Source: Desulfurobacterium sp. TC5-1 (GTDB lineage Bacteria > Aquificota > Aquificia > Desulfurobacteriales > Desulfurobacteriaceae). Taken from it: DNA of 64,000 bases. The translations under genes were made by a program, and so were the position numbers. Position 1 is the stretch's first letter; the number at the start of each line of letters is the position of its first letter. The notes beneath the pieces were generated by a model, which made no database searches, had not been told where the DNA came from, and saw only the letters and a list, made by a program, of their open reading frames with translations. The stretch spans positions 310,001 to 374,000 of the forward strand of contig NZ_ATXC01000001.1 in NCBI RefSeq assembly GCF_000421485.1, in the 5' to 3' direction. This document shows, piece after piece, positions 1 through 64,000 of this stretch.

Positions 1-126
1 GAGTATCTTAAAATATGTAACGGTTGTAGAGTGAGGGCTTACTGGAAGTACAACGACTACATGCAGGAAGATCCTGTTTGTGATTACGTTCCTGTAAAAA
101 TGAGGAAAGAAAGGAGAGATGTATGA
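1..126 (+). CDS. Radical-SAM protein, SPASM domain C-terminus (partial)
   Basis: Only the last 41 codons are in the window, so the N-terminal radical-SAM core is not visible. The tail has C-x2-C (CNGC), then RAYW, then an acidic segment and DPVC, a cysteine spacing typical of SPASM domains that bind an auxiliary Fe-S cluster in AhbD/NirJ-type haem-synthesis enzymes. The TGA overlaps the hemE ATG (ATGA), implying translational coupling. Lying directly before hemE favours a tetrapyrrole role, but that is inference; another SPASM maturase is possible. Confidence 0.6.
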   Translation, partial: EYLKICNGCRVRAYWKYNDYMQEDPVCDYVPVKMRKERRDV

Positions 127-1160
127 AAGATCATCCAATACTTAAAGCGGCAAGAGGAGAGAAAACTGATTACACGCCTGTATGGATTATGCGGCAGGCG
201 GGTAGGTATTCTGCCAAGTACAGAGAGATAAGGGCAAAGGCCGGTTCATTCATGGATTTGTGTAGAAATCCCGAACTTGCGGCTGAGGTTACTCTTCTTC
301 CGATAGAGGAGATAGGCGTTGATGCCGCTATTCTCTTTTCCGATATCTTTGTTCCTGTTGAAAAGATGGGAATAAATATTGAATTTGTTTCGGGAAAAGG
401 CCCCGTTTTGTCTCCGGTTGTTAGAACAGTGGAGGATGTAAAAAATCTCAGTATTCCCGTGCCTGAAGATGACCTTAGTTATGTTCTTGAGACCATAAAA
501 ATTATAAAAGATCGTTTGACAGATAGACCGCTCATAGGGTTTTCCGGTGCTCCTTTTACACTTGCAAGTTATATTCTTGAGGGGGGAACTACAAAAGACT
601 ACAGGGCTGCCAAAACAACAATGTGGAACAATTCAGAGCTCTGGCAGGCCTTGATGGATAAGCTGACAGTTGTTGTGACGGAATATTTGTCATCTCAAAT
701 AAAGGCAGGGGTTGATCTTGTTCAGATTTTTGATTCCTGGATGGGGGTTCTTTCTGCTGAGGATTACGAAAAGTACGTTTTCCCTCACACGAAGAAAATA
801 GTTGATATTCTTAAAGAGAGGCATCCTGATACGCCTATAATCCATTTTGGTGTTAACAGTTCTCATCTTATAGAGATTAATAATCTGTTGGACGTTGATG
901 TAATAGGTCTTGACTGGAGAACAGAGATTCCGTTTGCCCTTGGTAGAACGGACAAATCAATCCAGGGTAACCTTGATCCTGTAGCTCTGTTTGCGGATGA
1001 AAAAGTTATAGAAGAAAAAGTAAGAAAGATAGTGATAGAAGGCCTCAGGGCAAGAGGGCACATATTTAATTTAGGTCATGGAATCCTTCCACAGACGGAT
1101 CCTAAAAAGGCGAAATTTTTGGTGGAAACTGTCCATAGAATAAGTAGAGAAGTCAGATGA
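123..1160 (+). CDS. hemE: Uroporphyrinogen decarboxylase
   Basis: Cytoplasmic enzyme that decarboxylates the four acetate side chains of uroporphyrinogen III to give coproporphyrinogen III in haem synthesis. All family blocks are present in order in 345 aa, the usual length: MRQAGRY at residues 23-29 (substrate-binding arginines), LFSDIFVP with the catalytic-pocket aspartate, GFSGAPFTLASY, FDSWMG, HFGVN, GLDWR, GNLDP and the C-terminal NLGHGILP. The start overlaps the stop of the preceding radical-SAM gene by 4 nt. A hairpin terminator follows at once, so hemE ends this operon. Confidence 0.97.
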   Translation: MKDHPILKAARGEKTDYTPVWIMRQAGRYSAKYREIRAKAGSFMDLCRNPELAAEVTLLPIEEIGVDAAILFSDIFVPVEKMGINIEFVSGKGPVLSPVVRTVEDVKNLSIPVPEDDLSYVLETIKIIKDRLTDRPLIGFSGAPFTLASYILEGGTTKDYRAAKTTMWNNSELWQALMDKLTVVVTEYLSSQIKAGVDLVQIFDSWMGVLSAEDYEKYVFPHTKKIVDILKERHPDTPIIHFGVNSSHLIEINNLLDVDVIGLDWRTEIPFALGRTDKSIQGNLDPVALFADEKVIEEKVRKIVIEGLRARGHIFNLGHGILPQTDPKKAKFLVETVHRISREVR

Positions 1161-1162
1161 TG

Positions 1163-1186
1163 GCCTGGAGATATTTCCAGGCTTTT
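1163..1186 (+). terminator. Intrinsic terminator after hemE
   Basis: A perfect 7-bp stem GCCTGGA/TCCAGGC with a 6-nt loop is followed by TTTT. It lies 2 nt after the hemE stop and separates it from the liv operon promoter. Confidence 0.7.
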
Positions 1187-1210
1187 CCAATTTTGTTTTT
1201 GTGAATAATA

Positions 1211-1240
1211 TTGAAAAGATAATGCCTATTATTGTATAAT
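1211..1240 (+). promoter_or_regulatory. Sigma-70 promoter of the liv operon
   Basis: TTGAAA at 1211-1216 and a perfect TATAAT at 1235-1240 are separated by 18 bp. It lies about 50 nt upstream of the binding-protein start, which has a strong AGGAGGG Shine-Dalgarno at 1278-1284. Confidence 0.75.
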
Positions 1241-1292
1241 ACATCAGCTATAAAAAAGCAACTTTAAAACTTTTGACAGGAGGGTTTGTGGA

Positions 1293-2633
1293 ATGAAAAA
1301 AGGGGATTTCAGGAAACTCCTCTCTGTGGTTTTCCTCCTTGTTCTTGCTTTCGTTTCCTTTTCATGTTTTTCAAAGAGCGAGAACAAAGAGGAGAAAACA
1401 ACTGCTGAAACAACCACAGCTGTTGAACAAGGAACGAAAACAGGGTCAACAGGAAAGAATGTTATTGTCATAGGTTATACTTCTTCTCAAACGGGAAAGT
1501 TTGCAACTGAGAGTCGTGAGCAATCAAACGGTCTTCAGTTGTGGGCCAGGGATGTTAATGCCAACGGTGGAATCTACGTTAAAGACTTAGGTAAAAAACT
1601 AAAGGTGGTTCTTAAAAGTTATGATGATGAAAGCTCTAAGGATAGGGTTCAGCAGCTCTATACAAGGCTTATTAATGAGGATCAGGCCGATTTCTTAATA
1701 TCTCCTTATTCTTCCGGTCTTACAGCTTCAGCAGCGGTTGTTACAGAGCAGTACGGAAAGATTCTCGTCGCAACAGGTGCTGCTTCTGATAAGATATTCT
1801 CAAAAGGTTATGAGTACGTTTATCAGGTTTATACGCCTGCATCTCGCTACCTCACAGATGCGGTTGATATCTTAAAGCAAAAAGATTCAAAGGTTAAAAA
1901 GATAGCAATCGTTTATGAAAATTCAAATTTTGCCAAGAGCGTTGCCACGGCTGCAAAAAAATATGCTGAAAAGAATGGGTTTAAGGTTGTTCTCTTTGAG
2001 AGCTATGAACCCGGAACTACAGATTTTACCTCTATGATTAACAAGATAAAAGCTTCTGGTGCTCAGGCCGTTATAGGTGGTGGTCACTTTACCGATGGTG
2101 AAACACTTGCTAAGCAGATTAACGATGCAAAGCTTAAAATTGACCTTCTTTCTATACTTGTTGCACCTGCGCTTCCTGAGTTTAGTGAAATTGGTAAAGC
2201 TGCCCTTTATGTTACTGGTCCTTCACAGTGGGAGTCTAAAGTTAAGTTTTCAAAAGAGACAACCCCTTCAGGATATGAGTTTTTCGGAATCTCTGCGGCT
2301 GATTTCGTAAAAGAGTACAAGAGTGCGTACGGAAATGTTCCCGGTTATCACGCTGCAGGTGGATACACTGCCGGGCTTGTTCTTCAAAAAGCCATAGAGG
2401 ATGCGGGAACGCTTAACAGTGAGAAGGTAAAGGCGGCTCTTGATAAGATGGATATCTATACCCTCTTTGGACACATAAAGTTTGATACCGGTGAATACCA
2501 CGGAAGACAGATAGGACATACAATGGTTATTATTCAGTGGCTTAATAAAGATGGTAATCTAAGCAAGGAAATTGTCTATCCTGAAAAGGCTGCAACGGCC
2601 AAGATAGTTATTCCTTACAGCTCTAAGTTTTAA
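1293..2633 (+). CDS. Branched-chain amino-acid ABC transporter, substrate-binding protein
   Basis: Periplasmic type I binding protein of the LivJ/LivK class, feeding the permease and ATPase genes that follow. Residues 1-25 form a signal sequence ending at Cys25 (SFSC). The box is atypical, but the Thr/Glu-rich linker after it suits a membrane-anchored lipoprotein. The mature protein opens with the family's IGYTSSQTGKFA strand, then YDDES and, further on, GYTAGLVLQKAIEDAG. At 446 aa it is slightly longer than classical LivJ. The substrate could be Leu/Ile/Val, another amino acid or urea; sequence alone does not settle it. Confidence 0.88.
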   Translation: MKKGDFRKLLSVVFLLVLAFVSFSCFSKSENKEEKTTAETTTAVEQGTKTGSTGKNVIVIGYTSSQTGKFATESREQSNGLQLWARDVNANGGIYVKDLGKKLKVVLKSYDDESSKDRVQQLYTRLINEDQADFLISPYSSGLTASAAVVTEQYGKILVATGAASDKIFSKGYEYVYQVYTPASRYLTDAVDILKQKDSKVKKIAIVYENSNFAKSVATAAKKYAEKNGFKVVLFESYEPGTTDFTSMINKIKASGAQAVIGGGHFTDGETLAKQINDAKLKIDLLSILVAPALPEFSEIGKAALYVTGPSQWESKVKFSKETTPSGYEFFGISAADFVKEYKSAYGNVPGYHAAGGYTAGLVLQKAIEDAGTLNSEKVKAALDKMDIYTLFGHIKFDTGEYHGRQIGHTMVIIQWLNKDGNLSKEIVYPEKAATAKIVIPYSSKF

Positions 2634-2639
2634 GATTTA

Positions 2640-2660
2640 GGGGGAGCTTCTCCCCCTTAT
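2640..2660 (+). terminator. Attenuating hairpin between binding protein and permease
   Basis: A 7-bp stem GGGGGAG/CTCCCCC with a 3-nt loop is followed by TTAT. It sits inside the liv operon, so it probably reduces read-through or protects the binding-protein mRNA 3' end, a common way to make more binding protein than permease. Confidence 0.5.
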
Positions 2661-2740
2661 CCATTTCCTGGTAGTTTTTAAAAGGGTGGCTTAGTGTGTT
2701 TTCCCGCTCTTTTAAAGATTATCAGGGTGGGAGGTTTGCT

Positions 2741-3571
2741 TTGAACGTTTATGCAGATGCTTTAGTTAACGGTATTTTGCTTGGACTTGTCTATGGTCTG
2801 GCGGCCATGGGGCTGGCTCTTATCTGGGGTGTTATGAAGGTTATTAACCTGTCCCACGGTGCTTTTATAACCCTTGGAATGTTCCTTTCTTACGTTGTGT
2901 TTGAATCTCTTCATTTTCCACCTTACATTTCAGTCTTTTTAGCTATTGTTGTTGGTCTAATTGCAGGTGTGATTACCTATTTTACGGCACTTCATAGGGT
3001 ACTTAACGCCGGTGAACTTTCAACACTGCTTTCAACCTATTCGGTTAGTTTGATAATCGTTGGTATTCTCATGTTTCTCTTTGCCACCACACCGAAGGCT
3101 CTCAATCTTGGAATGAACATTTTTACCGCTAAGATAATAGCAGCAGCGTTTTCTTTTGTGTTTTCTCTGGTTCTTTACTATTTCCTCTATAAAACCGATA
3201 CCGGTATGGCGATTAGAGCGGTTTCTCAGCACCCTGATGCTTCGAAGCTTATGGGAATAGATACCGTTAAGATTTTAGCCTTCTCTTTTGGACTGGGGGT
3301 TGCCCTTGCTATGGCTGCCGGTAACTTGATTTCAATGATCTTTCCTTTTTCGGTTCTTTCAGGCGGACTTTATGAGCTTAAAAGCTTTGTAATTTGCGTA
3401 ATTGGCGGTTTAGGAAATCCTCTTGGTGCTATTGTTGGTGGTATCGTTTTAGGAATCCTCGAAAATGTTTTTGGTCTGTTTGTGAATCAGGGGATTGTTC
3501 CATTTGTAGAGTTTACGATACTCCTTCTTATTCTTCTTTATAAGCCTCAAGGTCTTCTTGGAGGACACTGA
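2741..3571 (+). CDS. livH: Branched-chain amino-acid ABC transporter permease LivH
   Basis: Inner-membrane permease subunit of a Liv-type importer. The sequence is strongly hydrophobic with about eight segments and carries LVNGILLGLVYGLAAMGLAL near the N-terminus and the family loop FVICVIGGLGNPLGAIVGG near the C-terminus. I place the start at TTG 2741 because GGGAGG at 2729-2734 lies at ideal spacing and the protein then begins like other LivH proteins. An in-frame GTG at 2696 would add 15 hydrophilic residues without a good ribosome site. The stop overlaps the livM ATG by 1 nt. Confidence 0.9.
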   Translation: MNVYADALVNGILLGLVYGLAAMGLALIWGVMKVINLSHGAFITLGMFLSYVVFESLHFPPYISVFLAIVVGLIAGVITYFTALHRVLNAGELSTLLSTYSVSLIIVGILMFLFATTPKALNLGMNIFTAKIIAAAFSFVFSLVLYYFLYKTDTGMAIRAVSQHPDASKLMGIDTVKILAFSFGLGVALAMAAGNLISMIFPFSVLSGGLYELKSFVICVIGGLGNPLGAIVGGIVLGILENVFGLFVNQGIVPFVEFTILLLILLYKPQGLLGGH

Positions 3572-4536
3572 TGAAAAAGCATCTGGGATTTATTGTTTCT
3601 TTGCTCATTATACTTGCCTGTGGTGCTTATCCAATTGTTACAGGTTCACCTATGGCAAGGGAAGATATGTTCGTTATGCTTAGCTACATAGGACTTGCTC
3701 TTTCTCTTAACGTTTTGATGGGATTTACAGGTTATGTATCCTTTGGGCACGTGGTATTTTTTGGTATTGGTGGTTATACAACTTTTGCTCTCATCTATCA
3801 CTATGGAATTGGTCTTGTTCCCGCACTTATAGCGGGAGGTCTTGTCGCTGCACTCATAGCAGGTCTTCTTGGAATGGCTGTTTTGAACCTTAGAGGTGCC
3901 TATTTTGCAATAGCAACAATTGGTATAAATGAGGCGTTTAAGACACTTATTTCAAATATAGATTATCTCGGTGGTGCTGAAGGTCTCTTTTTTAACCTCA
4001 GAAAAGCATACTCACCTTACGGTGGTTCTCAAAAAGCACTCTGGTATTCTTTTATAATTCTTGTGATTGTTACACTAACTGCTTTAATTGTCAGTTTTTT
4101 GGTTAAACGTTCAAAGTTTGGTCTTGGTCTCTTTTCTATCCGTGAGGATGAAGATGCTGCTAAAGTTCTTGGGATAAATACTAAGCTTTATAAAACGCTT
4201 GCCTTTATGATATCCGCCTTTTTCCCCGGAATTATAGGGGGGCTCTTTTTCTTTAAAAACGGTAGCATTGATCCAAACAGTGCTTTTCATCTTTTGAAGT
4301 CTGTTGAAATGATATTTATGGTTATGCTTGGTGGTATAGGGACGATATTTGGACCTGTTGTTGGTGCTCTTACTTATGAAGAGATTCGTTCATATCTTCT
4401 TATTAATCCAACATTTAAAGACCTACATTTGGCTATTTCAGGTGTGATTCTTCTTCTTATTGTTCTGTTTATTCCAGACGGTATTGTTGGATTTTTGAGA
4501 AGGAAAGTTAAGTTTTTTAAAGAGGTTTTTGAGTAG
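3571..4536 (+). CDS. livM: Branched-chain amino-acid ABC transporter permease LivM
   Basis: Second permease subunit, 321 aa. It has the LivM signatures LSLNVLMGFTGYVSFGHVVF near residues 43-62, LRGAYFAIATIGINEAF around 107-123 and MVMLGGIGTIFGPVVGA near 250-266. These mark the conserved coupling region that contacts the two ATPases. The start overlaps the livH stop by 1 nt and livG follows after 11 nt, so the five genes form one transcription unit. Confidence 0.92.
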   Translation: MKKHLGFIVSLLIILACGAYPIVTGSPMAREDMFVMLSYIGLALSLNVLMGFTGYVSFGHVVFFGIGGYTTFALIYHYGIGLVPALIAGGLVAALIAGLLGMAVLNLRGAYFAIATIGINEAFKTLISNIDYLGGAEGLFFNLRKAYSPYGGSQKALWYSFIILVIVTLTALIVSFLVKRSKFGLGLFSIREDEDAAKVLGINTKLYKTLAFMISAFFPGIIGGLFFFKNGSIDPNSAFHLLKSVEMIFMVMLGGIGTIFGPVVGALTYEEIRSYLLINPTFKDLHLAISGVILLLIVLFIPDGIVGFLRRKVKFFKEVFE

Positions 4537-4547
4537 AGGGCAAAAAG

Positions 4548-5315
4548 ATGGCAGAGATTATTTTGAAGGTTGAGAATTTAACAAAGAGGTTTAAAGGGCT
4601 TGTAGCCTTAAATGGGGTCTCTTTTCAGATTGAAGAGGGAAAGATTTTGGGCATTATAGGCCCTAACGGGGCTGGTAAAACTACGCTTTTCAAGTGTATA
4701 ACTTCCGTTTATAAGCCCACCGGGGGAAGGGTTTATTTTAAAGGGCAAGACGTGACGAACCTTCCCACTTTCAAAAAGGCAAGGCTTGGTATTGCGAGAA
4801 CGCATCAGATAGTTAGGCCGCTGAAAGACCTTACGGTTTTGAAAAACGTTATGGTTGGCGCCTGTTTTGGCAAAAGGTATGCTTCGCTAAAAGAAGCGGA
4901 GGAGATAGCTATTGATGTTCTTAAGTTTGTGAAGCTTTATGATAAAAAAGATGTTGAGGCAGGTAAGTTAAACGTTCCTCAGAAGAAGAGATTGGAGCTT
5001 GCAAGAGCACTTGCAGGGGAACCGGAACTCCTCCTCCTTGATGAGGTTTTAGCAGGACTCACTCCAGGTGAAGTTAAAGAGATGGTTGAGATTATTAAGG
5101 AGATAAGGAACAGGGGAATTACGATTCTTATGATTGAACATCTGATGCACGCTATTATGAATGTTTCAGATAGAGTTATCGTTCTTGATTATGGTCAGAA
5201 AATAGCCGATGGGACACCTGAAAAGGTTGCCAATGATCCAAAAGTTATAGAAGCTTACCTTGGAGATCCTGAAATGGCTCTTAAGCTCCTGAAGGAGAAG
5301 AGAGATGGCGAATGA
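4548..5315 (+). CDS. livG: Branched-chain amino-acid ABC transporter ATPase LivG
   Basis: Cytoplasmic ABC ATPase, 255 aa. It has Walker A GPNGAGKTT, the LivG-typical GIARTHQIVRPL block, Walker B LLLDEVLAGLTPGEV and the switch histidine in MIEHLMHAIM. The ABC signature is unusual: LNVPQKKRLELARAL replaces the normal LSYGQQRRLE pattern, so both the Ser and Gly of LSxGQ are missing. The gene overlaps livF by 11 nt, which supports stoichiometric production of the two ATPases. Confidence 0.92.
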   Translation: MAEIILKVENLTKRFKGLVALNGVSFQIEEGKILGIIGPNGAGKTTLFKCITSVYKPTGGRVYFKGQDVTNLPTFKKARLGIARTHQIVRPLKDLTVLKNVMVGACFGKRYASLKEAEEIAIDVLKFVKLYDKKDVEAGKLNVPQKKRLELARALAGEPELLLLDEVLAGLTPGEVKEMVEIIKEIRNRGITILMIEHLMHAIMNVSDRVIVLDYGQKIADGTPEKVANDPKVIEAYLGDPEMALKLLKEKRDGE

Positions 5316-6024
5316 AATTGTTCTTGAAGTTAAAAATCTTGAGGCTGGATATGACGATGTTCAGGTTTTGTGGGGCGTTAATTTAAAGGTTAAAAAGCAT
5401 TCTCTTACAACTATAATAGGTGCCAATGGGGCAGGTAAGACGACAACGCTTAAATCTATTTGTGGCCTTCTTAAAGGAGTTAAAGGGACGGTAATTTTGA
5501 ATGGTGAGGATATTTCTTCTCTTCCTACTCACAAAAGGGTAGAGAAGGGACTTGTAATGGTTCCTGAAGGTAGATGGCTTTTCCCGGAGATGACAGTGCT
5601 TGAAAATTTAAGAATGGGTGCATTTACAAAAAGGGCAAGGGAAAAGAGAAATGAAACGTTAGAGTGGGTTTACACGCTTTTTCCACGGTTAAAGGAGAGA
5701 GCCAGTCAGAAAGCGGGAACGCTCTCTGGCGGCGAACAACAGATGGTTGCCATAGGAAGGGGCCTTATGGCAAGGCCGGAAGTACTTATTCTTGATGAGC
5801 CAAGTCTTGGTCTTGCGCCAAATCTTGTTCTTGACATTTTCAGGATTATCCAGGAACTTAAAAGTGAAGGTTTAACTGTGCTTCTTGTTGAACAGAACGT
5901 TCATCTTGGACTGGCGATATCCGATTACGCCTATGTGATGGAAAACGGCAAGATTGTGATGGAAGGCACAGGTTCAGAGCTTGAAAATGATCCTAAAGTT
6001 AAAGAGGCTTACCTGGGGCTTTAG
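5305..6024 (+). CDS. livF: Branched-chain amino-acid ABC transporter ATPase LivF
   Basis: Second ATPase of the importer, 239 aa. It has Walker A GANGAGKTT, the LivF block MVPEGRWLFPEMTVLENL, an intact signature LSGGEQQMVAIGRGLMARP and Walker B LILDEPSLGLAP. It overlaps the 3' end of livG. The stop overlaps the convergent permease stop by 3 nt, and its terminator lies within that opposing gene. Confidence 0.94.
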   Translation: MANEIVLEVKNLEAGYDDVQVLWGVNLKVKKHSLTTIIGANGAGKTTTLKSICGLLKGVKGTVILNGEDISSLPTHKRVEKGLVMVPEGRWLFPEMTVLENLRMGAFTKRAREKRNETLEWVYTLFPRLKERASQKAGTLSGGEQQMVAIGRGLMARPEVLILDEPSLGLAPNLVLDIFRIIQELKSEGLTVLLVEQNVHLGLAISDYAYVMENGKIVMEGTGSELENDPKVKEAYLGL

Positions 6025-6572
6025 TGACCTGCGGTAAAGTCCGCAGGTTTTATTTTTTCTTTACCTGCAAGTTTTTCAATAATCAAACTCATTATGACGA
6101 CGAAAAGTACCGTTAACGTTAATCTAACTATCATGAATTTGAAGCCCAGGAACTGAAGTTCAACCATTTCCTGAGGAATCTTTATGCATGCCCATGCTGA
6201 TAGGAAAGCAACAATACAGGAAACTCTCGCACCTTTTTTAAGAAGAACTGCAGCCATTGGAAATGCAACGTAAAGAGGCCCTGTTGGTAACGTTCCTAAA
6301 AGGATGCCTAAAAGTATTGCTTTTGGTCCGGCTGTTTCACCTAAATGTTTTACGATTAAATCTTTTGGGACAAACACGGCAAACAGTCCCATAAGTATCA
6401 TCACCGCCGGTAAGATAGAGATCATCTCTACAAAAAATTGCCATGAAGTCAAAATTACCGTGTCTCTTTTTGAAGGAAAAAAGAATAATAAAACTGCGGT
6501 AACTGCGATTGTCAGAAGCATAGCTATAATATCCTGTTTCAGTTTTTTCTTCTCTTCGCTGTTATTTTTCAT
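6021..6572 (-). CDS. Predicted permease, C-terminal half (ArsP/YraQ-like)
   Basis: A 183-aa membrane protein with a lysine-rich cytoplasmic start (residues 1-13) and about five hydrophobic segments. The core GILLGTLPTGPLYVAFPMAAVLLKKGA matches the repeat of the predicted permease family PF03773 (ArsP/YraQ), whose full-length members carry two such repeats in one chain. Here the other repeat is encoded just upstream and the start codon overlaps that gene's stop by 4 nt. The pair probably forms one heterodimeric transporter. The substrate is unknown; organoarsenicals or other small solutes are possible by family. Confidence 0.7.
   Translation of the reverse strand: MKNNSEEKKKLKQDIIAMLLTIAVTAVLLFFFPSKRDTVILTSWQFFVEMISILPAVMILMGLFAVFVPKDLIVKHLGETAGPKAILLGILLGTLPTGPLYVAFPMAAVLLKKGARVSCIVAFLSAWACIKIPQEMVELQFLGFKFMIVRLTLTVLFVVIMSLIIEKLAGKEKIKPADFTAGH
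6027..6056 (+). terminator. Terminator of the liv operon, inside the convergent permease gene
   Basis: An 8-bp perfect stem ACCTGCGG/CCGCAGGT with a 6-nt loop is followed by TTTATTTTTT. It begins 3 nt after the livF stop and lies within the last codons of the opposing permease gene, so one stretch of DNA serves as coding and termination signal. Confidence 0.8.
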
Positions 6573-7048
6573 AATATTGCTCCCATTATCAGGCCAATTA
6601 TTATAGCGATGATAAAACTTAATCCGTTTCTTAAAAGTGCTATTTTCTTTCCAAGTTCTCTTATCTCAATAGGTAGGGTGACTATGCCTATCATTGTCAG
6701 CGTTGTAATAAATACGGCTACTGATGTTACTGAAGCGCCGCTTTTTAATAGTGATGCAGCAAGAGGGAAAGAAATTATAGATGGTATGTGAAGTATTGCG
6801 CCTAAAAGTGCAACGATTAGGATGCCTTTAAAACCGGCTTTTTCACCAACAATTTTGGCAATTTCACTTTTAGGAATAAATCCCAGAATAATGCCTATGA
6901 TCAGGATTACGATGACCACCATTGGTAGTATTCGAAGGGAGGATTTTCCTGCTATCTTTAAGGCTTTCTTTGTCTTCTCTCTGTCTTTTTTTAATGCTGC
7001 TATAAGACACAGGAAAGTGAATCCATTTATAATAAGAGCAGTTTTCAC
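6569..7048 (-). CDS. Predicted permease, N-terminal half (ArsP/YraQ-like)
   Basis: A 159-aa membrane protein with the same repeat as its downstream partner: GEKAGFKGILIVALLGAILH followed by IPSIISFPLAASLLKSGAS. It starts at GTG 7048 behind a strong GGAGGAGGT ribosome site. A basic linker (KKDREKTKKALK) follows the first hydrophobic segment. Together the two halves (159 + 183 aa) equal one normal permease in length, so this is either a stable gene fission or a frameshifted gene. Confidence 0.7.
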   Translation of the reverse strand: MKTALIINGFTFLCLIAALKKDREKTKKALKIAGKSSLRILPMVVIVILIIGIILGFIPKSEIAKIVGEKAGFKGILIVALLGAILHIPSIISFPLAASLLKSGASVTSVAVFITTLTMIGIVTLPIEIRELGKKIALLRNGLSFIIAIIIGLIMGAIL

Positions 7049-7166
7049 ACCTCCTCCAGAGTTTGTTTAAATTCACTTTTCAGTTTATCAAATTGATGAA
7101 GACGTTTCCTTGATTTAGAACAAATAAAGCGGAACTCTAACGGGAAATCCATTATTTGCATATTGA

Positions 7167-7189
7167 AAAGGCGGGAGACCCCCGCCTTT
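7167..7189 (-). terminator. Terminator of the efflux operon
   Basis: A perfect 9-bp stem AAAGGCGGG/CCCGCCTTT with a 5-nt loop lies just past the tolC stop. On the minus strand the stem runs into TTTT. The 146-nt gap to the permease gene holds this hairpin and the permease leader; nothing else was recognised. Confidence 0.75.
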
Positions 7190-7194
7190 CAGTG

Positions 7195-8493
7195 TCATTT
7201 GAGAGGAGGTTGGCCAGCAGGAAGTCCTCCTGTGTAGTATTCAAGGTCTGCTAAAGCTCTGTTATAGTCGGCGATGGCGGAGTTTAATGCTCCTTCGGCT
7301 TTTACATAGTAAGCAATGGCGTCACATACTTCTGTTGATGTTCCTACATGAGCTTTGTACCGTTCTTTTGAGTCTTTCAGTAGCTCTTTTGCCTGCTCTA
7401 CCATTGCTTGAGCCGTTTTTATTCTTGAAGCGGCGCTTTTAAGCCTGGAGAATGCTGATATGATTCCTAACTTTATCCGATCTTTTGCCTGCTGGAGTGT
7501 TAAAGATGCCTTTTCGCTGTTTTCTTTTGCTTCGAGGGTTCTCCAATATCTTTGCGTTCCTTCAAATATCGGCATCTGAACAACTAAAGCTCCGAAGGTT
7601 TCATCAAACTCTCCAATTCCAGGATATTGGTTTGTTTTTTCATATCCAAGGACAGCAGAAACTTTAGGCAGAAACTGAGAGTAGGCCATTTTTACGCCGT
7701 AGTTCGCTCCCTCTTTCATCTTTCTAATTGCTATGAGGAGGGGATTGCTTTTAAATGCTTTTTCTATGAGTTCTGATTGTTTGTAGTTTACAGGTTTGTA
7801 AGAAAGGTTTTCTACTTCAATGCTTTCTTTTTGAATACCCGTGTCTGTTTTTAATTTTTCAAGTGCTACAGTGTAGAAGCTCTCTGCTTTTGTTAGGGCT
7901 TCTATAGCCTCTCTATACTTTACTTCAGCTTCAAGGTAATCTCTCCGTGCAACTATTCCCTCGTCATAAAAAGCTTTTGCGTCTTTTAAATGGCTTTTTG
8001 CTGCTTTCACGTAATCCTCTGCAATTTTTACTGCTGTTTTTGCTTCAGAAAGTGTATAGTAATCCTTTTTAACTTCTGCTATTACTTTAGCTACACGGTC
8101 CTGGAATTTGTAAAATTGCGCACTTTCAGCGGCCTTTTTCATTTTTGCATTGTAAAGAAGGTAGCCTCCCGTAAAGAGAGGCTGAGTCAACGTTGCCTGA
8201 AGGTCGTGGTAGTGCTTCTCTATTAGAGGGAAGCTTGAAGGAGGGAGCGGTGGAAGAGAAAAGCGCATTTCCGGGACGTCAGAATGAGAAAACTTTTTGT
8301 ACTCAAGGTTTATAATGGGAAAAAACTTTCCTATGGCTTCTCTGTACTGGTATTGACTTATCTTCTCTTCTTTTCTTGCTATCTTTATTTCCGGGTTCTC
8401 CATTATTGCTTTTTCTATAAGCTGGCTTAATGTTAATCCTTTAGCCATTGACAGTGATGGTATCATCAGTAGTGCTACCACTATTTTCTTCAC
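7195..8493 (-). CDS. tolC: TolC-family outer-membrane efflux channel
   Basis: Outer-membrane exit duct of the tripartite pump, 432 aa. A signal peptide MKKIVVALLMIPSLSMAKG is followed by two structurally repeated halves rich in long amphipathic helices. Typical motifs include LFTGGYLLYNAK near residue 107 and, in the second half, MPIFEGTQRYWRTLEAKENS, the strand-helix pattern of TolC repeats. The GTG start has GGAGG six bases upstream. The gene overlaps the end of the MFS pump gene by 53 nt, so the two are co-translated. Confidence 0.92.
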   Translation of the reverse strand: MKKIVVALLMIPSLSMAKGLTLSQLIEKAIMENPEIKIARKEEKISQYQYREAIGKFFPIINLEYKKFSHSDVPEMRFSLPPLPPSSFPLIEKHYHDLQATLTQPLFTGGYLLYNAKMKKAAESAQFYKFQDRVAKVIAEVKKDYYTLSEAKTAVKIAEDYVKAAKSHLKDAKAFYDEGIVARRDYLEAEVKYREAIEALTKAESFYTVALEKLKTDTGIQKESIEVENLSYKPVNYKQSELIEKAFKSNPLLIAIRKMKEGANYGVKMAYSQFLPKVSAVLGYEKTNQYPGIGEFDETFGALVVQMPIFEGTQRYWRTLEAKENSEKASLTLQQAKDRIKLGIISAFSRLKSAASRIKTAQAMVEQAKELLKDSKERYKAHVGTSTEVCDAIAYYVKAEGALNSAIADYNRALADLEYYTGGLPAGQPPLK

Positions 8494-10012
8494 CTTTTTC
8501 CTCCTTTGGTTTTATGAATATGGCAGGGATAATTGAGAGAATACCACAAACCGTTGCAAAGAAGAAAACGTCTCTGAATGATATCCAAAAGGCATTTTTA
8601 AGAAATAGAAATCCAATTATTGCTTTTGCTTTAGATTCAAGCATAGGTAGTGGCGTTGAACGGAAATAGTATAAGTACGCCTTTGCCTTTGCCATGTATT
8701 CTGTTATTTGAGGAGCAGCGTTTGAAATTCTTTCAGTCATATGTACAAGGTGGCCGTCTTTTGTTGAAGTTAAAATAAAGGTTGCAAGGGATGTTCCAAT
8801 ACTTCCACCTACAAGGCGCAATAGATTTTGAAGGGCTGAGGATTGTCTTAGCATTTCTCCTTTGAAATCTGCAAGTGCTACCTGTGCCAGTGCCGGGAAG
8901 AATATGCCCATTCCTACACCCCAGGGAAGCAGGAGAAGTATTATTTCCGTTTTTCCCATTACAAGGTCGAGTTTTGACTGGAGGTGAGTTCCGTAAATAA
9001 ATATTAAAATTCCAGATATAATAGCTGTTTTTAAGCTGATTAACTTCTTATCTATCAAGTTTCCTGTAATTAAGCTGACAATACCTGTTAGAAATGCTGG
9101 GAAAAACAGAATCTCACCGGCATCAATTGTGGAAAATCCCCTGAGCTTTTCAAGGTACAGGGGAAGCATGAAGTAGGAAGCATACAACCCCATTCCGAAC
9201 AGGACTCTTGAGATGGAACTGTAGGTAAAGAAATCGTATTTAAACAGCTTTAAATTTACAAGGGGGGATTTGACTCTGAGCTCGACATATATAAACGCTA
9301 CAGCAGTTATTATTGAAGTATAGATAAGGAGAACAATTTTTTCACTGTGCCAGCCCCAGCTGTTTCCCTTTGAAAGTGCTATTAAAAGGGTTGTTAACGA
9401 TACTGAAAGCAGGCTGAATCCTGTTATGTCAAAGAGGTCGTTGTGGCCTTCTTCTTTAACATTTTCAAGAAGTAAACTCAGAAAATAAACAACTAAAATT
9501 CCCGGAATAACGTTAACGTAAAATACCCACCGCCAGTCCATGTGTTCTGTCAGGTATCCGCCTATTGTAGGTCCCAGCGATGGGCCAAAAGCTGCTCCTA
9601 CTGCGTACATTCCCATTGCCAATCCCTTTTTATCCTGCGGGAATATTTCAAATAGCAGTGTTAATGCCATTGGAACAGCCAATCCTTCACCAACGCCCTG
9701 AATAACTCTTCCGACAATCATGGCTTGAAGGCTGGGAGCAATTCCACACAGAGCGCTCATCGTTGTGAACAGGGAAATTCCAAGAAGGTAAGTGTTCCTG
9801 TGACCTATTTTTCCACCCAGCCATCCAACCACGGGCATTGAAACGGCAGATGCTATCATGTAGGCGATTATGACCCATTGAACGTCTTCCGTTTTTGCGT
9901 CAAAAGCACTCATCATGTGAGGGATAACGATGTCAACAATTGTTGTGTCAAGAAGGGTCATGAACATTCCCATAACTATCAGAAGACCTATTATCAGCGT
10001 CTTTCTGTCCAT
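8441..10012 (-). CDS. emrB: MFS drug efflux pump, DHA2/EmrB family (14 TM)
   Basis: Inner-membrane proton-coupled exporter of 523 aa with about 14 hydrophobic segments. Visible signatures are LDTTIVDIVIPHM in TM1, GGKIGHRN in the first cytoplasmic loop (motif A), RVIQGVGEG (motif B) and GAAFGPSLGPTIGGYL (motif C), diagnostic of drug:H+ antiporters of the DHA2 branch. The polar C-terminal tail is encoded within the start of tolC. The fusion protein gene ends 2 nt upstream. Substrates are probably lipophilic toxins, fatty acids or bile-like compounds. Confidence 0.93.
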   Translation of the reverse strand: MDRKTLIIGLLIVMGMFMTLLDTTIVDIVIPHMMSAFDAKTEDVQWVIIAYMIASAVSMPVVGWLGGKIGHRNTYLLGISLFTTMSALCGIAPSLQAMIVGRVIQGVGEGLAVPMALTLLFEIFPQDKKGLAMGMYAVGAAFGPSLGPTIGGYLTEHMDWRWVFYVNVIPGILVVYFLSLLLENVKEEGHNDLFDITGFSLLSVSLTTLLIALSKGNSWGWHSEKIVLLIYTSIITAVAFIYVELRVKSPLVNLKLFKYDFFTYSSISRVLFGMGLYASYFMLPLYLEKLRGFSTIDAGEILFFPAFLTGIVSLITGNLIDKKLISLKTAIISGILIFIYGTHLQSKLDLVMGKTEIILLLLPWGVGMGIFFPALAQVALADFKGEMLRQSSALQNLLRLVGGSIGTSLATFILTSTKDGHLVHMTERISNAAPQITEYMAKAKAYLYYFRSTPLPMLESKAKAIIGFLFLKNAFWISFRDVFFFATVCGILSIIPAIFIKPKEEKGEENSGSTTDDTITVNG

Positions 10013-10014
10013 GG

Positions 10015-11283
10015 TTAATCCTTCCTTATATAAACGGTAACGCTTGTTCCCGGTTTTATACAGACCTGTGGAACATTTTCAAGTCTTATTTTTACAGGAA
10101 TTCTCTGGGTTACTTTTGTGAATTCGCCTTGAGAAGTGTCCCTTGGTATCAGGGCAAAGGTTGAACCTGCTGCTGTACCTATGGATACAACTTTACCTTC
10201 AAATGTTTTGCCGCACACTTCAAGTTCAGCTTCTGTGTCAGCTCCGGCTTTTACGTTTTTAAGCTTGTCTTCTTCTATCCACGCTAAGACGTAGAATGTT
10301 TTGGGATCATAAAGAGAATAGACAGGAAGGCCTGGTGTTACAAAATCGCCTTTCTCCCGCCATTTTTTAGCTACAACGCCGTTAATTGGTGATTTAACGG
10401 TTGTGTGGGAAAGGAGAATTTCTGCTTTTTCAAGCCCTGTTTTAGTAGCAGCAATCTCTTTATCAAGGGATTTTATTGAGTTTTTTAGTTCTTCTATTGA
10501 TTTAAGTGTTGCTTTTGCAACTCTAATCTGCTTTTTAGTTGCAGCAATTTTTGCTTCAAGGGCTTTTCTCTCTTTTCTTACTATGGAAACATTGTTAATC
10601 AGAGACTTGGCTTCTTTGAGTCCCTCTTCAGCGCTCTTAAGTTCAGCTAATGCTTTTTGATACTTAAACTGTGCTGCGCTGTAAGCGCTTTCTATTTCTT
10701 CAAGCTGCTGTTTTGAAACTATTCCTTTTTCGTAAAGGTTTTTGAATCGTTTGTACTGATTTTCCCATCTTTTCAGATTGGTTTTAGCAGCCTCAACGCC
10801 TTTTTTTGCCGCATCAACACCGCTTGATGCTTTTTCAACGCTCGCTTTGTAGTTTACGAGAGCCATTGATTCTTTATTTTTCAGCATGGATAACTGTTGC
10901 TGTTCGGCTTTTAGCTTATCCTGAGCCATTTTAACCTGTTCTGGAATCTGGATTTTTAGTTGGCTCAGTTTGTTTTCCATGGATTTTTTCTTAAATTCAA
11001 GGGCAGAAAGTTTTTCCTGGAGCAGTTTTACCTGTTTTCTGTAAAGAGAATCATCGGTTTTAAATAAAGGTTCTCCTTTTTTAACCTGTTGAAATTCCTT
11101 TACATATAGATTTTTAATATTTCCTGATACATCTTCTGTTGATACTGTTACAATATTGGCTTTTTGGAAGGCATCTTCTGAGATTACGTAGATGTGACGA
11201 AGGTAAAAATAATGTCCCAGCCAGAGTGTTGCAGCAATTACTATTACAAGTCCGAATGCTGAGAATATCTTCTTTCCGTTCAT
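10015..11283 (-). CDS. emrA: HlyD/EmrA-family membrane fusion protein
   Basis: Periplasmic adaptor linking the MFS pump to TolC, about 422 aa. It has one N-terminal membrane helix (FSAFGLVIVIAATLWLGHYF), an opening lipoyl half-motif (NLYVKEFQQVKKGEPLF), an exceptionally long Lys/Glu/Ala coiled-coil hairpin (about residues 85-290), then the second lipoyl half with TVKSPINGVVAKKWREKGD and a beta-barrel. I start at ATG 11283 (MNGKKIF), preceded by GAGGG. An in-frame ATG at 11319 lies within the operator palindrome and lacks a ribosome site. Confidence 0.92.
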   Translation of the reverse strand: MNGKKIFSAFGLVIVIAATLWLGHYFYLRHIYVISEDAFQKANIVTVSTEDVSGNIKNLYVKEFQQVKKGEPLFKTDDSLYRKQVKLLQEKLSALEFKKKSMENKLSQLKIQIPEQVKMAQDKLKAEQQQLSMLKNKESMALVNYKASVEKASSGVDAAKKGVEAAKTNLKRWENQYKRFKNLYEKGIVSKQQLEEIESAYSAAQFKYQKALAELKSAEEGLKEAKSLINNVSIVRKERKALEAKIAATKKQIRVAKATLKSIEELKNSIKSLDKEIAATKTGLEKAEILLSHTTVKSPINGVVAKKWREKGDFVTPGLPVYSLYDPKTFYVLAWIEEDKLKNVKAGADTEAELEVCGKTFEGKVVSIGTAAGSTFALIPRDTSQGEFTKVTQRIPVKIRLENVPQVCIKPGTSVTVYIRKD

Positions 11284-11304
11284 TGTCGTCCCTCTCTCTA
11301 ATGA

Positions 11305-11326
11305 ATAGTGAATCATCATTCACTAT
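11305..11326. promoter_or_regulatory. Operator-like perfect inverted repeat before the efflux operon
   Basis: ATAGTGAAT and ATTCACTAT, two perfect 9-bp arms with a 4-nt centre, lie 22 nt upstream of the fusion-protein start. AT-rich hexamers that could act as a minus-strand -10 (TAAATT) adjoin it. The size and placement suit a TetR- or MarR-family repressor, as usual for such pumps. No regulator gene is seen next to it. Confidence 0.55.
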
Positions 11327-11435
11327 AATTTATCATAAGAGCAGAAAAAAGCAACAGGTGGTTGACTGATACTTTTCCATTTTCCGTTTTGTAGTACCTG
11401 ATTTCGCTTTCAGATGGTAATTGATAATGAGATTA

Positions 11436-11444
11436 TGTTACAAT
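11436..11444 (+). promoter_or_regulatory. Extended -10 promoter of the polar amino-acid importer
   Basis: TGTTACAAT forms an extended -10 (TGn plus TACAAT). It lies 34 nt before the binding-protein start. No good -35 is present at normal spacing, which fits extended -10 promoters. Confidence 0.5.
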
Positions 11445-11477
11445 ACTCTCAAATAAATTAAAAATATGGAGGTAGTG

Positions 11478-12278
11478 ATGAAAAGGGTGAAGAGTATTTA
11501 TCTCACGTTGCTTGCTCTTCTTGTGGCTTTTGTCTCTTTTCTTCCAGCTAAAGCCGGGACACTTGATAAGATCAAGAAGCGTGGGTACATGATCGTGGGT
11601 GTTAAGTACGATTTTAAACCTTTCGGGTTCGTAAACGAAAAGGGTGAAGTTGTTGGTTTTGACATTGACCTTGTTAAGTACATAGCTAAAAAGCTTGGTG
11701 TGAAGGTTAAGCTTGTTCAGGTTACTTCAAAGACGAGAATTCCGATGCTTGAAAGTGGGAGTGTTGATCTTGTAGCTGCTTCAATGACTCACAAGAGAAA
11801 GAGAGATCTTCCAATAGACTTTACCATAAGCTACTACTTTGACGGTCAGGCAATTCTGGCAAGGAGTGATTGCACCGCTAAAAGTTATAAAGATTTTGCA
11901 GGAAAAAGAGTTGCTGCCATCCAGGGTGCAACGAGCGGTCCTAACTTTAAAAAGGTTCAGCCAAGAGCGAAAATTGTTTACTTCCAGGAGTATCCTCAGG
12001 CTCTCATGGCTCTCATGAAGGGTAAAGTTGATGCTATTACAACAGATTATACCTGGTGTGCAACACAGGCAAAAGATTCTCACGGAAGACTTAAAGTTAT
12101 TGGTGAACCGTTTACCTATGAACCTTACGGCATGGGAGTAAGAGAAAACGACAGTGACTTCAGAGATGCTATCAACTTTGCTATTCAGGACGCTGTAATG
12201 GATGGTACCTATGCTAAAATTTACAAGAAATGGTTCGGTAAAGAACCTACAAGACTTCCAGAAGTTTGGCCTAAATAA
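11478..12278 (+). CDS. Polar amino-acid ABC transporter, substrate-binding protein
   Basis: Periplasmic type II binding protein, about 266 aa. The signal peptide MKRVKSIYLTLLALLVAFVS ends at PAKAG. The mature part opens with the SBP_bac_3 pattern TLDKIKKRGYMIVGVKYDFK and FGFVNEKGEVVGFDIDLVKY, the glutamine/glutamate-binding class hallmark. The in-frame ATG at 11466 overlaps its own ribosome site; ATG 11478 with GGAGG at 11468-11472 is preferred. It heads an operon with two permeases and an ATPase. Confidence 0.92.
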   Translation: MKRVKSIYLTLLALLVAFVSFLPAKAGTLDKIKKRGYMIVGVKYDFKPFGFVNEKGEVVGFDIDLVKYIAKKLGVKVKLVQVTSKTRIPMLESGSVDLVAASMTHKRKRDLPIDFTISYYFDGQAILARSDCTAKSYKDFAGKRVAAIQGATSGPNFKKVQPRAKIVYFQEYPQALMALMKGKVDAITTDYTWCATQAKDSHGRLKVIGEPFTYEPYGMGVRENDSDFRDAINFAIQDAVMDGTYAKIYKKWFGKEPTRLPEVWPK

Positions 12279-12290
12279 GAGGTTTGGTGG

Positions 12291-12998
12291 ATGATAGTTG
12301 ATCTACTTGTTGAGTTTAGAAGCTTAGTAATTCAAGGTTTTATAACCACGGTAAAGCTATCCCTCATCGGGATAGCTTTATCCACTATTTGGGGTTTTAT
12401 CATAGGATTTTTCAGAAATTCACGTTCCGAGTGGCTGAGAATTTTTGGCTATTACTATGTGGAACTTTTCAGAAATATTCCTCTGATTGTCCAGATTTTC
12501 TTCATCTATTTCTCCTTTAATATTGTTGATATTTTTCCCGTTTTGAAAATTGCCGCAAAAGTCCTTCACGTTGAAGATCCAAATGCATTTTTTTCCGCCC
12601 TCATAGCGCTTGTTCTTTATACCTCTGCCTACATTTCTGAAGTTGTAAGGTCGGGACTTAACGCTATTCCCTATTCACAGATAGAAGCAGCGATGAGTCT
12701 CGGTCTTACAAGGCTTCAAACGATCAGGTACGTTATCATTCCCGAGTTGTTCCTGATAATTATTCCAGCGCTTACGAATCAGTATTTGAACCTTATTAAA
12801 AACTCTTCACTGGCAATGACCATTGGTGTTGCAGAGTTAACTTTTGTAACCCAGCAGATAGATGCAGAAACGTTTAGAGGTTTTGAAGCAGCAACCATAG
12901 TGACGGTGCTTTATATAGTTTTGACACTTACAACATCGTTAATTATGAGTCTCGTTAATAGGTGGGTTTCTAAAAATGGCAGGCGTGTATTTGCATGA
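12291..12998 (+). CDS. Polar amino-acid ABC transporter permease (HisM/GlnP family)
   Basis: Inner-membrane subunit of 235 aa with five hydrophobic segments. Family signatures are FFRNSRSEWLRIFGYYYVELFRN, FRNIPLIVQIFF, and the EAA loop at SQIEAAMSLGLTRLQTIRYVI that docks to the ATPase. It is paired with a second, related permease gene that overlaps its end by 23 nt, giving a heterodimeric membrane domain. Confidence 0.92.
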   Translation: MIVDLLVEFRSLVIQGFITTVKLSLIGIALSTIWGFIIGFFRNSRSEWLRIFGYYYVELFRNIPLIVQIFFIYFSFNIVDIFPVLKIAAKVLHVEDPNAFFSALIALVLYTSAYISEVVRSGLNAIPYSQIEAAMSLGLTRLQTIRYVIIPELFLIIIPALTNQYLNLIKNSSLAMTIGVAELTFVTQQIDAETFRGFEAATIVTVLYIVLTLTTSLIMSLVNRWVSKNGRRVFA

Positions 12999-13776
12999 GA
13001 ACAAACGGAAAGAGCGTCTAATCCATTTAGGTGCTACGGTTATACTCGTGATTTTCCTGTTTTTCTATTTTCGTCACCTTGAGCTTAAACCGGTCCTGAC
13101 GAAAGACAACATCAGGTTTCTTCTTTTTGGGATGCCGGGTGAAATAGGTGGATTAAGTCTTACAATTTTGATGACAATTATTTTAATTCCTATTACCCTT
13201 GTCTGGGGTGCTATTCTTGCCGTTATGAGGAATTCAAAACTTTTTAAATGGTTTGCTACTGTTTATATTGAAGTGGTAAGGGCAACACCTCTTATAATGG
13301 TAATTTTCTGGGTTTATTTTGCTATACCTATATTCGTTAAAGGAGTAACCGGAAAGGACATATCTGTTCAGCCTGTTATTGCTGCGCTTATTGCGTTTTC
13401 TATCTTTACTTCGGCATACATTGCAGAAATTATCAGAAGTGGTCTCAATTCTATTTCAAGGGGTATAAAAGAAGCGGGTGAAAGTCTCGGTTTTACAAAA
13501 TTTCAGATCTACCTGTACATTATTATGCCGCTTGTTATTAAAAGGATGCTTCCAGCCCTTATTTCTCAGTATATTGCGATGTTTAAGGATACTTCTCTCG
13601 CTTACATTATCGGTGTTATAGAGTTTTTCCGTGCTGCAACGATTTTAAATAACCGTCTTTTTCTGAGTATGGAAATTTTCACCATAGTTGCAATAGTCTA
13701 TTTCATTATAGCCTTTTCTATGAGTAAACTTGCAAGACATCTTGAGGTTAAGTGGAGGAAGCAGTTAAGTGAGTAA
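12976..13776 (+). CDS. Polar amino-acid ABC transporter permease, second subunit
   Basis: Permease of 266 aa with an extra N-terminal membrane segment ([18 protein letters not shown]) before the conserved core. It carries [20 protein letters not shown] and the EAA loop [20 protein letters not shown]. The start is assigned at ATG 12976, inside the previous gene; GGTGGG at 12961-12966 may serve as ribosome site. The stop overlaps the leader of the ATPase gene. Confidence 0.9.
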
Positions 13777-13786
13777 GGAGAAAGCA

Positions 13787-14515
13787 ATGGAAGAGAAAAT
13801 AATAGAATTTATTCACGTTGGTAAGTACTTTGGTGATTTCAAGGTTCTTGATGATATAAACTTTGACGTGAAAAAGTCCGAAATTATAGTTATCTGTGGT
13901 CCGAGTGGTAGTGGTAAATCAACGATGATTCGTTGTATAAACAGGCTTGAAGAGATAGACGAGGGCAAAATTCTCTTTCACGGAAAGGATATAAGAGAGA
14001 TTAAACCTATAGAATTAAGAAAGAAGATAGGAATGGTTTTTCAGCATTTTAACCTGTTCCCTCACCTGACGGCTCTTGAAAATGTTATGCTTCCTCTTGT
14101 TAAGGTTCAGAAAAAGAAGAAAAGGGAGGCTGAAAAGATAGCTGTTGAAACTCTGGAGCGGGTTAGAATGGGCGATCAACTTCATAAGTATCCCAGTGAG
14201 CTTTCTGGTGGACAGAAGCAGAGAGTAGCAATAGCAAGGGTTCTTGCTATGAAACCGGAAGTTATGCTTTTTGATGAACCAACTTCTGCTCTTGATCCTG
14301 AAATGGTTAATGAAGTTCTTGATGTTATGAAAGGACTTGCAAAAGAAGATATTACAATTCTTTGTGTCACTCATGAGATGGGTTTTGCAAGGGAAGTTGC
14401 TGACAGGATAATCTTTATGGATAATGGTAAAATAGTTGAGAATACTGATGTGGAGACATTCTTCAAGCATGCCGAAAATCCAAGAATAAAAGAGTTCCTT
14501 TCAAAGATAATGTAA
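13787..14515 (+). CDS. Polar amino-acid ABC transporter ATPase (GlnQ-like)
   Basis: ABC ATPase of 242 aa. It has Walker [11 protein letters not shown]-loop [19 protein letters not shown], signature [19 protein letters not shown], Walker [16 protein letters not shown] and switch His in [15 protein letters not shown], the full GlnQ/HisP pattern. ATG 13787 is preferred because AAGGAG sits 6 nt upstream; an in-frame GTG at 13769 overlaps the permease end. Confidence 0.94.
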
Positions 14516-14590
14516 ATAAAGGGATGAAATTTGTAAATCGTGAATTTAAGACATAGATTACCTTTAACACTTTTAAATTTTGGAGGAAGT

Positions 14591-14947
14591 ATGTCTGAAG
14601 TAATCAAAAAAGCAGCCGAGCTTGCTGACGCTATAGCAAAGTCAGAAGAGCTCAAGAATCTAAGAAGTGCTGAGCAGGAACTCCTTGCTGATTCTGAAGC
14701 TATGGAACTTTACAATGAGTTTCAAAGGCTTCAGCAGATGGCTCAAATGGCTGGAACACCAGAAGTAATGCAGCAGCTTGAAGAGGCTTACAAAAAGTTT
14801 GCTGAAAATGAAAAAGCGAAAGCTTTTCTTGAAGCCAATCAGCAGTTTGGTGCTATGCTTGAAACGATAAATAAGATGCTTCAAGAGGCTATTGAAGGTC
14901 CGAAGCAGCACGGAAGCTGCGGAAGCTGCGGTGGTTGTGGCGTTTAA
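14591..14947 (+). CDS. YlbF/YmcA-family protein with Cys-rich tail
   Basis: A 118-aa, almost wholly helical protein. Residues about 1-100 match the YlbF/YmcA (Com_YlbF) domain pattern: IKKAAELADAIAKSEEL, then RSAEQELLADSEAMELYNEF and FGAMLETINKML. In Bacillus such proteins form a complex that influences RNase Y and mRNA maturation. The last 11 residues are GSCGSCGGCGV, three cysteines separated by glycines, suggesting metal or Fe-S binding. The start is ATG 14591 after TTTGGAGG. It is followed by a strong terminator. Confidence 0.8.
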   Translation: MSEVIKKAAELADAIAKSEELKNLRSAEQELLADSEAMELYNEFQRLQQMAQMAGTPEVMQQLEEAYKKFAENEKAKAFLEANQQFGAMLETINKMLQEAIEGPKQHGSCGSCGGCGV

Positions 14948-14972
14948 TTTTTGATTCTGGCGAGGATAGAAG

Positions 14973-14996
14973 GCCCCGGATTTTCGGGGCTTTTTT
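14973..14996 (+). terminator. Terminator after ylbF-like gene
   Basis: A perfect 6-bp GC stem GCCCCG/CGGGGC with a 6-nt loop is followed by six T residues. The T-run reaches the stop codon of the convergent dapE. Confidence 0.85.
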
Positions 14997-16065
14997 ATTT
15001 AGAAAGAAATGTTTTCAGGATTTTATAATTTTCATGTAGCTTTTCTATCTCTATGTATTCGTTTTTCTGGTGTGCCTGTGATGGTTGGCCGGGGCCAAAG
15101 TTCACCGCGTCAATTCCCCACTGTGAGAATCGAGCAACGTCTGTCCACGCCTGCTTTGATTCAACTTTCAGATTAAATTGTTTTATCAGTTTCTGGAGAA
15201 TTGGATTGTCAAGACATACCCTTCCTGATGGTGAGAGGTCTCGCCACTCAAATTCGTCAACGTTTGCTTCGTTGCCAAGGTTTTCTAAATCTTTGACTGC
15301 TTCTTCTAACGTTTTTGATGGTGAAAACCTGTAGTTCACATTAACGGTAAAACTATCGGGAATTATGTTTCTACCACCTGTGAAATCCACCATTGTTGCG
15401 TTTATCACTTCATAGTAGGTTAGTCCCTGAAACTCATATTTTTGAGGTTTCTTTTCAGATAGCAGTTTAAGCAGTTTCCATCCCTTGTGAATGGCATTTT
15501 CGCCCTGCCATGGTCGTGCTGAGTGTGCCCTTTTCCCTTTAAATACCATTCCACAGTGTATTACGCCAAGGCATCCTACCTGAATTGCATTGTCTGTAGG
15601 TTCAAGTATGATGGCAAGGTCTATCTTTTCAAGGAGTTTCTTAAAGTTTTCATAAAGTGGTATCAGTCCGCTTTCGAGGTATGGTCCTTCTTCCCTTTCG
15701 TATAAGATGTAGACCAGGTTATAGGGTGGGTTAAGGTTTCCTTTACCGGTTTCTTCAATGATTTTAAGTATTACGGCGTCACCGCCCTTCATGTCGCTGG
15801 CACCGAGGCCGTAGAGTTTTCCATCTATCACTTTTCCTGTGTATTCGTTCGTTCCAGGAACGGTGTCAAGGTGTCCTACTAAGGCAAGTACAGGTTTTTC
15901 TTCGTCAAAACTTGAGCAGGCAATTATCGTGTTTGAGACTCTATTAACCGTGAGGGATGGGTTGTTTTCCTTTATGAAATTTTCCGTAAAGTCGGCAATT
16001 TCTTTTTCGTTTCCGTAGATTGAGGGGATTTCAATCAACTTTTTTAGTATCTCTAAAAGTTCCAT
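14995..16065 (-). CDS. dapE: Succinyl-diaminopimelate desuccinylase (M20 peptidase family)
   Basis: Hydrolyses N-succinyl-LL-diaminopimelate in lysine and peptidoglycan-precursor synthesis. M20 zinc ligands are all visible in 356 aa: GHLDTVPG (His/Asp), GASDMKGG (bridging Asp), EREEGPYLESG (catalytic Glu pair), ILEPTDN (Glu) and the C-terminal SQAHQKNEY (His). TDVARFSQWGIDAVNFGPG matches the DapE lid/active-site end. The start has GAGGTG upstream. A related M20 deacylase cannot be excluded, but the motif context fits dapE best. Confidence 0.82.
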   Translation of the reverse strand: MELLEILKKLIEIPSIYGNEKEIADFTENFIKENNPSLTVNRVSNTIIACSSFDEEKPVLALVGHLDTVPGTNEYTGKVIDGKLYGLGASDMKGGDAVILKIIEETGKGNLNPPYNLVYILYEREEGPYLESGLIPLYENFKKLLEKIDLAIILEPTDNAIQVGCLGVIHCGMVFKGKRAHSARPWQGENAIHKGWKLLKLLSEKKPQKYEFQGLTYYEVINATMVDFTGGRNIIPDSFTVNVNYRFSPSKTLEEAVKDLENLGNEANVDEFEWRDLSPSGRVCLDNPILQKLIKQFNLKVESKQAWTDVARFSQWGIDAVNFGPGQPSQAHQKNEYIEIEKLHENYKILKTFLSK

Positions 16066-16145
16066 AGATCACCTCTCAACTTTTGATTTCTTAAATATAG
16101 TGTCTTCCACTTGTTTTGCCCTTCTCTAAGTTTATCTTTTATCCT

Positions 16146-17915
16146 ATGGGTGTGAAACGACTTGAAAAGAAACTTGAATCAGTTCCCGACCTTCCCGGTG
16201 TTTATCTATTTCACGATAGCAACGGTAAGGTTATCTACGTTGGAAAGGCACGTTCTTTAAAGAAACGGATAGCTTCTCACATCAAAGCGACGGATCCGTC
16301 CGATAAAAGTTACAGAATCGTAAAGGCTTCTTCCGATTTTGACTATGTCGTTGTCAGGAACGAGAGGGAGGCCCTTGCGTTAGAGGCAGAACTTATAAAG
16401 AAGCATTTACCTAAATATAACGTTCTCATGAAGGACGATAAGAGCTACCCCTTTCTTTTAATAACCGATGAACCTTTTCCTTCTGTAAGGCTTGTCAGAA
16501 AAACGGATAACACTTCTGGAAGGCGGTTTGGCCCCTTCATACCTGCAAAAAACGCAAGACTTACCATGGACCTTATACATAGACTTTTCAGGTTGAGAAA
16601 GTGCAGGGAGCTAAAAAAAAGGGAGCGTCCCTGTATCCAGTACCACATGGAGAGATGTTGTGCACCTTGCTGCGGTTACGTTTCAAAAAAAGAATATATG
16701 GAGCAGGTAAAAGGTGCAATCTCTTTCCTTGAGGGAAATGTCAAGGCTTACCTTCAGTCACTCTATGAGCATATAGAAGCTCTTGCACAGAGGCAGGAGT
16801 TTGAGAGGGCAGCTTTCTTAAGGGATCAATTTGTGGCTATAAAGAATCTTTATGAAAAATATGCCGTTTTCATGGATGAGTATAAGGACTGTGACATTTT
16901 CTACCTTGAGGAAAAGGGCGGATTTTTTGAAGGTATTCACATAATCGTTCGTCACGGCATCATAATGGGCAGGGAAAACTTCTCCTTTGATCCATTTGAA
17001 CCGTGGGATACGGAAACCGTTAGAGAACTCTTTTCAGGCAGTGGTGCGGGAATTGATGTTATAGGTTCTATATGGCTTAAAAACTACTTTGAAAATAGGG
17101 AAGTACCGCCTCATATCTTTGCAAATTTTGTTCCTGTAAATCTTCCTCTTAATGTGAAACCCATATCTGAGGAAATGTTTAAAGTTGTTCTTCAGAATAA
17201 GAAGAGGGAAAAACTCCATCTTAACATTGATTTTGAAGCTTTATCTTCCGAATACGAATCGGTTTTTATGGATTCTTTTCCTGAAAGAGTTGAGGTTTTT
17301 GATATTTCCACACTTCAGGGTGAAGCGACCGTTGCTTCCTGTGTTGTCTGGGAGAAGGGGAGGTTTGTCAAGAAAGACTACAGGAGGTATAGAATAAAGA
17401 CTGTAAGCGGCATTAACGACTACGCTTCTATGGAAGAGGTGCTTACGAGACGCTTTCGTTCAATAAAGGAAGGAAAGGTAAAAATGCCATCTCTTATTCT
17501 GATAGACGGTGGAGTGGGACAGCTTAACGTTGCTATCAGGATTAAAGAACTTTTTGGACTTCCTTTCAGGGTTTTTTCCATAGCAAAAAGGGAAGAGATA
17601 ATTTATACTGATGAAGGGGAGGTTGTTGAGACAAGGAAGTACCCTTACCTTTTCAGGTTTTTTACCGTTTTGAGGGATGAGGCTCACAGATTTGCAATTA
17701 CTTATAATAGACATTTAAGGAGTAAAAAGCTTAAAAAGAGTATTTTTGACGATGTGAAGGGTCTCGGAATGAAGAGGAGAAGGATAGTGGAGAAATTCTA
17801 TCCTGACATTAAGGAACTTGCCACCGTTACCGTTGACGAGCTGAAACAGATAGGGATTCCGGAAAAGGTAGCTTACCGCCTGATAGAGAAGGTTAGAGAA
17901 GTTTACGGAGAGTAG
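16146..17915 (+). CDS. uvrC: UvrABC system protein C
   Basis: Nucleotide-excision-repair endonuclease making the 3' and 5' incisions around damage. Domains in order: GIY-YIG nuclease (GVYLF...VIYVGKARSLKKRI, residues about 15-90), the Cys-rich linker CxxYHMERCCAPCCG, the UVR helix pair that binds UvrB (about residue 195-235), the RNase H-like C-terminal nuclease (LILIDGGVGQLNVA) and two HhH motifs at the end. Start choice is weak: ATG 16146 gives the family N-terminus MGVKRLEKKL, but no clear ribosome site exists; an upstream TTG at 16116 adds 10 residues. Confidence 0.95.
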   Translation: MGVKRLEKKLESVPDLPGVYLFHDSNGKVIYVGKARSLKKRIASHIKATDPSDKSYRIVKASSDFDYVVVRNEREALALEAELIKKHLPKYNVLMKDDKSYPFLLITDEPFPSVRLVRKTDNTSGRRFGPFIPAKNARLTMDLIHRLFRLRKCRELKKRERPCIQYHMERCCAPCCGYVSKKEYMEQVKGAISFLEGNVKAYLQSLYEHIEALAQRQEFERAAFLRDQFVAIKNLYEKYAVFMDEYKDCDIFYLEEKGGFFEGIHIIVRHGIIMGRENFSFDPFEPWDTETVRELFSGSGAGIDVIGSIWLKNYFENREVPPHIFANFVPVNLPLNVKPISEEMFKVVLQNKKREKLHLNIDFEALSSEYESVFMDSFPERVEVFDISTLQGEATVASCVVWEKGRFVKKDYRRYRIKTVSGINDYASMEEVLTRRFRSIKEGKVKMPSLILIDGGVGQLNVAIRIKELFGLPFRVFSIAKREEIIYTDEGEVVETRKYPYLFRFFTVLRDEAHRFAITYNRHLRSKKLKKSIFDDVKGLGMKRRRIVEKFYPDIKELATVTVDELKQIGIPEKVAYRLIEKVREVYGE

Positions 17916-17926
17916 AGGAGGAAGAC

Positions 17927-18427
17927 ATGGAGATACTGTGGGCACCGTGGAGGTTGTCATATGTTCAGAAAGTTACAGAAAACAAAGGATGTGGTTGTTT
18001 TATATGCGATGCCTTTAACGATAGTCCGGAGAATGACAAGAAGAACCTGCTTCTTCACAGGGGAAAGAAAGCTCTCGTGATTTTGAATAGATTTCCCTAC
18101 AACACTGCGCACCTTATGATATGTCCTGTAAGACATACCGGGGATTTTGAGTCTCTGCTGCCTGAAGAGATGGCAGAGATTGATGAGCTTCTTAAAAAAT
18201 CCGTAAGGGTGATAAGGAGAGCTTATAATCCTGACGGTTTTAATGTAGGTCTTAATCTTGGTAAGCCTTCAGGTGGAAGCCACGATACACACATTCACTA
18301 CCACGTTGTTCCAAGGTGGAATGGTGATACAAACTTTATGCCGATAATAGGCGGTGTTAAGGTTATACCTCAATCTCTTGAGGAGACTTACGATATACTT
18401 AAAAAGTTCTGGAGAAATGATGATTAA
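17927..18427 (+). CDS. HIT-family hydrolase
   Basis: A 166-aa nucleotide-binding protein of the histidine-triad superfamily. The catalytic triad is HIHYHVV near residue 122, preceded by the loop GKPSGGSHDT. The N-terminus MEILWAPWRLSYV and CGCFICD (zinc-binding cysteines) match the Ap4A-phosphorylase-like branch of HIT proteins. It probably cleaves dinucleoside polyphosphates or AMP conjugates. The final codons overlap the start of the TPR gene (ATGATG at 18417-18422), so the genes are coupled. Confidence 0.88.
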   Translation: MEILWAPWRLSYVQKVTENKGCGCFICDAFNDSPENDKKNLLLHRGKKALVILNRFPYNTAHLMICPVRHTGDFESLLPEEMAEIDELLKKSVRVIRRAYNPDGFNVGLNLGKPSGGSHDTHIHYHVVPRWNGDTNFMPIIGGVKVIPQSLEETYDILKKFWRNDD

Positions 18428-19478
18428 TCCTTTTAGCTGGCTTGGGAAGAAAGGAAAGAGGATAGATAGGAAGGTTGAAAGCTTCCTGAAAAATCTTTCA
18501 ATTAACAGAATTGATACGTTAAAAGAACTTCCCGACCTTGATATTGATAAGCCATTTAACGCCTACGTTACTCTTGCCATTCTTTTGAGAGAGAAGGGAG
18601 AGTTTCACAAGGCTATAAAGTTGCTTGAGAACCTGCTTTCTGAAGAGCTGACGATAGACGACGAAAAGCTCGTGATTCTTAACCTTGCGATCACCTATAA
18701 ATTGGCAGGTTTTGTTGATAGAGCAGAACAGATAATTAGAGAAGGGATTGAAAGGTTTCCTGCTGAAGGTTACTTCTACTACGAACTTGCGAAGTTGAAG
18801 CAGATGTATGATGACTGGGAGGAGGCTGTTAAAAATTTTGAGATAGCGAACGGCCTTAACGGCATATTCCAGGAGGAACTCTTTTATACAAAACTTTTCT
18901 ACATAAATAGACTTCTTGATAATGGGAAGATAGACAAGGCTTTTAAGGTTATGAAAACGCTTAAAAACATTCTTTTAGTGCCATTTTTCTACTACACGCT
19001 TGCGAGGATCTACTTTGAAATTGGCGACAGCGAGCGAGCTTACAGGAATGTTGTTACAGGAATGAGGCTTTCGGAGAAACAGTCTGACATGTTCCTGAAG
19101 CTTCTTGAGAACTATCAAACACTTGATGTTGAAGAGGTGGAAAGGCTTATAGATAAAGTTGGGCTTATCTATCCGCTTGCCCTTAAGTACGTTGAGCTTC
19201 TGACAGCAGGGGGTGAGGATGAAAAGGCCCTTGAGGTTGTAAACAAAATTGCTGAAAAGTATCCTCTTAAAGCTGAAGTAAAGGAACACCAGTTAAGGCT
19301 TATGTGGAAACTTGGTAAGAGGAAGCAGGTTGTTGACGTTATCGTTTCATCCCTTGAAAGGCTTAAAAAAGAGAGGAAAAAGTACGTCTGTGAAAACTGC
19401 GGTTACAAGACGGACACCTTTGACTGGTGTTGTCCAAAGTGTAAGTCGTGGGAAACTTTGAGGCTGGATATAGTTTAA
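18420..19478 (+). CDS. TPR protein with C-terminal rubredoxin-like zinc ribbon (LapB-like)
   Basis: A 352-aa soluble repeat protein: TPR-type helical pairs from about residue 40 to 320, then a zinc ribbon YVCENCGYKTD followed by WCCPKCKSWETL. TPR plus C-terminal rubredoxin-like domain is the architecture of LapB (YciM), which controls LPS synthesis by guiding LpxC to FtsH in gamma-proteobacteria. Unlike LapB, no N-terminal membrane anchor is seen; the protein begins MINPFSWLGKKGKRIDRK. It lies 1 nt upstream of a TamB homologue, consistent with an envelope role. The function is inferred from architecture. Confidence 0.72.
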   Translation: MINPFSWLGKKGKRIDRKVESFLKNLSINRIDTLKELPDLDIDKPFNAYVTLAILLREKGEFHKAIKLLENLLSEELTIDDEKLVILNLAITYKLAGFVDRAEQIIREGIERFPAEGYFYYELAKLKQMYDDWEEAVKNFEIANGLNGIFQEELFYTKLFYINRLLDNGKIDKAFKVMKTLKNILLVPFFYYTLARIYFEIGDSERAYRNVVTGMRLSEKQSDMFLKLLENYQTLDVEEVERLIDKVGLIYPLALKYVELLTAGGEDEKALEVVNKIAEKYPLKAEVKEHQLRLMWKLGKRKQVVDVIVSSLERLKKERKKYVCENCGYKTDTFDWCCPKCKSWETLRLDIV

Positions 19479-19479
19479 G

Positions 19480-22400
19480 ATGAGGGATAGGGTAAAAAGA
19501 TTTTTCCATTCCCTTTTTAGGGGAAAGCTTCATTATTTCATTAGGTTTTGTTTCCTTGCCGCTTTCCTTTTTCTTACATTTAAGATTTCGCTTGCCATGG
19601 TTGACTACTACCTGGATAAGCTGAGAGGTTACGGTGTTTATGTTGAAAACCTTCACTTTCATCCAGGGACGCGGTTTGCGATTACTTTTGATGGTATTGA
19701 GTACAGGAACAAAAGAACCGAGTTTCACGGCAGTAGAGGAGAAGTTGTTTTAGACCTTGTAGAGTCGTTGAAAGAGAAAAGGCCTGTTGTTGAAAGGTTT
19801 TCTCTTGCTTCTTTTTCTCTCTCTTTGAGCGGTGATGATAAAAAGGGAAAAGTAACCATACCGGATATTTATTCTATTCCTTTCGGTGTGATTATTAGAA
19901 ATCTTCATTTAGGAAGAGGAAATGTCTATTCAAGGGATTTTTCGGCCGAGTTTGGCGGTATAGACTGGGGCGGCGGGAGATTTTTACTCCGCAAAACAGA
20001 GGGGAGAATTAAAGGAAAGCCTTTTTATCTCACAGATGTTGCCGGCGTTCTGGATAACGACACGGTAAAGACGCGGCTTTTTAGATTTTCCTGGGATTCT
20101 ATCTCTTTAGAAGGAAAAATTTCCTTTTCACTTAACCTTTATAATGCTAATTTTAACGGAACGCTTTCTATGCCGAAAGGGGACGTTACATTTACTTTGA
20201 AAAAAGAAGGTGAAAAGGTTACCTCTACCGGAACATTTGCTTTAAAGTCTCTTGAAAAGCGGTTTGATTTTTCCCTTGAGAGCAAGATAAAGAGAGAAGT
20301 TGACTTCAAAGGAGTTGTATCTGAAAAAGGGGAACCTTTTAAGTTTTCATTCAGCGGTGTTTTTGATGGTAATGAGGTTTCCGTTAAGGGTAGTGCCTCC
20401 GGTGATTTTGCCCTTGACGACAAAATTTCCCTTGAAGGGGTGAACGTTCATTGCGACTTTGCAGGCGAAACGGAAACTTTAAGCGGGTTTATTAGAGGAA
20501 ATGTAAGGAAAGTCTCTTTTAGCGGGAGAGATTTTAAAAACCTTGCGGTCACCCTTAAGTTAAAAAATTCAAGATATCTGGACGCTGATCTATCCTGGCA
20601 CGATGGAAATAATGGTAATGTTAAGGTTTCAGGTGATATTGTTAAGCGGAATTTTTCCGTTGCCGCTGACGTGAAAGGTTTTGATTTAAAGGCTGATCCT
20701 TTTGTCGCTTCTCTTTCTCCTTCTGTAAGAGAATGGATTCCCGACGTTTCCGGTAATTTTTATCTCAAAGGAGAAATCAAAGATGGCAAAGTTGCTGCAG
20801 CAGATTTAACCTTTGCCATTTCACGGTTCAACTTTAGAGGATTTATCGGTAAGGGCTATTTAGCTTCAAGGACGCAGAAGGGAAAATTTCTGGTAATGTT
20901 GAAGATTTCCGGAGATAACGGAATAGTTGGCTTTAAAGGATACTTGAACCCTTCTCAGGTTTCTATAAACGGTGACCTTTATTGTCAAAATCTTCAGCTT
21001 TCCTCTTTTGATTTCCTTGCTTCTGAAGGTCTTAATGGTACCGTTACGGGTGGAGGAACACTTTTTGGCAGGTTATCCTCTTTAAGAGGTAATTTCAAGT
21101 ATCAATCTAAAGAATTTTCATACTTTGGTGAAAAATTTAAAAACATTTCAGGAACGGTTAATCTTGATTATCCTTCTTTGTTTATAGAGGCTAAGGATTC
21201 TGAAGGAAAGCTGGATGTCAGGAAGATTGCCCTTAAATTTTCCCCAACCTTTGCAATAGACGTTGCCGCTTATGTTAAGGATTTTAGCCTTTCAACTATT
21301 GAGAGGATAACAAAAAGGTATGGTGTCAACATGCCTGTAAGGTTAGATGGAAATGCTGATGGAAGTATTACTTTAGGTTTTCATCACGGTGAGAAAGTTC
21401 CTTTCACGATGGACGTTTCCATTGATAGGTACCGTTCTTTCTATGTCCTTGGCAGTACAATCTCCGGGAATGCTACAGGGGCAGGAGAGGTAGTCTTTGA
21501 TGGAAAGCTTGCTGTTTCTCTTTCAGGCAGGTCTAAGGATGCTGAAGTTGCAGGGTTAAAGTTCTCCGGGGGCAGTTACCAGTTTAAACTGAAAGGTAAA
21601 GATATAAACGTTTCTGGAAAGGATTTTTCTTCCCCTCTATTAGATAAAAGTTCCATAAAGTTTGCCGTTGATATTGATACGGAAAAGCAATCAGTGGATG
21701 GTTCTTTTTCGTTGAGCGGTCGTAAAACGTTTCCTCACGTTGTAACTGATATCAATCTGCAGGGAAAAATTAAAGGTCTTTTTGACAACTTTACAGTTCC
21801 CATTAAAGGTAAAGCCAGGGTTTCTTCCGATTATTTGAAGGATACACTTTCTGTTAAGTTTTCCGGTAACCTTCATGAACCTGACAATAGAGGTGAGATA
21901 GCCTTTTCTTCAAATAGAGGTAGTATTTATATAGAGATGGACGGTAGAAATTTATCATTGAATGGAACATTAAAAGACTTAGATTTTGGTTTTGAAAAGG
22001 TTAGCGGAACGGCAGGGCTTGTAGTTCTTAACCTTAATGTGAAGGATTTTGATTTTGAACATTTAAACGGTATTATCGGAATTCCCGTTCTTTCCATCTT
22101 TCCAGAAAACCTGCCTGAAATTGATGCCGTTTCGGGAATTTATATTAACTTTAACAAGGGTGCTATTAAAGTGAGTGATGCTTCCTTTTCTTTTCCTGGA
22201 GGATGGCTTAACCTTAATCTTTCCTTTGCTGACGGTGTACTTGAGGGTGACTTTAAAGGTTCCGTAAGTGCCAGGGCGGCTGCAAGGAGATTCCTGCCTT
22301 CAGTTCTTGTGAAGGAAGGAGACTTTAACGTCTCAGGTAAGTTCAGGTACGACAAAAAGCTCTCTTACTCCGTTAAAGTGGAAACGGATGGTGTCGTTGG

Positions 22401-23493
22401 TCGTGTGAGTTATCTTCTTGGAACTGTGAAGATAGATAAACTTTCTTTAAGCGTTGAAAATGGTAAATTGAGATACATATTTACCGCCACAGAGGTTGAG
22501 GATGGGAACATAGTTGTTTCAGGTGGAGACGTTATCACGGCTTCCATTTTCAACGTTCCTGTCGGACAGAGGGGTATGTGGCGTGCACGGATAACGGGTA
22601 ATCTTAAATTTGCAAATAGGAATCTTACAGGAACGATTAACATTTCTCGTCCTGTAATTTTGAAACTTACCTCTGAGAGAAAGGAAACTTCTTCAACATT
22701 TTCAATTCCTTTCAACGTTGATATAGGTCTTAACTTCCTTGAACCTCTTGAGTTTAAAACGGATGTCTGGAGTATAAAGTTACTTCCTATGCTAAAAGTA
22801 ACGGTGAATAACGGCATGCCTGCTGTTTCTGGTAACTTCTTCGTGTTGGACGGAAAGATAAAGTACATGGGAAAGGAATTTGTTATTTCTTATGGTTCCG
22901 GCATTATTGACAACTTGCTCGAGCTAAAAGGAAACGTGAATATTGCTGCCTCTTCAAGGATAGGCGATTACTACGTTTACATGTTCGTAAGGGGTAACCT
23001 TGCCTCTCCGGTTCTTTACTTTTCTTCCGAACCGCCTTTGACAAAGGAAGAGATTCTCAGTCTCATAATGACCGGTGCCACGCCGTCAGAGATGGAGAGG
23101 AGTAATGAGCTTTTCCCGGTCGTCCAGGTGGCTTACTATGCAACTTCCACGTTTTTAAAGCCTGTTGAGAAAACTTTTTCAAAACTACTGAAATTAGAGT
23201 CCTTTTCGCTTGAGCCTTATATAACCAGGTACGGAGAAACGGTTATAAAGTTTTCGGTAACAAAAAGGATAGGAGACAGATTAAGGTTTATCGGTTATGA
23301 AACTACAGGTCAAGACCCTGAATTTAGTATTGGTGCGCAGTATTTCGTGGGTCACTATAAAAATGTTTATCTTGAATATCAGTACAGTAATTACTACCAT
23401 AACGAGTACGGTGTCGGTTTTGACTTTAGAATTAAGGACTGGGTATGGCTAAAAGAGAAGATAGAAAGAAAGATAGAAAAATTGAAGAAATAG
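19480..23493 (+). CDS. tamB: TamB-like inner-membrane anchored beta-helical envelope protein
   Basis: A 1337-aa AsmA-like protein spanning the periplasm. It has an N-terminal anchor (FIRFCFLAAFLFLTFKISLA, about residues 20-39), a very long run of alternating beta-strands and the diagnostic TamB C-terminal domain (DUF490): GSGIIDNLLELKG, SRIGDYYVYMFVRGNLASP and PPLTKEEILSLIMTG. In other bacteria TamB and its relatives assist outer-membrane protein assembly or phospholipid transport. A TamA/BamA partner is not in the window. The end overlaps rnhC by 49 nt. Confidence 0.88.
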   Translation: MRDRVKRFFHSLFRGKLHYFIRFCFLAAFLFLTFKISLAMVDYYLDKLRGYGVYVENLHFHPGTRFAITFDGIEYRNKRTEFHGSRGEVVLDLVESLKEKRPVVERFSLASFSLSLSGDDKKGKVTIPDIYSIPFGVIIRNLHLGRGNVYSRDFSAEFGGIDWGGGRFLLRKTEGRIKGKPFYLTDVAGVLDNDTVKTRLFRFSWDSISLEGKISFSLNLYNANFNGTLSMPKGDVTFTLKKEGEKVTSTGTFALKSLEKRFDFSLESKIKREVDFKGVVSEKGEPFKFSFSGVFDGNEVSVKGSASGDFALDDKISLEGVNVHCDFAGETETLSGFIRGNVRKVSFSGRDFKNLAVTLKLKNSRYLDADLSWHDGNNGNVKVSGDIVKRNFSVAADVKGFDLKADPFVASLSPSVREWIPDVSGNFYLKGEIKDGKVAAADLTFAISRFNFRGFIGKGYLASRTQKGKFLVMLKISGDNGIVGFKGYLNPSQVSINGDLYCQNLQLSSFDFLASEGLNGTVTGGGTLFGRLSSLRGNFKYQSKEFSYFGEKFKNISGTVNLDYPSLFIEAKDSEGKLDVRKIALKFSPTFAIDVAAYVKDFSLSTIERITKRYGVNMPVRLDGNADGSITLGFHHGEKVPFTMDVSIDRYRSFYVLGSTISGNATGAGEVVFDGKLAVSLSGRSKDAEVAGLKFSGGSYQFKLKGKDINVSGKDFSSPLLDKSSIKFAVDIDTEKQSVDGSFSLSGRKTFPHVVTDINLQGKIKGLFDNFTVPIKGKARVSSDYLKDTLSVKFSGNLHEPDNRGEIAFSSNRGSIYIEMDGRNLSLNGTLKDLDFGFEKVSGTAGLVVLNLNVKDFDFEHLNGIIGIPVLSIFPENLPEIDAVSGIYINFNKGAIKVSDASFSFPGGWLNLNLSFADGVLEGDFKGSVSARAAARRFLPSVLVKEGDFNVSGKFRYDKKLSYSVKVETDGVVGRVSYLLGTVKIDKLSLSVENGKLRYIFTATEVEDGNIVVSGGDVITASIFNVPVGQRGMWRARITGNLKFANRNLTGTINISRPVILKLTSERKETSSTFSIPFNVDIGLNFLEPLEFKTDVWSIKLLPMLKVTVNNGMPAVSGNFFVLDGKIKYMGKEFVISYGSGIIDNLLELKGNVNIAASSRIGDYYVYMFVRGNLASPVLYFSSEPPLTKEEILSLIMTGATPSEMERSNELFPVVQVAYYATSTFLKPVEKTFSKLLKLESFSLEPYITRYGETVIKFSVTKRIGDRLRFIGYETTGQDPEFSIGAQYFVGHYKNVYLEYQYSNYYHNEYGVGFDFRIKDWVWLKEKIERKIEKLKK

Positions 23494-24284
23494 CAGATGC
23501 TTTGAAAAAAGCCGGTGCGGTTTCACAGCAACCGCCGGAACATGCCGCCTACAGGTTTAAGTTTGGTGATGGTATCGTTACAATTTATAAATCAGGTTCA
23601 ATTGTTTACGGCGGTAAGGAAAGAGACAGGGATGTACTTAAAAGCGTTGTTGATACCGTTTTGATAGGAAACGTGGATAAAACGCCGCGAATAGGGTGCG
23701 ATGAAGCGGGAAAAGGTGAGTATGTGGGACCTCTGGTGGTTGCGTGTGTTTACTGTGACGGTCCTGCCGTTGAAGAATTGATAAAGATGGGTGTTAAGGA
23801 TTCAAAGAGACTTTCCGATAAAAAGGTATGTGAACTTGCAGAAAAAATTAAGCAGGTTGCTCACGGTGCTGTTAAAGTTTTAATGCCGCAGGAGTACAAT
23901 AAACTCTATTCTAAATACAAAAACTTAAACAGACTGTTAGATTCAGTCTATCTTTCTTTAATAGAGAAACTTGTTAAAAAGTATAAGCCGTTAAAAGTAG
24001 TAGTCGATAAGTATGGAAACAGTGTGGAGAAAAGACTTCGTGACTGTTTGCCTGAATCGGTAGAAATTGTTGTTGTTGAAAGAGCGGAGAAAGATCCTGT
24101 CGTGGCGGCAGCTTCTATAATTGCCAGAGCTGAGAGGTTGAAGGGCTGCAAGATGTTAGAAAAGAAGTTTGGAGTTTCCATTCCTGCAGGTAACAGCAGA
24201 GAAGAGATAGTAAAATTTCTTAAATCGGTATCAAAGGATATGTTAACATATCTTGCTAAGATTCATTTCAATATGAATGTGTGA
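23445..24284 (+). CDS. rnhC: Ribonuclease HIII
   Basis: Removes RNA from RNA-DNA hybrids. The 279-aa chain has an N-terminal TBP-like substrate-binding domain (about 1-75, including FGDGIVTIYKSGSIVYGG) and an RNase H core. Active-site acids are D86-E87 in GCDEAGKGEYVGPL, with the GE variant typical of HIII rather than HII, D188 in VVVDKYG and D217 in KDPVVAAASIIAR. Conserved KDSKRLSDKK is also present. It starts inside the tamB gene. Confidence 0.92.
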   Translation: MAKREDRKKDRKIEEIADALKKAGAVSQQPPEHAAYRFKFGDGIVTIYKSGSIVYGGKERDRDVLKSVVDTVLIGNVDKTPRIGCDEAGKGEYVGPLVVACVYCDGPAVEELIKMGVKDSKRLSDKKVCELAEKIKQVAHGAVKVLMPQEYNKLYSKYKNLNRLLDSVYLSLIEKLVKKYKPLKVVVDKYGNSVEKRLRDCLPESVEIVVVERAEKDPVVAAASIIARAERLKGCKMLEKKFGVSIPAGNSREEIVKFLKSVSKDMLTYLAKIHFNMNV

Positions 24285-24296
24285 TGGAGGTTTTAC

Positions 24297-25169
24297 TTGA
24301 AAGGTTTTCGTAGATTTTTAACGATGCTTGGAGCGGTTTTTCTTCTTATCCTGTTTTTCAGCCTGATGCGGTTTCTCTTTTCCGGTGAGGTTCCTTCGGG
24401 TAAAGGGATAGCGATTTTAAAAGTTAATGGCGTTATAACAGATACCAGCTATTACATTAAGGAACTTGAGAAGCTTTCGAAAAACAGGAACGTTAAAGCG
24501 ATTGTTTTAAGGATTGATTCTCCCGGTGGTTCTGTCGTTCCGTGTCAGGAAATGTACGACGAAATTTTAAGGGTGAAAAAGAAAAAACCGGTTGTCGTTT
24601 CTATGGGTTCTGTTGCTGCTTCCGGTGGCCTTTACATTTCCGTTGCTGCTAACAGGATAGTTGCTGATCCTGCCACTATTACAGGAAGTATCGGTGTAAT
24701 AATGCAGACAATGAACTTTAGAAAAGTAGCGGATAAATTGGGAATAAAGGTTGTTACAATTAAAAGCGGTCCTCACAAAGACCTGTTGAATCCCTTTAAA
24801 AAGGTTGATCCCGGTGATGTTGCAATTGTTCAAAATGTTATAAACGATGTTTATCAACAGTTTTTAGAAGCTGTTTCCAAAGGAAGGCACATTTCCATGG
24901 ACAAGCTAAAACCAATAGCAGACGGTAGAATATTTTCAGGAAGAGAAGCTCTCAAGCTTGGGCTTGTTGATGAACTCGGAGACCTGCAAAAGGCTGTTTC
25001 AGTTGCAAGAGAGCTTTCTCATTCTCCAGATGCAAAACCATTTGAAGTTAAAAAAGAAAAACCTTTTATTGACAGGATAATAGGTGGTGAAGTTTCTCTC
25101 TTCTTTGATAAAATTTCTGCAATATTAAAGGGCGAGGTGGAAAGGAAAGAACTAATGTATCTTTACTGA
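24297..25169 (+). CDS. sppA: Signal peptide peptidase SppA, short form
   Basis: Membrane-anchored serine protease that degrades released signal peptides. It has an N-terminal hydrophobic anchor (residues about 9-28), then the ClpP-like fold. The Ser109 nucleophile lies in GSVAASGGLYIS and Lys161 general base in SGPHKD; their 52-residue spacing equals that of Bacillus SppA (S147/K199). At 290 aa it is the short, one-domain form. The TTG start follows GGAGG. Overlap-free but tightly spaced genes flank it. Confidence 0.93.
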   Translation: MKGFRRFLTMLGAVFLLILFFSLMRFLFSGEVPSGKGIAILKVNGVITDTSYYIKELEKLSKNRNVKAIVLRIDSPGGSVVPCQEMYDEILRVKKKKPVVVSMGSVAASGGLYISVAANRIVADPATITGSIGVIMQTMNFRKVADKLGIKVVTIKSGPHKDLLNPFKKVDPGDVAIVQNVINDVYQQFLEAVSKGRHISMDKLKPIADGRIFSGREALKLGLVDELGDLQKAVSVARELSHSPDAKPFEVKKEKPFIDRIIGGEVSLFFDKISAILKGEVERKELMYLY

Positions 25170-25179
25170 TGGAGGGATT

Positions 25180-25869
25180 GTGGATTCATTTAAGCAGTTA
25201 GTCTTGCAGTGGCTTAAGGAAAAAACTGAAAAAGAGGAACCGCTTGAAGTTATAAGTTTTTATAACGAAATGCCTGTAAGGGTGAAGATAAAACCTTTAT
25301 CCATAGAGAATTTTAAAGTGGTGGGATGGAAGGGAAATCCCAAAATTCTTCCGGCAATAGATCAAACTCAGAAGTTTTTCATAAGTTTTTTTCATCCTGA
25401 ATACAGGGAAAATCGGATTCTTTCAGCGGGTGTTCTCTATTACAACAATGATTATATAGAAACAACGTTTCCATCTCTTACTATTGAACCTAAATTCAAC
25501 AGAACTGCCGTTAGAATAACTGTTTCGGAATTTAAGCCTGTGTATGTCGATATAAAAGCTGAAGGTGTTACTCTTTCCACAAAAGTTGCTGATATAAGTG
25601 AGGGAGGAATAGGTGTTTTTTTAGATAAAGGGGTGTTAAAATTAGGAGAGGATGTTATTTTGACACTTAAGTTTCCAGATGGTGTTGTAATTAGCAATGT
25701 TCCTGCAAAAGTTGTTCGTATTGAACTTGTTCCCGGGAATAAGAAAGAAGAAAAGGCTGGTTTGGCGTTTGTGTCACTGAAAGAAAGATACAGAAATGTT
25801 ATAAGTAAGTACATTATTCAACGTCAAAAAGAAATTATTGCTGAATTTAAAATGTTGACCGATGAATAA
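25180..25869 (+). CDS. PilZ-domain cyclic-di-GMP receptor protein
   Basis: A 229-aa cytoplasmic protein. The N-terminal 100 residues resemble a YcgR-like beta domain. The PilZ domain follows with both c-di-GMP motifs intact: R108-TAV-R112 (RxxxR) and D138-I-S-E-G-G143 ((D/N)xSxxG). The GTG start has GGAGGG upstream. It directly precedes the promoter of the PilY1/minor-pilin operon, so a role in pilus or surface-motility control is plausible but inferred. Confidence 0.82.
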   Translation: MDSFKQLVLQWLKEKTEKEEPLEVISFYNEMPVRVKIKPLSIENFKVVGWKGNPKILPAIDQTQKFFISFFHPEYRENRILSAGVLYYNNDYIETTFPSLTIEPKFNRTAVRITVSEFKPVYVDIKAEGVTLSTKVADISEGGIGVFLDKGVLKLGEDVILTLKFPDGVVISNVPAKVVRIELVPGNKKEEKAGLAFVSLKERYRNVISKYIIQRQKEIIAEFKMLTDE

Positions 25870-25883
25870 TTTGATATTTGATA

Positions 25884-25911
25884 TTGACAAATTTACTTCT
25901 AAATCTAATAA
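25884..25911 (+). promoter_or_regulatory. Promoter of the PilY1/minor-pilin operon
   Basis: A perfect TTGACA at 25884-25889 is followed after 16 bp by TAATAA (25906-25911); TAATAT at 25909-25914 is an alternative -10. It lies 40-65 nt upstream of the first gene start. Confidence 0.65.
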
Positions 25912-25949
25912 TATATTTCGTAATATTTGAACTTAGAGGAGAAGCGATA

Positions 25950-26267
25950 ATGCTATTAGAAAAACTTTCTATTAAAAAAAGGAAGATTAAATATACACTT
26001 ATTTTATTGTTTGTGTTTTGCTTTTTGCGGGGAATTTTATTGGCTGATTTGAGTTTAGCTTATTCTAACTTTAAAGTGCCCGCCAAATTTGAGGCTAAAG
26101 TAGTTTCTGTCAATCCTCTGGTAATTAAAATTTTAACCGGCCCATTTAGGCAGCGTTTGTTGAAACTTAAATCAAAAACAGTCTTTAACAAGGGGGATGT
26201 CCTGATTTGCGTAGTTGATAAAACCGGAAAAGTTCAGTGTTTTAAATATGGCGGAGAGCCAAGATGA
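25950..26267 (+). CDS. Small secreted protein of unknown function in pilus operon
   Basis: A 105-aa protein, not recognised as a known family. The basic N-terminus (KLSIKKRKIKY) is followed by a hydrophobic stretch (TLILLFVFCFLRGILL), giving a signal peptide or anchor, then a compact beta-rich domain with FEAKVVSVNPLVIKILTGP and two late cysteines. The start ATG 25950 has GAGGAG upstream; a longer frame from 25878 lacks one and would overlap the promoter. It overlaps pilY1 by 4 nt (ATGA), so it probably acts with PilY1 in pilus biogenesis. Confidence 0.6.
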   Translation: MLLEKLSIKKRKIKYTLILLFVFCFLRGILLADLSLAYSNFKVPAKFEAKVVSVNPLVIKILTGPFRQRLLKLKSKTVFNKGDVLICVVDKTGKVQCFKYGGEPR

Positions 26268-29200
26268 GAAAGTTTTTGATTTTTTTGATGTTTTTGCTTA
26301 CTTTTGGAAAATCTTATGCTGGAAGTCTTAATCCATATTTTTCCCTGCCTCCTTTTCTTCAGCAGGGAAAGTTTGTTAATCTGATGCTGGTTCTTGATTA
26401 TAGTGGCAGTATGAATGATTATGCTTACTTTGATACTTATAACGACAGCAGTAGCTATTACGGTTATTTTATTGGTGAACAGAAGTATAGTCTGGAAAGA
26501 TTTGTAACGGATGATGGAAATTATGTTTATGTGTGGGTGCCTTCTTCTTCTGGTGATACCGGCAATTATTTGAATTGGGAGTATATGCGGAAAATAGATA
26601 TTCTGCGCTGGATACTTACAGGGGGACCGGTTAGAAAGCTGACACTTATTTCACATGGAAAGAAAGTTTCCGGTTATTATGTTTTGTTTATAAATACATA
26701 TATACCGGTTAAGTACGTGACTTCTTACAACAGCACTACAGGCCAGGTTGAAGGTGTGTTGCAAAAGATAGAAAGATTAAAAGAGCATCCTCGTGTCGGT
26801 CTTGAGATATTTTCAGGGACAGATGTCGTAAGAAAATGGATTTATCCATCTTTTGAATATAAAAAAGTTATTTCAGCAATAAATTATAAACCTGCAAAAG
26901 ATGGCACTCCCACCGGGGAAGCTCTTGACGAGGTTAGAAGGTATTTTTCCCGTGAAGATGGAGTGTGGGGAGGATTTAAAAAATCTGATTCCAGTTACGT
27001 AGATCCGTATAAGTTTAAAATAAACGGTACCTGGATGGATGTTCACTGCACGAAAAACTATGTTCTTTTGATCAGTGATGGTGCATGGAATGGACATAAA
27101 TTTTCTAAAAGACTTAGGGACCTGGATTGTAAGCATGGAAGTTACCCTATTATAGATCCTGTGGATGCGGGCGCTCCTTATGCTTGCACTATAGATCCTG
27201 TTCAGCCTGCTTATGAAATGTGGGAAGGGGGGTATGCTGATTTAGTGCCTGATTTGAAAGGAAGGCAAAATGTGAAAGTTTATACCGTTTCAGCTTTTAT
27301 AAATAGTTCTAAGTTTGATGATGTTGTGGGCTTGAACGCTTTAAAGAACATAGCGGTTTTTGGTGGATACAAGGGAAGCTTTTCTGATGAACTACCGTCA
27401 GGTTATTCTTCTGTTCCGCCACAACCTGTGTGTTCTGTGACACAATCCCCGCCGTGTGGATCTTTTGTTAGCCTTCCATCTTCCTCTTCTGATTGGGATG
27501 CAGATGGTGATGGCAGGCCTGATGATTTTTATCCTGGTAATAATCCGGCAGCACTGAAAAAGGCGATAGAAAATATATTTGCCGCTATATTAAAGGATGC
27601 TTTTTCTGGAACTTCAGCTGGTATTCTGCCGGAAAGAAAGAAATCAGGAGTGGTGGCAGAACAAACCTTGTTTTATCCTCGCAAAGATTTTTCAGGAAAA
27701 AATGTTGATTGGCCGGGTTATCTATATACCTGGTGGCTTTTAAACAAGAAAGCTGTTCAAAACATAAGAGAAGATACAAATCTCAATAAGATTCTTGACA
27801 TTAAAGATGACCGTATTCTTAGATGGCGAGTTGATCCGGATACAGGAAAAGTTTCCATAGATTTGTATAGCAGTTATTTGAACGGTACTGCCAAGAGGAA
27901 AATAGCTACTTATGATACATTTGACGATCTTCATCCTGTTTGGGAAGCTGGTGAAAATCTCGCGTTTACATCACCAGATAGCAGAGAAATCTTTACCAAC
28001 ATCAAGGGCAGACTTGTTGAATTTAATAATTTTAATAAAGACCTTATATCAGAATATGTAGGGGATTTAACAGAGCCTTCGTGTTTAAATAATGATGTAG
28101 CAAATCTGATTGCTTTCATTAGAGGAAAAGATGTAAGAGGATGTAGAATTAGAGATATAGACGATTCAGGAGATACCTGGAAACTGGGGGACATTATTTA
28201 TTCTTCTCCTACCATTGTTAAATATCCTGATTACAGCGTTGTATTTGTTGGAGCTAATGATGGGATGCTTCACGCTTTTAGACTCGGTTATGTTAAAGAC
28301 CTTGACAGCAGCCTTCACCCTGTAAAGCTTACAGATAGTTTTAACTCAACATCTCAAGATTTGTTAGGAGAGGAATTGTGGGCATTTATTCCGTCTAATG
28401 CTCTTCCTTACCTGAAATATCTTGCTTCTCCAAATTATGAACACACTTACTATGTTGATTTAAAACCATTTATTGTCACTTACAAAAACAGAGTAATTTT
28501 GATAGGCGGAATGAGGTTTGGAGGTGCTCCTGGAAATTCCAAGATGTTGGCTCCACCACCAAACGATGCAGGTGTTGGCTACTCTTCTTATTTTGCTCTT
28601 GACGTTACAGATCCTGAAAACCCGAAGTTTTTGTGGGAGTTTAGTTCTAAATCTCTTGGATTTTCCTATTCCGGCCCTGCTGTAATAAATAAAGGTGACA
28701 AGATTTATGTTATGTTTGCTTCTGGACCTACTGACTATAACGGTGATGTTGATCAGCCTCTTTCTGTTTACATTTTGGATTTGTTGACAGGGAAAGAAAT
28801 TAGAAATGTAACAATTGATGAACTGCCGAACGCCTTTGCGGGACGCCTTTTTACCAATGGGCTCGATGTTAATGATGATGGAAAAACAGACTTTGTCTTT
28901 TTTGGTTATTCAAAGAAATTTGCAGACATGCAGGACTGGAAAGGAGGAATAATCGTTGCAGATGTTAGGAGTGACGATCCAGTTAACTGGAAGTTTAATA
29001 TATACCTTAAAAATAAAATCCCACCGGTAACTTCAAAAGTAGCAGTTGGTAAATATTTTGGGAGATATTACATTTTCTTTGGTACAGGTCGCTGGTTTTA
29101 TAAAGAAGATAATCCGAACCCTGAAGTAGCAAATAGGATTTATGGACTTCCTCTGATTCATTCTGGAGACAACTGGAGTTTACCTGATGCAAGTTCCATT

Positions 29201-29698
29201 GTTGATGTTACAGAGACTTCTGCCTCAGTTTGTTCTATTTCTTCAACTTTGCCTTTAGGTTGGTACATAAAACTGAATACTGATGATGATGGATACCTTA
29301 AAGAGCGCTTAATTTCAGACCCAACGATAACTGATCTGAATGTTGTTGCATTTGTAACTACAGAACCAACAGCAGATGTATGTGGTTTTGGTGGCCGTTC
29401 AAGGATATGGCTTCTAAACGGAGCGTCGGGGAGCAGCATCTTTGATAACTGCACGAGATATTCAATGGATCGAAAAAATTTGAAAGGTTCTCTACTTGTG
29501 CAGCTTTCTACTGCTGCTATTCACAAAGTTAGTCTTAAAAGTGAAGCTTCACAATTTGATAATACAACAAACAAAAGAACTGTTTTAAATTCAGATACAG
29601 GTTCTGGCTGGTTTACTGGTGTGGCACCTGAAAGTGGAGCTAAGTTTGTACCACCCTCTGGAGGGAAAGGTGAACTTCTGTTATGGATGGAAAAATAG
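26264..29698 (+). CDS. pilY1: PilY1-like type IV pilus tip adhesin
   Basis: A 1144-aa secreted protein. A signal peptide ends near residue 19. A von Willebrand A-type domain follows with MIDAS motif D45-Y-S-G-S49 (DxSxS). A DADGDGRPD loop near residue 411 looks calcium-binding. The C-terminal half is the PilC/PilY beta-propeller, with IVYSSPTIV-type blades (LGDIIYSSPTIV), FVGANDGMLHAF and the calcium loop DVNDDGKTD near residue 868, equivalent in place to the functional EF-hand-like loop of Pseudomonas PilY1. It is expected to prime pilus assembly together with the following minor pilins and to mediate attachment. Confidence 0.92.
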   Translation: MRKFLIFLMFLLTFGKSYAGSLNPYFSLPPFLQQGKFVNLMLVLDYSGSMNDYAYFDTYNDSSSYYGYFIGEQKYSLERFVTDDGNYVYVWVPSSSGDTGNYLNWEYMRKIDILRWILTGGPVRKLTLISHGKKVSGYYVLFINTYIPVKYVTSYNSTTGQVEGVLQKIERLKEHPRVGLEIFSGTDVVRKWIYPSFEYKKVISAINYKPAKDGTPTGEALDEVRRYFSREDGVWGGFKKSDSSYVDPYKFKINGTWMDVHCTKNYVLLISDGAWNGHKFSKRLRDLDCKHGSYPIIDPVDAGAPYACTIDPVQPAYEMWEGGYADLVPDLKGRQNVKVYTVSAFINSSKFDDVVGLNALKNIAVFGGYKGSFSDELPSGYSSVPPQPVCSVTQSPPCGSFVSLPSSSSDWDADGDGRPDDFYPGNNPAALKKAIENIFAAILKDAFSGTSAGILPERKKSGVVAEQTLFYPRKDFSGKNVDWPGYLYTWWLLNKKAVQNIREDTNLNKILDIKDDRILRWRVDPDTGKVSIDLYSSYLNGTAKRKIATYDTFDDLHPVWEAGENLAFTSPDSREIFTNIKGRLVEFNNFNKDLISEYVGDLTEPSCLNNDVANLIAFIRGKDVRGCRIRDIDDSGDTWKLGDIIYSSPTIVKYPDYSVVFVGANDGMLHAFRLGYVKDLDSSLHPVKLTDSFNSTSQDLLGEELWAFIPSNALPYLKYLASPNYEHTYYVDLKPFIVTYKNRVILIGGMRFGGAPGNSKMLAPPPNDAGVGYSSYFALDVTDPENPKFLWEFSSKSLGFSYSGPAVINKGDKIYVMFASGPTDYNGDVDQPLSVYILDLLTGKEIRNVTIDELPNAFAGRLFTNGLDVNDDGKTDFVFFGYSKKFADMQDWKGGIIVADVRSDDPVNWKFNIYLKNKIPPVTSKVAVGKYFGRYYIFFGTGRWFYKEDNPNPEVANRIYGLPLIHSGDNWSLPDASSIVDVTETSASVCSISSTLPLGWYIKLNTDDDGYLKERLISDPTITDLNVVAFVTTEPTADVCGFGGRSRIWLLNGASGSSIFDNCTRYSMDRKNLKGSLLVQLSTAAIHKVSLKSEASQFDNTTNKRTVLNSDTGSGWFTGVAPESGAKFVPPSGGKGELLLWMEK

Positions 29699-30116
29699 AG
29701 CTTTTACTTTACTTGAGCTTTTGATAGTTATAGCTTTGATAGCTATTCTTGCTTTTGCGGGAATCTTAAAGTACAGAAACTGGATAGATTCAAATACAAT
29801 AAATACAGAAATCCGCCGGATGGCTTCGATGCTGCAGAATTTGAGAATGAAGGCTTTTTCTCAGAAAAGGCAGTTTAAAGTATATATTAGTCCTGATAAG
29901 CATCGGTTATTGATATACATATGGGATGGTAGTAGCTGGAAAAGTTACAAAAATTACGATTTAAAAGAACCTTTTGTGCAGACCGCTCCCGTTATCATTA
30001 CAGATAAAGGAACTTTTAATGCTACTTCTAAAATTATTTATAAAGGTGATTTTAATTATCAGGGAGATAACTGCATAATCATAGACAGAACAGACGTGAG
30101 GATTAGTCGTTGTTGA
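29670..30116 (+). CDS. fimT: Type IV minor pilin / pseudopilin (FimT/GspH-like)
   Basis: A 148-aa prepilin. The leader of 11 residues ends in KNRA, followed by FTLLELLIVIALIAIL, the type III signal sequence with Glu5. Ala replaces the usual Gly at the prepilin peptidase cleavage site. The C-terminal part fits a GspH/FimT fold. GTG 29670 is preferred because GGAGGG lies just upstream; it makes the gene overlap pilY1 by 29 nt. It belongs to the minor-pilin complex that sits at the pilus tip. Confidence 0.85.
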   Translation: MNFCYGWKNRAFTLLELLIVIALIAILAFAGILKYRNWIDSNTINTEIRRMASMLQNLRMKAFSQKRQFKVYISPDKHRLLIYIWDGSSWKSYKNYDLKEPFVQTAPVIITDKGTFNATSKIIYKGDFNYQGDNCIIIDRTDVRISRC

Positions 30117-30535
30117 TGAGAAAAGGATTTACGTTGCTTGAAGTTTTGGTAGCGTTTGTGATTTTTTCTATAGTTATGATTGCTTTGCTTGATTCTGCAG
30201 GGTTTTATTATCGGATAAGCGTAGAAAATGATCTTTTAAATGCTGCTTCTAAAATTGCAAGAGAAAATCTTGAATCTGTTCGCAACATGGACTACAACTT
30301 TATCACGGCATCAGTTCTTGATAATGGAACCAGTTCTTGCAGAGAAGCCTTGACGACAGGTAAAAATCTCGAAGTAGTGCAGCTTAGGAATCAAAATTTT
30401 GCTTTTGGAAAATATTTTAATGTTGTTGTTGATCCTACTCTGGACATAAAACAAGTTACAGTGTATGTTTGCTGGAATTATAATGGTAAATTTCATCAGC
30501 TTGATTATTCTACAGTGGTAAGGGAAAAAGAATGA
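30116..30535 (+). CDS. pilV: Type IV minor pilin (PilV-like)
   Basis: A 139-aa prepilin with a four-residue leader MRKG and methylation-site helix FTLLEVLVAFVIFSIVMIAL. NLLNAA-type text is followed by ARENLESVRNMDYN, typical of the PilV/GspI helix. A pair of later cysteines could form a disulfide. The ATG overlaps the previous stop by 1 nt and the stop overlaps the next gene by 4 nt, so the pilin genes are translationally coupled. Confidence 0.85.
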   Translation: MRKGFTLLEVLVAFVIFSIVMIALLDSAGFYYRISVENDLLNAASKIARENLESVRNMDYNFITASVLDNGTSSCREALTTGKNLEVVQLRNQNFAFGKYFNVVVDPTLDIKQVTVYVCWNYNGKFHQLDYSTVVREKE

Positions 30536-31467
30536 GAAAGGCACTTACTTTGCTTGAGTTATTAGTTGCTGTTTTTGCTGCTACAATTGTAATGTCTGCA
30601 GTTTATGTTGTATACACGAGGCTTCTCGGAACATATACTCAGGAATCTTCATATCAGTCTTCCGACATAAAAAGGGTTTTGGGACTTGAAATTTTAAGGC
30701 AGGACATAGAAAATGCAGGACTTGGAGTGGGAAAAAACGAAACGGCTATACCTGTTGAATGGAATATGACTAAAAACGAGTTGGTTTTAAGGACTCTTTA
30801 CGATATTCTGGACCAGAAAACGTCAGCATGGCAGATTGTAGATTGTTCTTCTGGCAGTGCAAATGTTCTGGTAAATAAATTTTTTCCAGAATTGCATGTT
30901 GGACAAGCGGTGTATTTATCTGTTAATGGAACTATTGCAAGTGGTCTTTCAAGTTATTTAACCTGTCCAGGGAATGGGACTTATATTGTTTATCCTGCTT
31001 TTACCGTCTCTGCTCCTTCTGCTTGCAGCTCTCAGTACTGTAGGGGAATAATTTATCAGATTTTGAATGTTGACGTTCCAGATTATTGTGCCGCTGGAAC
31101 TGGAGAGCTGATACGAGAAGTTAAGGGTACATCTCAACAGGATCCTATACTTGATTGTGTTGCAGATTTTGATGTGAGGTTTGATTGGGATTTAAATGGA
31201 GATGGAATCATTGAACAGAACGAAAGATATTTACCTGTTTCTGCAATAGGAAAAATTTCTGCTACTGATGAAAGAAAAAAATTGAAGCTTGTTACTGTTT
31301 TCATTGTTGTTCAGCAAGGCAAAAGGAACAGAAAATATAAGTTTACAAATCGCTTAAGAAATGCAGGAATAGATTTTACTGCCAAGATTAGGGCTCGCAT
31401 AGGGAAAAACTGGCAGCAATATAGGTGGAAGCTGATTAAGTTTTCCGTTAAACCAATGAATTTATAA
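30532..31467 (+). CDS. pilW: Type IV minor pilin (PilW-like)
   Basis: A 311-aa prepilin. The leader MRKA is followed by LTLLELLVAVFAATIVMSAV; Ala again replaces Gly at the cleavage site. LGLEILRQDIENAGLGVG is the conserved PilW/GspJ helix (arginine-acidic pattern plus AGLG). The remaining domain contains paired cysteines (CSS...C) and an acidic DLNGDGIIEQNE loop that may bind calcium. It is the largest of the minor pilins here, as PilW usually is. Confidence 0.86.
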   Translation: MRKALTLLELLVAVFAATIVMSAVYVVYTRLLGTYTQESSYQSSDIKRVLGLEILRQDIENAGLGVGKNETAIPVEWNMTKNELVLRTLYDILDQKTSAWQIVDCSSGSANVLVNKFFPELHVGQAVYLSVNGTIASGLSSYLTCPGNGTYIVYPAFTVSAPSACSSQYCRGIIYQILNVDVPDYCAAGTGELIREVKGTSQQDPILDCVADFDVRFDWDLNGDGIIEQNERYLPVSAIGKISATDERKKLKLVTVFIVVQQGKRNRKYKFTNRLRNAGIDFTAKIRARIGKNWQQYRWKLIKFSVKPMNL

Positions 31468-31481
31468 TTTTTGGAGGAGCA

Positions 31482-31892
31482 TTGAATAAAAGGAAAGGTA
31501 TAGTTTTAATAGTAACTTTAATTGTAACCTTCATCGCTTCAGCTTTTATTGCTGCACTTTTATATATACTTTTTAACAATGTCATAATTGTTGGTAGTAA
31601 AAAACGGTATTCTGGTTCGCTTGAAGTTGCTAAAGGGGTTTCTTCATATTTAATGGAATTGATGGACGATGATAAGTTGTGTTCATATACTGATTGTTCT
31701 AAAACAAATCAGCCTATTCAATTAGGTTCGTATGCTTCTTTTGGAGATTACAGTACAACAGCTACACTTATAAGGCGGATAGACCTTACTAACAGAGGAA
31801 AAGGAGTTGTTTATTCGGTTGAAGTTGTGGTGAGAAATAAAAAAGTTCCTTCGGAACATTCTATAGTAGATTTTGTTTATAGAGTTTATTGA
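31482..31892 (+). CDS. pilX: Type IV minor pilin (PilX-like)
   Basis: A 136-aa protein starting at TTG 31482 behind GGAGGAG. The short basic leader MNKRKG is followed by IVLIVTLIVTFIASAFIAAL. The absence of Glu5 is normal for the PilX/GspK class, whose members start the pilus tip. A cysteine pair (CSYTDC) lies near residue 65. It is the last gene of the pilus operon; no strong terminator follows. Confidence 0.75.
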   Translation: MNKRKGIVLIVTLIVTFIASAFIAALLYILFNNVIIVGSKKRYSGSLEVAKGVSSYLMELMDDDKLCSYTDCSKTNQPIQLGSYASFGDYSTTATLIRRIDLTNRGKGVVYSVEVVVRNKKVPSEHSIVDFVYRVY

Positions 31893-32108
31893 AGCAATAA
31901 TCAATATTTTTATGATTGTGTTAATAATTTTATAAAGGCTTGATGTGTCCTGTCTCTTAGTATGGTGCTATAGAGACTATAATAGATGTTTTAGAAGCAG
32001 CTTCTTTAGCATGGCAATTTTAGAGGGTGTAGTAGTAACTGATACAAGTAGTCATAGATAATGCACGTCATTATAACTGGGATTGGTAGATCTTTGTGGA
32101 GTAAATTT
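31893..32108. other. AT-rich intergenic region
   Basis: About 215 nt between pilX and a small orphan ORF. It is AT-rich, with no promoter, terminator or coding stretch I can support. It may include decayed mobile-element DNA, since transposase remnants lie 200 nt downstream. Confidence 0.4.
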
Positions 32109-32288
32109 ATGAAAAGATTATTAAGCATAATAGTTTCAATACCGATTGTTGGTGGGGCAAGTTTACTACTTAAACATAAATTTCCTGCTATAGAGAATCA
32201 CGAGATTATATATCTAACTATACAAAGTGGGTTATTCTTAATTACTTATTTTGTGTTCCGATTTTTTATTTTAAACAACTTATTTTAG
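32109..32288 (+). CDS. Small orphan membrane protein
   Basis: A 59-aa frame, MKRLLSIIVSIPIVGGASLL and onward, with two predicted membrane segments (about 4-20 and 36-56) and a short polar loop. GGAG lies upstream at about 9 nt; an alternative start at 32061 adds 16 residues. It resembles no family I know. Its low GC and position between the pilus operon and mobile-element remnants suggest an acquired or decaying gene. Confidence 0.35.
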   Translation: MKRLLSIIVSIPIVGGASLLLKHKFPAIENHEIIYLTIQSGLFLITYFVFRFFILNNLF

Positions 32289-32388
32289 ACAGTAGAAAGG
32301 TGGTGTATGATAGTTGTTAGATATTACAAATAACTTTAGAAGGAACAGGCAAGTAGAGGCAAAGAAAGCTCTAAAGGGTTTCGAAAGA

Positions 32389-32500
32389 TTCAGTGAACTA
32401 CCTACGACTAAAGTCGTAGGCTTCTGAGGGAGTTTGGTAGGTTGTCCCTACCCTTATCCCTCCGGGCAGGTTCACGCTGCCCTCTACTCCTATCCCTGCT
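32389..32500 (-). ncRNA. Putative omega-RNA (reRNA) of the TnpB element
   Basis: Three strong inverted repeats crowd into the tnpB 3' end: 32464-32482 (GGGCAG/CTGCCC), 32436-32452 (GGTAGG/CCTACC) and 32401-32420 (9 bp, 2-nt centre). TnpB guide RNAs overlap the tnpB 3' end and right end in this way. The guide would be read from flanking DNA left of about 32389, i.e. the IS256 remnant. Transcript limits are guesses. Confidence 0.4.
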
Positions 32501-33810
32501 ATTTGCAGGGATTCGGAGATACCTTTCCCAAACTCGTAGATTCTTACCCTTACTACTTTCTTAAGTCCCGTCACAAGGTCAAACCACTTCCTTTTGAACT
32601 TCCTTAAGATGTTTCTCGCTCCGTTAACGTCTGCGTTAATGAGTCCTTTAATCGGTGATAGGAAAAGTCCTCTCTTTATCCTTCTTCCGTTACCCTTGCT
32701 CTCTTTTTTAACTCCTGCATTTTCGTCGCAGGAGTCGGTAACGGAAGTGTAGCTTTCGTCTATCAGCTTAACTTCTATCCCCACTTCTTTGAGCTTGTAT
32801 CTTAAGTATTCTGTTGCTTTCCCGTGCGGTAACAGCTTGAACATTTGATTCACAAGGTCTGGAAGGTTGTTTTCCTTATTCTTTGACTCCTGAACTTTTC
32901 CTATTACTACTGTCTTGACATTATTTAAAACCGCAAGCTTTGTTATGAGACTGCTTACTTTGTGTGCGTAGTCTCTTAAAAGGTTTTTAACACTTTTCCA
33001 AAGTCTGTGAAGTTTCCTCTCCAACTTAATCGTCGGCAGTCCTTTATTTTTTAGGTTATCAACTCTCTTTTGCAGGTTAAATATCTTTTTGAGCTTTTTC
33101 CTGAGAAGGGTCTTTAGACCTCTACCATCTATGATGTAAGAAATAGGATTTTTCTCTATCACACAGGTGGCAAAGTTTGATATTCCGTAGTCTATCGCTA
33201 ATACTTTGTTACTTTGCAGTTTGACCTCCGGAACTTTTTTCTCATACACTACTACCGCTTTAAAGCTTACCTGTCCGTAGGACTTATACGGAACTATCTG
33301 TATGTTGAGAACTTTGAGGTTTTCTAAGTCCTTATACCCTGTCTCTATCCATAGGTAAGCAGGTGAATATCCAAACTTTTTGAGCAGGTATTCTTTTAAG
33401 TTTTTTGATAGCGAAAGTCTTATCCTACTTCCTTCTATCTTGAATCCTGTTTTATCCCAAGTTACCACTCTGTGGGGAATTTCAGGATTTACGCAGCTTG
33501 GCGGTTTAACTACACTTACTCCTTTCTTTTTGAACTTCTTAGGGTCTTTTAGGAACTTGAAAAAGTTATTCCATCCTCTTGACAGCTCATCAAGGACTAT
33601 TTGAGCACAGCGGGATTGTAAGGAGCGTAAGTGTAGGGATTCATCTTTGAGTTTGTTGTAGAGGTCTCTGTAATCAGGTTTCGCTAACTTGTTCTTTATG
33701 AGGTAGTTTGCTTGATTCCAGAGTCTTCCAGCGTGGTAGGTGAGGTATCCGAGAATTATCTCTTGTTCTTCTGTCAAACGGTTTAACTCAAAAACTATCG
33801 CTCGTTTCAC
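32398..33810 (-). CDS. tnpB: TnpB RNA-guided nuclease, zinc-finger-less type
   Basis: A 470-aa OrfB/TnpB protein. The split RuvC acids are all present: D207 (AIDYGISN), E308 (GKVQESK) and D394 (INADVNGARN). Between the last two, DESYTS and GRRIKRGLF replace the usual CxxC...CxxC zinc ribbon; only one cysteine (C361) is left. This is a known TnpB subgroup rather than damage. The frame is intact, so the nuclease may be active. It starts at GTG 33810 behind AAGGAAA. The stop codon follows the right-end hairpin directly. Confidence 0.9.
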   Translation of the reverse strand: MKRAIVFELNRLTEEQEIILGYLTYHAGRLWNQANYLIKNKLAKPDYRDLYNKLKDESLHLRSLQSRCAQIVLDELSRGWNNFFKFLKDPKKFKKKGVSVVKPPSCVNPEIPHRVVTWDKTGFKIEGSRIRLSLSKNLKEYLLKKFGYSPAYLWIETGYKDLENLKVLNIQIVPYKSYGQVSFKAVVVYEKKVPEVKLQSNKVLAIDYGISNFATCVIEKNPISYIIDGRGLKTLLRKKLKKIFNLQKRVDNLKNKGLPTIKLERKLHRLWKSVKNLLRDYAHKVSSLITKLAVLNNVKTVVIGKVQESKNKENNLPDLVNQMFKLLPHGKATEYLRYKLKEVGIEVKLIDESYTSVTDSCDENAGVKKESKGNGRRIKRGLFLSPIKGLINADVNGARNILRKFKRKWFDLVTGLKKVVRVRIYEFGKGISESLQIAGIGVEGSVNLPGGIRVGTTYQTPSEAYDFSRR

Positions 33811-33901
33811 TTTCCTTGACGCAACCCTTAGTGCGTTTAGCTTCTATCATATTCTTGTGGTATATTACCGCTAAGTCAAAGTCAATACCCTTTTGGGGTG
33901 T

Positions 33902-33941
33902 CGGGCTGTATCCCCGCTTTAAAAAGCAGGGTTTTAGCCCG
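33902..33941. repeat. Left-end hairpin of the TnpB element
   Basis: Nested inverted repeats: outer CGGGCT (33902-33907) with AGCCCG (33936-33941), inner CCCCGCTTT (33912-33920) with AAAGCAGGG (33923-33931; one mismatch). Such imperfect hairpins are the subterminal sites recognised by Y1 transposases supplied in trans. Confidence 0.55.
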
Positions 33942-34103
33942 TCATTTTTCTATAAGAAATGGGAGTCAAAGTATTCCAAGTACAACAGGCATAGGTGATC
34001 CAACACAATGGATTTCTTGAGGCTAAAGAAGAGGTTCATGATATGTTCCTCATGGCTACATAAAATTATTAACACGACCCTTCAAGCTTACATATAATAC
34101 AAA

Positions 34104-35330
34104 TTAATATACTATTAGATTGATTCCTCTTGAGATAAGATACGGAATCTCTTCTGGCTTTTCCACACCAGGTATGAGAAAGTACGTTCTGTTTGGTGTT
34201 TCTATGGAAAAACCTTTGATTTCGAATCTTGATCGCTTTCCTTCAGTTCCCGGCGGTTCCACTATTATGAGCTTTATTCTTTGTATTGCGAAAGGAATGG
34301 TGTTAACAGCTTCTCTTATGCTTTTTCCCATGTCTGGATAGACTTTTGCTATCGTGAAACCTGCCATCTTTTTCTTTGTTATCTCTTCTGGTGAGGTCAT
34401 TTCTTTCACAACAAAAATTTTGTGCCTGTTGAAACTATAGCCGTTTCCATCTTTTATGGCTTTTTCTCCTGTTAGAAGGTGTATTAGCTCTGTGATTTTT
34501 TCTATATTTGTTCCTGTTAAAATTTTAAGCGTTCCAGATTCTCCTTTTTCAGATTTTGCTTCTGGCTGTTCCACTGTGATTCCATAAGCTGATAGAAGGT
34601 TTTTAAGTTCTTTCGGCGTGTCGGGTGTAAGATTAAATATTTTTGTGCTTCCGGTTTCCATGTCATATATCAGGTAGTCATAATGGTATGTTAACCTGTC
34701 AAATGTACCGAGCTTTATCGTGCCGTTTGCTTCAAACGAACCGAATGTGTTCAGGAGATTTTCTTCAACGAGCTTTCTGAGCTGATTTTTGTTTTTTATT
34801 ACTTTGTATCCAATGTTCTGCAGTTCTTTTATTTCCTGCTCCGTCAGGTTGTTGTTAAGATCGATTATGTAGTTGTTTCCGCCGGTTGTTACTACCGGAT
34901 TTTGTTGAAGATTAACCGTTCCTGAATTTAGTAGAATCATTCCTTTCTTGTAACTTCTGAAGCCTCTGCCGTTTATTATAGGGAAAAAATCCGGAACTAC
35001 ATTGTTTGCTATTTTAAATTTTTCTTTTACTCCTTTCTTTTTTACGCCCGGTAGTGGAATTTTGAGAATGTGTCCCTTCAAAATAAGATTGGGGTTTTTA
35101 AGTTTATTTAGTTTGGCCACTTCACCTATCATTTTAAGGGGTAAATTATACTTTCTCAGAATTCCGTAAAGTGTGTCCCCCGGCTTTATTTTATAATAGA
35201 TTATCTTTTTCCCGGTATTTTCTTGCGCCTTTCTAATTTTTATTATGTTTATCTTATAGATATTCCTGCTACCGTGAGCCGGAGCAGGCAGAATGATTAG
35301 CAATGCTGCTATAAAACGTTTCCAGCCCAT
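34104..35330 (-). CDS. Secreted LysM-domain protein
   Basis: A 408-aa protein with an N-terminal signal peptide ([20 protein letters not shown]) and one LysM peptidoglycan-binding motif near residues 45-93 ([18 protein letters not shown] ... [11 protein letters not shown]). The rest, about 300 residues, matches no family I know; it contains [20 protein letters not shown] and a C-terminal part with [20 protein letters not shown]. It likely sits in the cell wall or periplasm. Its start lies 22 nt inside trmFO, so it is the last gene of the def-prfA-trmFO operon. Confidence 0.72.
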
Positions 35331-36610
35331 CTTTTCATATCCTTTAGAGCTTTTTCTGCCTGTATTTTTCGTCTAACCCTTTTACCTTTTGCTTTAACAG
35401 GTGGAAGAAGACCAAAATTTGCGTTCATAGGTTGAAACCTTTTAGAGTCAGCTTCCGTTATGTATTTTAACAAACCGCCTATCATTGTTGTAGGGGGTGG
35501 TGATACCGGTGTTTCACCTTTTAAAAGTTTTGCCGCATTTATTCCTGCGATTATGCCACTTGCGGCAGATTCAGGATAGCCTTCTACACCTGTTATCTGT
35601 CCAGCAAAGAGAATGTTTGGGTTTTTCTTCAGTTGAAGGGTTGGAAGCAATAGTTTAGGAGAGTTTATAAATGTATTTCTGTGAATGCTACCATACCTTG
35701 CAAATTCAACGTTTTCAAGACCCGGGATGAGTCTAAACACCTTTTTCTGTGCAGGATAGGTAAGTTTTGTCTGAAATCCTACCATGTTAAGCAGTGTGCC
35801 TTCTCTGTTTTCTTTCCTTAGTTGAACTACGGCGAAAGGCCTTTTGCCCGTTTTAGGATCTATTAATCCCACAGGTTTAAGAGGTCCAAAAAGCAGTGTT
35901 TCTTTTCCCCTTTCTGCCATCTCCTCTATGGGCATGCATCCTTCAAAGTAGGCTTCCTTTTCAAACTCTTTTAGAGGGACTTTTTCCGCTTCCATTAAGG
36001 CGTTGTAGAACCGTTCGTACTCTTCCTCGGTCATTGGACAGTTTAGATAGTCGTTGCCTCCTTTACCGTACCGTGAACCCCAGAAACATTTTGAGTAGTC
36101 GATTGTATCAGCATAGACAATGGGTGCTATGGCGTCGTAGAAAGAAAGAGATTTTTCTCCAAGAAATTCAGTTAGGTATTGAGAAAGGGAATCTGAAGTT
36201 AAGGGGCCTGTTGCCACTATTGTAATTTCGTTTTCAGGAATTTTTGTAACTTCTTCTCTGGTAACTTCTATGAGAGGATGTTGCGATATTTTTTCTGTTA
36301 TATAAGTTGCAAAGTCTTTTCTGTTCACCGCAAGTGCACCGCCTGCTGGAACGGCTGTTTTTTTAGCTGCTTCAACTATGAGTGAATTGAGGATTTCCAT
36401 CTCTTTTTTCAGGAGACCTCTTGCGGTTGTTTCGTCAATTCCGCCAAGTGTGTTGCTGCAGACGAGCTCTCCAAAAAGTTCTGTTTTGTGAGCAGGGGTC
36501 AGTTTTTTAGGTCTCATTTCGTAAAGAGTAACGGGAATGCCTTTTTGCGCTAAATACCACGCCGCTTCGCTTCCCGCCAATCCTGCACCGATTACATTTA
36601 CTTTTTTCAT
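35309..36610 (-). CDS. trmFO: tRNA (uracil-5-)-methyltransferase TrmFO (folate-dependent)
   Basis: Flavoenzyme that methylates U54 of tRNA using methylenetetrahydrofolate. The 433-aa chain has the FAD-binding Rossmann motif [13 protein letters not shown] at residues 5-17, then the TrmFO-specific [14 protein letters not shown] with its conserved cysteine, the [11 protein letters not shown] block and [15 protein letters not shown] near the C-terminus. U54 methylation stabilises tRNA, consistent with a thermophile. It overlaps prfA by 4 nt upstream. Confidence 0.95.
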
Positions 36611-37701
36611 TGGTTGTCCTTTGTTACTAAATTCTCTATTTTCTTTGCCTGTTCAGCAGCGGCGAGGGCGTCTATCATTTCGTCCATTTCTCCGTCTAAG
36701 AATTGTTCGAGGTTGTAGAGGGTAAGTTTAATTCTATGGTCTGTTACTCTGTTTTCTGGAAAGTTGTACGTTCTGATTTTTTCGCTTCTATCCCCGCTTC
36801 CTATCTGGGAACGGCGGGTTGAATCAAGATGCTCTTTTTGTTGTCTTTCGTAGAGTTCTTTTAACCTTGCCCTTAAAATTTTCATTGCTTTTATTCTATT
36901 TTGAATCTGAGACCTTTCGTTTGAGCAGGTTACCACTATACCGGTTGGGATGTGTGTTATCCTGACGGCGGAATCTGTCGTGTTTACATGTTGACCACCT
37001 GCTCCTGAGGATCTGTAGGTGTCTATTTTAAGATCTTTTTCGTCAATTTTTATCTCGACGTCTTCTGCTTCTGGAAGAATTGCAACGGTGGCAGCTGACG
37101 TGTGAATTCTGCCGCCTGATTCTGTTACAGGGACTCTTTGAACTCTGTGAACGCCGCTTTCGTACTTTAACCTGCTATAGGCGCCTTTTCCGGATATCAG
37201 GGCAGATATTTCCTTGTAGCCGCCAAGTCCCGTTTCATTTGCAGACAGAATTTCTATTTTCCAGCCCTTTCTTTCAGCATATCTTGAATACATTCTAAAT
37301 AGATCTGCTGCAAAGAGAGCAGCTTCTTCACCGCCTGTTCCGGCTCTTATTTCAAGGATTACACTTTTCTCATCGTTTGGATCTTTTGGAATTAAGAGCA
37401 TTTTCAGTTGGCTTTCAAGTTCTTTTGCTTCCCTTTCAAGCTCTTTTTTTTCTTCTTTTGCAAGTTCTATGAACTCTTCGTCCTCACCGGAGTTCATCAC
37501 CTCTATGGCTTCTTGAATGCCAGCGGCTACCTTTTTGTATTTTTGATATGTTTCATATATTGGTTGCAATTCTTTATGTTCGCGGGCAAGCTTCTTATAC
37601 TTCCCGCTGTCTGATATTACATCTGGATTACTTAAAAGGCTTTCTATCTCTTTAAATCTTCTGCTTATCTCTTCAAGTCTTTCTATTATGACTTTTTCCA
37701 T
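36607..37701 (-). CDS. prfA: Peptide chain release factor 1
   Basis: Recognises UAA and UAG and triggers release of the finished protein. The 364-aa chain has the RF1 tripeptide PVT in [18 protein letters not shown], the catalytic GGQ in [18 protein letters not shown] (around residue 238), and [28 protein letters not shown]-type C-terminal text. ATG 37701 has GGAGGG upstream. It lies between def and trmFO, a translation-linked operon. Confidence 0.96.
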
Positions 37702-37715
37702 TAAACGCCCTCCGC

Positions 37716-38240
37716 CTATCTTTTCTTCATTTTTCTCTCATATTCTCTTTTAAGCTTTTTGTAGCGTTGAAGGGCGAGTCTTTTTTGTAGTGGTGAAAGT
37801 CTATCTATGAAGACTATACCGTTAAGGTGATCTATTTCGTGTTGAAGGGCTCTTGCTACAAGGTCTTCGCCTTCTATTTCGAAATCTTCTCCGTCAATAT
37901 TCTGTGCTTTTACTTTTACGTAGGCAGCTCTTTTTACCTTCTTATAAAGACCTGGAAGTGACAGGCACCCTTCCTGATTTACCTGTTCACCTTCCATGGT
38001 GATAATTTCGGGATTGATTAGAACAATTTTGTTTTTCCCTTCTCTCTCTTTGCCAGCTTCAATGTCTATGACGACTATCCGTTTAAGAATGCCGACCTGA
38101 TTGCCAGCAAGTCCAAGGCCACCTCTTTTGTACATTGTTTCAAACATTTCGTTGACAATGTTCCTTAATTTCTCATCAAATTCATTAACTTTTTCTGCCT
38201 TTTTTTTGAGTACTTCATCGGGATATATTCTTATTTCCAT
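37716..38240 (-). CDS. def: Peptide deformylase
   Basis: Removes the formyl group from nascent N-terminal methionine. The metal-binding motifs are intact in 174 aa: QEGCLSLPG (Cys92) and QHEIDHLNG (His134, Glu135, His138). Motif I is [11 protein letters not shown] rather than GxGLAAPQ: Gly46 and Asn47 replace Ala and Pro, while the functional Gln48 is kept. The start lies 26 nt inside the upstream gene behind AGGAGACGAAG. Confidence 0.94.
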
Positions 38241-39012
38241 CTTCGTCTCCTGCTAAGTTGTTTATCAAAAATTGGAAAGATTCCATCTGATCTTTTTCGG
38301 TTTTGGCTTCTAAGGTAAGAATTACCGGGTTTTCTCTGTTCTCCTTTAAAAAGTTGAATAAAGGTTGAAAGTTAAAAGTTCCGTTACCGGCAGCTATGTG
38401 GAGGTCGTTTATACCGTCGTTATCGTGAATATGAAACTCGAAAATTTTGTCTGCAAAGAGGTTAAGCCAATCTTCGAGTGGTAGTTTTGAAAAAATGTTT
38501 AGATGTCCAACGTCAATACATATTCCCATGTTCTTTCTGTTCACCTTTTCTAAAAGTTCATTTAGGTAGTCTGGAACGTCGTCGAAAACATTTTCAACTG
38601 CTATTTTTGTTTCCGGGAATAGATCACACACTTCTTTAAATGTTTCTACACAATTTTTTATCCATCTGTCGTAGACAGGAAGAATTTTTCGGGGATGGAA
38701 CCCGGAGTGAAAAACAATTACTTCAGGTCTTAATATCTCTGCTGCGGGTTTCAGCTCTTTAAACCGTTTTAGTGTTGCCTCCCGTATGTATTTGTCTATG
38801 GCGCCCGGGTTTAGATCCATAAACGGAGCGTGAAATGTTACCGGTTTATCGGCCAGTTTTTCGGCTAATTTTGAGAAAAACTTTAATGGTACTTTTTCAA
38901 GAACATCGGCCGTAAGTTGCAGTTCAATTCCGAGGTTTCTATTCAGGGTTCTCTCTATTCTCTCAGGGTTTTCTATGATGTCTCTTCCCGGTATATGACC
39001 TGTAATTTTCAT
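38215..39012 (-). CDS. Xylose-isomerase-like TIM-barrel protein (sugar phosphate isomerase/epimerase family)
   Basis: A 265-aa protein of the AP_endonuc_2 superfamily. Metal-ligand positions are visible: VIVFHSGF (His), IAVENVFDDVPDY (Glu), GICIDVGHLNIFS (Asp, His), FEFHIHDNDGINDLH (His/Asp pairs) and a final LTLEAKTEKD (Glu). The substrate is unknown; the family includes hydroxypyruvate isomerases, epimerases and endonuclease IV. It heads the operon ending with the LysM protein. Confidence 0.75.
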   Translation of the reverse strand: MKITGHIPGRDIIENPERIERTLNRNLGIELQLTADVLEKVPLKFFSKLAEKLADKPVTFHAPFMDLNPGAIDKYIREATLKRFKELKPAAEILRPEVIVFHSGFHPRKILPVYDRWIKNCVETFKEVCDLFPETKIAVENVFDDVPDYLNELLEKVNRKNMGICIDVGHLNIFSKLPLEDWLNLFADKIFEFHIHDNDGINDLHIAAGNGTFNFQPLFNFLKENRENPVILTLEAKTEKDQMESFQFLINNLAGDEDGNKNISR

Positions 39013-39043
39013 TTATCACCCTCTCGGCACTAACGTAAAGAGA

Positions 39044-39072
39044 AATTTATGCAGTTATTGGGTTTAGAGCAA
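39044..39072 (-). promoter_or_regulatory. Candidate promoter of the def-prfA-trmFO operon
   Basis: On the minus strand TTGCTC and TAAATT are 17 bp apart, about 30 nt before the start of the TIM-barrel gene. The match is moderate. Confidence 0.4.
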
Positions 39073-39133
39073 GAAAGGGTTGCTTTGACCGGGGAAATCT
39101 CTCTCTTACTTTCTTTTTCTATCTATTTGTATA

Positions 39134-39142
39134 TGCTAAAAT
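39134..39142 (+). promoter_or_regulatory. Extended -10 promoter of the fadL-lipase pair
   Basis: TGCTAAAAT is an extended -10 located 33 nt before the FadL-like gene, whose start has TTGAGGAGG upstream. Confidence 0.45.
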
Positions 39143-39175
39143 CTCTGTAATTATTATCTTTTTGAGGAGGAAGGG

Positions 39176-40453
39176 ATGCGGAAACTGTTGCTGTTTTTAT
39201 CCTGTTTTTTTGCCGTTTCTTCTGCTGCGTATGGCGGTAATGTTGATACCTTTGGTATAGGTTCTGCAGAAACGGCACTTGGCGGTGCTTACTCTGCTAC
39301 GGCAGACGATCCTTATGCTGTTTACTACAACCCTGCCGGTTTAATGCAACTTGATAGTCAGGTCGTTTCTGCCGGTTTTGAAATTCTTGATCCAACTTTA
39401 AGGATTCACGATTTTACCGCAGTTGATGGGACTGGGAGCGTTGTTCTTCCTTCCGATGCTTCATTCACTGACGTTTCAGATACGCTTTTCGTTCCTTTTG
39501 CTGGTTACGGAACGAAAATAAATGACAACTTTGCTTTTGGTATTGCTGCTTATATTCCTTATGGTCTCCATATTAAATGGGATTCTGACCCTGCAGTCAA
39601 TCCGGCCGCTTACAACTGTTTCGAGTCCTATTATATAAGGGGTGTTGTTACACCTACAGTTGCGTTCAGATTGACTGATGATTTAACGTTTGGTTTTGGT
39701 GTTTCTCTTGGTCGTTCCGATGCTGGTACTCAAAGGAGAATTTACGCTCCAACGCTACCATCCTTAAACAACAAGGTTATTAAGTCAGAGTTTTCAGATG
39801 ATTTCAATGTTTCTTACAACTTCGGTTTCATGTATAAACCTTCCAGGAGACTTACTCTCGGTTTGACTTACCGTTCACGAGCGAAAACCGACTTTACCGG
39901 CACTGTAGAAGTAGAGGGAACTTCTTACTTCACAAATGCTACGACAAAGATTGATCATCCTGAACAGATACAGGGTGGTATAAGGTATACGCCAGATGAT
40001 AGAGTTTCTATTGAGTTTGATGTTGTCTGGACACGGTGGAGCACGATAGATAAGTATATTGTTGATTTTGAAACACCGATACTTGGTAAAACTCAGGAAG
40101 TTTTCGTGAGGGACTGGCAGGATACGAGACAGGTTAGGATTGGTGTTTCCTATATTGTTAATGACGTTGTTACGTTGAGGGGAGGATACTTTTATGATCC
40201 TTCTCCCATTCCGGATCACACGTTTGACATGGCCTGGCCTGATGCTGATAAGAAAACCTACTCTGTAGGTGCCGGATTTAACTTTGGTAGAGTGAAGATT
40301 GATACGGTTCTTCAGTACAGTGTTGCCGAGAGTAAGAGAGAAATAGGCGGGGAAAGTGTTGAGTTAAATGAAACTTACGATGACGGGAGTGTATCCCTTT
40401 CTGCAGACGGCCATCTGTGGGGGTACGGTGTTACCGTTAGTTACACATTTTAA
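39176..40453 (+). CDS. fadL: FadL/OmpP1/TodX-family outer-membrane transporter
   Basis: A 425-aa outer-membrane beta-barrel for hydrophobic molecules. The signal peptide ends SSAAYGG. The mature N-terminus has the FadL hatch pattern GIGSAETALGGAYSATADDPYAVYYNPAGL, in which the NPA-type motif is diagnostic of the family. Amphipathic strands fill the rest, ending in an aromatic residue (VSYTF), as outer-membrane barrels do. A lipase-like lipoprotein gene starts 13 nt after its stop. Confidence 0.9.
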   Translation: MRKLLLFLSCFFAVSSAAYGGNVDTFGIGSAETALGGAYSATADDPYAVYYNPAGLMQLDSQVVSAGFEILDPTLRIHDFTAVDGTGSVVLPSDASFTDVSDTLFVPFAGYGTKINDNFAFGIAAYIPYGLHIKWDSDPAVNPAAYNCFESYYIRGVVTPTVAFRLTDDLTFGFGVSLGRSDAGTQRRIYAPTLPSLNNKVIKSEFSDDFNVSYNFGFMYKPSRRLTLGLTYRSRAKTDFTGTVEVEGTSYFTNATTKIDHPEQIQGGIRYTPDDRVSIEFDVVWTRWSTIDKYIVDFETPILGKTQEVFVRDWQDTRQVRIGVSYIVNDVVTLRGGYFYDPSPIPDHTFDMAWPDADKKTYSVGAGFNFGRVKIDTVLQYSVAESKREIGGESVELNETYDDGSVSLSADGHLWGYGVTVSYTF

Positions 40454-40466
40454 GAGGAGGTAAGTG

Positions 40467-42341
40467 ATGAGAAAATGGATTGCTCTCTTAACTATAATGG
40501 TTGCAGTTAGTTCGTGCGGAACCAAACTTGCGGAAACAGAAAATGCGTCTTCTGTTCCTGGAACAGAAATACCTATCGATAGAAATGGTCTTGTTTTCGA
40601 TCCTTCTGCCGAAAAAATACCATTTCCCAACGATATTATGTGGTCTCAGTACGGTGGTAATGTGACTCTACCGGTGGATGAAGCCTCTGATAATGCCACC
40701 AAGCTTCTCTACAGGGCAATTAATGCTCTTCACATAAAAGGTTTTAGTCCTAACATGTTTATTGGTGTTCCTCTTATGAACGATAAATCGTTAACTGATG
40801 TTTCCGGGCACTTTAAGCTTATAGATCTTACAGATTTTCAAGTTTGTGCTGCATCAAATGGTACATCTGCGGCATGTCTTGGTATGGATGAGACAGTCAA
40901 ACTTACATTCAGGCAGGATGGAGACTTTTTGAAATTTTATCCTGTAAGGCCTCTTGACGCAGGTCATCAGTACCTTTTTGTTTTAGAGAATGGAATAAAG
41001 GATAATTCCGGGAATGAGATTTTAGAGTCAGTCATGTATAAAGAGCTTGAAACAAACGATACTCTTTTAGACCCTCAGCTTGAAGCCTTGAGAGAAGAGT
41101 ATAAACCTCTTTACGATTCAGTGCTTCCTCAGTTTGGACTTTACAGAGATAACGTTCTTGAAATATTCACATTTACAACAGCGAACAAGACATTGTCAAT
41201 AAATGACTTTGGCGTTATAAATGAGGCTTTGACAAACAGCACGGTTGCGGATAACCTGGAAAGTTTAATAGGAGGATTGAACTATACTGATGTTCCTCTG
41301 GAATATAGAGGAATAGAAACTTTCATTCTATCAGGTCCTGTGGCACCGCTTCTTGGATTTGTTAATGGGACGAACAATACAGTTATGAGTGTTAATATAG
41401 CAGAGCAAACGTTGATGGCAGTTCCATATTCTATTTTCAATGGGGCAAATTTCTCTACCTATAATGATACGGTTTATGTTTTCCTCCACGGTTTAGGGGC
41501 AAATAGAACGGTGGCGCAGCTTTTAACAGGCGATATCCCTTACGCTGTTGTTTCGATAGACCTTCCATATCACGGCGACAGGGTGCTTCCAGACGATAAT
41601 CCTTACACAACCTGCTATGAGAATGTTTCTGGAAGCTGTTTCCTTACCGAAAATCCGGGTAGTGACAGGATAAACTTTTATCAGTCGATTTTTGATGCGC
41701 GAGTTGTATTAAGAGCTCTTGCTTCTGGAAGATTTGATATTGACGGTGATGGAACCCCGGATGTTCCTAAGAATATCGACCTTGTCGGTATGTCTCTCGG
41801 TAGTATCGTTGGTGGTTCTCTCCTTGGCATAGATAGCGCTACCAATAATACGATTTCAAAAGCTGTTCTAAACGTTGGTGCGGCAAATCTTGTTTCTGTT
41901 CTTGATACTGCGACTAACAGTATGATAACGAATCTCCTTGGGACTCTTGGAGTTGAGAAAAACTCTATCGATTACTTTGTGACTCTTGGCATTTTCCAAA
42001 CGCTTCTTGATCCTGCAGACCCATCATATCTTGCCGGCAATGTTGCAAACAAGACGATAATTCAGTCTGCCTATGGTGATTCTATACTTCCATACGTATC
42101 CAACTTATCTTTTGCCAAATCCATAGGATTCAGTAACTATACAGAGGTGGATTTCTCAAATGTAACAGTTGCCCCAGGATGGTACATGTTTGGTAATAGT
42201 TCCGCTTATGTAAATCACGGTTTCCTGTTAAGCACAAATACGACTTATTACCCGGAAGTTTCCGATTATCTTGCTGATGAATCTGTTCTTCAGGATGCTC
42301 AGAAAGCTGCAAGGGAACAGATAAAAGATTTCTTTCAGTAA
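40467..42341 (+). CDS. VolA/Pla-1-like surface lipoprotein lipase
   Basis: A 624-aa lipoprotein: signal peptide with lipobox VSSC (Cys17), then a beta-rich N-terminal domain opening with FDPSAEKIPFPNDIMWS, typical of VolA/Pla-1/cef lipases. The hydrolase domain shows VFLHGLGANRT (oxyanion loop), YHGDRVLPDD, the nucleophile elbow G441-M-S443-L-G and a late His in YVNHGFLLS. Vibrio VolA is a surface lysophospholipase that works with FadL to feed on exogenous lipids. The same pairing here supports the call. GTG 40464 is an alternative start; GAGGAGG favours ATG 40467. Confidence 0.8.
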   Translation: MRKWIALLTIMVAVSSCGTKLAETENASSVPGTEIPIDRNGLVFDPSAEKIPFPNDIMWSQYGGNVTLPVDEASDNATKLLYRAINALHIKGFSPNMFIGVPLMNDKSLTDVSGHFKLIDLTDFQVCAASNGTSAACLGMDETVKLTFRQDGDFLKFYPVRPLDAGHQYLFVLENGIKDNSGNEILESVMYKELETNDTLLDPQLEALREEYKPLYDSVLPQFGLYRDNVLEIFTFTTANKTLSINDFGVINEALTNSTVADNLESLIGGLNYTDVPLEYRGIETFILSGPVAPLLGFVNGTNNTVMSVNIAEQTLMAVPYSIFNGANFSTYNDTVYVFLHGLGANRTVAQLLTGDIPYAVVSIDLPYHGDRVLPDDNPYTTCYENVSGSCFLTENPGSDRINFYQSIFDARVVLRALASGRFDIDGDGTPDVPKNIDLVGMSLGSIVGGSLLGIDSATNNTISKAVLNVGAANLVSVLDTATNSMITNLLGTLGVEKNSIDYFVTLGIFQTLLDPADPSYLAGNVANKTIIQSAYGDSILPYVSNLSFAKSIGFSNYTEVDFSNVTVAPGWYMFGNSSAYVNHGFLLSTNTTYYPEVSDYLADESVLQDAQKAAREQIKDFFQ

Positions 42342-42346
42342 TTGAA

Positions 42347-42367
42347 AGGGGAGCTTTAAGCTCCCCT
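42347..42367. terminator. Bidirectional terminator hairpin between lipase gene and ilvD
   Basis: A perfect 21-nt palindrome with 10-nt arms AGGGGAGCTT/AAGCTCCCCT lies between convergent stops. T-runs are short on both sides, so termination may be partial. Confidence 0.55.
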
Positions 42368-42379
42368 CTATATTATATT

Positions 42380-44032
42380 TCAAATTTCCTGAACTGCACC
42401 TTTTGAAGCCGAAGATACAAGTTTTGCATACTTCCTGAGAAGTTTTGATTTAACCTCTTTCTGGAGAGGTTTAAAGGTTTCAAGTCTTTTCTTGATTTCT
42501 TCTTCCGGGACTAAAAGTTCAAGTTTTCTCTCTGGAATGTTAAGGTATATTTCGTCCCCGTCCTCGATGATTCCTATGATGCCACCTTCGGCAGCTTCAG
42601 GTGAAATGTGTCCAACGCAAGGACCGTGTGTTCCGCCGGAAAATCTTCCATCTGTTATGAGGGCTACGGATTCACCAAGTCCCATGCCCATGACGGCAGC
42701 AGTAACTGCTAACATTTCTCTCATGCCGGGACCGCCTTTTGGTCCTTCATATCTGATGACTATAACGTGGCCAGGCTTAATTTCGCCGTTCATCACGGCT
42801 TTCATAGCATCTTCTTCGCAGTTAAATACCTTTGCGGTACCTTTGAATACCTTCATCTTATCGCTAACGGCACCCTGTTTAATAACGGCGCCTTCCGGGG
42901 CAATATTCCCGTAGAGAATTGCAAGTCCTCCCTCTTTTTTATAAGGATTGTCCATTGGTCTTATGACGTCTTCGTCAAATATTCTTCCATTTGCTGCTAC
43001 TTCCTTAATGGATTTTCCTGAGACGGTTGGGTTGTCTTCTATTAATGTTTGCAGTCTGTTCAGTACGCCAGGTATCCCACCGGCATAGTGGAGGTCTTCC
43101 ATAAGGTATTTCCCGCCAGGTCTCATGCTGCATATTTTTGGAGTTTCTCGGCCTAAGTCGTCAAAGAGTTTAATGTCAAAAGGAACACCGGCTTCATAAG
43201 CTATTGCCGGAAGGTGCAGAACAGTATTTGTAGAACCGCCAAGGGCAAGGTCAACTCTTATCGCGTTTCTAAAGGCTTCTGGAGTCATGATATCTCTTGC
43301 CTTTATACCTTTCCTTACGAGCTCTACAATTCTTTCTCCAGATGCTTCAGCTATTCGTTTTTTCTCTGCTAATGGTGCCGGAGATGTTCCGCAGTAAGGG
43401 AGAGACATTCCTAAAGCTTCTGATAAGCAAGCCATCGTATTTGCAGTGAACATTCCCTGACATGCACCGGAGGATGGGCATGCTGTTTGTTCGTATTCAA
43501 GGAGTTCTTCCAATGAGAGTTCACCAGCTCTGTACTTTCCGATGGCTTCAAATGTGTGGGTAACGAGATCAAGTCTCTCTTTCCCGCGCCTTCCTGCAAG
43601 CATTGGCCCTGCAGTTACGATTATTGCAGGAATGTTTACCCTTGCCGCTCCCATGAGCATTCCAGGGGTTATTTTGTCACATGCCGTTAGAAGAACGATA
43701 CCGTCAAGTTGATGTGCGTTGACGACGTCTTCAACAGAATCAGCGATGATCTCTCTTAGAGGGAGAGAGAATCTCATTCCTTCATGTCCCATTGCTATAC
43801 CGTCGCATATAGCAGGAACTCTAACAATAAATGGAGTGCCGCCGGCAGCAGCAACTCCTCTTTCTATAAACCTTTCAAGTGCGTACATATCTGCATGACC
43901 AGGAACAAGGTCTGTGTAGCTTGAAATTATTCCAATTAATGGTTTATCGATGTCTTCTCTTCTAATTCCTGTTGCCATCATGAGTGCACGGGCAGGTAGC
44001 TTTTCAAATTCTCTCAGAACGTCACTTCTCAT
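42380..44032 (-). CDS. ilvD: Dihydroxy-acid dehydratase
   Basis: Fe-S enzyme of branched-chain amino-acid synthesis, converting dihydroxy acids to 2-keto acids. The 550-aa chain has the cluster cysteines in [15 protein letters not shown] and [16 protein letters not shown], and the C-terminal [19 protein letters not shown] block. AGGAGG precedes the start, inside the DUF465 gene, which it overlaps by 11 nt. An anabolic ilvD alongside a Liv importer means the cell can both make and import these amino acids. Confidence 0.96.
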
Positions 44033-44258
44033 TGTTTGCAGCCTCCTGAGCCTTTTTGATAAGCATAACCATTTCGTCTCTGAGTTTTAATCTTTCCTTT
44101 TTCATCCTGTCAAGTTCTGCTTCCTCTTTAGGTGTCAGGAAGGCTTTTTTTTCCATTTTATCTATAATGTCGTCAAGTTCCTGATGTTTTTTTTCAAGGG
44201 TTGCAAAGTGGTGGAACTTCTCCCTTGCCAGTTTCTTTAAGTTTTCGTCCCTGTACAT
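44022..44258 (-). CDS. DUF465/YdcH-like small coiled-coil protein
   Basis: A 78-aa, highly charged helical protein with the DUF465 pattern: [21 protein letters not shown], then [23 protein letters not shown], predicted to fold as an antiparallel coiled coil. Function in the family is unknown. Its GGAGG ribosome site and first 65 nt lie inside the rimI gene, an unusually long overlap. Confidence 0.75.
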
Positions 44259-44709
44259 CTTGTACCTCCGTTGGGTTTATTTTAAGCATGAGAACGAGGG
44301 CGTTATCCCCGTTCCTATAGTATTTTTTCCTTTCGGCGACCTTTTTAAATCCGAACTTTTTATAAAGGTTTATTGCAGGAAAATTTTTCTCAGATACTTC
44401 AAGAAAGATTGTAAAGGGTTTTCCGATTCTCTTTAGTTCTTCTATAATAGAGGTCATAAGTGCTGTTCCGATGCTCCTTCTCCTGTAATTTTCGCTGACA
44501 ATAATAGCGTGAATTTCAACTTCATCTTCTACTATCCAGTATAAAACAAAACCGACGATTTTTCCATCTATCAGGGCGACTTTTCCCCTATATATGTTAG
44601 AAAAGAACTCTTTTGAGGATACGGGAAGGATAAGGTTAAGTCCTTTTTTCAGGTTCTCTATTTTCTTGAGGTCACTTATTTTCCAGTCTCTTATTTGAAG
44701 GTTTCGCAT
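44194..44709 (-). CDS. rimI: GNAT N-acetyltransferase (RimI-like)
   Basis: A 171-aa acetyltransferase. The acetyl-CoA motif A is ENYRRRSIGTALMTSIIEEL, and the C-terminal LEVSEKNFPAINLYKKFGFKKVAERKKYY is the RimI block that binds the acceptor terminus. It probably acetylates the N-terminus of ribosomal protein S18 or other proteins. It follows tsaB, a pairing found in many bacteria. The basic tail beyond residue 145 is coded in the overlap with the DUF465 gene. Confidence 0.87.
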   Translation of the reverse strand: MRNLQIRDWKISDLKKIENLKKGLNLILPVSSKEFFSNIYRGKVALIDGKIVGFVLYWIVEDEVEIHAIIVSENYRRRSIGTALMTSIIEELKRIGKPFTIFLEVSEKNFPAINLYKKFGFKKVAERKKYYRNGDNALVLMLKINPTEVQDVQGRKLKETGKGEVPPLCNP

Positions 44710-45343
44710 CTGGCTGCCTTATGTAGATAGGTTCAAGGGATTCTCTGTATCCGATTTTTAAAGCAAAAAGGGCTGCATTTAGAGCAAGGGATGTGTTTGC
44801 CCTTCTTTCTAATAGCCTGCTTGAAGATTGTATAAAGTTTCCTATTTCTGAATGGTCATTATAATTTCCGGTTATTATCATATTTCCCGGAATCCTTGAA
44901 ATTTCGTTTATGACCTCTTTTGCAGAAAGATCTTTAGGAGGAATGATTACTTCATCTCTCTTTCGACAGTAAATGTAGTATTTGTTTTTTCGTCCTTCTA
45001 CTATAACGAAAACTGGTAGATTCTCGCTCAAAAAGCTGAAGGAAAGGGCTTCCAATGTAGAAACGGTGCCTATTTTCTCTTTACCCACTACAGCTTTAAA
45101 AGCTTTTGCAAGGGATAGGCATATCCTGATTCCCGTAAATGATCCTGGACCAGATGTAAATATTATAAGATCAATAGGGTTAAATTTCCCTTTTCCAGTG
45201 CCCAGTATGGAGCTGAGTGCTTCAAATACTTTTGAGGAGTGCTCTCTGGGATAATTCCAGCTTTTGGAAAATAAGACTTTTTCATTATTGGTAAGTGCAA
45301 CGCTTCCAAGAGGAAGACATGTATCAATACCAAGGATTGTCAT
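44672..45343 (-). CDS. tsaB: tRNA threonylcarbamoyladenosine synthesis protein TsaB
   Basis: Partner of TsaD/TsaE in making t6A37 on ANN-decoding tRNAs. The 223-aa ASKHA-fold protein has ILGIDTCLPLGSVAL at the N-terminus, the REHSS motif and the conserved FTSGPGSFTGIRICLSLAKAF. No TsaD-type zinc histidines occur, as expected. It overlaps rimI by 38 nt and heads the tsaB-rimI-DUF465-ilvD operon. Confidence 0.92.
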   Translation of the reverse strand: MTILGIDTCLPLGSVALTNNEKVLFSKSWNYPREHSSKVFEALSSILGTGKGKFNPIDLIIFTSGPGSFTGIRICLSLAKAFKAVVGKEKIGTVSTLEALSFSFLSENLPVFVIVEGRKNKYYIYCRKRDEVIIPPKDLSAKEVINEISRIPGNMIITGNYNDHSEIGNFIQSSSRLLERRANTSLALNAALFALKIGYRESLEPIYIRQPDAKPSNKRLENK

Positions 45344-45380
45344 TTAATTTACCACCCTGCAGTTAATATTAGCTACCTAC

Positions 45381-45389
45381 ATTATAGCA
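45381..45389 (-). promoter_or_regulatory. Extended -10 promoter of the tsaB operon
   Basis: On the minus strand TGCTATAAT, a perfect extended -10, lies 38 nt before the tsaB start and just downstream of the hemW stop. Confidence 0.6.
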
Positions 45390-45407
45390 ACTTTTGTAGA
45401 GATTTCG

Positions 45408-46526
45408 TTATGCAGGAAAAATAATTTCTTCTCCTATTCTACTTATCAAGTAACTTGATACGAACAAGAATTCGGGATTTAATTTAAGTTTTCTTTTTTC
45501 AAGTATAAGTATTCTACTGTTTAACAGATTTTGCAAGAAAGGGCTTTTTTCTATTGAGTTTCTGACTACCTTTTCTTCTTCAACTTTAAGATTGACTCCG
45601 TTTGTTTTCCTTAATCCCATAGCAAGTTTTATTTTAAAGACTTCTTCTCTGCTCAAATTAACCTCTTCTTTATAGATAACTTTTCCAGACGAGATGGCGT
45701 TTTTATAGGCAAAGTAGTTATCTACGTTTTTTTGGTATTTATTAGCAAGTAAAGAGGCCGCAGAGGGACCTATACCGAGATAGTTTTTCATATCCCAGTA
45801 AGCAAGGTTGTGTTTACACTCAAATTGGAGTTTTGAGAAATTCGATATTTCGTATTGGTAAAAGCCGCCAGTTGATAGTTTCTCCACTATCAGTGAGTAG
45901 TATTTGCTGAAGGTTTCTTCTGAAGGAAGAGCGTATTTCTTTTCTTTAAACAGTCTATGGAACGGGGTTTTCTCGTAAATGGTTAAAGCGTAAGTTGACA
46001 CGTGTTTTAATGGAAATTTCATGAGGGTTTTAAGGTCTTTCTCCATACTTTTTTCGTCCTGTCCCGGAATCCCGAAAATCAGGTCTATGGAAACATTATC
46101 AAAAATAGATATTGCTGTTTCTATACTTTTAATTCCTTTTGTTCCCGTGTGTCTTCTTTTTAGGATTTTTAAAAGTGAGTCGTCAAAAGTTTGTATTCCA
46201 AGACTTATTCTGTTTACACCAGCAGATTTTAAACCTTTAAGGTATTCATGGTTTACATCGTCAGGATTGACTTCTACAGTTATCTCTTCTGCTTCCGGGA
46301 ATAAGGAGATTATATGCTCAAAAAATGAAGGTGGCATTAGGGAGGGAGTACCTCCCCCAAAATATATGGTTTTAGGCTTTACCCTTAGTTTTTTCAATTT
46401 AAGTTCTTCTTTTAGTAGATTTAGATAACATTCAGGTTCTACTTTACCTGTTGTAGAGTAGAAATCACAGTAGGGACATTTTGTCCGGCAAAATGGTACA
46501 TGTACGTAGAGGTGACCCACTTCCAT
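45408..46526 (-). CDS. hemW: HemW-like radical-SAM protein (haem chaperone family)
   Basis: A 372-aa HemN/HemW-family protein. The radical-SAM cluster motif is C-RTK-C-PY-C in HVPFCRTKCPYCDFYS, followed by IYFGGGTPSLM, SLGIQTFDDSLLKILKRRHT and DLIFGIPGQ. The C-terminal half has NYLGIGPSAAS, equivalent to the HemW block NYLGIGAGAHS. The missing HemN-specific N-terminal extension favours HemW, a haem-trafficking protein, over true coproporphyrinogen dehydrogenase. Confidence 0.88.
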   Translation of the reverse strand: MEVGHLYVHVPFCRTKCPYCDFYSTTGKVEPECYLNLLKEELKLKKLRVKPKTIYFGGGTPSLMPPSFFEHIISLFPEAEEITVEVNPDDVNHEYLKGLKSAGVNRISLGIQTFDDSLLKILKRRHTGTKGIKSIETAISIFDNVSIDLIFGIPGQDEKSMEKDLKTLMKFPLKHVSTYALTIYEKTPFHRLFKEKKYALPSEETFSKYYSLIVEKLSTGGFYQYEISNFSKLQFECKHNLAYWDMKNYLGIGPSAASLLANKYQKNVDNYFAYKNAISSGKVIYKEEVNLSREEVFKIKLAMGLRKTNGVNLKVEEEKVVRNSIEKSPFLQNLLNSRILILEKRKLKLNPEFLFVSSYLISRIGEEIIFPA

Positions 46527-46527
46527 C

Positions 46528-47001
46528 TTATTTGAAACTGTAAGAAATGGTTATTACTGGTAGTGGGACAAAGTTGGCACCAAAGAGCTTGCTGAAGAAG
46601 TATAATCCACCACCTACAGAAAAGACACCACTTTCGCCTGTAGGGTCGTTCCCGTCTGGAAGGTCGTACTCTGCACCGCCGCCGAAGTATGGATAAATTA
46701 CCATGGTTGTTCCCCCTTCAAGGTATGGATGGACCGCCTGCAGTTCATCTTTTACGGTGAAATAGTATCTGAAGGCGAATCCTAATCCGGCACTTATTCC
46801 GAAAAGGTACTTTGGAGTACCGTTGTCGTTTCTCTCAATTCTTCCTGCAATGATGGTATCAAGTCCTACGCGCCACTGATTCCCCGGAAGATTGAAAGAT
46901 GTCTTTGTTTTACCTGTTGCGTTTTCCTCGGCATGGCTTTTTTGCGGTATTCCGGTAACCAACAGCAGTATTGCGACAGTGAGGGCTGCTATCTTTTTCA
47001 T
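46528..47001 (-). CDS. Secreted small beta-barrel-like protein, unknown
   Basis: A 157-aa protein with a clear signal peptide ending at SHAEE. The mature part is rich in Gly, Tyr and Phe in alternating strands (GISAGLGFAFRYYF, VGGGLYFFSK) and ends in ISYSFK, a near-terminal aromatic typical of outer-membrane barrels. It is too short for a porin; an eight-strand barrel is plausible. Family not recognised. It ends 1 nt before hemW, and AGGGAGG precedes the ATG. Confidence 0.6.
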   Translation of the reverse strand: MKKIAALTVAILLLVTGIPQKSHAEENATGKTKTSFNLPGNQWRVGLDTIIAGRIERNDNGTPKYLFGISAGLGFAFRYYFTVKDELQAVHPYLEGGTTMVIYPYFGGGAEYDLPDGNDPTGESGVFSVGGGLYFFSKLFGANFVPLPVITISYSFK

Positions 47002-47082
47002 GGTTCCTCCCTTATAGAATGTTCTGTAAAAGTTATAATTGCATTATAAGACACCTACTATAAATATGGAGGGTTTTTGAAA

Positions 47083-49506
47083 ATGGACAATAGAGACGTT
47101 CTCTGGTTAAGGGAGGTGACTCTGGAGGATGTTCATCTTGTAGGGGGAAAGAATGCCTCTCTGGGGGAAATGCTTAATGCACTTTCTTCAAAAGGAATTA
47201 ACGTACCTGACGGTTTTGTCGTGACAGCTCATGCTTACTTTAGATTTGTAGATTTTAACAACCTGAGGGATAAGATAATAGAAGTTATAAGCTCTATTGA
47301 CATTAAAGATGTTGAGGATCTTCAAAGAAAAGCCGGTGTTATAAGGGCTCTTATAAGGGAAGGGAAATTTCCTGAAAATATGGAGAAAGAAATCCTTGAG
47401 TACTACCGTGCTCTTGGTGAGAAGTACAACATGGAAAACGTTGATGTTGCCGTTCGTTCTTCTGCTACGGCTGAGGATCTTCCGGATGCGTCGTTTGCCG
47501 GCCAGCAGGATACCTATCTAAATATAAGAGGGGAATCTGCCCTTCTTGATGCGGTAAAGCGTTGTTTCGCTTCACTTTTCACGGCGAGAGCCATATCTTA
47601 CCGCGAAAGTTTTGGTTTTGATCACTTTAAAGTAGGTATTTCGGTGGGTGTTCAGAAAATGGTTCGTTCTGACCTTGGTGCTTCTGGGGTCTGTTTTTCT
47701 CTCGATACAGAAACGGGATTTAAGGATGTTGTTTTGATAACGGGTATTTACGGCCTTGGTGAGTTGATAGTTGGTGGTGAGGTTGTTCCAGATGAATTTT
47801 TGGTTTTTAAGCCAACTTTAAAGAAAGGTTACAGGGCAATAATAGAGAGAAAACTTGGGGATAAAGAGAAAAAACTTATCTACACAGACGACGGTGAGGG
47901 AACTGTAGTGGATATTGTTCCTGAGGAAGAAAGAAAAAGGTTTTGCCTTTCGGATGAAGAAGTTTTAAAGCTTGCTGATTGGGTTCTAAAGATAGAAGAA
48001 CACTATTCAGAGCTTCACGGTAGATGGTGTCCCATGGATGTTGAGTGGGCAAAGGATGGGATAAGTGGGGAGCTTTTTATTGTTCAGGCTCGTCCAGAAA
48101 CTGTTCAGTCAAGGAAAGACAGGAGTAAACTCACTGTTTATAAAATAGAACTTCCCCGGGAAGAGAGAGAGGAGAGGCGAATCCTTAAAGGAATTGCTGT
48201 CGGGAACAAAATAGCAAGTGGAAAAGTTAGAAAGCTTTCATCCCCTGAAGATGCTTCAAGTTTTAAAGAAGGTGAGATACTTGTTGCCGAGATAACAGAT
48301 CCTGACTGGGAACCTATTATGAAGAAAGCAGCCGCTATTGTTACTGAAAGAGGCGGAAGAACCTGTCATGCTGCCATTGTTGCGAGAGAACTTGGTGTTC
48401 CTGCAGTTGTTGGAGCTAAAGGCGCACTTGATCTTCTATCAGATGGTCAGACAGTTACTGTCTCCTGTGCAGAGGGGAGCGACGGATATGTCTATGATGG
48501 TGAGATACCGTATTCCGTTGAAGAGGTTGATATTTCTGAAATTCCCGAGGTTAAAACACCAATCATGTTTAACGTTGCAACACCAGAAAAGGCTTTTGAA
48601 CTTTCCTTTTTGCCGAATGATGGTGTAGGCCTTGCAAGAGAGGAATTTATAATAAATAATTACATCGGTATCCACCCTCTTGCTCTTTTGCACTTTGACT
48701 TTATTGCAGAAAGGGATCCGGAAGTTGCTAAAGTTATAAATGAGAGAACGTTTGGATACGATAATTTAGTTGATTTTTACGTTGATAAACTTTCCTACGG
48801 AATTGCCAGGATAGCGGCTGCTTTCTATCCAAAACCTGTTATAGTCAGATTTTCCGATTTCAAATCAAACGAGTATGCAAATCTTTTAGGCGGTTCTTAC
48901 TTTGAACCTAAGGAAGAAAACCCGATGCTTGGATGGCGGGGTGCATCAAGGTACTATTCAGAAAAGTTTAGAAAGGCTTTTGGTCTTGAGTGTATTGCTA
49001 TAAAAAGGGTTAGAGAAGAGATGGGTCTTGATAATGTGATTGTTATGATTCCATTTTGTCGTACGCCCGAAGAGGGCAGAAAAGTTCTTGAGGTAATGAA
49101 AGAATATGGACTTGAGAGGGGAAAAAACGGTTTAAAGGTTTACGTGATGTGCGAGATTCCTTCTAACGTTATTCTTGCTGAGAGATTCTCAGAGATTTTT
49201 GACGGTTTCTCGATAGGTTCAAACGATCTTACGCAGCTAACACTTGGACTTGATAGAGATTCAGAGCTTGTTGCTTCTATATACGATGAGAGGAACGAGG
49301 CTGTTAAGTTTATGGTTGCTTCCGTTATAGAAAAGGCTAAAAAGTTAGGTCGCAAGGTTGGAATATGCGGGCAGGCCCCTTCTGACTATCCGGAATTTGC
49401 AGAATTTTTAGTAGAAAAAGGTATAGACACCATATCTATCAATCCAGATGCCCTTTTAAAGACAAGAAAGGCGGTTGCTGAAATAGAGAGAAAATTGGGA
49501 CTATAG
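47083..49506 (+). CDS. ppsA: Phosphoenolpyruvate synthase (pyruvate, water dikinase)
   Basis: Makes PEP from pyruvate and ATP, the entry to gluconeogenesis. About 807 aa with the ATP-grasp domain (GGKNASLGEM; RSSATAEDLPDASFAGQQDT), the swivelling phosphohistidine domain (TERGGRTCHAAIVAREL) and the TIM-barrel PEP domain (GSNDLTQLTLGLDRDS; VGICGQAPSDYP). ATG 47083 is preferred, with GGAGGG 9 nt upstream; an in-frame TTG at 47077 adds two residues. It fits autotrophic growth together with the aldolase gene further on. Confidence 0.97.
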   Translation: MDNRDVLWLREVTLEDVHLVGGKNASLGEMLNALSSKGINVPDGFVVTAHAYFRFVDFNNLRDKIIEVISSIDIKDVEDLQRKAGVIRALIREGKFPENMEKEILEYYRALGEKYNMENVDVAVRSSATAEDLPDASFAGQQDTYLNIRGESALLDAVKRCFASLFTARAISYRESFGFDHFKVGISVGVQKMVRSDLGASGVCFSLDTETGFKDVVLITGIYGLGELIVGGEVVPDEFLVFKPTLKKGYRAIIERKLGDKEKKLIYTDDGEGTVVDIVPEEERKRFCLSDEEVLKLADWVLKIEEHYSELHGRWCPMDVEWAKDGISGELFIVQARPETVQSRKDRSKLTVYKIELPREEREERRILKGIAVGNKIASGKVRKLSSPEDASSFKEGEILVAEITDPDWEPIMKKAAAIVTERGGRTCHAAIVARELGVPAVVGAKGALDLLSDGQTVTVSCAEGSDGYVYDGEIPYSVEEVDISEIPEVKTPIMFNVATPEKAFELSFLPNDGVGLAREEFIINNYIGIHPLALLHFDFIAERDPEVAKVINERTFGYDNLVDFYVDKLSYGIARIAAAFYPKPVIVRFSDFKSNEYANLLGGSYFEPKEENPMLGWRGASRYYSEKFRKAFGLECIAIKRVREEMGLDNVIVMIPFCRTPEEGRKVLEVMKEYGLERGKNGLKVYVMCEIPSNVILAERFSEIFDGFSIGSNDLTQLTLGLDRDSELVASIYDERNEAVKFMVASVIEKAKKLGRKVGICGQAPSDYPEFAEFLVEKGIDTISINPDALLKTRKAVAEIERKLGL

Positions 49507-49512
49507 TAGCTT

Positions 49513-49538
49513 AACGGCGGGAAACGTTTCCCGCCGTT
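49513..49538 (+). terminator. Perfect hairpin after ppsA
   Basis: A 26-nt perfect palindrome with arms AACGGCGGGAAA/TTTCCCGCCGTT follows the ppsA stop by 6 nt. The T-run after it is poor, so it may act by Rho-independent pausing or as an mRNA 3' stabiliser. Confidence 0.6.
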
Positions 49539-49551
49539 CCATCCAAATATT

Positions 49552-49580
49552 TTGACACTTTCCACTTATTGGTGTATCTT
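49552..49580 (+). promoter_or_regulatory. Promoter of the leader ORF-secA unit
   Basis: A perfect TTGACA at 49552-49557 and TATCTT at 49575-49580 are 17 bp apart. The expected transcription start, near 49587, is only about 3 nt before the leader ORF ATG at 49590, which also lacks a Shine-Dalgarno. The mRNA therefore appears leaderless. Confidence 0.65.
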
Positions 49581-49589
49581 TAAATCGCC

Positions 49590-49886
49590 ATGAAAAAGTT
49601 CAGAATTAATACGATTATAGTTGGATTTATCTTTTTGACCGTTTTTACCTGCGGAGAAGCGCCGGTAGAGGTTTTTTCGCCAGTTGGCTCTTCTGTAGAA
49701 ACGGTTGCTGTTGTTAGCATTAAAAAAGAAATTGAACTTAGATTAGAAAAGATATCTTTCTTTTCCGCCTCAAAACGTTCCAAGCATGAAACAGATTCCA
49801 TTTATACCTTTTCTGAAAATTCGCCGTTATTTTTCTGTTCTTTCACGAAAAGAGCTCTCCCGCCTCGTGCGTCACCTCTTATTTAA
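49590..49886 (+). CDS. Candidate SecM-like secretion-monitoring leader peptide upstream of secA
   Basis: A 98-aa peptide of no family I recognise. Residues 1-24 are a signal sequence: KKFR, a hydrophobic core INTIIVGFIFLTVFT, then CGEA. The middle (about 25-75) is charged and unremarkable. The last 11 residues are RALPPRASPLI: R93-A-S-P96 sits two residues from the stop, like the R-A-G-P stall of E. coli SecM, and RALPP recalls RAPP arrest motifs. Its 3' codons can pair with the secA ribosome site. It lies 66 nt upstream of secA behind a strong promoter and probably controls secA by stalling; this is inferred. A simple secreted peptide or lipoprotein (C21) is the alternative. Confidence 0.6.
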   Translation: MKKFRINTIIVGFIFLTVFTCGEAPVEVFSPVGSSVETVAVVSIKKEIELRLEKISFFSASKRSKHETDSIYTFSENSPLFFCSFTKRALPPRASPLI

Positions 49887-49947
49887 ATTCATATGCTATT
49901 TTCATCTTTTCAATCACCTGCGATAAATTTAGAAAAAATCAGGAGGT
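49874..49947 (+). promoter_or_regulatory. Putative stem-loop sequestering the secA ribosome-binding site
   Basis: ACCTCTT at 49874-49880, inside codons 95-97 of the leader, is complementary (one G-U) to AGGAGGT at 49941-49947, the secA Shine-Dalgarno. TAAATT (49884-49889) and AATTTA (49926-49931) give a second, inner stem. A ribosome stalled at the end of the leader would cover the upstream arm and free the secA start. Confidence 0.5.
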
Positions 49948-49952
49948 CTTAA

Positions 49953-52541
49953 ATGATAGATATTGTTCTTACGAAGCTTTTTGGCAGTAAAAACGAAAGA
50001 GCAGTTAAAAAAATGAAGCCGATTGTCGAGAAAATAAATGCGCTGGAACCTGAGTTTGAGAAGAAGAGTAAAGAAGAGCTTCAAGCCCTCACGGCTAAAT
50101 GGAAGGAAGAACTTTCCAAGATAAAGGATGTAAAAGAACAGTTTAAATACATGGACAGGATTCTGCCTGAGGCTTTTGCAGCCGTTCGTGAAGCTGCAAA
50201 GAGAACTCTTGGAATGAGGCACTACGATGTACAGCTTATAGGTGGTATGGTTCTTCATCAGGGGAAAGTTGCTGAGATGAAGACCGGTGAAGGTAAAACG
50301 TTGGTGGCAACGCTTCCCGTTTATCTTAACGCACTTGCAGGAAAGGGTGTTCACGTTGTTACCGTTAACGATTACCTCGCCAAGAGGGATGCAGAGTGGA
50401 TGGGTCCTGTCTATAACTACCTTGGCATAACTGTTGGTTATCTTCAGAACAGCATGGAAAAGCCGGAAAGAAAAGAGATGTATTTAAGGGATGTAACATA
50501 CGGAACCAACAGTGAATTTGGATTTGATTACCTCCGTGACAACATGGCGTTTTCAAAGGATGAAAGGGTTCAGAGAGAGCTTTTCTACGCGATAGTTGAC
50601 GAAGCCGATTCTATTTTGATTGACGAAGCAAGAACGCCGCTAATTATCTCTGGTCCTTCAGAGGAAAATGTTGATATCTACTACATTGCCGATTCTATCG
50701 TTAGACAGCTTAAAAAAGAGAAGCACTTTACCGTTGATGAAAAGAACAAAACTGCTGTTTTAACAGATGAGGGGATAAGAGAAGTTGAAAAAATTGTTAC
50801 GAAAATGACGGGTATAAAAGATTTTAATCTCTATGATCCTAAATTTGCTGACCTGCTCCACGGAATTATACAGTCTCTGAGGGCTCACCACCTTTTTAAA
50901 AAGGATGTTGATTACGTTGTAAAAGATGGCAAGGTAATTATCGTAGATGAATTCACAGGGAGGATAATGCCGGGAAGACGCTGGAGTGACGGTCTCCATC
51001 AGGCTGTAGAGGCAAAAGAGAAGGTTAAGATAGAGGCTGAAAACCAGACACTTGCAACGATAACGATTCAGAATTACTTCCGTCTCTACAAAAAGCTTGC
51101 TGGAATGACCGGTACAGCGGAAACGGAAGCGGCAGAACTGAAAGAGATTTACGGACTTGATGTTGTTGTTATTCCTACCAATAAACCGGTTATAAGAATA
51201 GACCATCCAGACGTTATCTATAAAACAATGAAGGCAAAGTACGATGCTGTTGTTAAGGAGATAGAGAAAAACTACAAAAGGGGAAGACCTGTTCTTGTTG
51301 GAACAAACTCTATTGAAGCTTCAGAATATCTATCCATGCTTTTAAAGAAAAAAGGAATTCCACACAACGTTCTTAACGCTAAATATCATGAGAGGGAAGC
51401 GGAGATTGTTGCCCAGGCTGGGAGGCTTGGTGCTGTTACGATAGCAACAAACATGGCTGGTCGTGGAACGGACATTCTTCTTGGTGGCAATCCTGAATAT
51501 ATGGCCAGGCAGGAACTTAAGAAGAGGGGAATAACGCCGGAAAAGGTAGGTGAAGAAAAGTACGAGGAACTTCTTAAAGAGGAAACGGAAAAGTTTAAGA
51601 AGATAACGGAAGAAGAAAAGAAAAAGGTTATAGAGCTTGGCGGCCTTTACATCATAGGAACTGAAAGAAACGAGGCCCGTCGTATAGACAATCAGTTGAG
51701 AGGTCGTGCAGGGAGACAGGGGGACCCCGGAGAATCAAGATTTTTCCTCTCTCTTGAAGATGATCTTTTGAGACTTTTCGGTTCTGACAGAATTAAGAAG
51801 TTAATGGAAATGATGAACGTTCCGGATGACGAGCCAATAACACACAAGATGGTTTCAAAAGCCCTTGAAAATGCACAGAAAAGGGTTGAGGACCAGAACT
51901 TCCAGATAAGAAAGAGACTTTTAGAGTACGATGAGGTTTACAACGTTCAGAGAAAGGTAATTTATGAGCAGAGGAATAAACTGCTTGATGGAGAAAACTT
52001 TAAAGAGGATATTCTCTACATGATTGAAGAGGTTGTTTGGAAGCTTATAGACCTTTATGCTCCGGAAAATATTATTCCTGATGAATGGGATTTCGAAGGA
52101 TTGAAGAGGGCATTAGAACTTCGTTTCGGTCTTGAGTTTGATATCCCTTCGTCGTTTAAAGAACTTATGGAGATGAAAGTTGAAGGTGCGGTTGATGAGA
52201 GAGATAAACTATTCCATCTCATTTACGATAGACTTGTAAAGGAGTATGAAGAAAAGGAAAAACTCATAGGAAGCCAGCAGTTGAGAGAGATAGAGCGTCT
52301 CATTATGCTTCAGACACTTGATCACTACTGGAGACAGCACTTGAGAGCGTTAGACCACATAAAAGAGAGTATTGGCTGGAGGGGTTACGCTCAGAAAGAT
52401 CCAATTGTTGAGTTTAAGAAGGAGGCGTTTATACTGTTTGAGGAACTTATTTCCAGAATAGAAGATGCAACGGTTGACGGTATATTTAACTATTTTAAAT
52501 ATGTTGAAAGCCAGATAGAAGAAAGTGGAAATAAGGCCTGA
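49953..52541 (+). CDS. secA: Preprotein translocase ATPase SecA
   Basis: Motor that drives proteins through SecYEG. The 862-aa chain has Walker A MKTGEGKT (109-116), the DEAD-type IVDEADSILIDEARTPLIISG, the preprotein cross-linking domain, NAKYHEREAEIVAQAG and the second motor half with TNMAGRGTDI and QLRGRAGRQGDPG. The helical scaffold ends at IEESGNKA; the C-terminal zinc-binding tail (CxCxnCH) used to bind SecB is absent. AGGAGGT lies 5 nt before the ATG and can be masked by upstream RNA. Confidence 0.97.
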   Translation: MIDIVLTKLFGSKNERAVKKMKPIVEKINALEPEFEKKSKEELQALTAKWKEELSKIKDVKEQFKYMDRILPEAFAAVREAAKRTLGMRHYDVQLIGGMVLHQGKVAEMKTGEGKTLVATLPVYLNALAGKGVHVVTVNDYLAKRDAEWMGPVYNYLGITVGYLQNSMEKPERKEMYLRDVTYGTNSEFGFDYLRDNMAFSKDERVQRELFYAIVDEADSILIDEARTPLIISGPSEENVDIYYIADSIVRQLKKEKHFTVDEKNKTAVLTDEGIREVEKIVTKMTGIKDFNLYDPKFADLLHGIIQSLRAHHLFKKDVDYVVKDGKVIIVDEFTGRIMPGRRWSDGLHQAVEAKEKVKIEAENQTLATITIQNYFRLYKKLAGMTGTAETEAAELKEIYGLDVVVIPTNKPVIRIDHPDVIYKTMKAKYDAVVKEIEKNYKRGRPVLVGTNSIEASEYLSMLLKKKGIPHNVLNAKYHEREAEIVAQAGRLGAVTIATNMAGRGTDILLGGNPEYMARQELKKRGITPEKVGEEKYEELLKEETEKFKKITEEEKKKVIELGGLYIIGTERNEARRIDNQLRGRAGRQGDPGESRFFLSLEDDLLRLFGSDRIKKLMEMMNVPDDEPITHKMVSKALENAQKRVEDQNFQIRKRLLEYDEVYNVQRKVIYEQRNKLLDGENFKEDILYMIEEVVWKLIDLYAPENIIPDEWDFEGLKRALELRFGLEFDIPSSFKELMEMKVEGAVDERDKLFHLIYDRLVKEYEEKEKLIGSQQLREIERLIMLQTLDHYWRQHLRALDHIKESIGWRGYAQKDPIVEFKKEAFILFEELISRIEDATVDGIFNYFKYVESQIEESGNKA

Positions 52542-52566
52542 GGCTTAAAAGGTTTCAGGCCTTTAC
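52533..52566 (+). terminator. Hairpin at the secA 3' end
   Basis: A 9-bp stem AAGGCCTGA/TCAGGCCTT with a 13-nt loop embraces the secA stop codon. It ends in CTTTA, so it is a weak intrinsic terminator. Confidence 0.5.
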
Positions 52567-52612
52567 AAATCTGTTAATTTATGTTATGGTAATGTGGGTT
52601 AAGGGAGGGAAA

Positions 52613-53491
52613 ATGGTGAGGAAGTTGTTAATTGCTGTAGCTTTATGCGTTCTGCCGGTAACTGCAAGGGCAGATTTATATGTTGTTAGAAGAGGCGATT
52701 CCCTCTACAAAATAGCCCGCAAATACCATACAACTGTTGAGACAATAAGACGCCTGAATGGTATAAGAGGAAAACTTTTAAGGCCCGGCCAGCGTTTAAT
52801 TGTTCCCGGTAGAAGCCGGTTTGCAAAGCCGAAAAAGAGCGTTGCCACGATAAATCTACTTGAAACGGAGGCGAGAGAACTTTCGGAAGCCTCTGAAAGG
52901 GAACTGGCAGTAAAAACACTTTCAGAGCTTAATCCTCAGGATATTTATTCCATTACAGACACTGTAGAGACAGAATCGGAGCTCCTTTCTGACGCTATAT
53001 CAACGCCCCTTGATGTTCCATACGATAACTGGAGCCTTTCAATTTTGAATTTGCCTCAGTATAAAAGTTCTCTTTTAAAGATACTTGCAACTATATTTAA
53101 GCGTTACAAGAACACTCCTTACGTTTTTGGCTACAACAACCCGTCTCGCGGGCTTGACTGTTCTTCCTTTACGATGAGAGTCTATAGGAAGTTAGGTATA
53201 TCTCTACCCAGGACGGCAAGAGGGCAGTTTAATGTTGGCGTTCCCGTTGATAGAGAGCATTTGAAAGTTGGTGATCTTGTCTTTTTCAGAACGTATGCAA
53301 GATTTCCTTCTCACGTTGGCATCTACATCGGAGATGGCAAGTTTGTCCATTTTTCTTCTTCAAACCACGGGCTTGCAATATCTTCTCTTGATAGCAGATA
53401 TTTTAGAAAGAGGTTTATCGGTGCTAAAAGAGTTTTAAGCGAGAAAAAGGTTAGAGAAGTTGTAGCTAAGCTAAAAGAAGGTTTACAATAA
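52613..53491 (+). CDS. LysM-NlpC/P60 cell-wall hydrolase
   Basis: A 292-aa secreted peptidoglycan endopeptidase. The signal peptide ends TARAD. A LysM motif (LYVVRRGDSLYKIARKYH ... LLRPGQRLIVPG) is followed by a linker, then the NlpC/P60 domain from about residue 155: C183 in LDCSSFTMR is the nucleophile and H234 in SHVGIYIGDGKFVHF the base. It probably cleaves peptide stems during growth. GGGAGGG supports ATG 52613; an upstream in-frame start at 52586 is less likely. Confidence 0.9.
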   Translation: MVRKLLIAVALCVLPVTARADLYVVRRGDSLYKIARKYHTTVETIRRLNGIRGKLLRPGQRLIVPGRSRFAKPKKSVATINLLETEARELSEASERELAVKTLSELNPQDIYSITDTVETESELLSDAISTPLDVPYDNWSLSILNLPQYKSSLLKILATIFKRYKNTPYVFGYNNPSRGLDCSSFTMRVYRKLGISLPRTARGQFNVGVPVDREHLKVGDLVFFRTYARFPSHVGIYIGDGKFVHFSSSNHGLAISSLDSRYFRKRFIGAKRVLSEKKVREVVAKLKEGLQ

Positions 53492-53539
53492 GTTGCAGTA
53501 TAAAAATAATAAAAAACTGCACAAAGAAGGAGGTAAGCG

Positions 53540-54979
53540 ATGAACACAAGACAGCTCTTAAAAGTGGCGGTGCTCACTACTGCTGCAGCGGTATCTTTTT
53601 TAACGCCTGTAAAGGCTCAGGTTAACGTAACACCTGAAGATTATAAAGTTGCTCTTTCTCTCCAAAAAGTTATCGAGTCTGTTGCGGAGAAGGTTAGACC
53701 GGCAGTTGTTGACATTACTTCTGTTTCAACCGTTAAATTTCAGCATCCCACCATTCCGCCTGAATTCAGGGATTTCTTCAGAGAGTTTGGTTTTCCGATG
53801 CCTCAGTTTCCTGATATGCCAAGAGAGTTTGAGAGAAAATCTCTTGGTTCAGGGTTTATCGTTAAAGTAAAAAACGGCTGGGCTTATATTCTTACAAACA
53901 ACCATGTAATAGATAAAGCCAAAAAGATTCGTGTAAAACTCTACAATGGAGATGTTTATACGGCAAAGGTTGTAGGGGCTGATCCTAAAACAGATGTTGC
54001 GCTGATAAAAATTAAGGTTGGTAATAAAAAGGTTCCTGTGGCAAAGCTTGGTGATTCTGACAAGATAAAAATAGGTGAGCTTGTTATTGCTATTGGTAAT
54101 CCTTACAGGTTGGACGGTTCTGTGACTCACGGTATTATTTCTGCAAAGGGAAGGCACGGTCTTGGGTTGAATCCAATAGAAAACTTCATTCAAACAGACG
54201 CTGCCATCAATCCGGGTAACAGTGGCGGCCCTCTCTGTGATATTTACGGAAATGTTATAGGTATCAACACTGCAATTGTAAGGAATGCTCAGGGTCTTGG
54301 TTTTGCTGTGCCCATAAACATAGCAAAAAAAGTTATGCACGATTTGCTTAAGTACGGTAAGGTTATAAGAGGGTGGCTTGGAGTTTACATTGAGGATGTT
54401 TCGCCTGAAGTTGCGGCTAAATTTGGTATCAAGTCAGGGGTTATTGTTACAAAAGTTATAAAGGATAGTCCGGCGTACAGGGCAGGGTTAAAGAGTGGAG
54501 ACATAATTGTTACTTATAACGGTGAACAGGTTAAAGGTGTTTCCGACCTTCAACTTAAGGTGGTTAACACAAAACCCGGTGATAGAGTTAGACTTGGCAT
54601 AATAAGGAATGGTAGAAGAGAGACAATTACCGTCAAAATTGGACAGATGCCACAACACGAGATGGTAGCTGATGCTCTTTCAACACTTGGATTGTCAGTT
54701 CAAAAGCTAACGCCAGAGTTAAAACAGAAACTTGGTATTCCGGACAACATTTCTGGTCTTGTGATTACGGACATTAAGCCCGGTTCACCTGCTGATGACG
54801 CTGGACTTAAAGAGGGTGACGTTATAGTCAGTGCGGGAACGGAACCTCAAAACCTTAAACCCGTGAAGAGTGTTGAGGCTTTTGCCAAACTTGTTGAAAA
54901 GGCGAAGGACAATGGTATTCTGCTTAAAGTTTACAGAAATGGATTTTCATTCTTTGTTGTTTTGAAGGCGGAAGAGTAA
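53540..54979 (+). CDS. degP: Periplasmic serine protease DegP/HtrA
   Basis: Envelope quality-control protease and chaperone. The 479-aa chain has a signal peptide (ending VKAQ), a trypsin-like domain with catalytic triad H122 (TNNHVI), D152 (KTDVALIKI) and S228 (NPGNSGGPL), then two PDZ domains (about 280-370 and 385-475). The first includes GWLGVYIEDVSPEVA; the second GLVITDIKPGSPADDAGL. It starts behind GGAGG, 48 nt after the NlpC/P60 gene. Confidence 0.95.
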   Translation: MNTRQLLKVAVLTTAAAVSFLTPVKAQVNVTPEDYKVALSLQKVIESVAEKVRPAVVDITSVSTVKFQHPTIPPEFRDFFREFGFPMPQFPDMPREFERKSLGSGFIVKVKNGWAYILTNNHVIDKAKKIRVKLYNGDVYTAKVVGADPKTDVALIKIKVGNKKVPVAKLGDSDKIKIGELVIAIGNPYRLDGSVTHGIISAKGRHGLGLNPIENFIQTDAAINPGNSGGPLCDIYGNVIGINTAIVRNAQGLGFAVPINIAKKVMHDLLKYGKVIRGWLGVYIEDVSPEVAAKFGIKSGVIVTKVIKDSPAYRAGLKSGDIIVTYNGEQVKGVSDLQLKVVNTKPGDRVRLGIIRNGRRETITVKIGQMPQHEMVADALSTLGLSVQKLTPELKQKLGIPDNISGLVITDIKPGSPADDAGLKEGDVIVSAGTEPQNLKPVKSVEAFAKLVEKAKDNGILLKVYRNGFSFFVVLKAEE

Positions 54980-54983
54980 TCTG

Positions 54984-55002
54984 CGGGGCTTAGCCCCGTT
55001 AT
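54984..55002 (+). terminator. Terminator after degP
   Basis: A 6-bp GC stem CGGGGC/GCCCCG with a TTA loop is followed by TTATTG. It lies 5 nt after the degP stop and partly overlaps the sigma-factor promoter. Confidence 0.65.
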
Positions 55003-55031
55003 TGAACAAGTAATTTTTAATATGTTAAAAT
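55002..55031 (+). promoter_or_regulatory. Upstream promoter of the sigma-factor gene (P1)
   Basis: TTGAAC at 55002-55007 and TAAAAT at 55026-55031 are separated by 18 bp, with TG one base before the -10 (extended -10). Confidence 0.6.
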
Positions 55032-55044
55032 AGTTTATGGGGGC

Positions 55045-55073
55045 TTGGAATTTCTAATTCCTTCGTATAAAAT
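55045..55073 (+). promoter_or_regulatory. Second promoter of the sigma-factor gene (P2)
   Basis: TTGGAA at 55045-55050 and TAAAAT at 55068-55073 are 17 bp apart. The spacer carries an inverted repeat, GGAATT/AATTCC (55047-55061), a possible operator. Confidence 0.45.
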
Positions 55074-55115
55074 TTCCCCTCTAACCTTAAAAAGGTTTTC
55101 TGAAGGAGTGTGATT

Positions 55116-56075
55116 ATGGGAAAAAAAGAGTTTGTTTTCGGTGATGATGAATTTTTACTTGAAAATATAGACGAAAATGCAAACCCTTTTGATGATACAT
55201 CTATTTTGAATGCTGAAATAGACCCTTCTCTTATTGAATCATTCGTTCCTGATAAGGATTCACTTGACGCCTTTCTTAAGGCTATTTCTAAAATTCCTCT
55301 TCTGTCAAGGGAAGAAGAGCTTGAGTATGCAAAAAGGGCGAAGGAAGGTGACCAGGAAGCCCTTAAAAAGCTGGTTGAATCAAACCTGAGGTTTGTTGTA
55401 AGTGTTGCGAAAAAATATCTTGGTTGCGGCTTGCCGCTTCACGATCTGATTGCTGAGGGGATTTTGGGACTTATAGAGGCAGCACGGCGCTTTGACCCGG
55501 ATAAAGGGGTTAAGTTTATATCTTACGCTGTATGGTGGATAAGACAGTCAATCATGCAAGCCCTTGCCCAGCAGACGGGTGCTGTTAAGATTCCCGTTAA
55601 GCAGGCAGTTTTAGTGAACAAGATTACACGCTCTTACGGTGAGCTTCTCAAAAAGTTAGGGAGAGAGCCGACGACAGAGGAACTTGCAGATTACCTTGGA
55701 ATGGAAGCGAAAGACATAGAGAGGCTTCTTACTGTTTGCCAGGTACCGCTTTCTCTTGATACACCTGTTGGCGATGAGGAAGACACAACTTTTAAAGACT
55801 TTCTCAAAGGTGAAGGAACTGCTGAAGTAGAGGAAAAAGTTGTTCAGGAAGAGCTTAAACACAGCATTGAAGAGATGCTTGAGCAGCTTACACCTCAGGA
55901 AAAAAGGATAATCATCATGCGTTTTGGCCTTGACGGCAACGATCCTAAAACTTTAAGAGAGATAGGTGAAAAACTCGGTATTTCAAGGGAAAGGGTAAGG
56001 CAACTTGAGACAAGAGCAAAGAAGAAGATGAAAGAGTACGCCCTTAAGAAGAAATTAAACGTTTTCCTTAACTGA
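55116..56075 (+). CDS. rpoD: RNA polymerase sigma-70 factor (RpoD-like, short)
   Basis: A 319-aa sigma factor with an acidic N-terminal stretch (about 1-40), region 1.2 (DSLDAFLKAISKIPLLSREEE), region 2 (NLRFVVSVAKKY, DLIAEGILGLIEAARRFDP, FISYAVWWIRQSIMQAL), region 3 and region 4 (TLREIGEKLGISRERVRQLE). Region 1.1 and the long non-conserved insert are missing, so it is shorter than typical primary RpoD and may be the primary factor in compact form or a group 2 factor. GGAG favours ATG 55116 over GTG 55110. Confidence 0.9.
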   Translation: MGKKEFVFGDDEFLLENIDENANPFDDTSILNAEIDPSLIESFVPDKDSLDAFLKAISKIPLLSREEELEYAKRAKEGDQEALKKLVESNLRFVVSVAKKYLGCGLPLHDLIAEGILGLIEAARRFDPDKGVKFISYAVWWIRQSIMQALAQQTGAVKIPVKQAVLVNKITRSYGELLKKLGREPTTEELADYLGMEAKDIERLLTVCQVPLSLDTPVGDEEDTTFKDFLKGEGTAEVEEKVVQEELKHSIEEMLEQLTPQEKRIIIMRFGLDGNDPKTLREIGEKLGISRERVRQLETRAKKKMKEYALKKKLNVFLN

Positions 56076-56080
56076 TATAA

Positions 56081-56103
56081 GGGACTGCTAAGGGAGCAGT
56101 CCC
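56081..56103. terminator. Bidirectional hairpin between sigma gene and rsuA-like gene
   Basis: A perfect 9-bp stem GGGACTGCT/AGCAGTCCC with a 5-nt loop contains the stop codon of the minus-strand pseudouridine synthase. T-runs are weak on both strands. Confidence 0.5.
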
Positions 56104-56819
56104 GTTGCTCTCTTCAACTTCTCTATCTCTTTGTCTGTTAAAAATCTATATTCACCTTCGGGGAGATTGCCAAGTTTTAAAGGTCCAAATGAAGTTCTGC
56201 GGAGTTTTATGACAGGGTGTCCCACCTTTTCAAACATTCTTTTTACCTGGTGGTATTTTCCTTCCTTTATTTCAATCTCAACTTCTGATGTCGTTTCCTC
56301 TTCAGTTATGACTTTAACTTTTGCCGGTTTTGTTACAAAGTCACCAAGGTTAATTCCCTTTTCAAGTTTTTCTATCTCTTTTTCTGAAAGTTTACCTTTA
56401 ACAGTTGCAATGTAAACTTTTGGCACTTTCCACTTTGGATGGGTTAACCTGTGGGCAAGTTCGCCATCGTTTGTTATAAGGAGGAGTCCTGTAGTGTCTT
56501 TGTCCAGCCTTCCGACAGGAAAAAGGTTTTCAAATCGGGGAATGTCGCAGATAAGTTCCATAACGGTAAGTTCTCTATCTTTTGTTGAGGTTATGTACCC
56601 TTCAGGTTTGTTGAGCATTATGTAAAACTCATCTGTGTGGAAAACATCTTCGCCTTCAACGGTGACGGAATCTTTCTCCGGGTCTACCTTAAAGGAAGGG
56701 TCTTTAGCAGAAACACTGTTTACTTCGACGATTCCCTTTTTTATCATCTGTTTTACTTCTTTCCTCGTTCCGTAGCCGCTTTCTGATAGAAATCTATCAA
56801 GCCTTATTTTAGAAGCCAT
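56088..56819 (-). CDS. RsuA/RluB-family rRNA pseudouridine synthase
   Basis: A 243-aa enzyme with an S4 RNA-binding domain (RLDRFLSESGYGTRKEVKQMI) and the RsuA catalytic domain. The active-site Asp lies in GRLDKDTTGLLLITNDGEL. The C-terminus GPLKLGNLPEGEYRFLTDKE is shared by RsuA and RluB. The other copy at 59257 is RluB-like, so this one is more probably RsuA (16S U516), but the target is not certain. ATG 56819 has AAGG upstream; it overlaps era by 11 nt. Confidence 0.82.
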   Translation of the reverse strand: MASKIRLDRFLSESGYGTRKEVKQMIKKGIVEVNSVSAKDPSFKVDPEKDSVTVEGEDVFHTDEFYIMLNKPEGYITSTKDRELTVMELICDIPRFENLFPVGRLDKDTTGLLLITNDGELAHRLTHPKWKVPKVYIATVKGKLSEKEIEKLEKGINLGDFVTKPAKVKVITEEETTSEVEIEIKEGKYHQVKRMFEKVGHPVIKLRRTSFGPLKLGNLPEGEYRFLTDKEIEKLKRATGLLP

Positions 56820-57723
56820 AGCCAAGCCTTCTAAGGTAGTCTGCTCTGTCTCGCCAGTCTTCTTTGACCTTTACCCAGAGTCTAAGGTATATCTTCTTTC
56901 CTAAAATTTGTTCAAGTTCCTGCCTGGCAAGTGTTCCTATTTTCTTTAACTTTTGTCCATTCTTGCCGATTACTATTGCTTTTTGAGAAGGTCTTTCAAC
57001 GATAATATCTGCATCAATGACCAACATGTTTGGGTTTTTATCGCCCGGTTCTATGCTTATCACGTTTACCGTAACGGCGTGAGGAATTTCCTGCGATGTA
57101 AGAAGCATTATTTTTTCCCTTATTATTTCAGCAACATACTGTTCAAGGGGCATGTCTGTTACCATGTTTTCTTCATAGTATTTTGGACCTTCTGGAAGGT
57201 TTTCAATAATTAGCTCAAGAAGCCTGTCAAGGTTTGTGCCTCTTGCTGCTGATATTGGTACTATCTCATCAACAAATGGGTAATTTTCGTTTATCTCTTC
57301 AATGAGTGGAAGCAGCTCTTCCTTTGGTACGCCGTCAATTTTGTTTATTACAACAAAAACTTTTGTCTCTTTTCTCTTTGTTTCTCCAATTTTGTCAAGA
57401 ATTTTTCTGTCAGCTTCTGTAAGACCTGTCCTTGCATCTATGAGGAAAAGTATTATGTCAGCATCCGGTATTACGCTGAAGGCCACCTCGTTCATGTATT
57501 TGTTAAGTTCAAATTTTTCCTTGTGAATTCCGGGTGTGTCAAGGAAGACAACCTGTGCGTTGTCTAAATGTTTTACACCTACAATTCTATGTCTTGTGGT
57601 TTGCGGTTTGTCTGTGACTATCGCCACTTTTGTTCCCAGGAAACTGTTTAAAAGTGTTGATTTTCCTACGTTTGGTCTTCCAAGTATTGCAACATAACCT
57701 GATTTAAAAGGTGTTTCGCTCAA
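56809..57723 (-). CDS. era: GTPase Era
   Basis: Ribosome-assembly GTPase for 16S rRNA and 30S maturation. The 304-aa chain has G1 GRPNVGKST, G2 KPQTTRHRIVGV, G3 DTPGIHK, G4 NKIDG and G5 SAARGTN, then a C-terminal KH RNA-binding domain (DIIVERPSQKAIVIGKNGQKL). It starts at TTG 57723 behind GGAGGGAAC. Neighbour rsuA-like also acts on small-subunit rRNA. Confidence 0.96.
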   Translation of the reverse strand: MSETPFKSGYVAILGRPNVGKSTLLNSFLGTKVAIVTDKPQTTRHRIVGVKHLDNAQVVFLDTPGIHKEKFELNKYMNEVAFSVIPDADIILFLIDARTGLTEADRKILDKIGETKRKETKVFVVINKIDGVPKEELLPLIEEINENYPFVDEIVPISAARGTNLDRLLELIIENLPEGPKYYEENMVTDMPLEQYVAEIIREKIMLLTSQEIPHAVTVNVISIEPGDKNPNMLVIDADIIVERPSQKAIVIGKNGQKLKKIGTLARQELEQILGKKIYLRLWVKVKEDWRDRADYLRRLGYGF

Positions 57724-57734
57724 AGTTCCCTCCG

Positions 57735-58562
57735 TTACTTGTTTAGAATTCTGTCCACGTCTAATTTAATCTGTTTTTTCAGCTCTTCAACAGATTTAAA
57801 CTTTCTCTCTTCCCGTATAAAGTCTATAAAGTCCACTTTTACGGTGGATTTTTCTTTGACCTCTAAATCCTCACCTATTATGTGGACTTCTAAAGTGGGA
57901 TTTACACCTTTGAAAGTGGGTCTTACGCCGTAGTTTGCTATGCCTTTGAAGGTTTTGCCGTCGTATTTCATGTTCACTTCGTAAACACCAAATGGTATTA
58001 CAAGTATTTTTTCTGGTTCAATGTTCACAGTTGGGAATCCCAACGTTTTTCCTATTCCTTGTCCTTTTACAGAAATGCCTATAACGAAGAAATTGAAACC
58101 CAAGAGGTGATTTGCCTTCTTAATTTGTCCATTTTCCAGTAGCTCTTTTATCCATGAAGTGCTTATCTTTTTTCCATTTTCAATAACAGGTGGGATAGAT
58201 ACTACTTTTATCCCGTACTTTTTTCCCAGGGTTTCTGCCGTTTTTACATCACCACTTCTGTTTTTGCCAAACTTCCAGTCAACACCAACCACTAATAAGT
58301 TGCAGTTACAGTTTTCAAGGAAGATAAAAAACTCTTCTGGAGATAGTTCTTTTATCTTCTCAAAATTTATGTTGTGAAGCTGCACGTTGAACTTTCTTGC
58401 CAGATATTCTCTCTCTCTTTCTGTGAAGAGCGGATTTTTGTTTCCTGGTGGTGGCCATATTGATAGAATTTCAACGGTGTCAGCTAACTTTTTTGCTTCT
58501 CTGATTAATTTCTGATGGCCCCGGTGAAAACTTTCAAACTTTCCCACTATGCATGATTTCAT
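57735..58562 (-). CDS. ribF: Bifunctional riboflavin kinase/FAD synthetase
   Basis: Makes FMN and FAD. The 275-aa chain has an N-terminal nucleotidyltransferase domain (GKFESFHRGHQKLI; ISTSWIKELLENG) and a C-terminal riboflavin kinase domain (GQGIGKTLGFPTVNI, VYEV, ANYGVRPTF, LEVHI). It is somewhat shorter than the usual 305-315 aa, mostly in the N-terminal domain, but all key motifs are present. It starts 29 nt inside deoC. Confidence 0.92.
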   Translation of the reverse strand: MKSCIVGKFESFHRGHQKLIREAKKLADTVEILSIWPPPGNKNPLFTEREREYLARKFNVQLHNINFEKIKELSPEEFFIFLENCNCNLLVVGVDWKFGKNRSGDVKTAETLGKKYGIKVVSIPPVIENGKKISTSWIKELLENGQIKKANHLLGFNFFVIGISVKGQGIGKTLGFPTVNIEPEKILVIPFGVYEVNMKYDGKTFKGIANYGVRPTFKGVNPTLEVHIIGEDLEVKEKSTVKVDFIDFIREERKFKSVEELKKQIKLDVDRILNK

Positions 58563-59193
58563 TGGCTATCCTTTCTCCGGAACTTGTCCCTATTCTATCG
58601 GCACCTGCAAGTATAAATTTTAAGACATCGTCAAGTGTTCTTATTCCACCTGAAGCTTTAACTTTAGCCTTCTTCCTTGCTATCGTTTTTAGAAGTTTGA
58701 CATCATCAACAGTTGCACCGTACTTTCCGTACCCTGTTGAAGTTTTTAAAAAATCCCAGCCTGTATCAACGGCAATTTGTCCTACCGTAATTTTTTCCTC
58801 TTCTGTAAGGTAGCAGCATTCCATTATCAGCTTTATTATGTGGTTTTCGCTGATTTCTCTTATTTGTGACAGTTCTTTTTCCAATTTTTGCCACCTTTTT
58901 TCTTTTACTAAAGAGATGTTCAGTACGACATCCAGTTCATTTGCTCCATCACTTATGGCTTTTTCTGTTTCAACAACTATGGAACGGAATGCGACTCCAT
59001 GTAATGGGAATCCGATGACGGTGGCTATCTTTTCGGTAGGGAGAAGCGTTGCTGCAAACTTGACGTGTTTTGGCAAAATGCACAGTGTTGCAAAGTTAAA
59101 CTTCCTTGTTAGTTCGGCACCTTTCACTACATCATCTTCCGTTGTGGTTGCTTTGAGGATTGAATGGTCTATCTTTGAAAGTATCTCTTCCAT
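58534..59193 (-). CDS. deoC: Deoxyribose-phosphate aldolase
   Basis: Cleaves deoxyribose 5-phosphate to glyceraldehyde 3-phosphate and acetaldehyde. The 219-aa TIM barrel shows IDHSILKATTTEDDV, the Schiff-base lysine in FLKTSTGYG, the second lysine in KVKASGGIRTLDD and the phosphate site AGADRIGTSSG. AGGAGA precedes the ATG. It heads the minus-strand unit deoC-ribF-era-rsuA. Confidence 0.95.
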   Translation of the reverse strand: MEEILSKIDHSILKATTTEDDVVKGAELTRKFNFATLCILPKHVKFAATLLPTEKIATVIGFPLHGVAFRSIVVETEKAISDGANELDVVLNISLVKEKRWQKLEKELSQIREISENHIIKLIMECCYLTEEEKITVGQIAVDTGWDFLKTSTGYGKYGATVDDVKLLKTIARKKAKVKASGGIRTLDDVLKFILAGADRIGTSSGERIANEIMHSGKV

Positions 59194-59204
59194 GGCAACT
59201 TCTC

Positions 59205-59235
59205 CTGATAAAGATTTAGCATTAGAAATATTATA
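59205..59235. promoter_or_regulatory. Overlapping divergent promoter region, deoC / rluB-like
   Basis: A TATAAT reads on the minus strand at 59230-59235 toward deoC, and CTGATA (59205-59210) with TATTAT (59229-59234) reads on the plus strand. The -10 boxes overlap, so transcription in the two directions may compete. Confidence 0.35.
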
Positions 59236-59256
59236 ACCTTATTGAGGGAGGAAATA

Positions 59257-59997
59257 ATGAGATTAAATAGATTTCTATCGTATGCCGGTTTTGGTGCAAG
59301 GCGTAAAGTGGAAGAACTTGTAAAACAGCAGAGGGTTACTGTTAACGGCGAAGTCGTTGATTCTCCTGCAGTTGACGTTGATCCAAAAAAGGATGTTGTA
59401 AAGGTGGACGGTGAGAGGGTCAGGCTTCCTAAAAAGTTTGTTTACCTTCTGTTTAATAAACCGCAGGGTGTTTTAACTACAATGGAGAAGGTAGAGGGAG
59501 ACAGGAGAACAACAGTAAGAGATTTCTTTAGAAAGTACCCTGTAAGGATTTTCCCGGTTGGAAGGCTTGACTACAACACAGAAGGTCTTCTCCTTATGAC
59601 AAACGACGGTGAACTTGCAGACAGGTTGATGCATCCAAGATATCACGTTCCTAAGACTTACATTGCAAAGGTAAAGGGAAAGGTTACGCTGGCAGAAGTA
59701 GAAAGGATGAAAAAGGGTGCAAAGTTAGAAGACGGTTTTATTAAGCCTCTGTCTGTTAAGTACCTTAAACCAAGTAGAACCGGTAAAAACACGTACCTTG
59801 AAATTACTATAGATGTAGGGAGAAACAGAATTGTCAGGAGATTTTTCCAGAGATTCAAACATCCGGTCCTTAAATTGAAGAGGGTTAGCATAGGGCCTTT
59901 AAAGCTTGGAAATCTGCCAAGAGGATATTACAGAGAACTTTCAAGGGAAGAGGTTGAGAAATTAAAGGAAGCTGTAGGTTTAAAAGAGGGGGGGTGA
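59257..59997 (+). CDS. rluB: Pseudouridine synthase, RluB-like
   Basis: A 246-aa enzyme: S4 domain (RLNRFLSYAGFGARRKVEELV) and catalytic domain with the active-site Asp in GRLDYNTEGLLLMTNDGEL, LMHPRYHVPKTYIAKV and NRIVRRFFQRFKHPVLKLKRV. The YNTEGLLL text and RFF/KHPV pattern match RluB (23S U2605). ATG 59257 is used, with GGGAGG upstream; a TTG at 59242 overlaps that site. Confidence 0.85.
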   Translation: MRLNRFLSYAGFGARRKVEELVKQQRVTVNGEVVDSPAVDVDPKKDVVKVDGERVRLPKKFVYLLFNKPQGVLTTMEKVEGDRRTTVRDFFRKYPVRIFPVGRLDYNTEGLLLMTNDGELADRLMHPRYHVPKTYIAKVKGKVTLAEVERMKKGAKLEDGFIKPLSVKYLKPSRTGKNTYLEITIDVGRNRIVRRFFQRFKHPVLKLKRVSIGPLKLGNLPRGYYRELSREEVEKLKEAVGLKEGG

Positions 59998-60009
59998 GCC
60001 CCCTCACAA
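59986..60009 (-). terminator. Terminator of fba, overlapping the rluB-like stop
   Basis: GAGGGGG/CCCCCTC forms a 7-bp GC stem over 59986-60005 and contains the rluB-like stop codon. On the minus strand it is followed by TTTT, so it mainly terminates the aldolase transcript. Confidence 0.6.
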
Positions 60010-60010
60010 A

Positions 60011-61390
60011 TTATTCAGGTTTTTTAGGGAGAACCTTTACAGGTTTTATGTATTCATCTGTGTATTTTTTCGTGTCGTAGACCTTAAGCTGGTCAAACAG
60101 GAATCTGAACTTTGCTTCTAATGCGTCTAAAATGTTTTCCTTAATGTCTGATGGTAGATCCCAGAACTGTTTCTTAAACGGTCCAAATCCTTTCTTTCTA
60201 AGCTTATAAATAAACTGTTCCTCCGTCCAGCCCTCTTTCCACTCGTTGCTGAAGTTTTCTTTTAAGTATGCATATATCTCTTTTTTCATCTCTTCAGGAA
60301 GGTGGTCGTAGATAATGTTCTGGAATCCTGTTGCAAGATGAATTTCAGAGGCTTTCACTTCAGGGAACTTATGGAAGAGTTCGTCTGGAAGTGTAGAAGC
60401 ACCGTGTTGAACGGCACCTGACATGCTGTATTTATTTCTTGCGACTTCGCCAATAACCTCAAGAACAGAGAAGTCAAGTTTCACCTTTGCAATGCTTCCG
60501 TCAGGAAGAGGAATGCCACCATGCTCTGTTCCCGTTTGAACGCTTATCTTGCTTATGTAAGGGAGATCTTCGCCGTACTCTTTTAACGTTTGAAGATATC
60601 CTTCCATAAAGGCTTCAAACTCTTCTGGCGTGGAGTTTTTTCCACCTATATGACCGATTTCTCCACCGACGGATACAGTTATTCCTTCAGGTTCTACCTC
60701 TCTTATAAATGCTGTCATCTTTGCTGTATTGAGATAGTTGTGATACTGCTGTTCTATGAGTGTTGGTTTTGAATAGTCAACTAATGTTGATGGGTCGATA
60801 TCTATGTTGTAAAAGCCCGCTTCAATTGCTTCTTTCGTGAGATCCTGAATAGCTTTAAGTTCTTTTTCAGGATCTTCAAAGTAGTTTTTCGCTTTAAACT
60901 GGAAGTGGTCACCCTGGATGAAAACAGGTCCTCTGTAACCTTCCTTAACAGCTGCTGCAAGTGCACAGGAAGCGTACTCTTCAGGTCTCTGATAGGTGTA
61001 ACCTATCTCGGACTTTGCGATTTCAAGGATAAAGGCTGTCATGTCCCTTTCAACGGCAATTTTGAAAATTCTTCTCATTACGTCGTAGGACATGCCTCTG
61101 ATGTTCATGGCGGGCACTGTAAACCACCTGTCTAACTTTTCCCTTCCCATGCCGTTTACGTAGAGGTCGTGTATAGACGCTGGAATTGCTCCAAATTCTA
61201 CAGCTATAGCTCTGATAAGCCATCGGCTAAATCGCTTTGCATCGTCCTCGCCAAAAACAGCAGTGTAGATGAGATTGTCGATTAGCCCTTTTCTAACGGC
61301 CTCTTCGTTGATTATTTTTACACCGTTGTCGTTAACTTCAACGATACCATCAAGAGACTTTTTCACCTCTTCCAGATTTAAAGTTCTCAT
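60011..61390 (-). CDS. fba: Class II fructose-bisphosphate aldolase-like protein
   Basis: Zinc-dependent aldolase family protein of 459 aa, longer than the usual 300-360 aa. Metal and substrate positions are visible: IQGDHFQF (Asp/His), SVGGEIGHIGG (Glu, His), EHGGIPLPDG (His) and QHGASTLPDELF (phosphate loop). The extra N-terminal 90 residues and C-terminal 80 residues place it in a long subfamily. It likely joins triose phosphates into fructose 1,6-bisphosphate in gluconeogenesis, complementing ppsA. CAGGAGG precedes ATG 61390. Confidence 0.8.
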   Translation of the reverse strand: MRTLNLEEVKKSLDGIVEVNDNGVKIINEEAVRKGLIDNLIYTAVFGEDDAKRFSRWLIRAIAVEFGAIPASIHDLYVNGMGREKLDRWFTVPAMNIRGMSYDVMRRIFKIAVERDMTAFILEIAKSEIGYTYQRPEEYASCALAAAVKEGYRGPVFIQGDHFQFKAKNYFEDPEKELKAIQDLTKEAIEAGFYNIDIDPSTLVDYSKPTLIEQQYHNYLNTAKMTAFIREVEPEGITVSVGGEIGHIGGKNSTPEEFEAFMEGYLQTLKEYGEDLPYISKISVQTGTEHGGIPLPDGSIAKVKLDFSVLEVIGEVARNKYSMSGAVQHGASTLPDELFHKFPEVKASEIHLATGFQNIIYDHLPEEMKKEIYAYLKENFSNEWKEGWTEEQFIYKLRKKGFGPFKKQFWDLPSDIKENILDALEAKFRFLFDQLKVYDTKKYTDEYIKPVKVLPKKPE

Positions 61391-61446
61391 AACTTACCTC
61401 CTGAGTTTTAAATTATTGGAATTGCATAGTCTATTTTAATATAGAT

Positions 61447-61455
61447 TGCTATAAT
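61447..61455 (+). promoter_or_regulatory. Extended -10 promoter of aroA
   Basis: TGCTATAAT is a perfect extended -10, 39 nt before aroA. An imperfect palindrome TCTATtTTAAtATAGA at 61431-61446 occupies the place of the -35. Confidence 0.6.
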
Positions 61456-61494
61456 TTTCCTCCGTTTATCAATCTATTTTCAAGGAGTTGTTGT

Positions 61495-62784
61495 ATGTAC
61501 GAGGTCAGTTTTAGAGGAAAATTGAAAGGTATTCTCAGGGTGCCGTCTGACAAGTCCATATCCCACAGGTCTATAATGCTTGCTTCTCTGAATCAGGGAA
61601 AGGTGATTGTGAAAAATTTTCTCCGTTCAGAGGACTGTCTCAATACGCTTAAAGCTTTTAAGTCCTTAGGGGTTGACATAGAAGATGACGGGAAGATTAT
61701 AATGATACGTGGTAAGGGTAAGATTCTAAAAGAACCTTTTGATATTCTTGACATGGGTAATTCTGGAACATCTATAAGGCTCATATCCGGGATTCTTGCC
61801 GGTCAGCCGTTTTATTCCGTTCTCACAGGTGACAAGTATTTAAGAAAAAGACCTATGGACAGAATAGCCATTCCGTTGAGACAGATGGGAGCCACCGTTT
61901 TGGGTAGAGAGAACGGCAAGTATCCACCTCTCACAATTGTTGGCAGGAATCCACTTAACGGAATTGTATACAGAAGTCCAAAAGCCAGTGCTCAGGTTAA
62001 ATCGTGTATCCTTTTAGCCGGTCTTTTTACAGATGAAGAGGTTTCTGTCACCGAACCTGCAAAAAGTCGTGACCATACGGAAAGAATGCTTAAGACTTTT
62101 GGTGTTGATGTTAAAGTTGATGGATTAACGGTTTCTCTCGGTAGAAATAGAGACCTTAAAGCAGATTTAGAAATAGATGTTCCGGCAGACATATCTTCCG
62201 CTGCCTTTTTCATGGTTGCTGCAGCTATCGTTCCTGGTTCAGAGGTTGTATTGAAAGATGTAATTCTCAATCCAACAAGGACAGGTATTCTCGATGTAAT
62301 GGGAAGAATGGGTGTAAATTTTGAAATTCTTAACAAAAGAACTGTTTCTGGCGAAGAGGTTGGTGACATTAAAGTGCTTTATTCCCCGGATTTAAAAGCG
62401 GTTGTAATAGAGGGAGATATTATTCCCCGTTTAATAGATGAAATACCGATAATCGCAGTCCTTGCAACTCAGGCGGAAGGTGAAACAGTGATAAAAGAAG
62501 CGGCGGAGCTAAGGGTTAAAGAAAGCGATAGAATCAGGGCTGTTGTTTCAAACTTGAAGGTTTTAGGTGTTGATGTTGAAGAATTTGAAGATGGTATGAG
62601 AATAAGAGGAAAGGCAAAATTGAAAGGTGGGAAGATAAAAAGTTTTGGTGACCACAGAATAGCTATGTCTTTTATAGTTGCAGGTTTAATTTCTTCTTCA
62701 CCGATTTATATTGATGATGTTCAATGTATATCAACGTCTTATCCCGAATTTTTAAAAGATTTTTTTAACATAATTGCACCTTGA
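61495..62784 (+). CDS. aroA: 3-phosphoshikimate 1-carboxyvinyltransferase (EPSP synthase)
   Basis: Shikimate-pathway enzyme joining PEP and shikimate 3-phosphate. The 429-aa chain has PSDKSISHRS at residues 18-27, LDMGNSGTSIRLISG, GDKYLRKRPMDRI, the catalytic aspartate in PRLIDEIPIIAVLAT and LRVKESDRIRA, followed by GDHRIAMSF. GNSGTSIRL with a Ser after Thr suggests the class II, more glyphosate-tolerant branch; that is family inference. AAGGAG precedes the ATG. Confidence 0.96.
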   Translation: MYEVSFRGKLKGILRVPSDKSISHRSIMLASLNQGKVIVKNFLRSEDCLNTLKAFKSLGVDIEDDGKIIMIRGKGKILKEPFDILDMGNSGTSIRLISGILAGQPFYSVLTGDKYLRKRPMDRIAIPLRQMGATVLGRENGKYPPLTIVGRNPLNGIVYRSPKASAQVKSCILLAGLFTDEEVSVTEPAKSRDHTERMLKTFGVDVKVDGLTVSLGRNRDLKADLEIDVPADISSAAFFMVAAAIVPGSEVVLKDVILNPTRTGILDVMGRMGVNFEILNKRTVSGEEVGDIKVLYSPDLKAVVIEGDIIPRLIDEIPIIAVLATQAEGETVIKEAAELRVKESDRIRAVVSNLKVLGVDVEEFEDGMRIRGKAKLKGGKIKSFGDHRIAMSFIVAGLISSSPIYIDDVQCISTSYPEFLKDFFNIIAP

Positions 62785-62787
62785 GTC

Positions 62788-62817
62788 TTGACATATACCT
62801 AAGAGATTTCTTAACAT
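62788..62817 (+). promoter_or_regulatory. Candidate promoter of the pilM operon
   Basis: A perfect TTGACA at 62788-62793 is followed after 17-18 bp by TTAACA/TAACAT. The -10 is weak. Confidence 0.45.
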
Positions 62818-62914
62818 TAGGTTAGTGCTTGTAGCAATAATGGACAAATTAAAAAATTCAAGAAACAGCTTTGGTAATTCTAACTCTGTTAGTGAAATTG
62901 TAGGGGATGGAGTA

Positions 62915-63973
62915 ATGATAAATCTTGATAGTGTCATAGGTATTTTTACGGGGAGAAAGGTTCTTTTTACAGGAGTAGATATTGGCACTTCCAGTATCAA
63001 AGTTTGTAAACTAAGAGAAAGAAAGGGCCTTTACAACGTTGTTAATTACGGTAAGATGGATTATGAAGAGTCTTATATTGTTGGAACAGAGATAATTGAT
63101 TTTGTTTCTCTTTCGGCAAAAATGAAAGAGAGTGTTCAGGCTGTGGTTCCTGATGCAAAAAATATAGCTGTTCATGTTCCTCTTTCTCTCTGTTTTTATA
63201 CCGTGATAAGTGCTTCTCCATCTGAAAATCCGGACGAGATAGCCCTTGAACACATAAAAGGTATTATTTCCGAGGATGACCTTGATAAGGTTGTGGTTAA
63301 GTATCAGGTACTGCCTGTTTCCATTTCTGAAGACCACATAGATATAGCAATAGCCGCCGTTAAGAGAGACATTCTTGAGGAATATACTGCTCTTGCAGAA
63401 AATGCAGGTTTGAAAATTCAGGTTATAGATATAGAGCCGTGTGCTATAAACAACCAGTTCTATCTCAATTACCCGGATAAGGTAATTGACTGCGTTTGCC
63501 TTGTTGACATTGGTGCAACATTTACAAAAATAGTTATCAGTTACGGTGGCTATCCATACCTTACGAGGAATATTGAAATTGGTAGTAATACAATTACGGA
63601 GCAGCTTCAGAAAGAGTATCTAATAAGTTACGGAGAGGCAGAGAGGCTTAAATTTGGAAATGACATAGAATCTATCTCTTATGATAAGGCTTTAGATGAG
63701 GTTATATCAAAAATAATCAGGAAGATATCAACAGAAATTATCTGGGCGATAGACAACTTTAATGACCGTTTCGGAAGAGATGTGGAAGAGATTTATCTAT
63801 TCGGCGGTGGAGCAAAACAGAAAAATTTAGTTTCCCTTTTGAAAGCTTTTACAAACAAGAAGGTTGAACTTGGCGAGCCTCTTTATTTCAGCGGTATTGA
63901 AGGCGCTCAGGAATTTGCCGTTTCATGCGGACTAAGTCTAAGGTTTAAGGGTGACGAACATGCTAAGGTTTAA
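62915..63973 (+). CDS. pilM: Type IV pilus inner-membrane assembly ATPase-fold protein PilM
   Basis: A 352-aa cytoplasmic actin-like protein of the pilus alignment complex. The nucleotide-fold motifs are GVDIGTSSIKVCKL near the N-terminus, CLVDIGATFTKIVIS in the middle and YLFGGGAKQKNL near the end. The N-terminus NLDSVIGIFTG suits PilM; an earlier in-frame start would add 30 polar residues without a ribosome site. PilM binds PilN, whose gene starts inside its last codons. Together with the pilY1 operon it shows a complete pilus system split over the genome. Confidence 0.9.
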   Translation: MINLDSVIGIFTGRKVLFTGVDIGTSSIKVCKLRERKGLYNVVNYGKMDYEESYIVGTEIIDFVSLSAKMKESVQAVVPDAKNIAVHVPLSLCFYTVISASPSENPDEIALEHIKGIISEDDLDKVVVKYQVLPVSISEDHIDIAIAAVKRDILEEYTALAENAGLKIQVIDIEPCAINNQFYLNYPDKVIDCVCLVDIGATFTKIVISYGGYPYLTRNIEIGSNTITEQLQKEYLISYGEAERLKFGNDIESISYDKALDEVISKIIRKISTEIIWAIDNFNDRFGRDVEEIYLFGGGAKQKNLVSLLKAFTNKKVELGEPLYFSGIEGAQEFAVSCGLSLRFKGDEHAKV

Positions 63974-64000
63974 TTTCTTAGAGAAAAAAGAGACTTTCGT
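63960..64000 (+). CDS. pilN: Start of probable PilN (partial)
   Basis: Thirteen codons are visible from ATG 63960 (MLRFNFLEKKETF), overlapping pilM by 14 nt, with AAGGGTG upstream. PilN normally follows pilM and starts with such a short basic/hydrophobic peptide. The call rests on context; the rest lies outside the window. Confidence 0.5.
   Translation, partial: MLRFNFLEKKETF

Follow-up and report, generated by a model that had tools for sequence, protein, structure and literature searches.

A FadL-type channel paired with a VolA-like lipoprotein hydrolase in Desulfurobacteriaceae: a candidate outer-membrane unit for acyl salvage

What can a gene pair of the lipid-scavenging type do in bacteria that are thought to be autotrophic? 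The question is raised by a locus of Desulfurobacterium sp. TC5-1, which we take to be a thermophile, where the gene of a FadL-type outer-membrane channel is followed by that of a lipoprotein hydrolase. Both lie in a stretch of 64,000 nucleotides that was analysed as a whole (hereafter, the window). In Vibrio, volA and fadL are co-transcribed. PMC12208996 describes for V. cholerae how fatty acids set free by VolA enter through FadL and are put to new use by an acyl-ACP synthetase, with no beta-oxidation. The overall plan of the window locus is alike, with a lipoprotein alpha/beta hydrolase also adjoining a FadL gene. Among the literature matches listed, no title or abstract opening treats a lipase-FadL pair in Desulfurobacteriaceae. 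The main texts of PMC5441870 and PMC12724263 contain no occurrence of FadL, fatty acid or lipid, and "lipase" appears once in PMC5441870, within a general sentence about type II secretion.

The two open frames lie on the forward strand (Table 1), 10 bp apart, and the lipase gene has a second start candidate, an ATG, besides its GTG. Their coordinates and short gap, together with the PF03349 match of the channel and the lipobox and GMSLG motif of the hydrolase, bear out the preliminary description of the two genes as one compact unit. The hairpin at its end (-16.3 kcal/mol, z -3.51) was equalled in stability by none of 200 shuffles, while the number of terminator-like sites in the region (two) is not above the shuffle mean of 2.8. 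A search for consensus promoters found seven sites, none of them upstream of the pair. The position "beside autotrophic gluconeogenesis genes", given to the pair earlier, was loosely worded: the PEP synthase gene (47077-49506) is a neighbour that begins 4.7 kb away, with the convergent ilvD and other genes in between, and the pair is a family-wide trait.

Table 1. Coordinates of the pair and its features in the window
Feature	Position	Strand	Basis
FadL-type outer-membrane channel, 425 aa	39176..40453	+	PF03349 and fold match
NPA motif of the channel (N52-P53-A54)	39329..39337	+	invariant in 17/17 aligned FadL
VolA-like lipoprotein alpha/beta hydrolase, 625 aa from GTG (624 from ATG 40467)	40464..42341	+	TIGR03502, AF2 fold
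Lipobox cysteine, residue 17 from ATG 40467	40515..40517	+	invariant in 19/19 family lipases, 23/23 with other phyla
Putative catalytic Ser443 in GMSLG	41793..41795	+	invariant 19/19 family, 23/23; role predicted
Putative catalytic Asp538	42078..42080	+	invariant 19/19 family, 23/23; role predicted
Putative catalytic His584	42216..42218	+	invariant 19/19 family, 23/23; role predicted
Intrinsic-terminator-like hairpin	42347..42367	+	ends the unit, ahead of convergent ilvD

The channel has a signal-peptide-like N-terminus, ends in Tyr-Thr-Phe, and matches PF03349 over its full length (4.5e-65; 220.2 bits against a gathering score of 29.7). The top Foldseek match of its AF2 model (mean pLDDT 75) is E. 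coli FadL, with E 5.6e-28 and TM 0.76. As modelled, the protein has the FadL beta-barrel fold with the NPA motif, which is presumably part of the FadL hatch; PDB titles among its structure matches name N33A, P34A and delta-NPA mutants. Within the FadL/OmpP1/TodX family it stands apart from the E. coli-type transporter, scoring 76.1 bits on the equivalog NF007988 (curated cut-off 585) and sharing about 20% identity with solved FadL structures.

The hydrolase matches the VolA/Pla-1 model TIGR03502 (1.6e-24) with 86.2 bits, below the curated cut-off of 383.9, and the best-matching stretch is N-terminal (residues 2-239), outside the catalytic domain. All 19 family lipases match this model (E up to 0.001), as do, with 37-113 bits, four relatives in other phyla. 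The Pfam model Abhydrolase_6 gives 24 bits (cut-off 26.3), and just 3 of the 19 homologues match it at E 0.001. As a phmmer search of solved structures up to E 1 gave nothing similar in sequence to the lipase, a fold search was carried out on its AF2 model (mean pLDDT 80). The alpha/beta hydrolase fold covers residues 300-624 or so, with Z values of up to 18.8, and its matches include esterases, monoglyceride lipases and a membrane phospholipase A (6i8w). This fold, with a GxSxG serine and putative Asp and His, is that of the VolA/Pla-1 family. The putative triad and Cys17 are invariant in 23 homologues from three phyla, Asp515 and Asp518 being just as invariant as the putative Asp538. Cys17 belongs to the lipobox VSSC, a lipoprotein signal, while the Pfam model LPAM_1 is matched below its cut-off (12.8 of 20 bits). 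The earlier description as VolA-like stands as far as the VolA/Pla-1 match, lipobox and GMSLG are concerned, lipase activity being a prediction, but by the curated cut-off the protein is a distant relative and not a member of that family. Its substrate may differ, because the VolA score is far below the cut-off, the best stretch is N-terminal and Abhydrolase_6 matches weakly. Surface exposure of VolA has been reported (PMC5500766); that of the window hydrolase is predicted.

Some matches would suit a hydrophobic substrate other than a fatty acid, such as an aromatic ester, a quinone or a signal ester. Structures matching the FadL model include TodX, a channel for monoaromatics (E 2.9e-20), the window hydrolase has a weak match to a lactone-hydrolase model (E 0.00032, 19.9 of 182 bits), and arylacetates may be imported, as the window genome has matches, each under its curated cut-off, to a PaaK-like ligase and to subunits of indolepyruvate oxidoreductase. 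We regard this explanation as quite unlikely, since E. coli FadL is a closer match of the channel model than TodX is. Desulfurobacteriaceae and Desulfurellaceae include sulfur reducers, which would accord with a variant in which FadL alone takes up elemental sulfur; this, however, leaves the hydrolase without a job, and among the papers listed in a literature search none has a title joining FadL and elemental sulfur.

To what extent the two genes belong together can be judged from related genomes. The lipase is present in 21 of 22 genomes of Desulfurobacteriaceae (Aquificota), 16 of the 22 being at least 90% complete and the window's own 99.8%. It adjoins FadL in 19 of the 21 (the window and 18 relatives); loci L066-L075 probably represent ten family genomes already included and were not added to the count a second time. 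One of the two exceptions is cut by a contig end, and in the other (G009) the genes are on separate contigs. The gap measured in 17 pairs, the window among them, ranges from 8 to 28 bp, and this spacing and the frequent adjacency indicate pairing beyond chance. Elsewhere in the order and class, 39 genomes were searched and none yielded the lipase. The FadL-lipase pair is a core feature of the family. A search for plasmid-borne relatives, covering 72,556 plasmid records, was negative. A close FadL without a lipase beside it occurs in G067. Neither gene was found in G004, a genome 98% complete and placed inside the family by IlvD (support 82/89). Its IlvD contig stops short of the site expected from many relatives, so an assembly gap may explain the missing pair, and joint loss was discounted as evidence.

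Outside Aquificota, the pair is seen in Desulfurellaceae (Campylobacterota) and, with the gene order reversed, in a single Polyangiaceae bin. Thus the two-gene unit is conserved across Desulfurobacteriaceae and extends to two other phyla; VolA-like lipase and FadL pairs can now be placed in Aquificota and Campylobacterota, far from Vibrio. The genes are adjacent in 6 of 7 lipase carriers among Desulfurellaceae, the seventh being a fragment. As an illustration, loci L076 and L077 have the gene order of the window, with FadL 54-55% and lipase 28-30% identical, but their lipases are 779 and 783 aa long, score 37-41 bits on the VolA model, and are accompanied by 5 and 4 acyl-CoA dehydrogenase matches, respectively. 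Recent horizontal transfer between the two families is not indicated by FadL taken alone, since its identity (50-55%) is equalled by that of the housekeeping protein IlvD (52 and 54% in two genomes compared). The terms fatty acid, FadL and lipase are absent from the Desulfurella genome paper (PMC5317093).

Sequence divergence is uneven within the pair. Compared with the window, the lipase of family relatives is 37-79% identical, and the channel 61-90% (17 relatives, full or near-full-length matches), indicating that the lipase diverges faster. The lipase alignment comprised 19 of 21 family sequences, G015 and G020 being cut by contig ends, and the FadL alignment 17 of 21, leaving out G013 and G015 (cut), G012 (internal stop) and G018 (no standard start codon found). 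Surface lipases can act antagonistically. Faster divergence, and the separation of the genes in G009, would fit a weapon or biofilm factor harming the membranes of neighbours, with FadL either carried along or importing nutrients on its own account. We consider this very unlikely, because tight pairing in two families of two phyla, and in the Polyangiaceae bin, argues for a shared job.

The fate of any imported fatty acid was approached through degradation genes. None of the 22 family genomes yielded an acyl-CoA dehydrogenase, though 9 of the 14 genomes used as controls did so in the same search. Above cut-off, enoyl-CoA hydratase was likewise found in 0/22, against 11/14 controls; weaker, sub-threshold matches are present in 15/22, none in the window's own genome. 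For these reasons, the pair is hardly a supplier of classical beta-oxidation in Desulfurobacteriaceae. The failure to find either enzyme in the family, like the phylum and the thermophily of the host, sets the window pair apart from that of V. cholerae, in spite of the resemblance which would favour scavenging of lipids from neighbours as food. We judge such catabolic use highly improbable in this family, and of the "uptake or remodelling" suggested at the outset, remodelling or salvage fits better than feeding.

A different situation is indicated in Desulfurellaceae, where acyl-CoA dehydrogenase accompanies the lipase in 7/7 carriers (one a fragment) and in 3/9 non-carriers (one-sided Fisher p 0.0105, with relatedness left uncorrected). 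The carrier G078 is known from a fragment of 46 positions, and without it the dehydrogenase is present in 6/6 carriers. Because of this association, the pair may serve catabolism outside Desulfurobacteriaceae.

Acyl chains could also come from the cell itself. In E. coli, PldA clears the outer leaflet of misplaced phospholipids. The hydrolase might perform such quality control on its own outer membrane, with FadL returning the acyl chains and no foreign lipid involved. PldA was found in none of the 22 family genomes, and was rejected as an alternative outer-membrane phospholipase there; this negative says little, as the model was found in just 2 of 14 controls. A core trait of presumed autotrophs, in genomes where no acyl-CoA dehydrogenase was found, would agree with quality control, while the dehydrogenases of Desulfurellaceae carriers point to scavenging. 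On balance, we hold quality control to be unlikely.

Candidates for activating the fatty acids were also considered. FakB-type activation was rejected, as DegV/FakB was not found in any of the 22 family genomes. In 20/22 there is a gene for an AMP-ligase some 530 aa long, split over two frames in one of them. The best match of the two examined is a long-chain-fatty-acid-CoA ligase model (273 of 476 bits, under every curated cut-off shown). Its gene is not at the locus of the pair and is also present in G004.

Taken together, the pair is a divergent variant of a known lipid-scavenging pair, and we give a probability of about 0.5 to its being a two-gene outer-membrane unit for acyl salvage. The hydrolase would be anchored in the outer membrane as a lipoprotein and cut acyl esters at or near the cell surface, most likely in lysophospholipids or phospholipids. 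The freed fatty acids would be handed over to the neighbouring FadL and cross the outer membrane through it, and an AMP-forming ligase inside the cell would activate them for membrane-lipid synthesis. Membrane lipids are the suggested destination since two steps of beta-oxidation, those of acyl-CoA dehydrogenase and enoyl-CoA hydratase, were not found, and we infer salvage for membranes, perhaps via the ~530-aa ligase. Reuse without beta-oxidation is also the outcome of recycling by acyl-ACP synthetases (V. cholerae VC2484; Slr1609; PMC12208996), although the candidate here, of acyl-CoA or acyl-ACP type, scores below the curated cut-offs.

Somewhat more tentatively, we propose that the VolA-FadL-type module has been uncoupled from catabolism in a family of vent autotrophs, which would keep it as a core trait and reclaim ready-made acyl chains for direct use in their membranes, whether shed with their own envelope or derived from neighbours. 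In the usual models, an autotroph builds its entire lipid complement from CO2. If the proposal is true, vent primary producers recycle or scavenge acyl chains, with effects on lipid-biomarker and isotope readings, and the family would offer a clean system in which to ask what purpose FadL serves when beta-oxidation is missing.

The FadL-type channel gene (5') and the VolA-like lipoprotein hydrolase, or lipase, gene (3') are separated by 10 bases. The preliminary description of these adjoining genes as a pair proved to be real and well named, with matches to PF03349 (Pfam search, 4.5e-65) and to the VolA/Pla-1 phospholipase model (1.6e-24), respectively. The AlphaFold2 model of the channel (mean pLDDT 75) has E. 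coli FadL as its best structural match (E 5.6e-28, TM 0.76), and the toluene channel TodX ranks behind it (2.9e-20, TM 0.67). Before a convergent downstream ilvD gene, the pair is closed by a stable hairpin (-16.3 kcal/mol, with 0/200 shuffles as stable), although the region contains no more sites of this closing type than shuffled sequence does. The suggested tie to gluconeogenesis genes comes down to proximity, PEP synthase being 4.7 kb away. Elsewhere in the genome, a second, divergent FadL-like protein is encoded (L060:6657-7877; G000:C1:33656-34876), with BamG as its best NCBIfam match (55.8/250 bits), while no second VolA-like lipase was found there. More FadL-type matches are present in two of the compared genomes, G001 and G003.

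Features of the window, with positions and basis of assignment
Feature	Position	Strand	Basis
FadL-type channel, 425 aa	39176-40453	+	open frame, PF03349
Lipoprotein hydrolase, 625 aa	40464-42341	+	open frame, VolA/Pla-1 model match below cut-off
TnpB-family RNA-guided endonuclease gene	32398-33810	-	NF040570, 133.5 bits vs cut-off 100
ABC transporter cluster resembling amino-acid importers	1293-6024
ABC transporter cluster resembling amino-acid importers	11466-14515

The hydrolase reaches 86.2 bits on the VolA/Pla-1 model, yet 383.9 are required, and the best-matching stretch is its N-terminal part (residues 2-239). Being this remote from VolA by sequence, it cannot be assumed to share the VolA substrate. 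The Pfam Abhydrolase_6 match is just under cut-off. In the AlphaFold2 model (mean pLDDT 80), residues ~ 300-624 form an alpha/beta hydrolase, whose fold most resembles that of carbohydrate esterases (Z 18.8, rmsd 3.1 over 253 aligned residues). Monoglyceride lipase has Z 16.7 (rmsd 3.3 over 220 residues), and Foldseek matches include a membrane phospholipase A (6i8w); such fold likeness leaves the substrate unfixed, and a different hydrophobic ester is another rival to lipid as the substrate.

Alignment of the window lipase with 18 relatives (A1; 40-79% identical to it) shows the lipobox Cys17, HGLG (341-344), Ser443, Asp538 and His584 to be invariant in 19/19 family sequences, and Asp515 and Asp518 likewise. 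Cys17, Ser443, Asp538 and His584 stay invariant in 23/23 when four non-family proteins are added (two from Desulfurellaceae or Desulfurellales, one from Polyangiaceae and one from Archangiaceae). On this alignment, Ser443-Asp538-His584 are assigned as the putative catalytic triad. Residues 369-403 make a loop between two hydrolase core elements, with low model confidence at 369-391 and cysteines at position 391 in 17/19 and at 383 in 8/19 sequences; a disulfide-closed lid is possible. Among the aligned lipases, the 15 from other genera carry extra interdomain residues, which are missing from the four of the window's genus. The lipase diverges much faster than FadL (37-79% vs 61-90% identity to the window across relatives).

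Across 61 genomes, comprising the own one and others of its family, order and class, the lipase was detected (E no higher than 0.001) in 21/22 Desulfurobacteriaceae and in 0/39 other genomes of the order and class. PF03349 was found in exactly the same 21 genomes. The window and 18 relatives have FadL immediately 5' of the lipase, at a distance of 8-28 bp (17 pairs measured). Exceptions are G015, where a contig ends, and G009, with the genes on separate contigs (L045, L062). In the latter both frames are intact; FadL retains its relatives' neighbours (tsaB-like and rimI-like, names by our own reading), and the lipase sits among different genes. The ilvD gene shares the stretch with the pair in 12 of the 21 stretches compared, often together with rimI-like and tsaB-like genes; these stretches include one from Desulfurellales and the separate G009 FadL stretch, and some are cut by contig ends. 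The shared neighbours suggest vertical descent of the pair within the family. Neither gene was found in G004; as the contig carrying ilvD in this genome stops short of the site expected from many relatives, a gap in the assembly may account for this.

A one-genome-per-species scan, performed by motif patterns only and thus giving a lower bound, disclosed at least 14 loci, 10 of them from Desulfurobacteriaceae (Desulfurobacterium, Thermovibrio and other bins). The others include two Desulfurellaceae or Desulfurellales bins with the same kind of FadL-lipase pair, a Polyangiaceae bin in which the lipase precedes FadL with a 4 bp overlap, and an Archangiaceae lipase whose examined stretch contains nothing related to the window FadL. 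In the family of G061, here called Desulfurellaceae, 7/16 genomes carry the lipase, which adjoins a close FadL in 6/6 carriers that are not fragments, and PF03349 is present in 15/16.

Regarding the fate of fatty acids, a check for degradation genes covered two beta-oxidation enzymes. Acyl-CoA dehydrogenase was found in 0/22 family genomes and in 9/14 controls, and enoyl-CoA hydratase above cut-off in 0/22 and 11/14, respectively; weak sub-threshold matches to the latter occur in 15/22, none of them in the own genome. Completeness is at least 90% in 16/22 (own genome 99.8%). Because neither enzyme was found, the pair can hardly serve the classical degradation route in Desulfurobacteriaceae. 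In Desulfurellaceae it may do so: acyl-CoA dehydrogenases occur in 7/7 lipase carriers vs 3/9 non-carriers (one-sided Fisher p 0.0105, uncorrected for kinship and for genomes of unstated completeness). DegV/FakB and PldA were each found in 0/22 family genomes.

In addition to acetyl-CoA synthetase and PaaK-like ligases, there is an AMP-ligase of 561 aa in the own genome and of 524 aa in G004. Both score best against the long-chain-fatty-acid-CoA ligase model, with 273 and 302 bits, respectively, out of 476. Matches of this size class exist in 20/22 family genomes, with the G003 copy split across two frames; G020 has a fragment whose type is uncertain, and G012 has none. This AMP-ligase is a candidate for fatty-acid activation; as it occurs in G004, where the pair was not found, we only infer its link to the pair.

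Desulfurobacterium-like Aquificota are described as autotrophs, and the same is presumed for this organism. Its genome also holds indolepyruvate oxidoreductase genes (L059:263-8153; G000:C1:1226262-1234152; alpha 606/650.9, beta 134/227 bits) near two divergent PaaK-like ligases, one scoring 530.9/646.3 bits and the other recognized by PF00501 only, a setting that suggests another salvage route, by which arylacetates would be taken up and turned into aromatic amino acids. The ABC transporter clusters hint at organic uptake; their LivG-like ATPase (227/362 bits) and lysine/arginine/ornithine-type binding protein (178/256) are both under cut-off, and the binding protein at 1293 has no NCBIfam match at 1e-30.

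In the mechanism that we propose, the hydrolase would release acyl chains at the outer membrane; these would pass inward through FadL and be rebuilt into membrane lipids. A precedent exists in V. cholerae, where fatty acids released by VolA enter through FadL and an acyl-ACP synthetase returns them to use with no involvement of beta-oxidation (PMC12208996); VolA expressed in E. coli stays surface-exposed (PMC5500766). The lipid source could be neighbours or the cell's own envelope, and outer-membrane upkeep involving no foreign lipid is the main rival. Lipid salvage is opposed by the remoteness of the hydrolase from VolA, the AMP-ligase unlinked to the pair, the split pair in G009, and a FadL that can stand without a lipase in the related family Desulfurellaceae (G067, 47% identical). 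What is new is that, where two key fatty-acid-burning enzymes were not found, the FadL-lipase unit is a family-wide trait.
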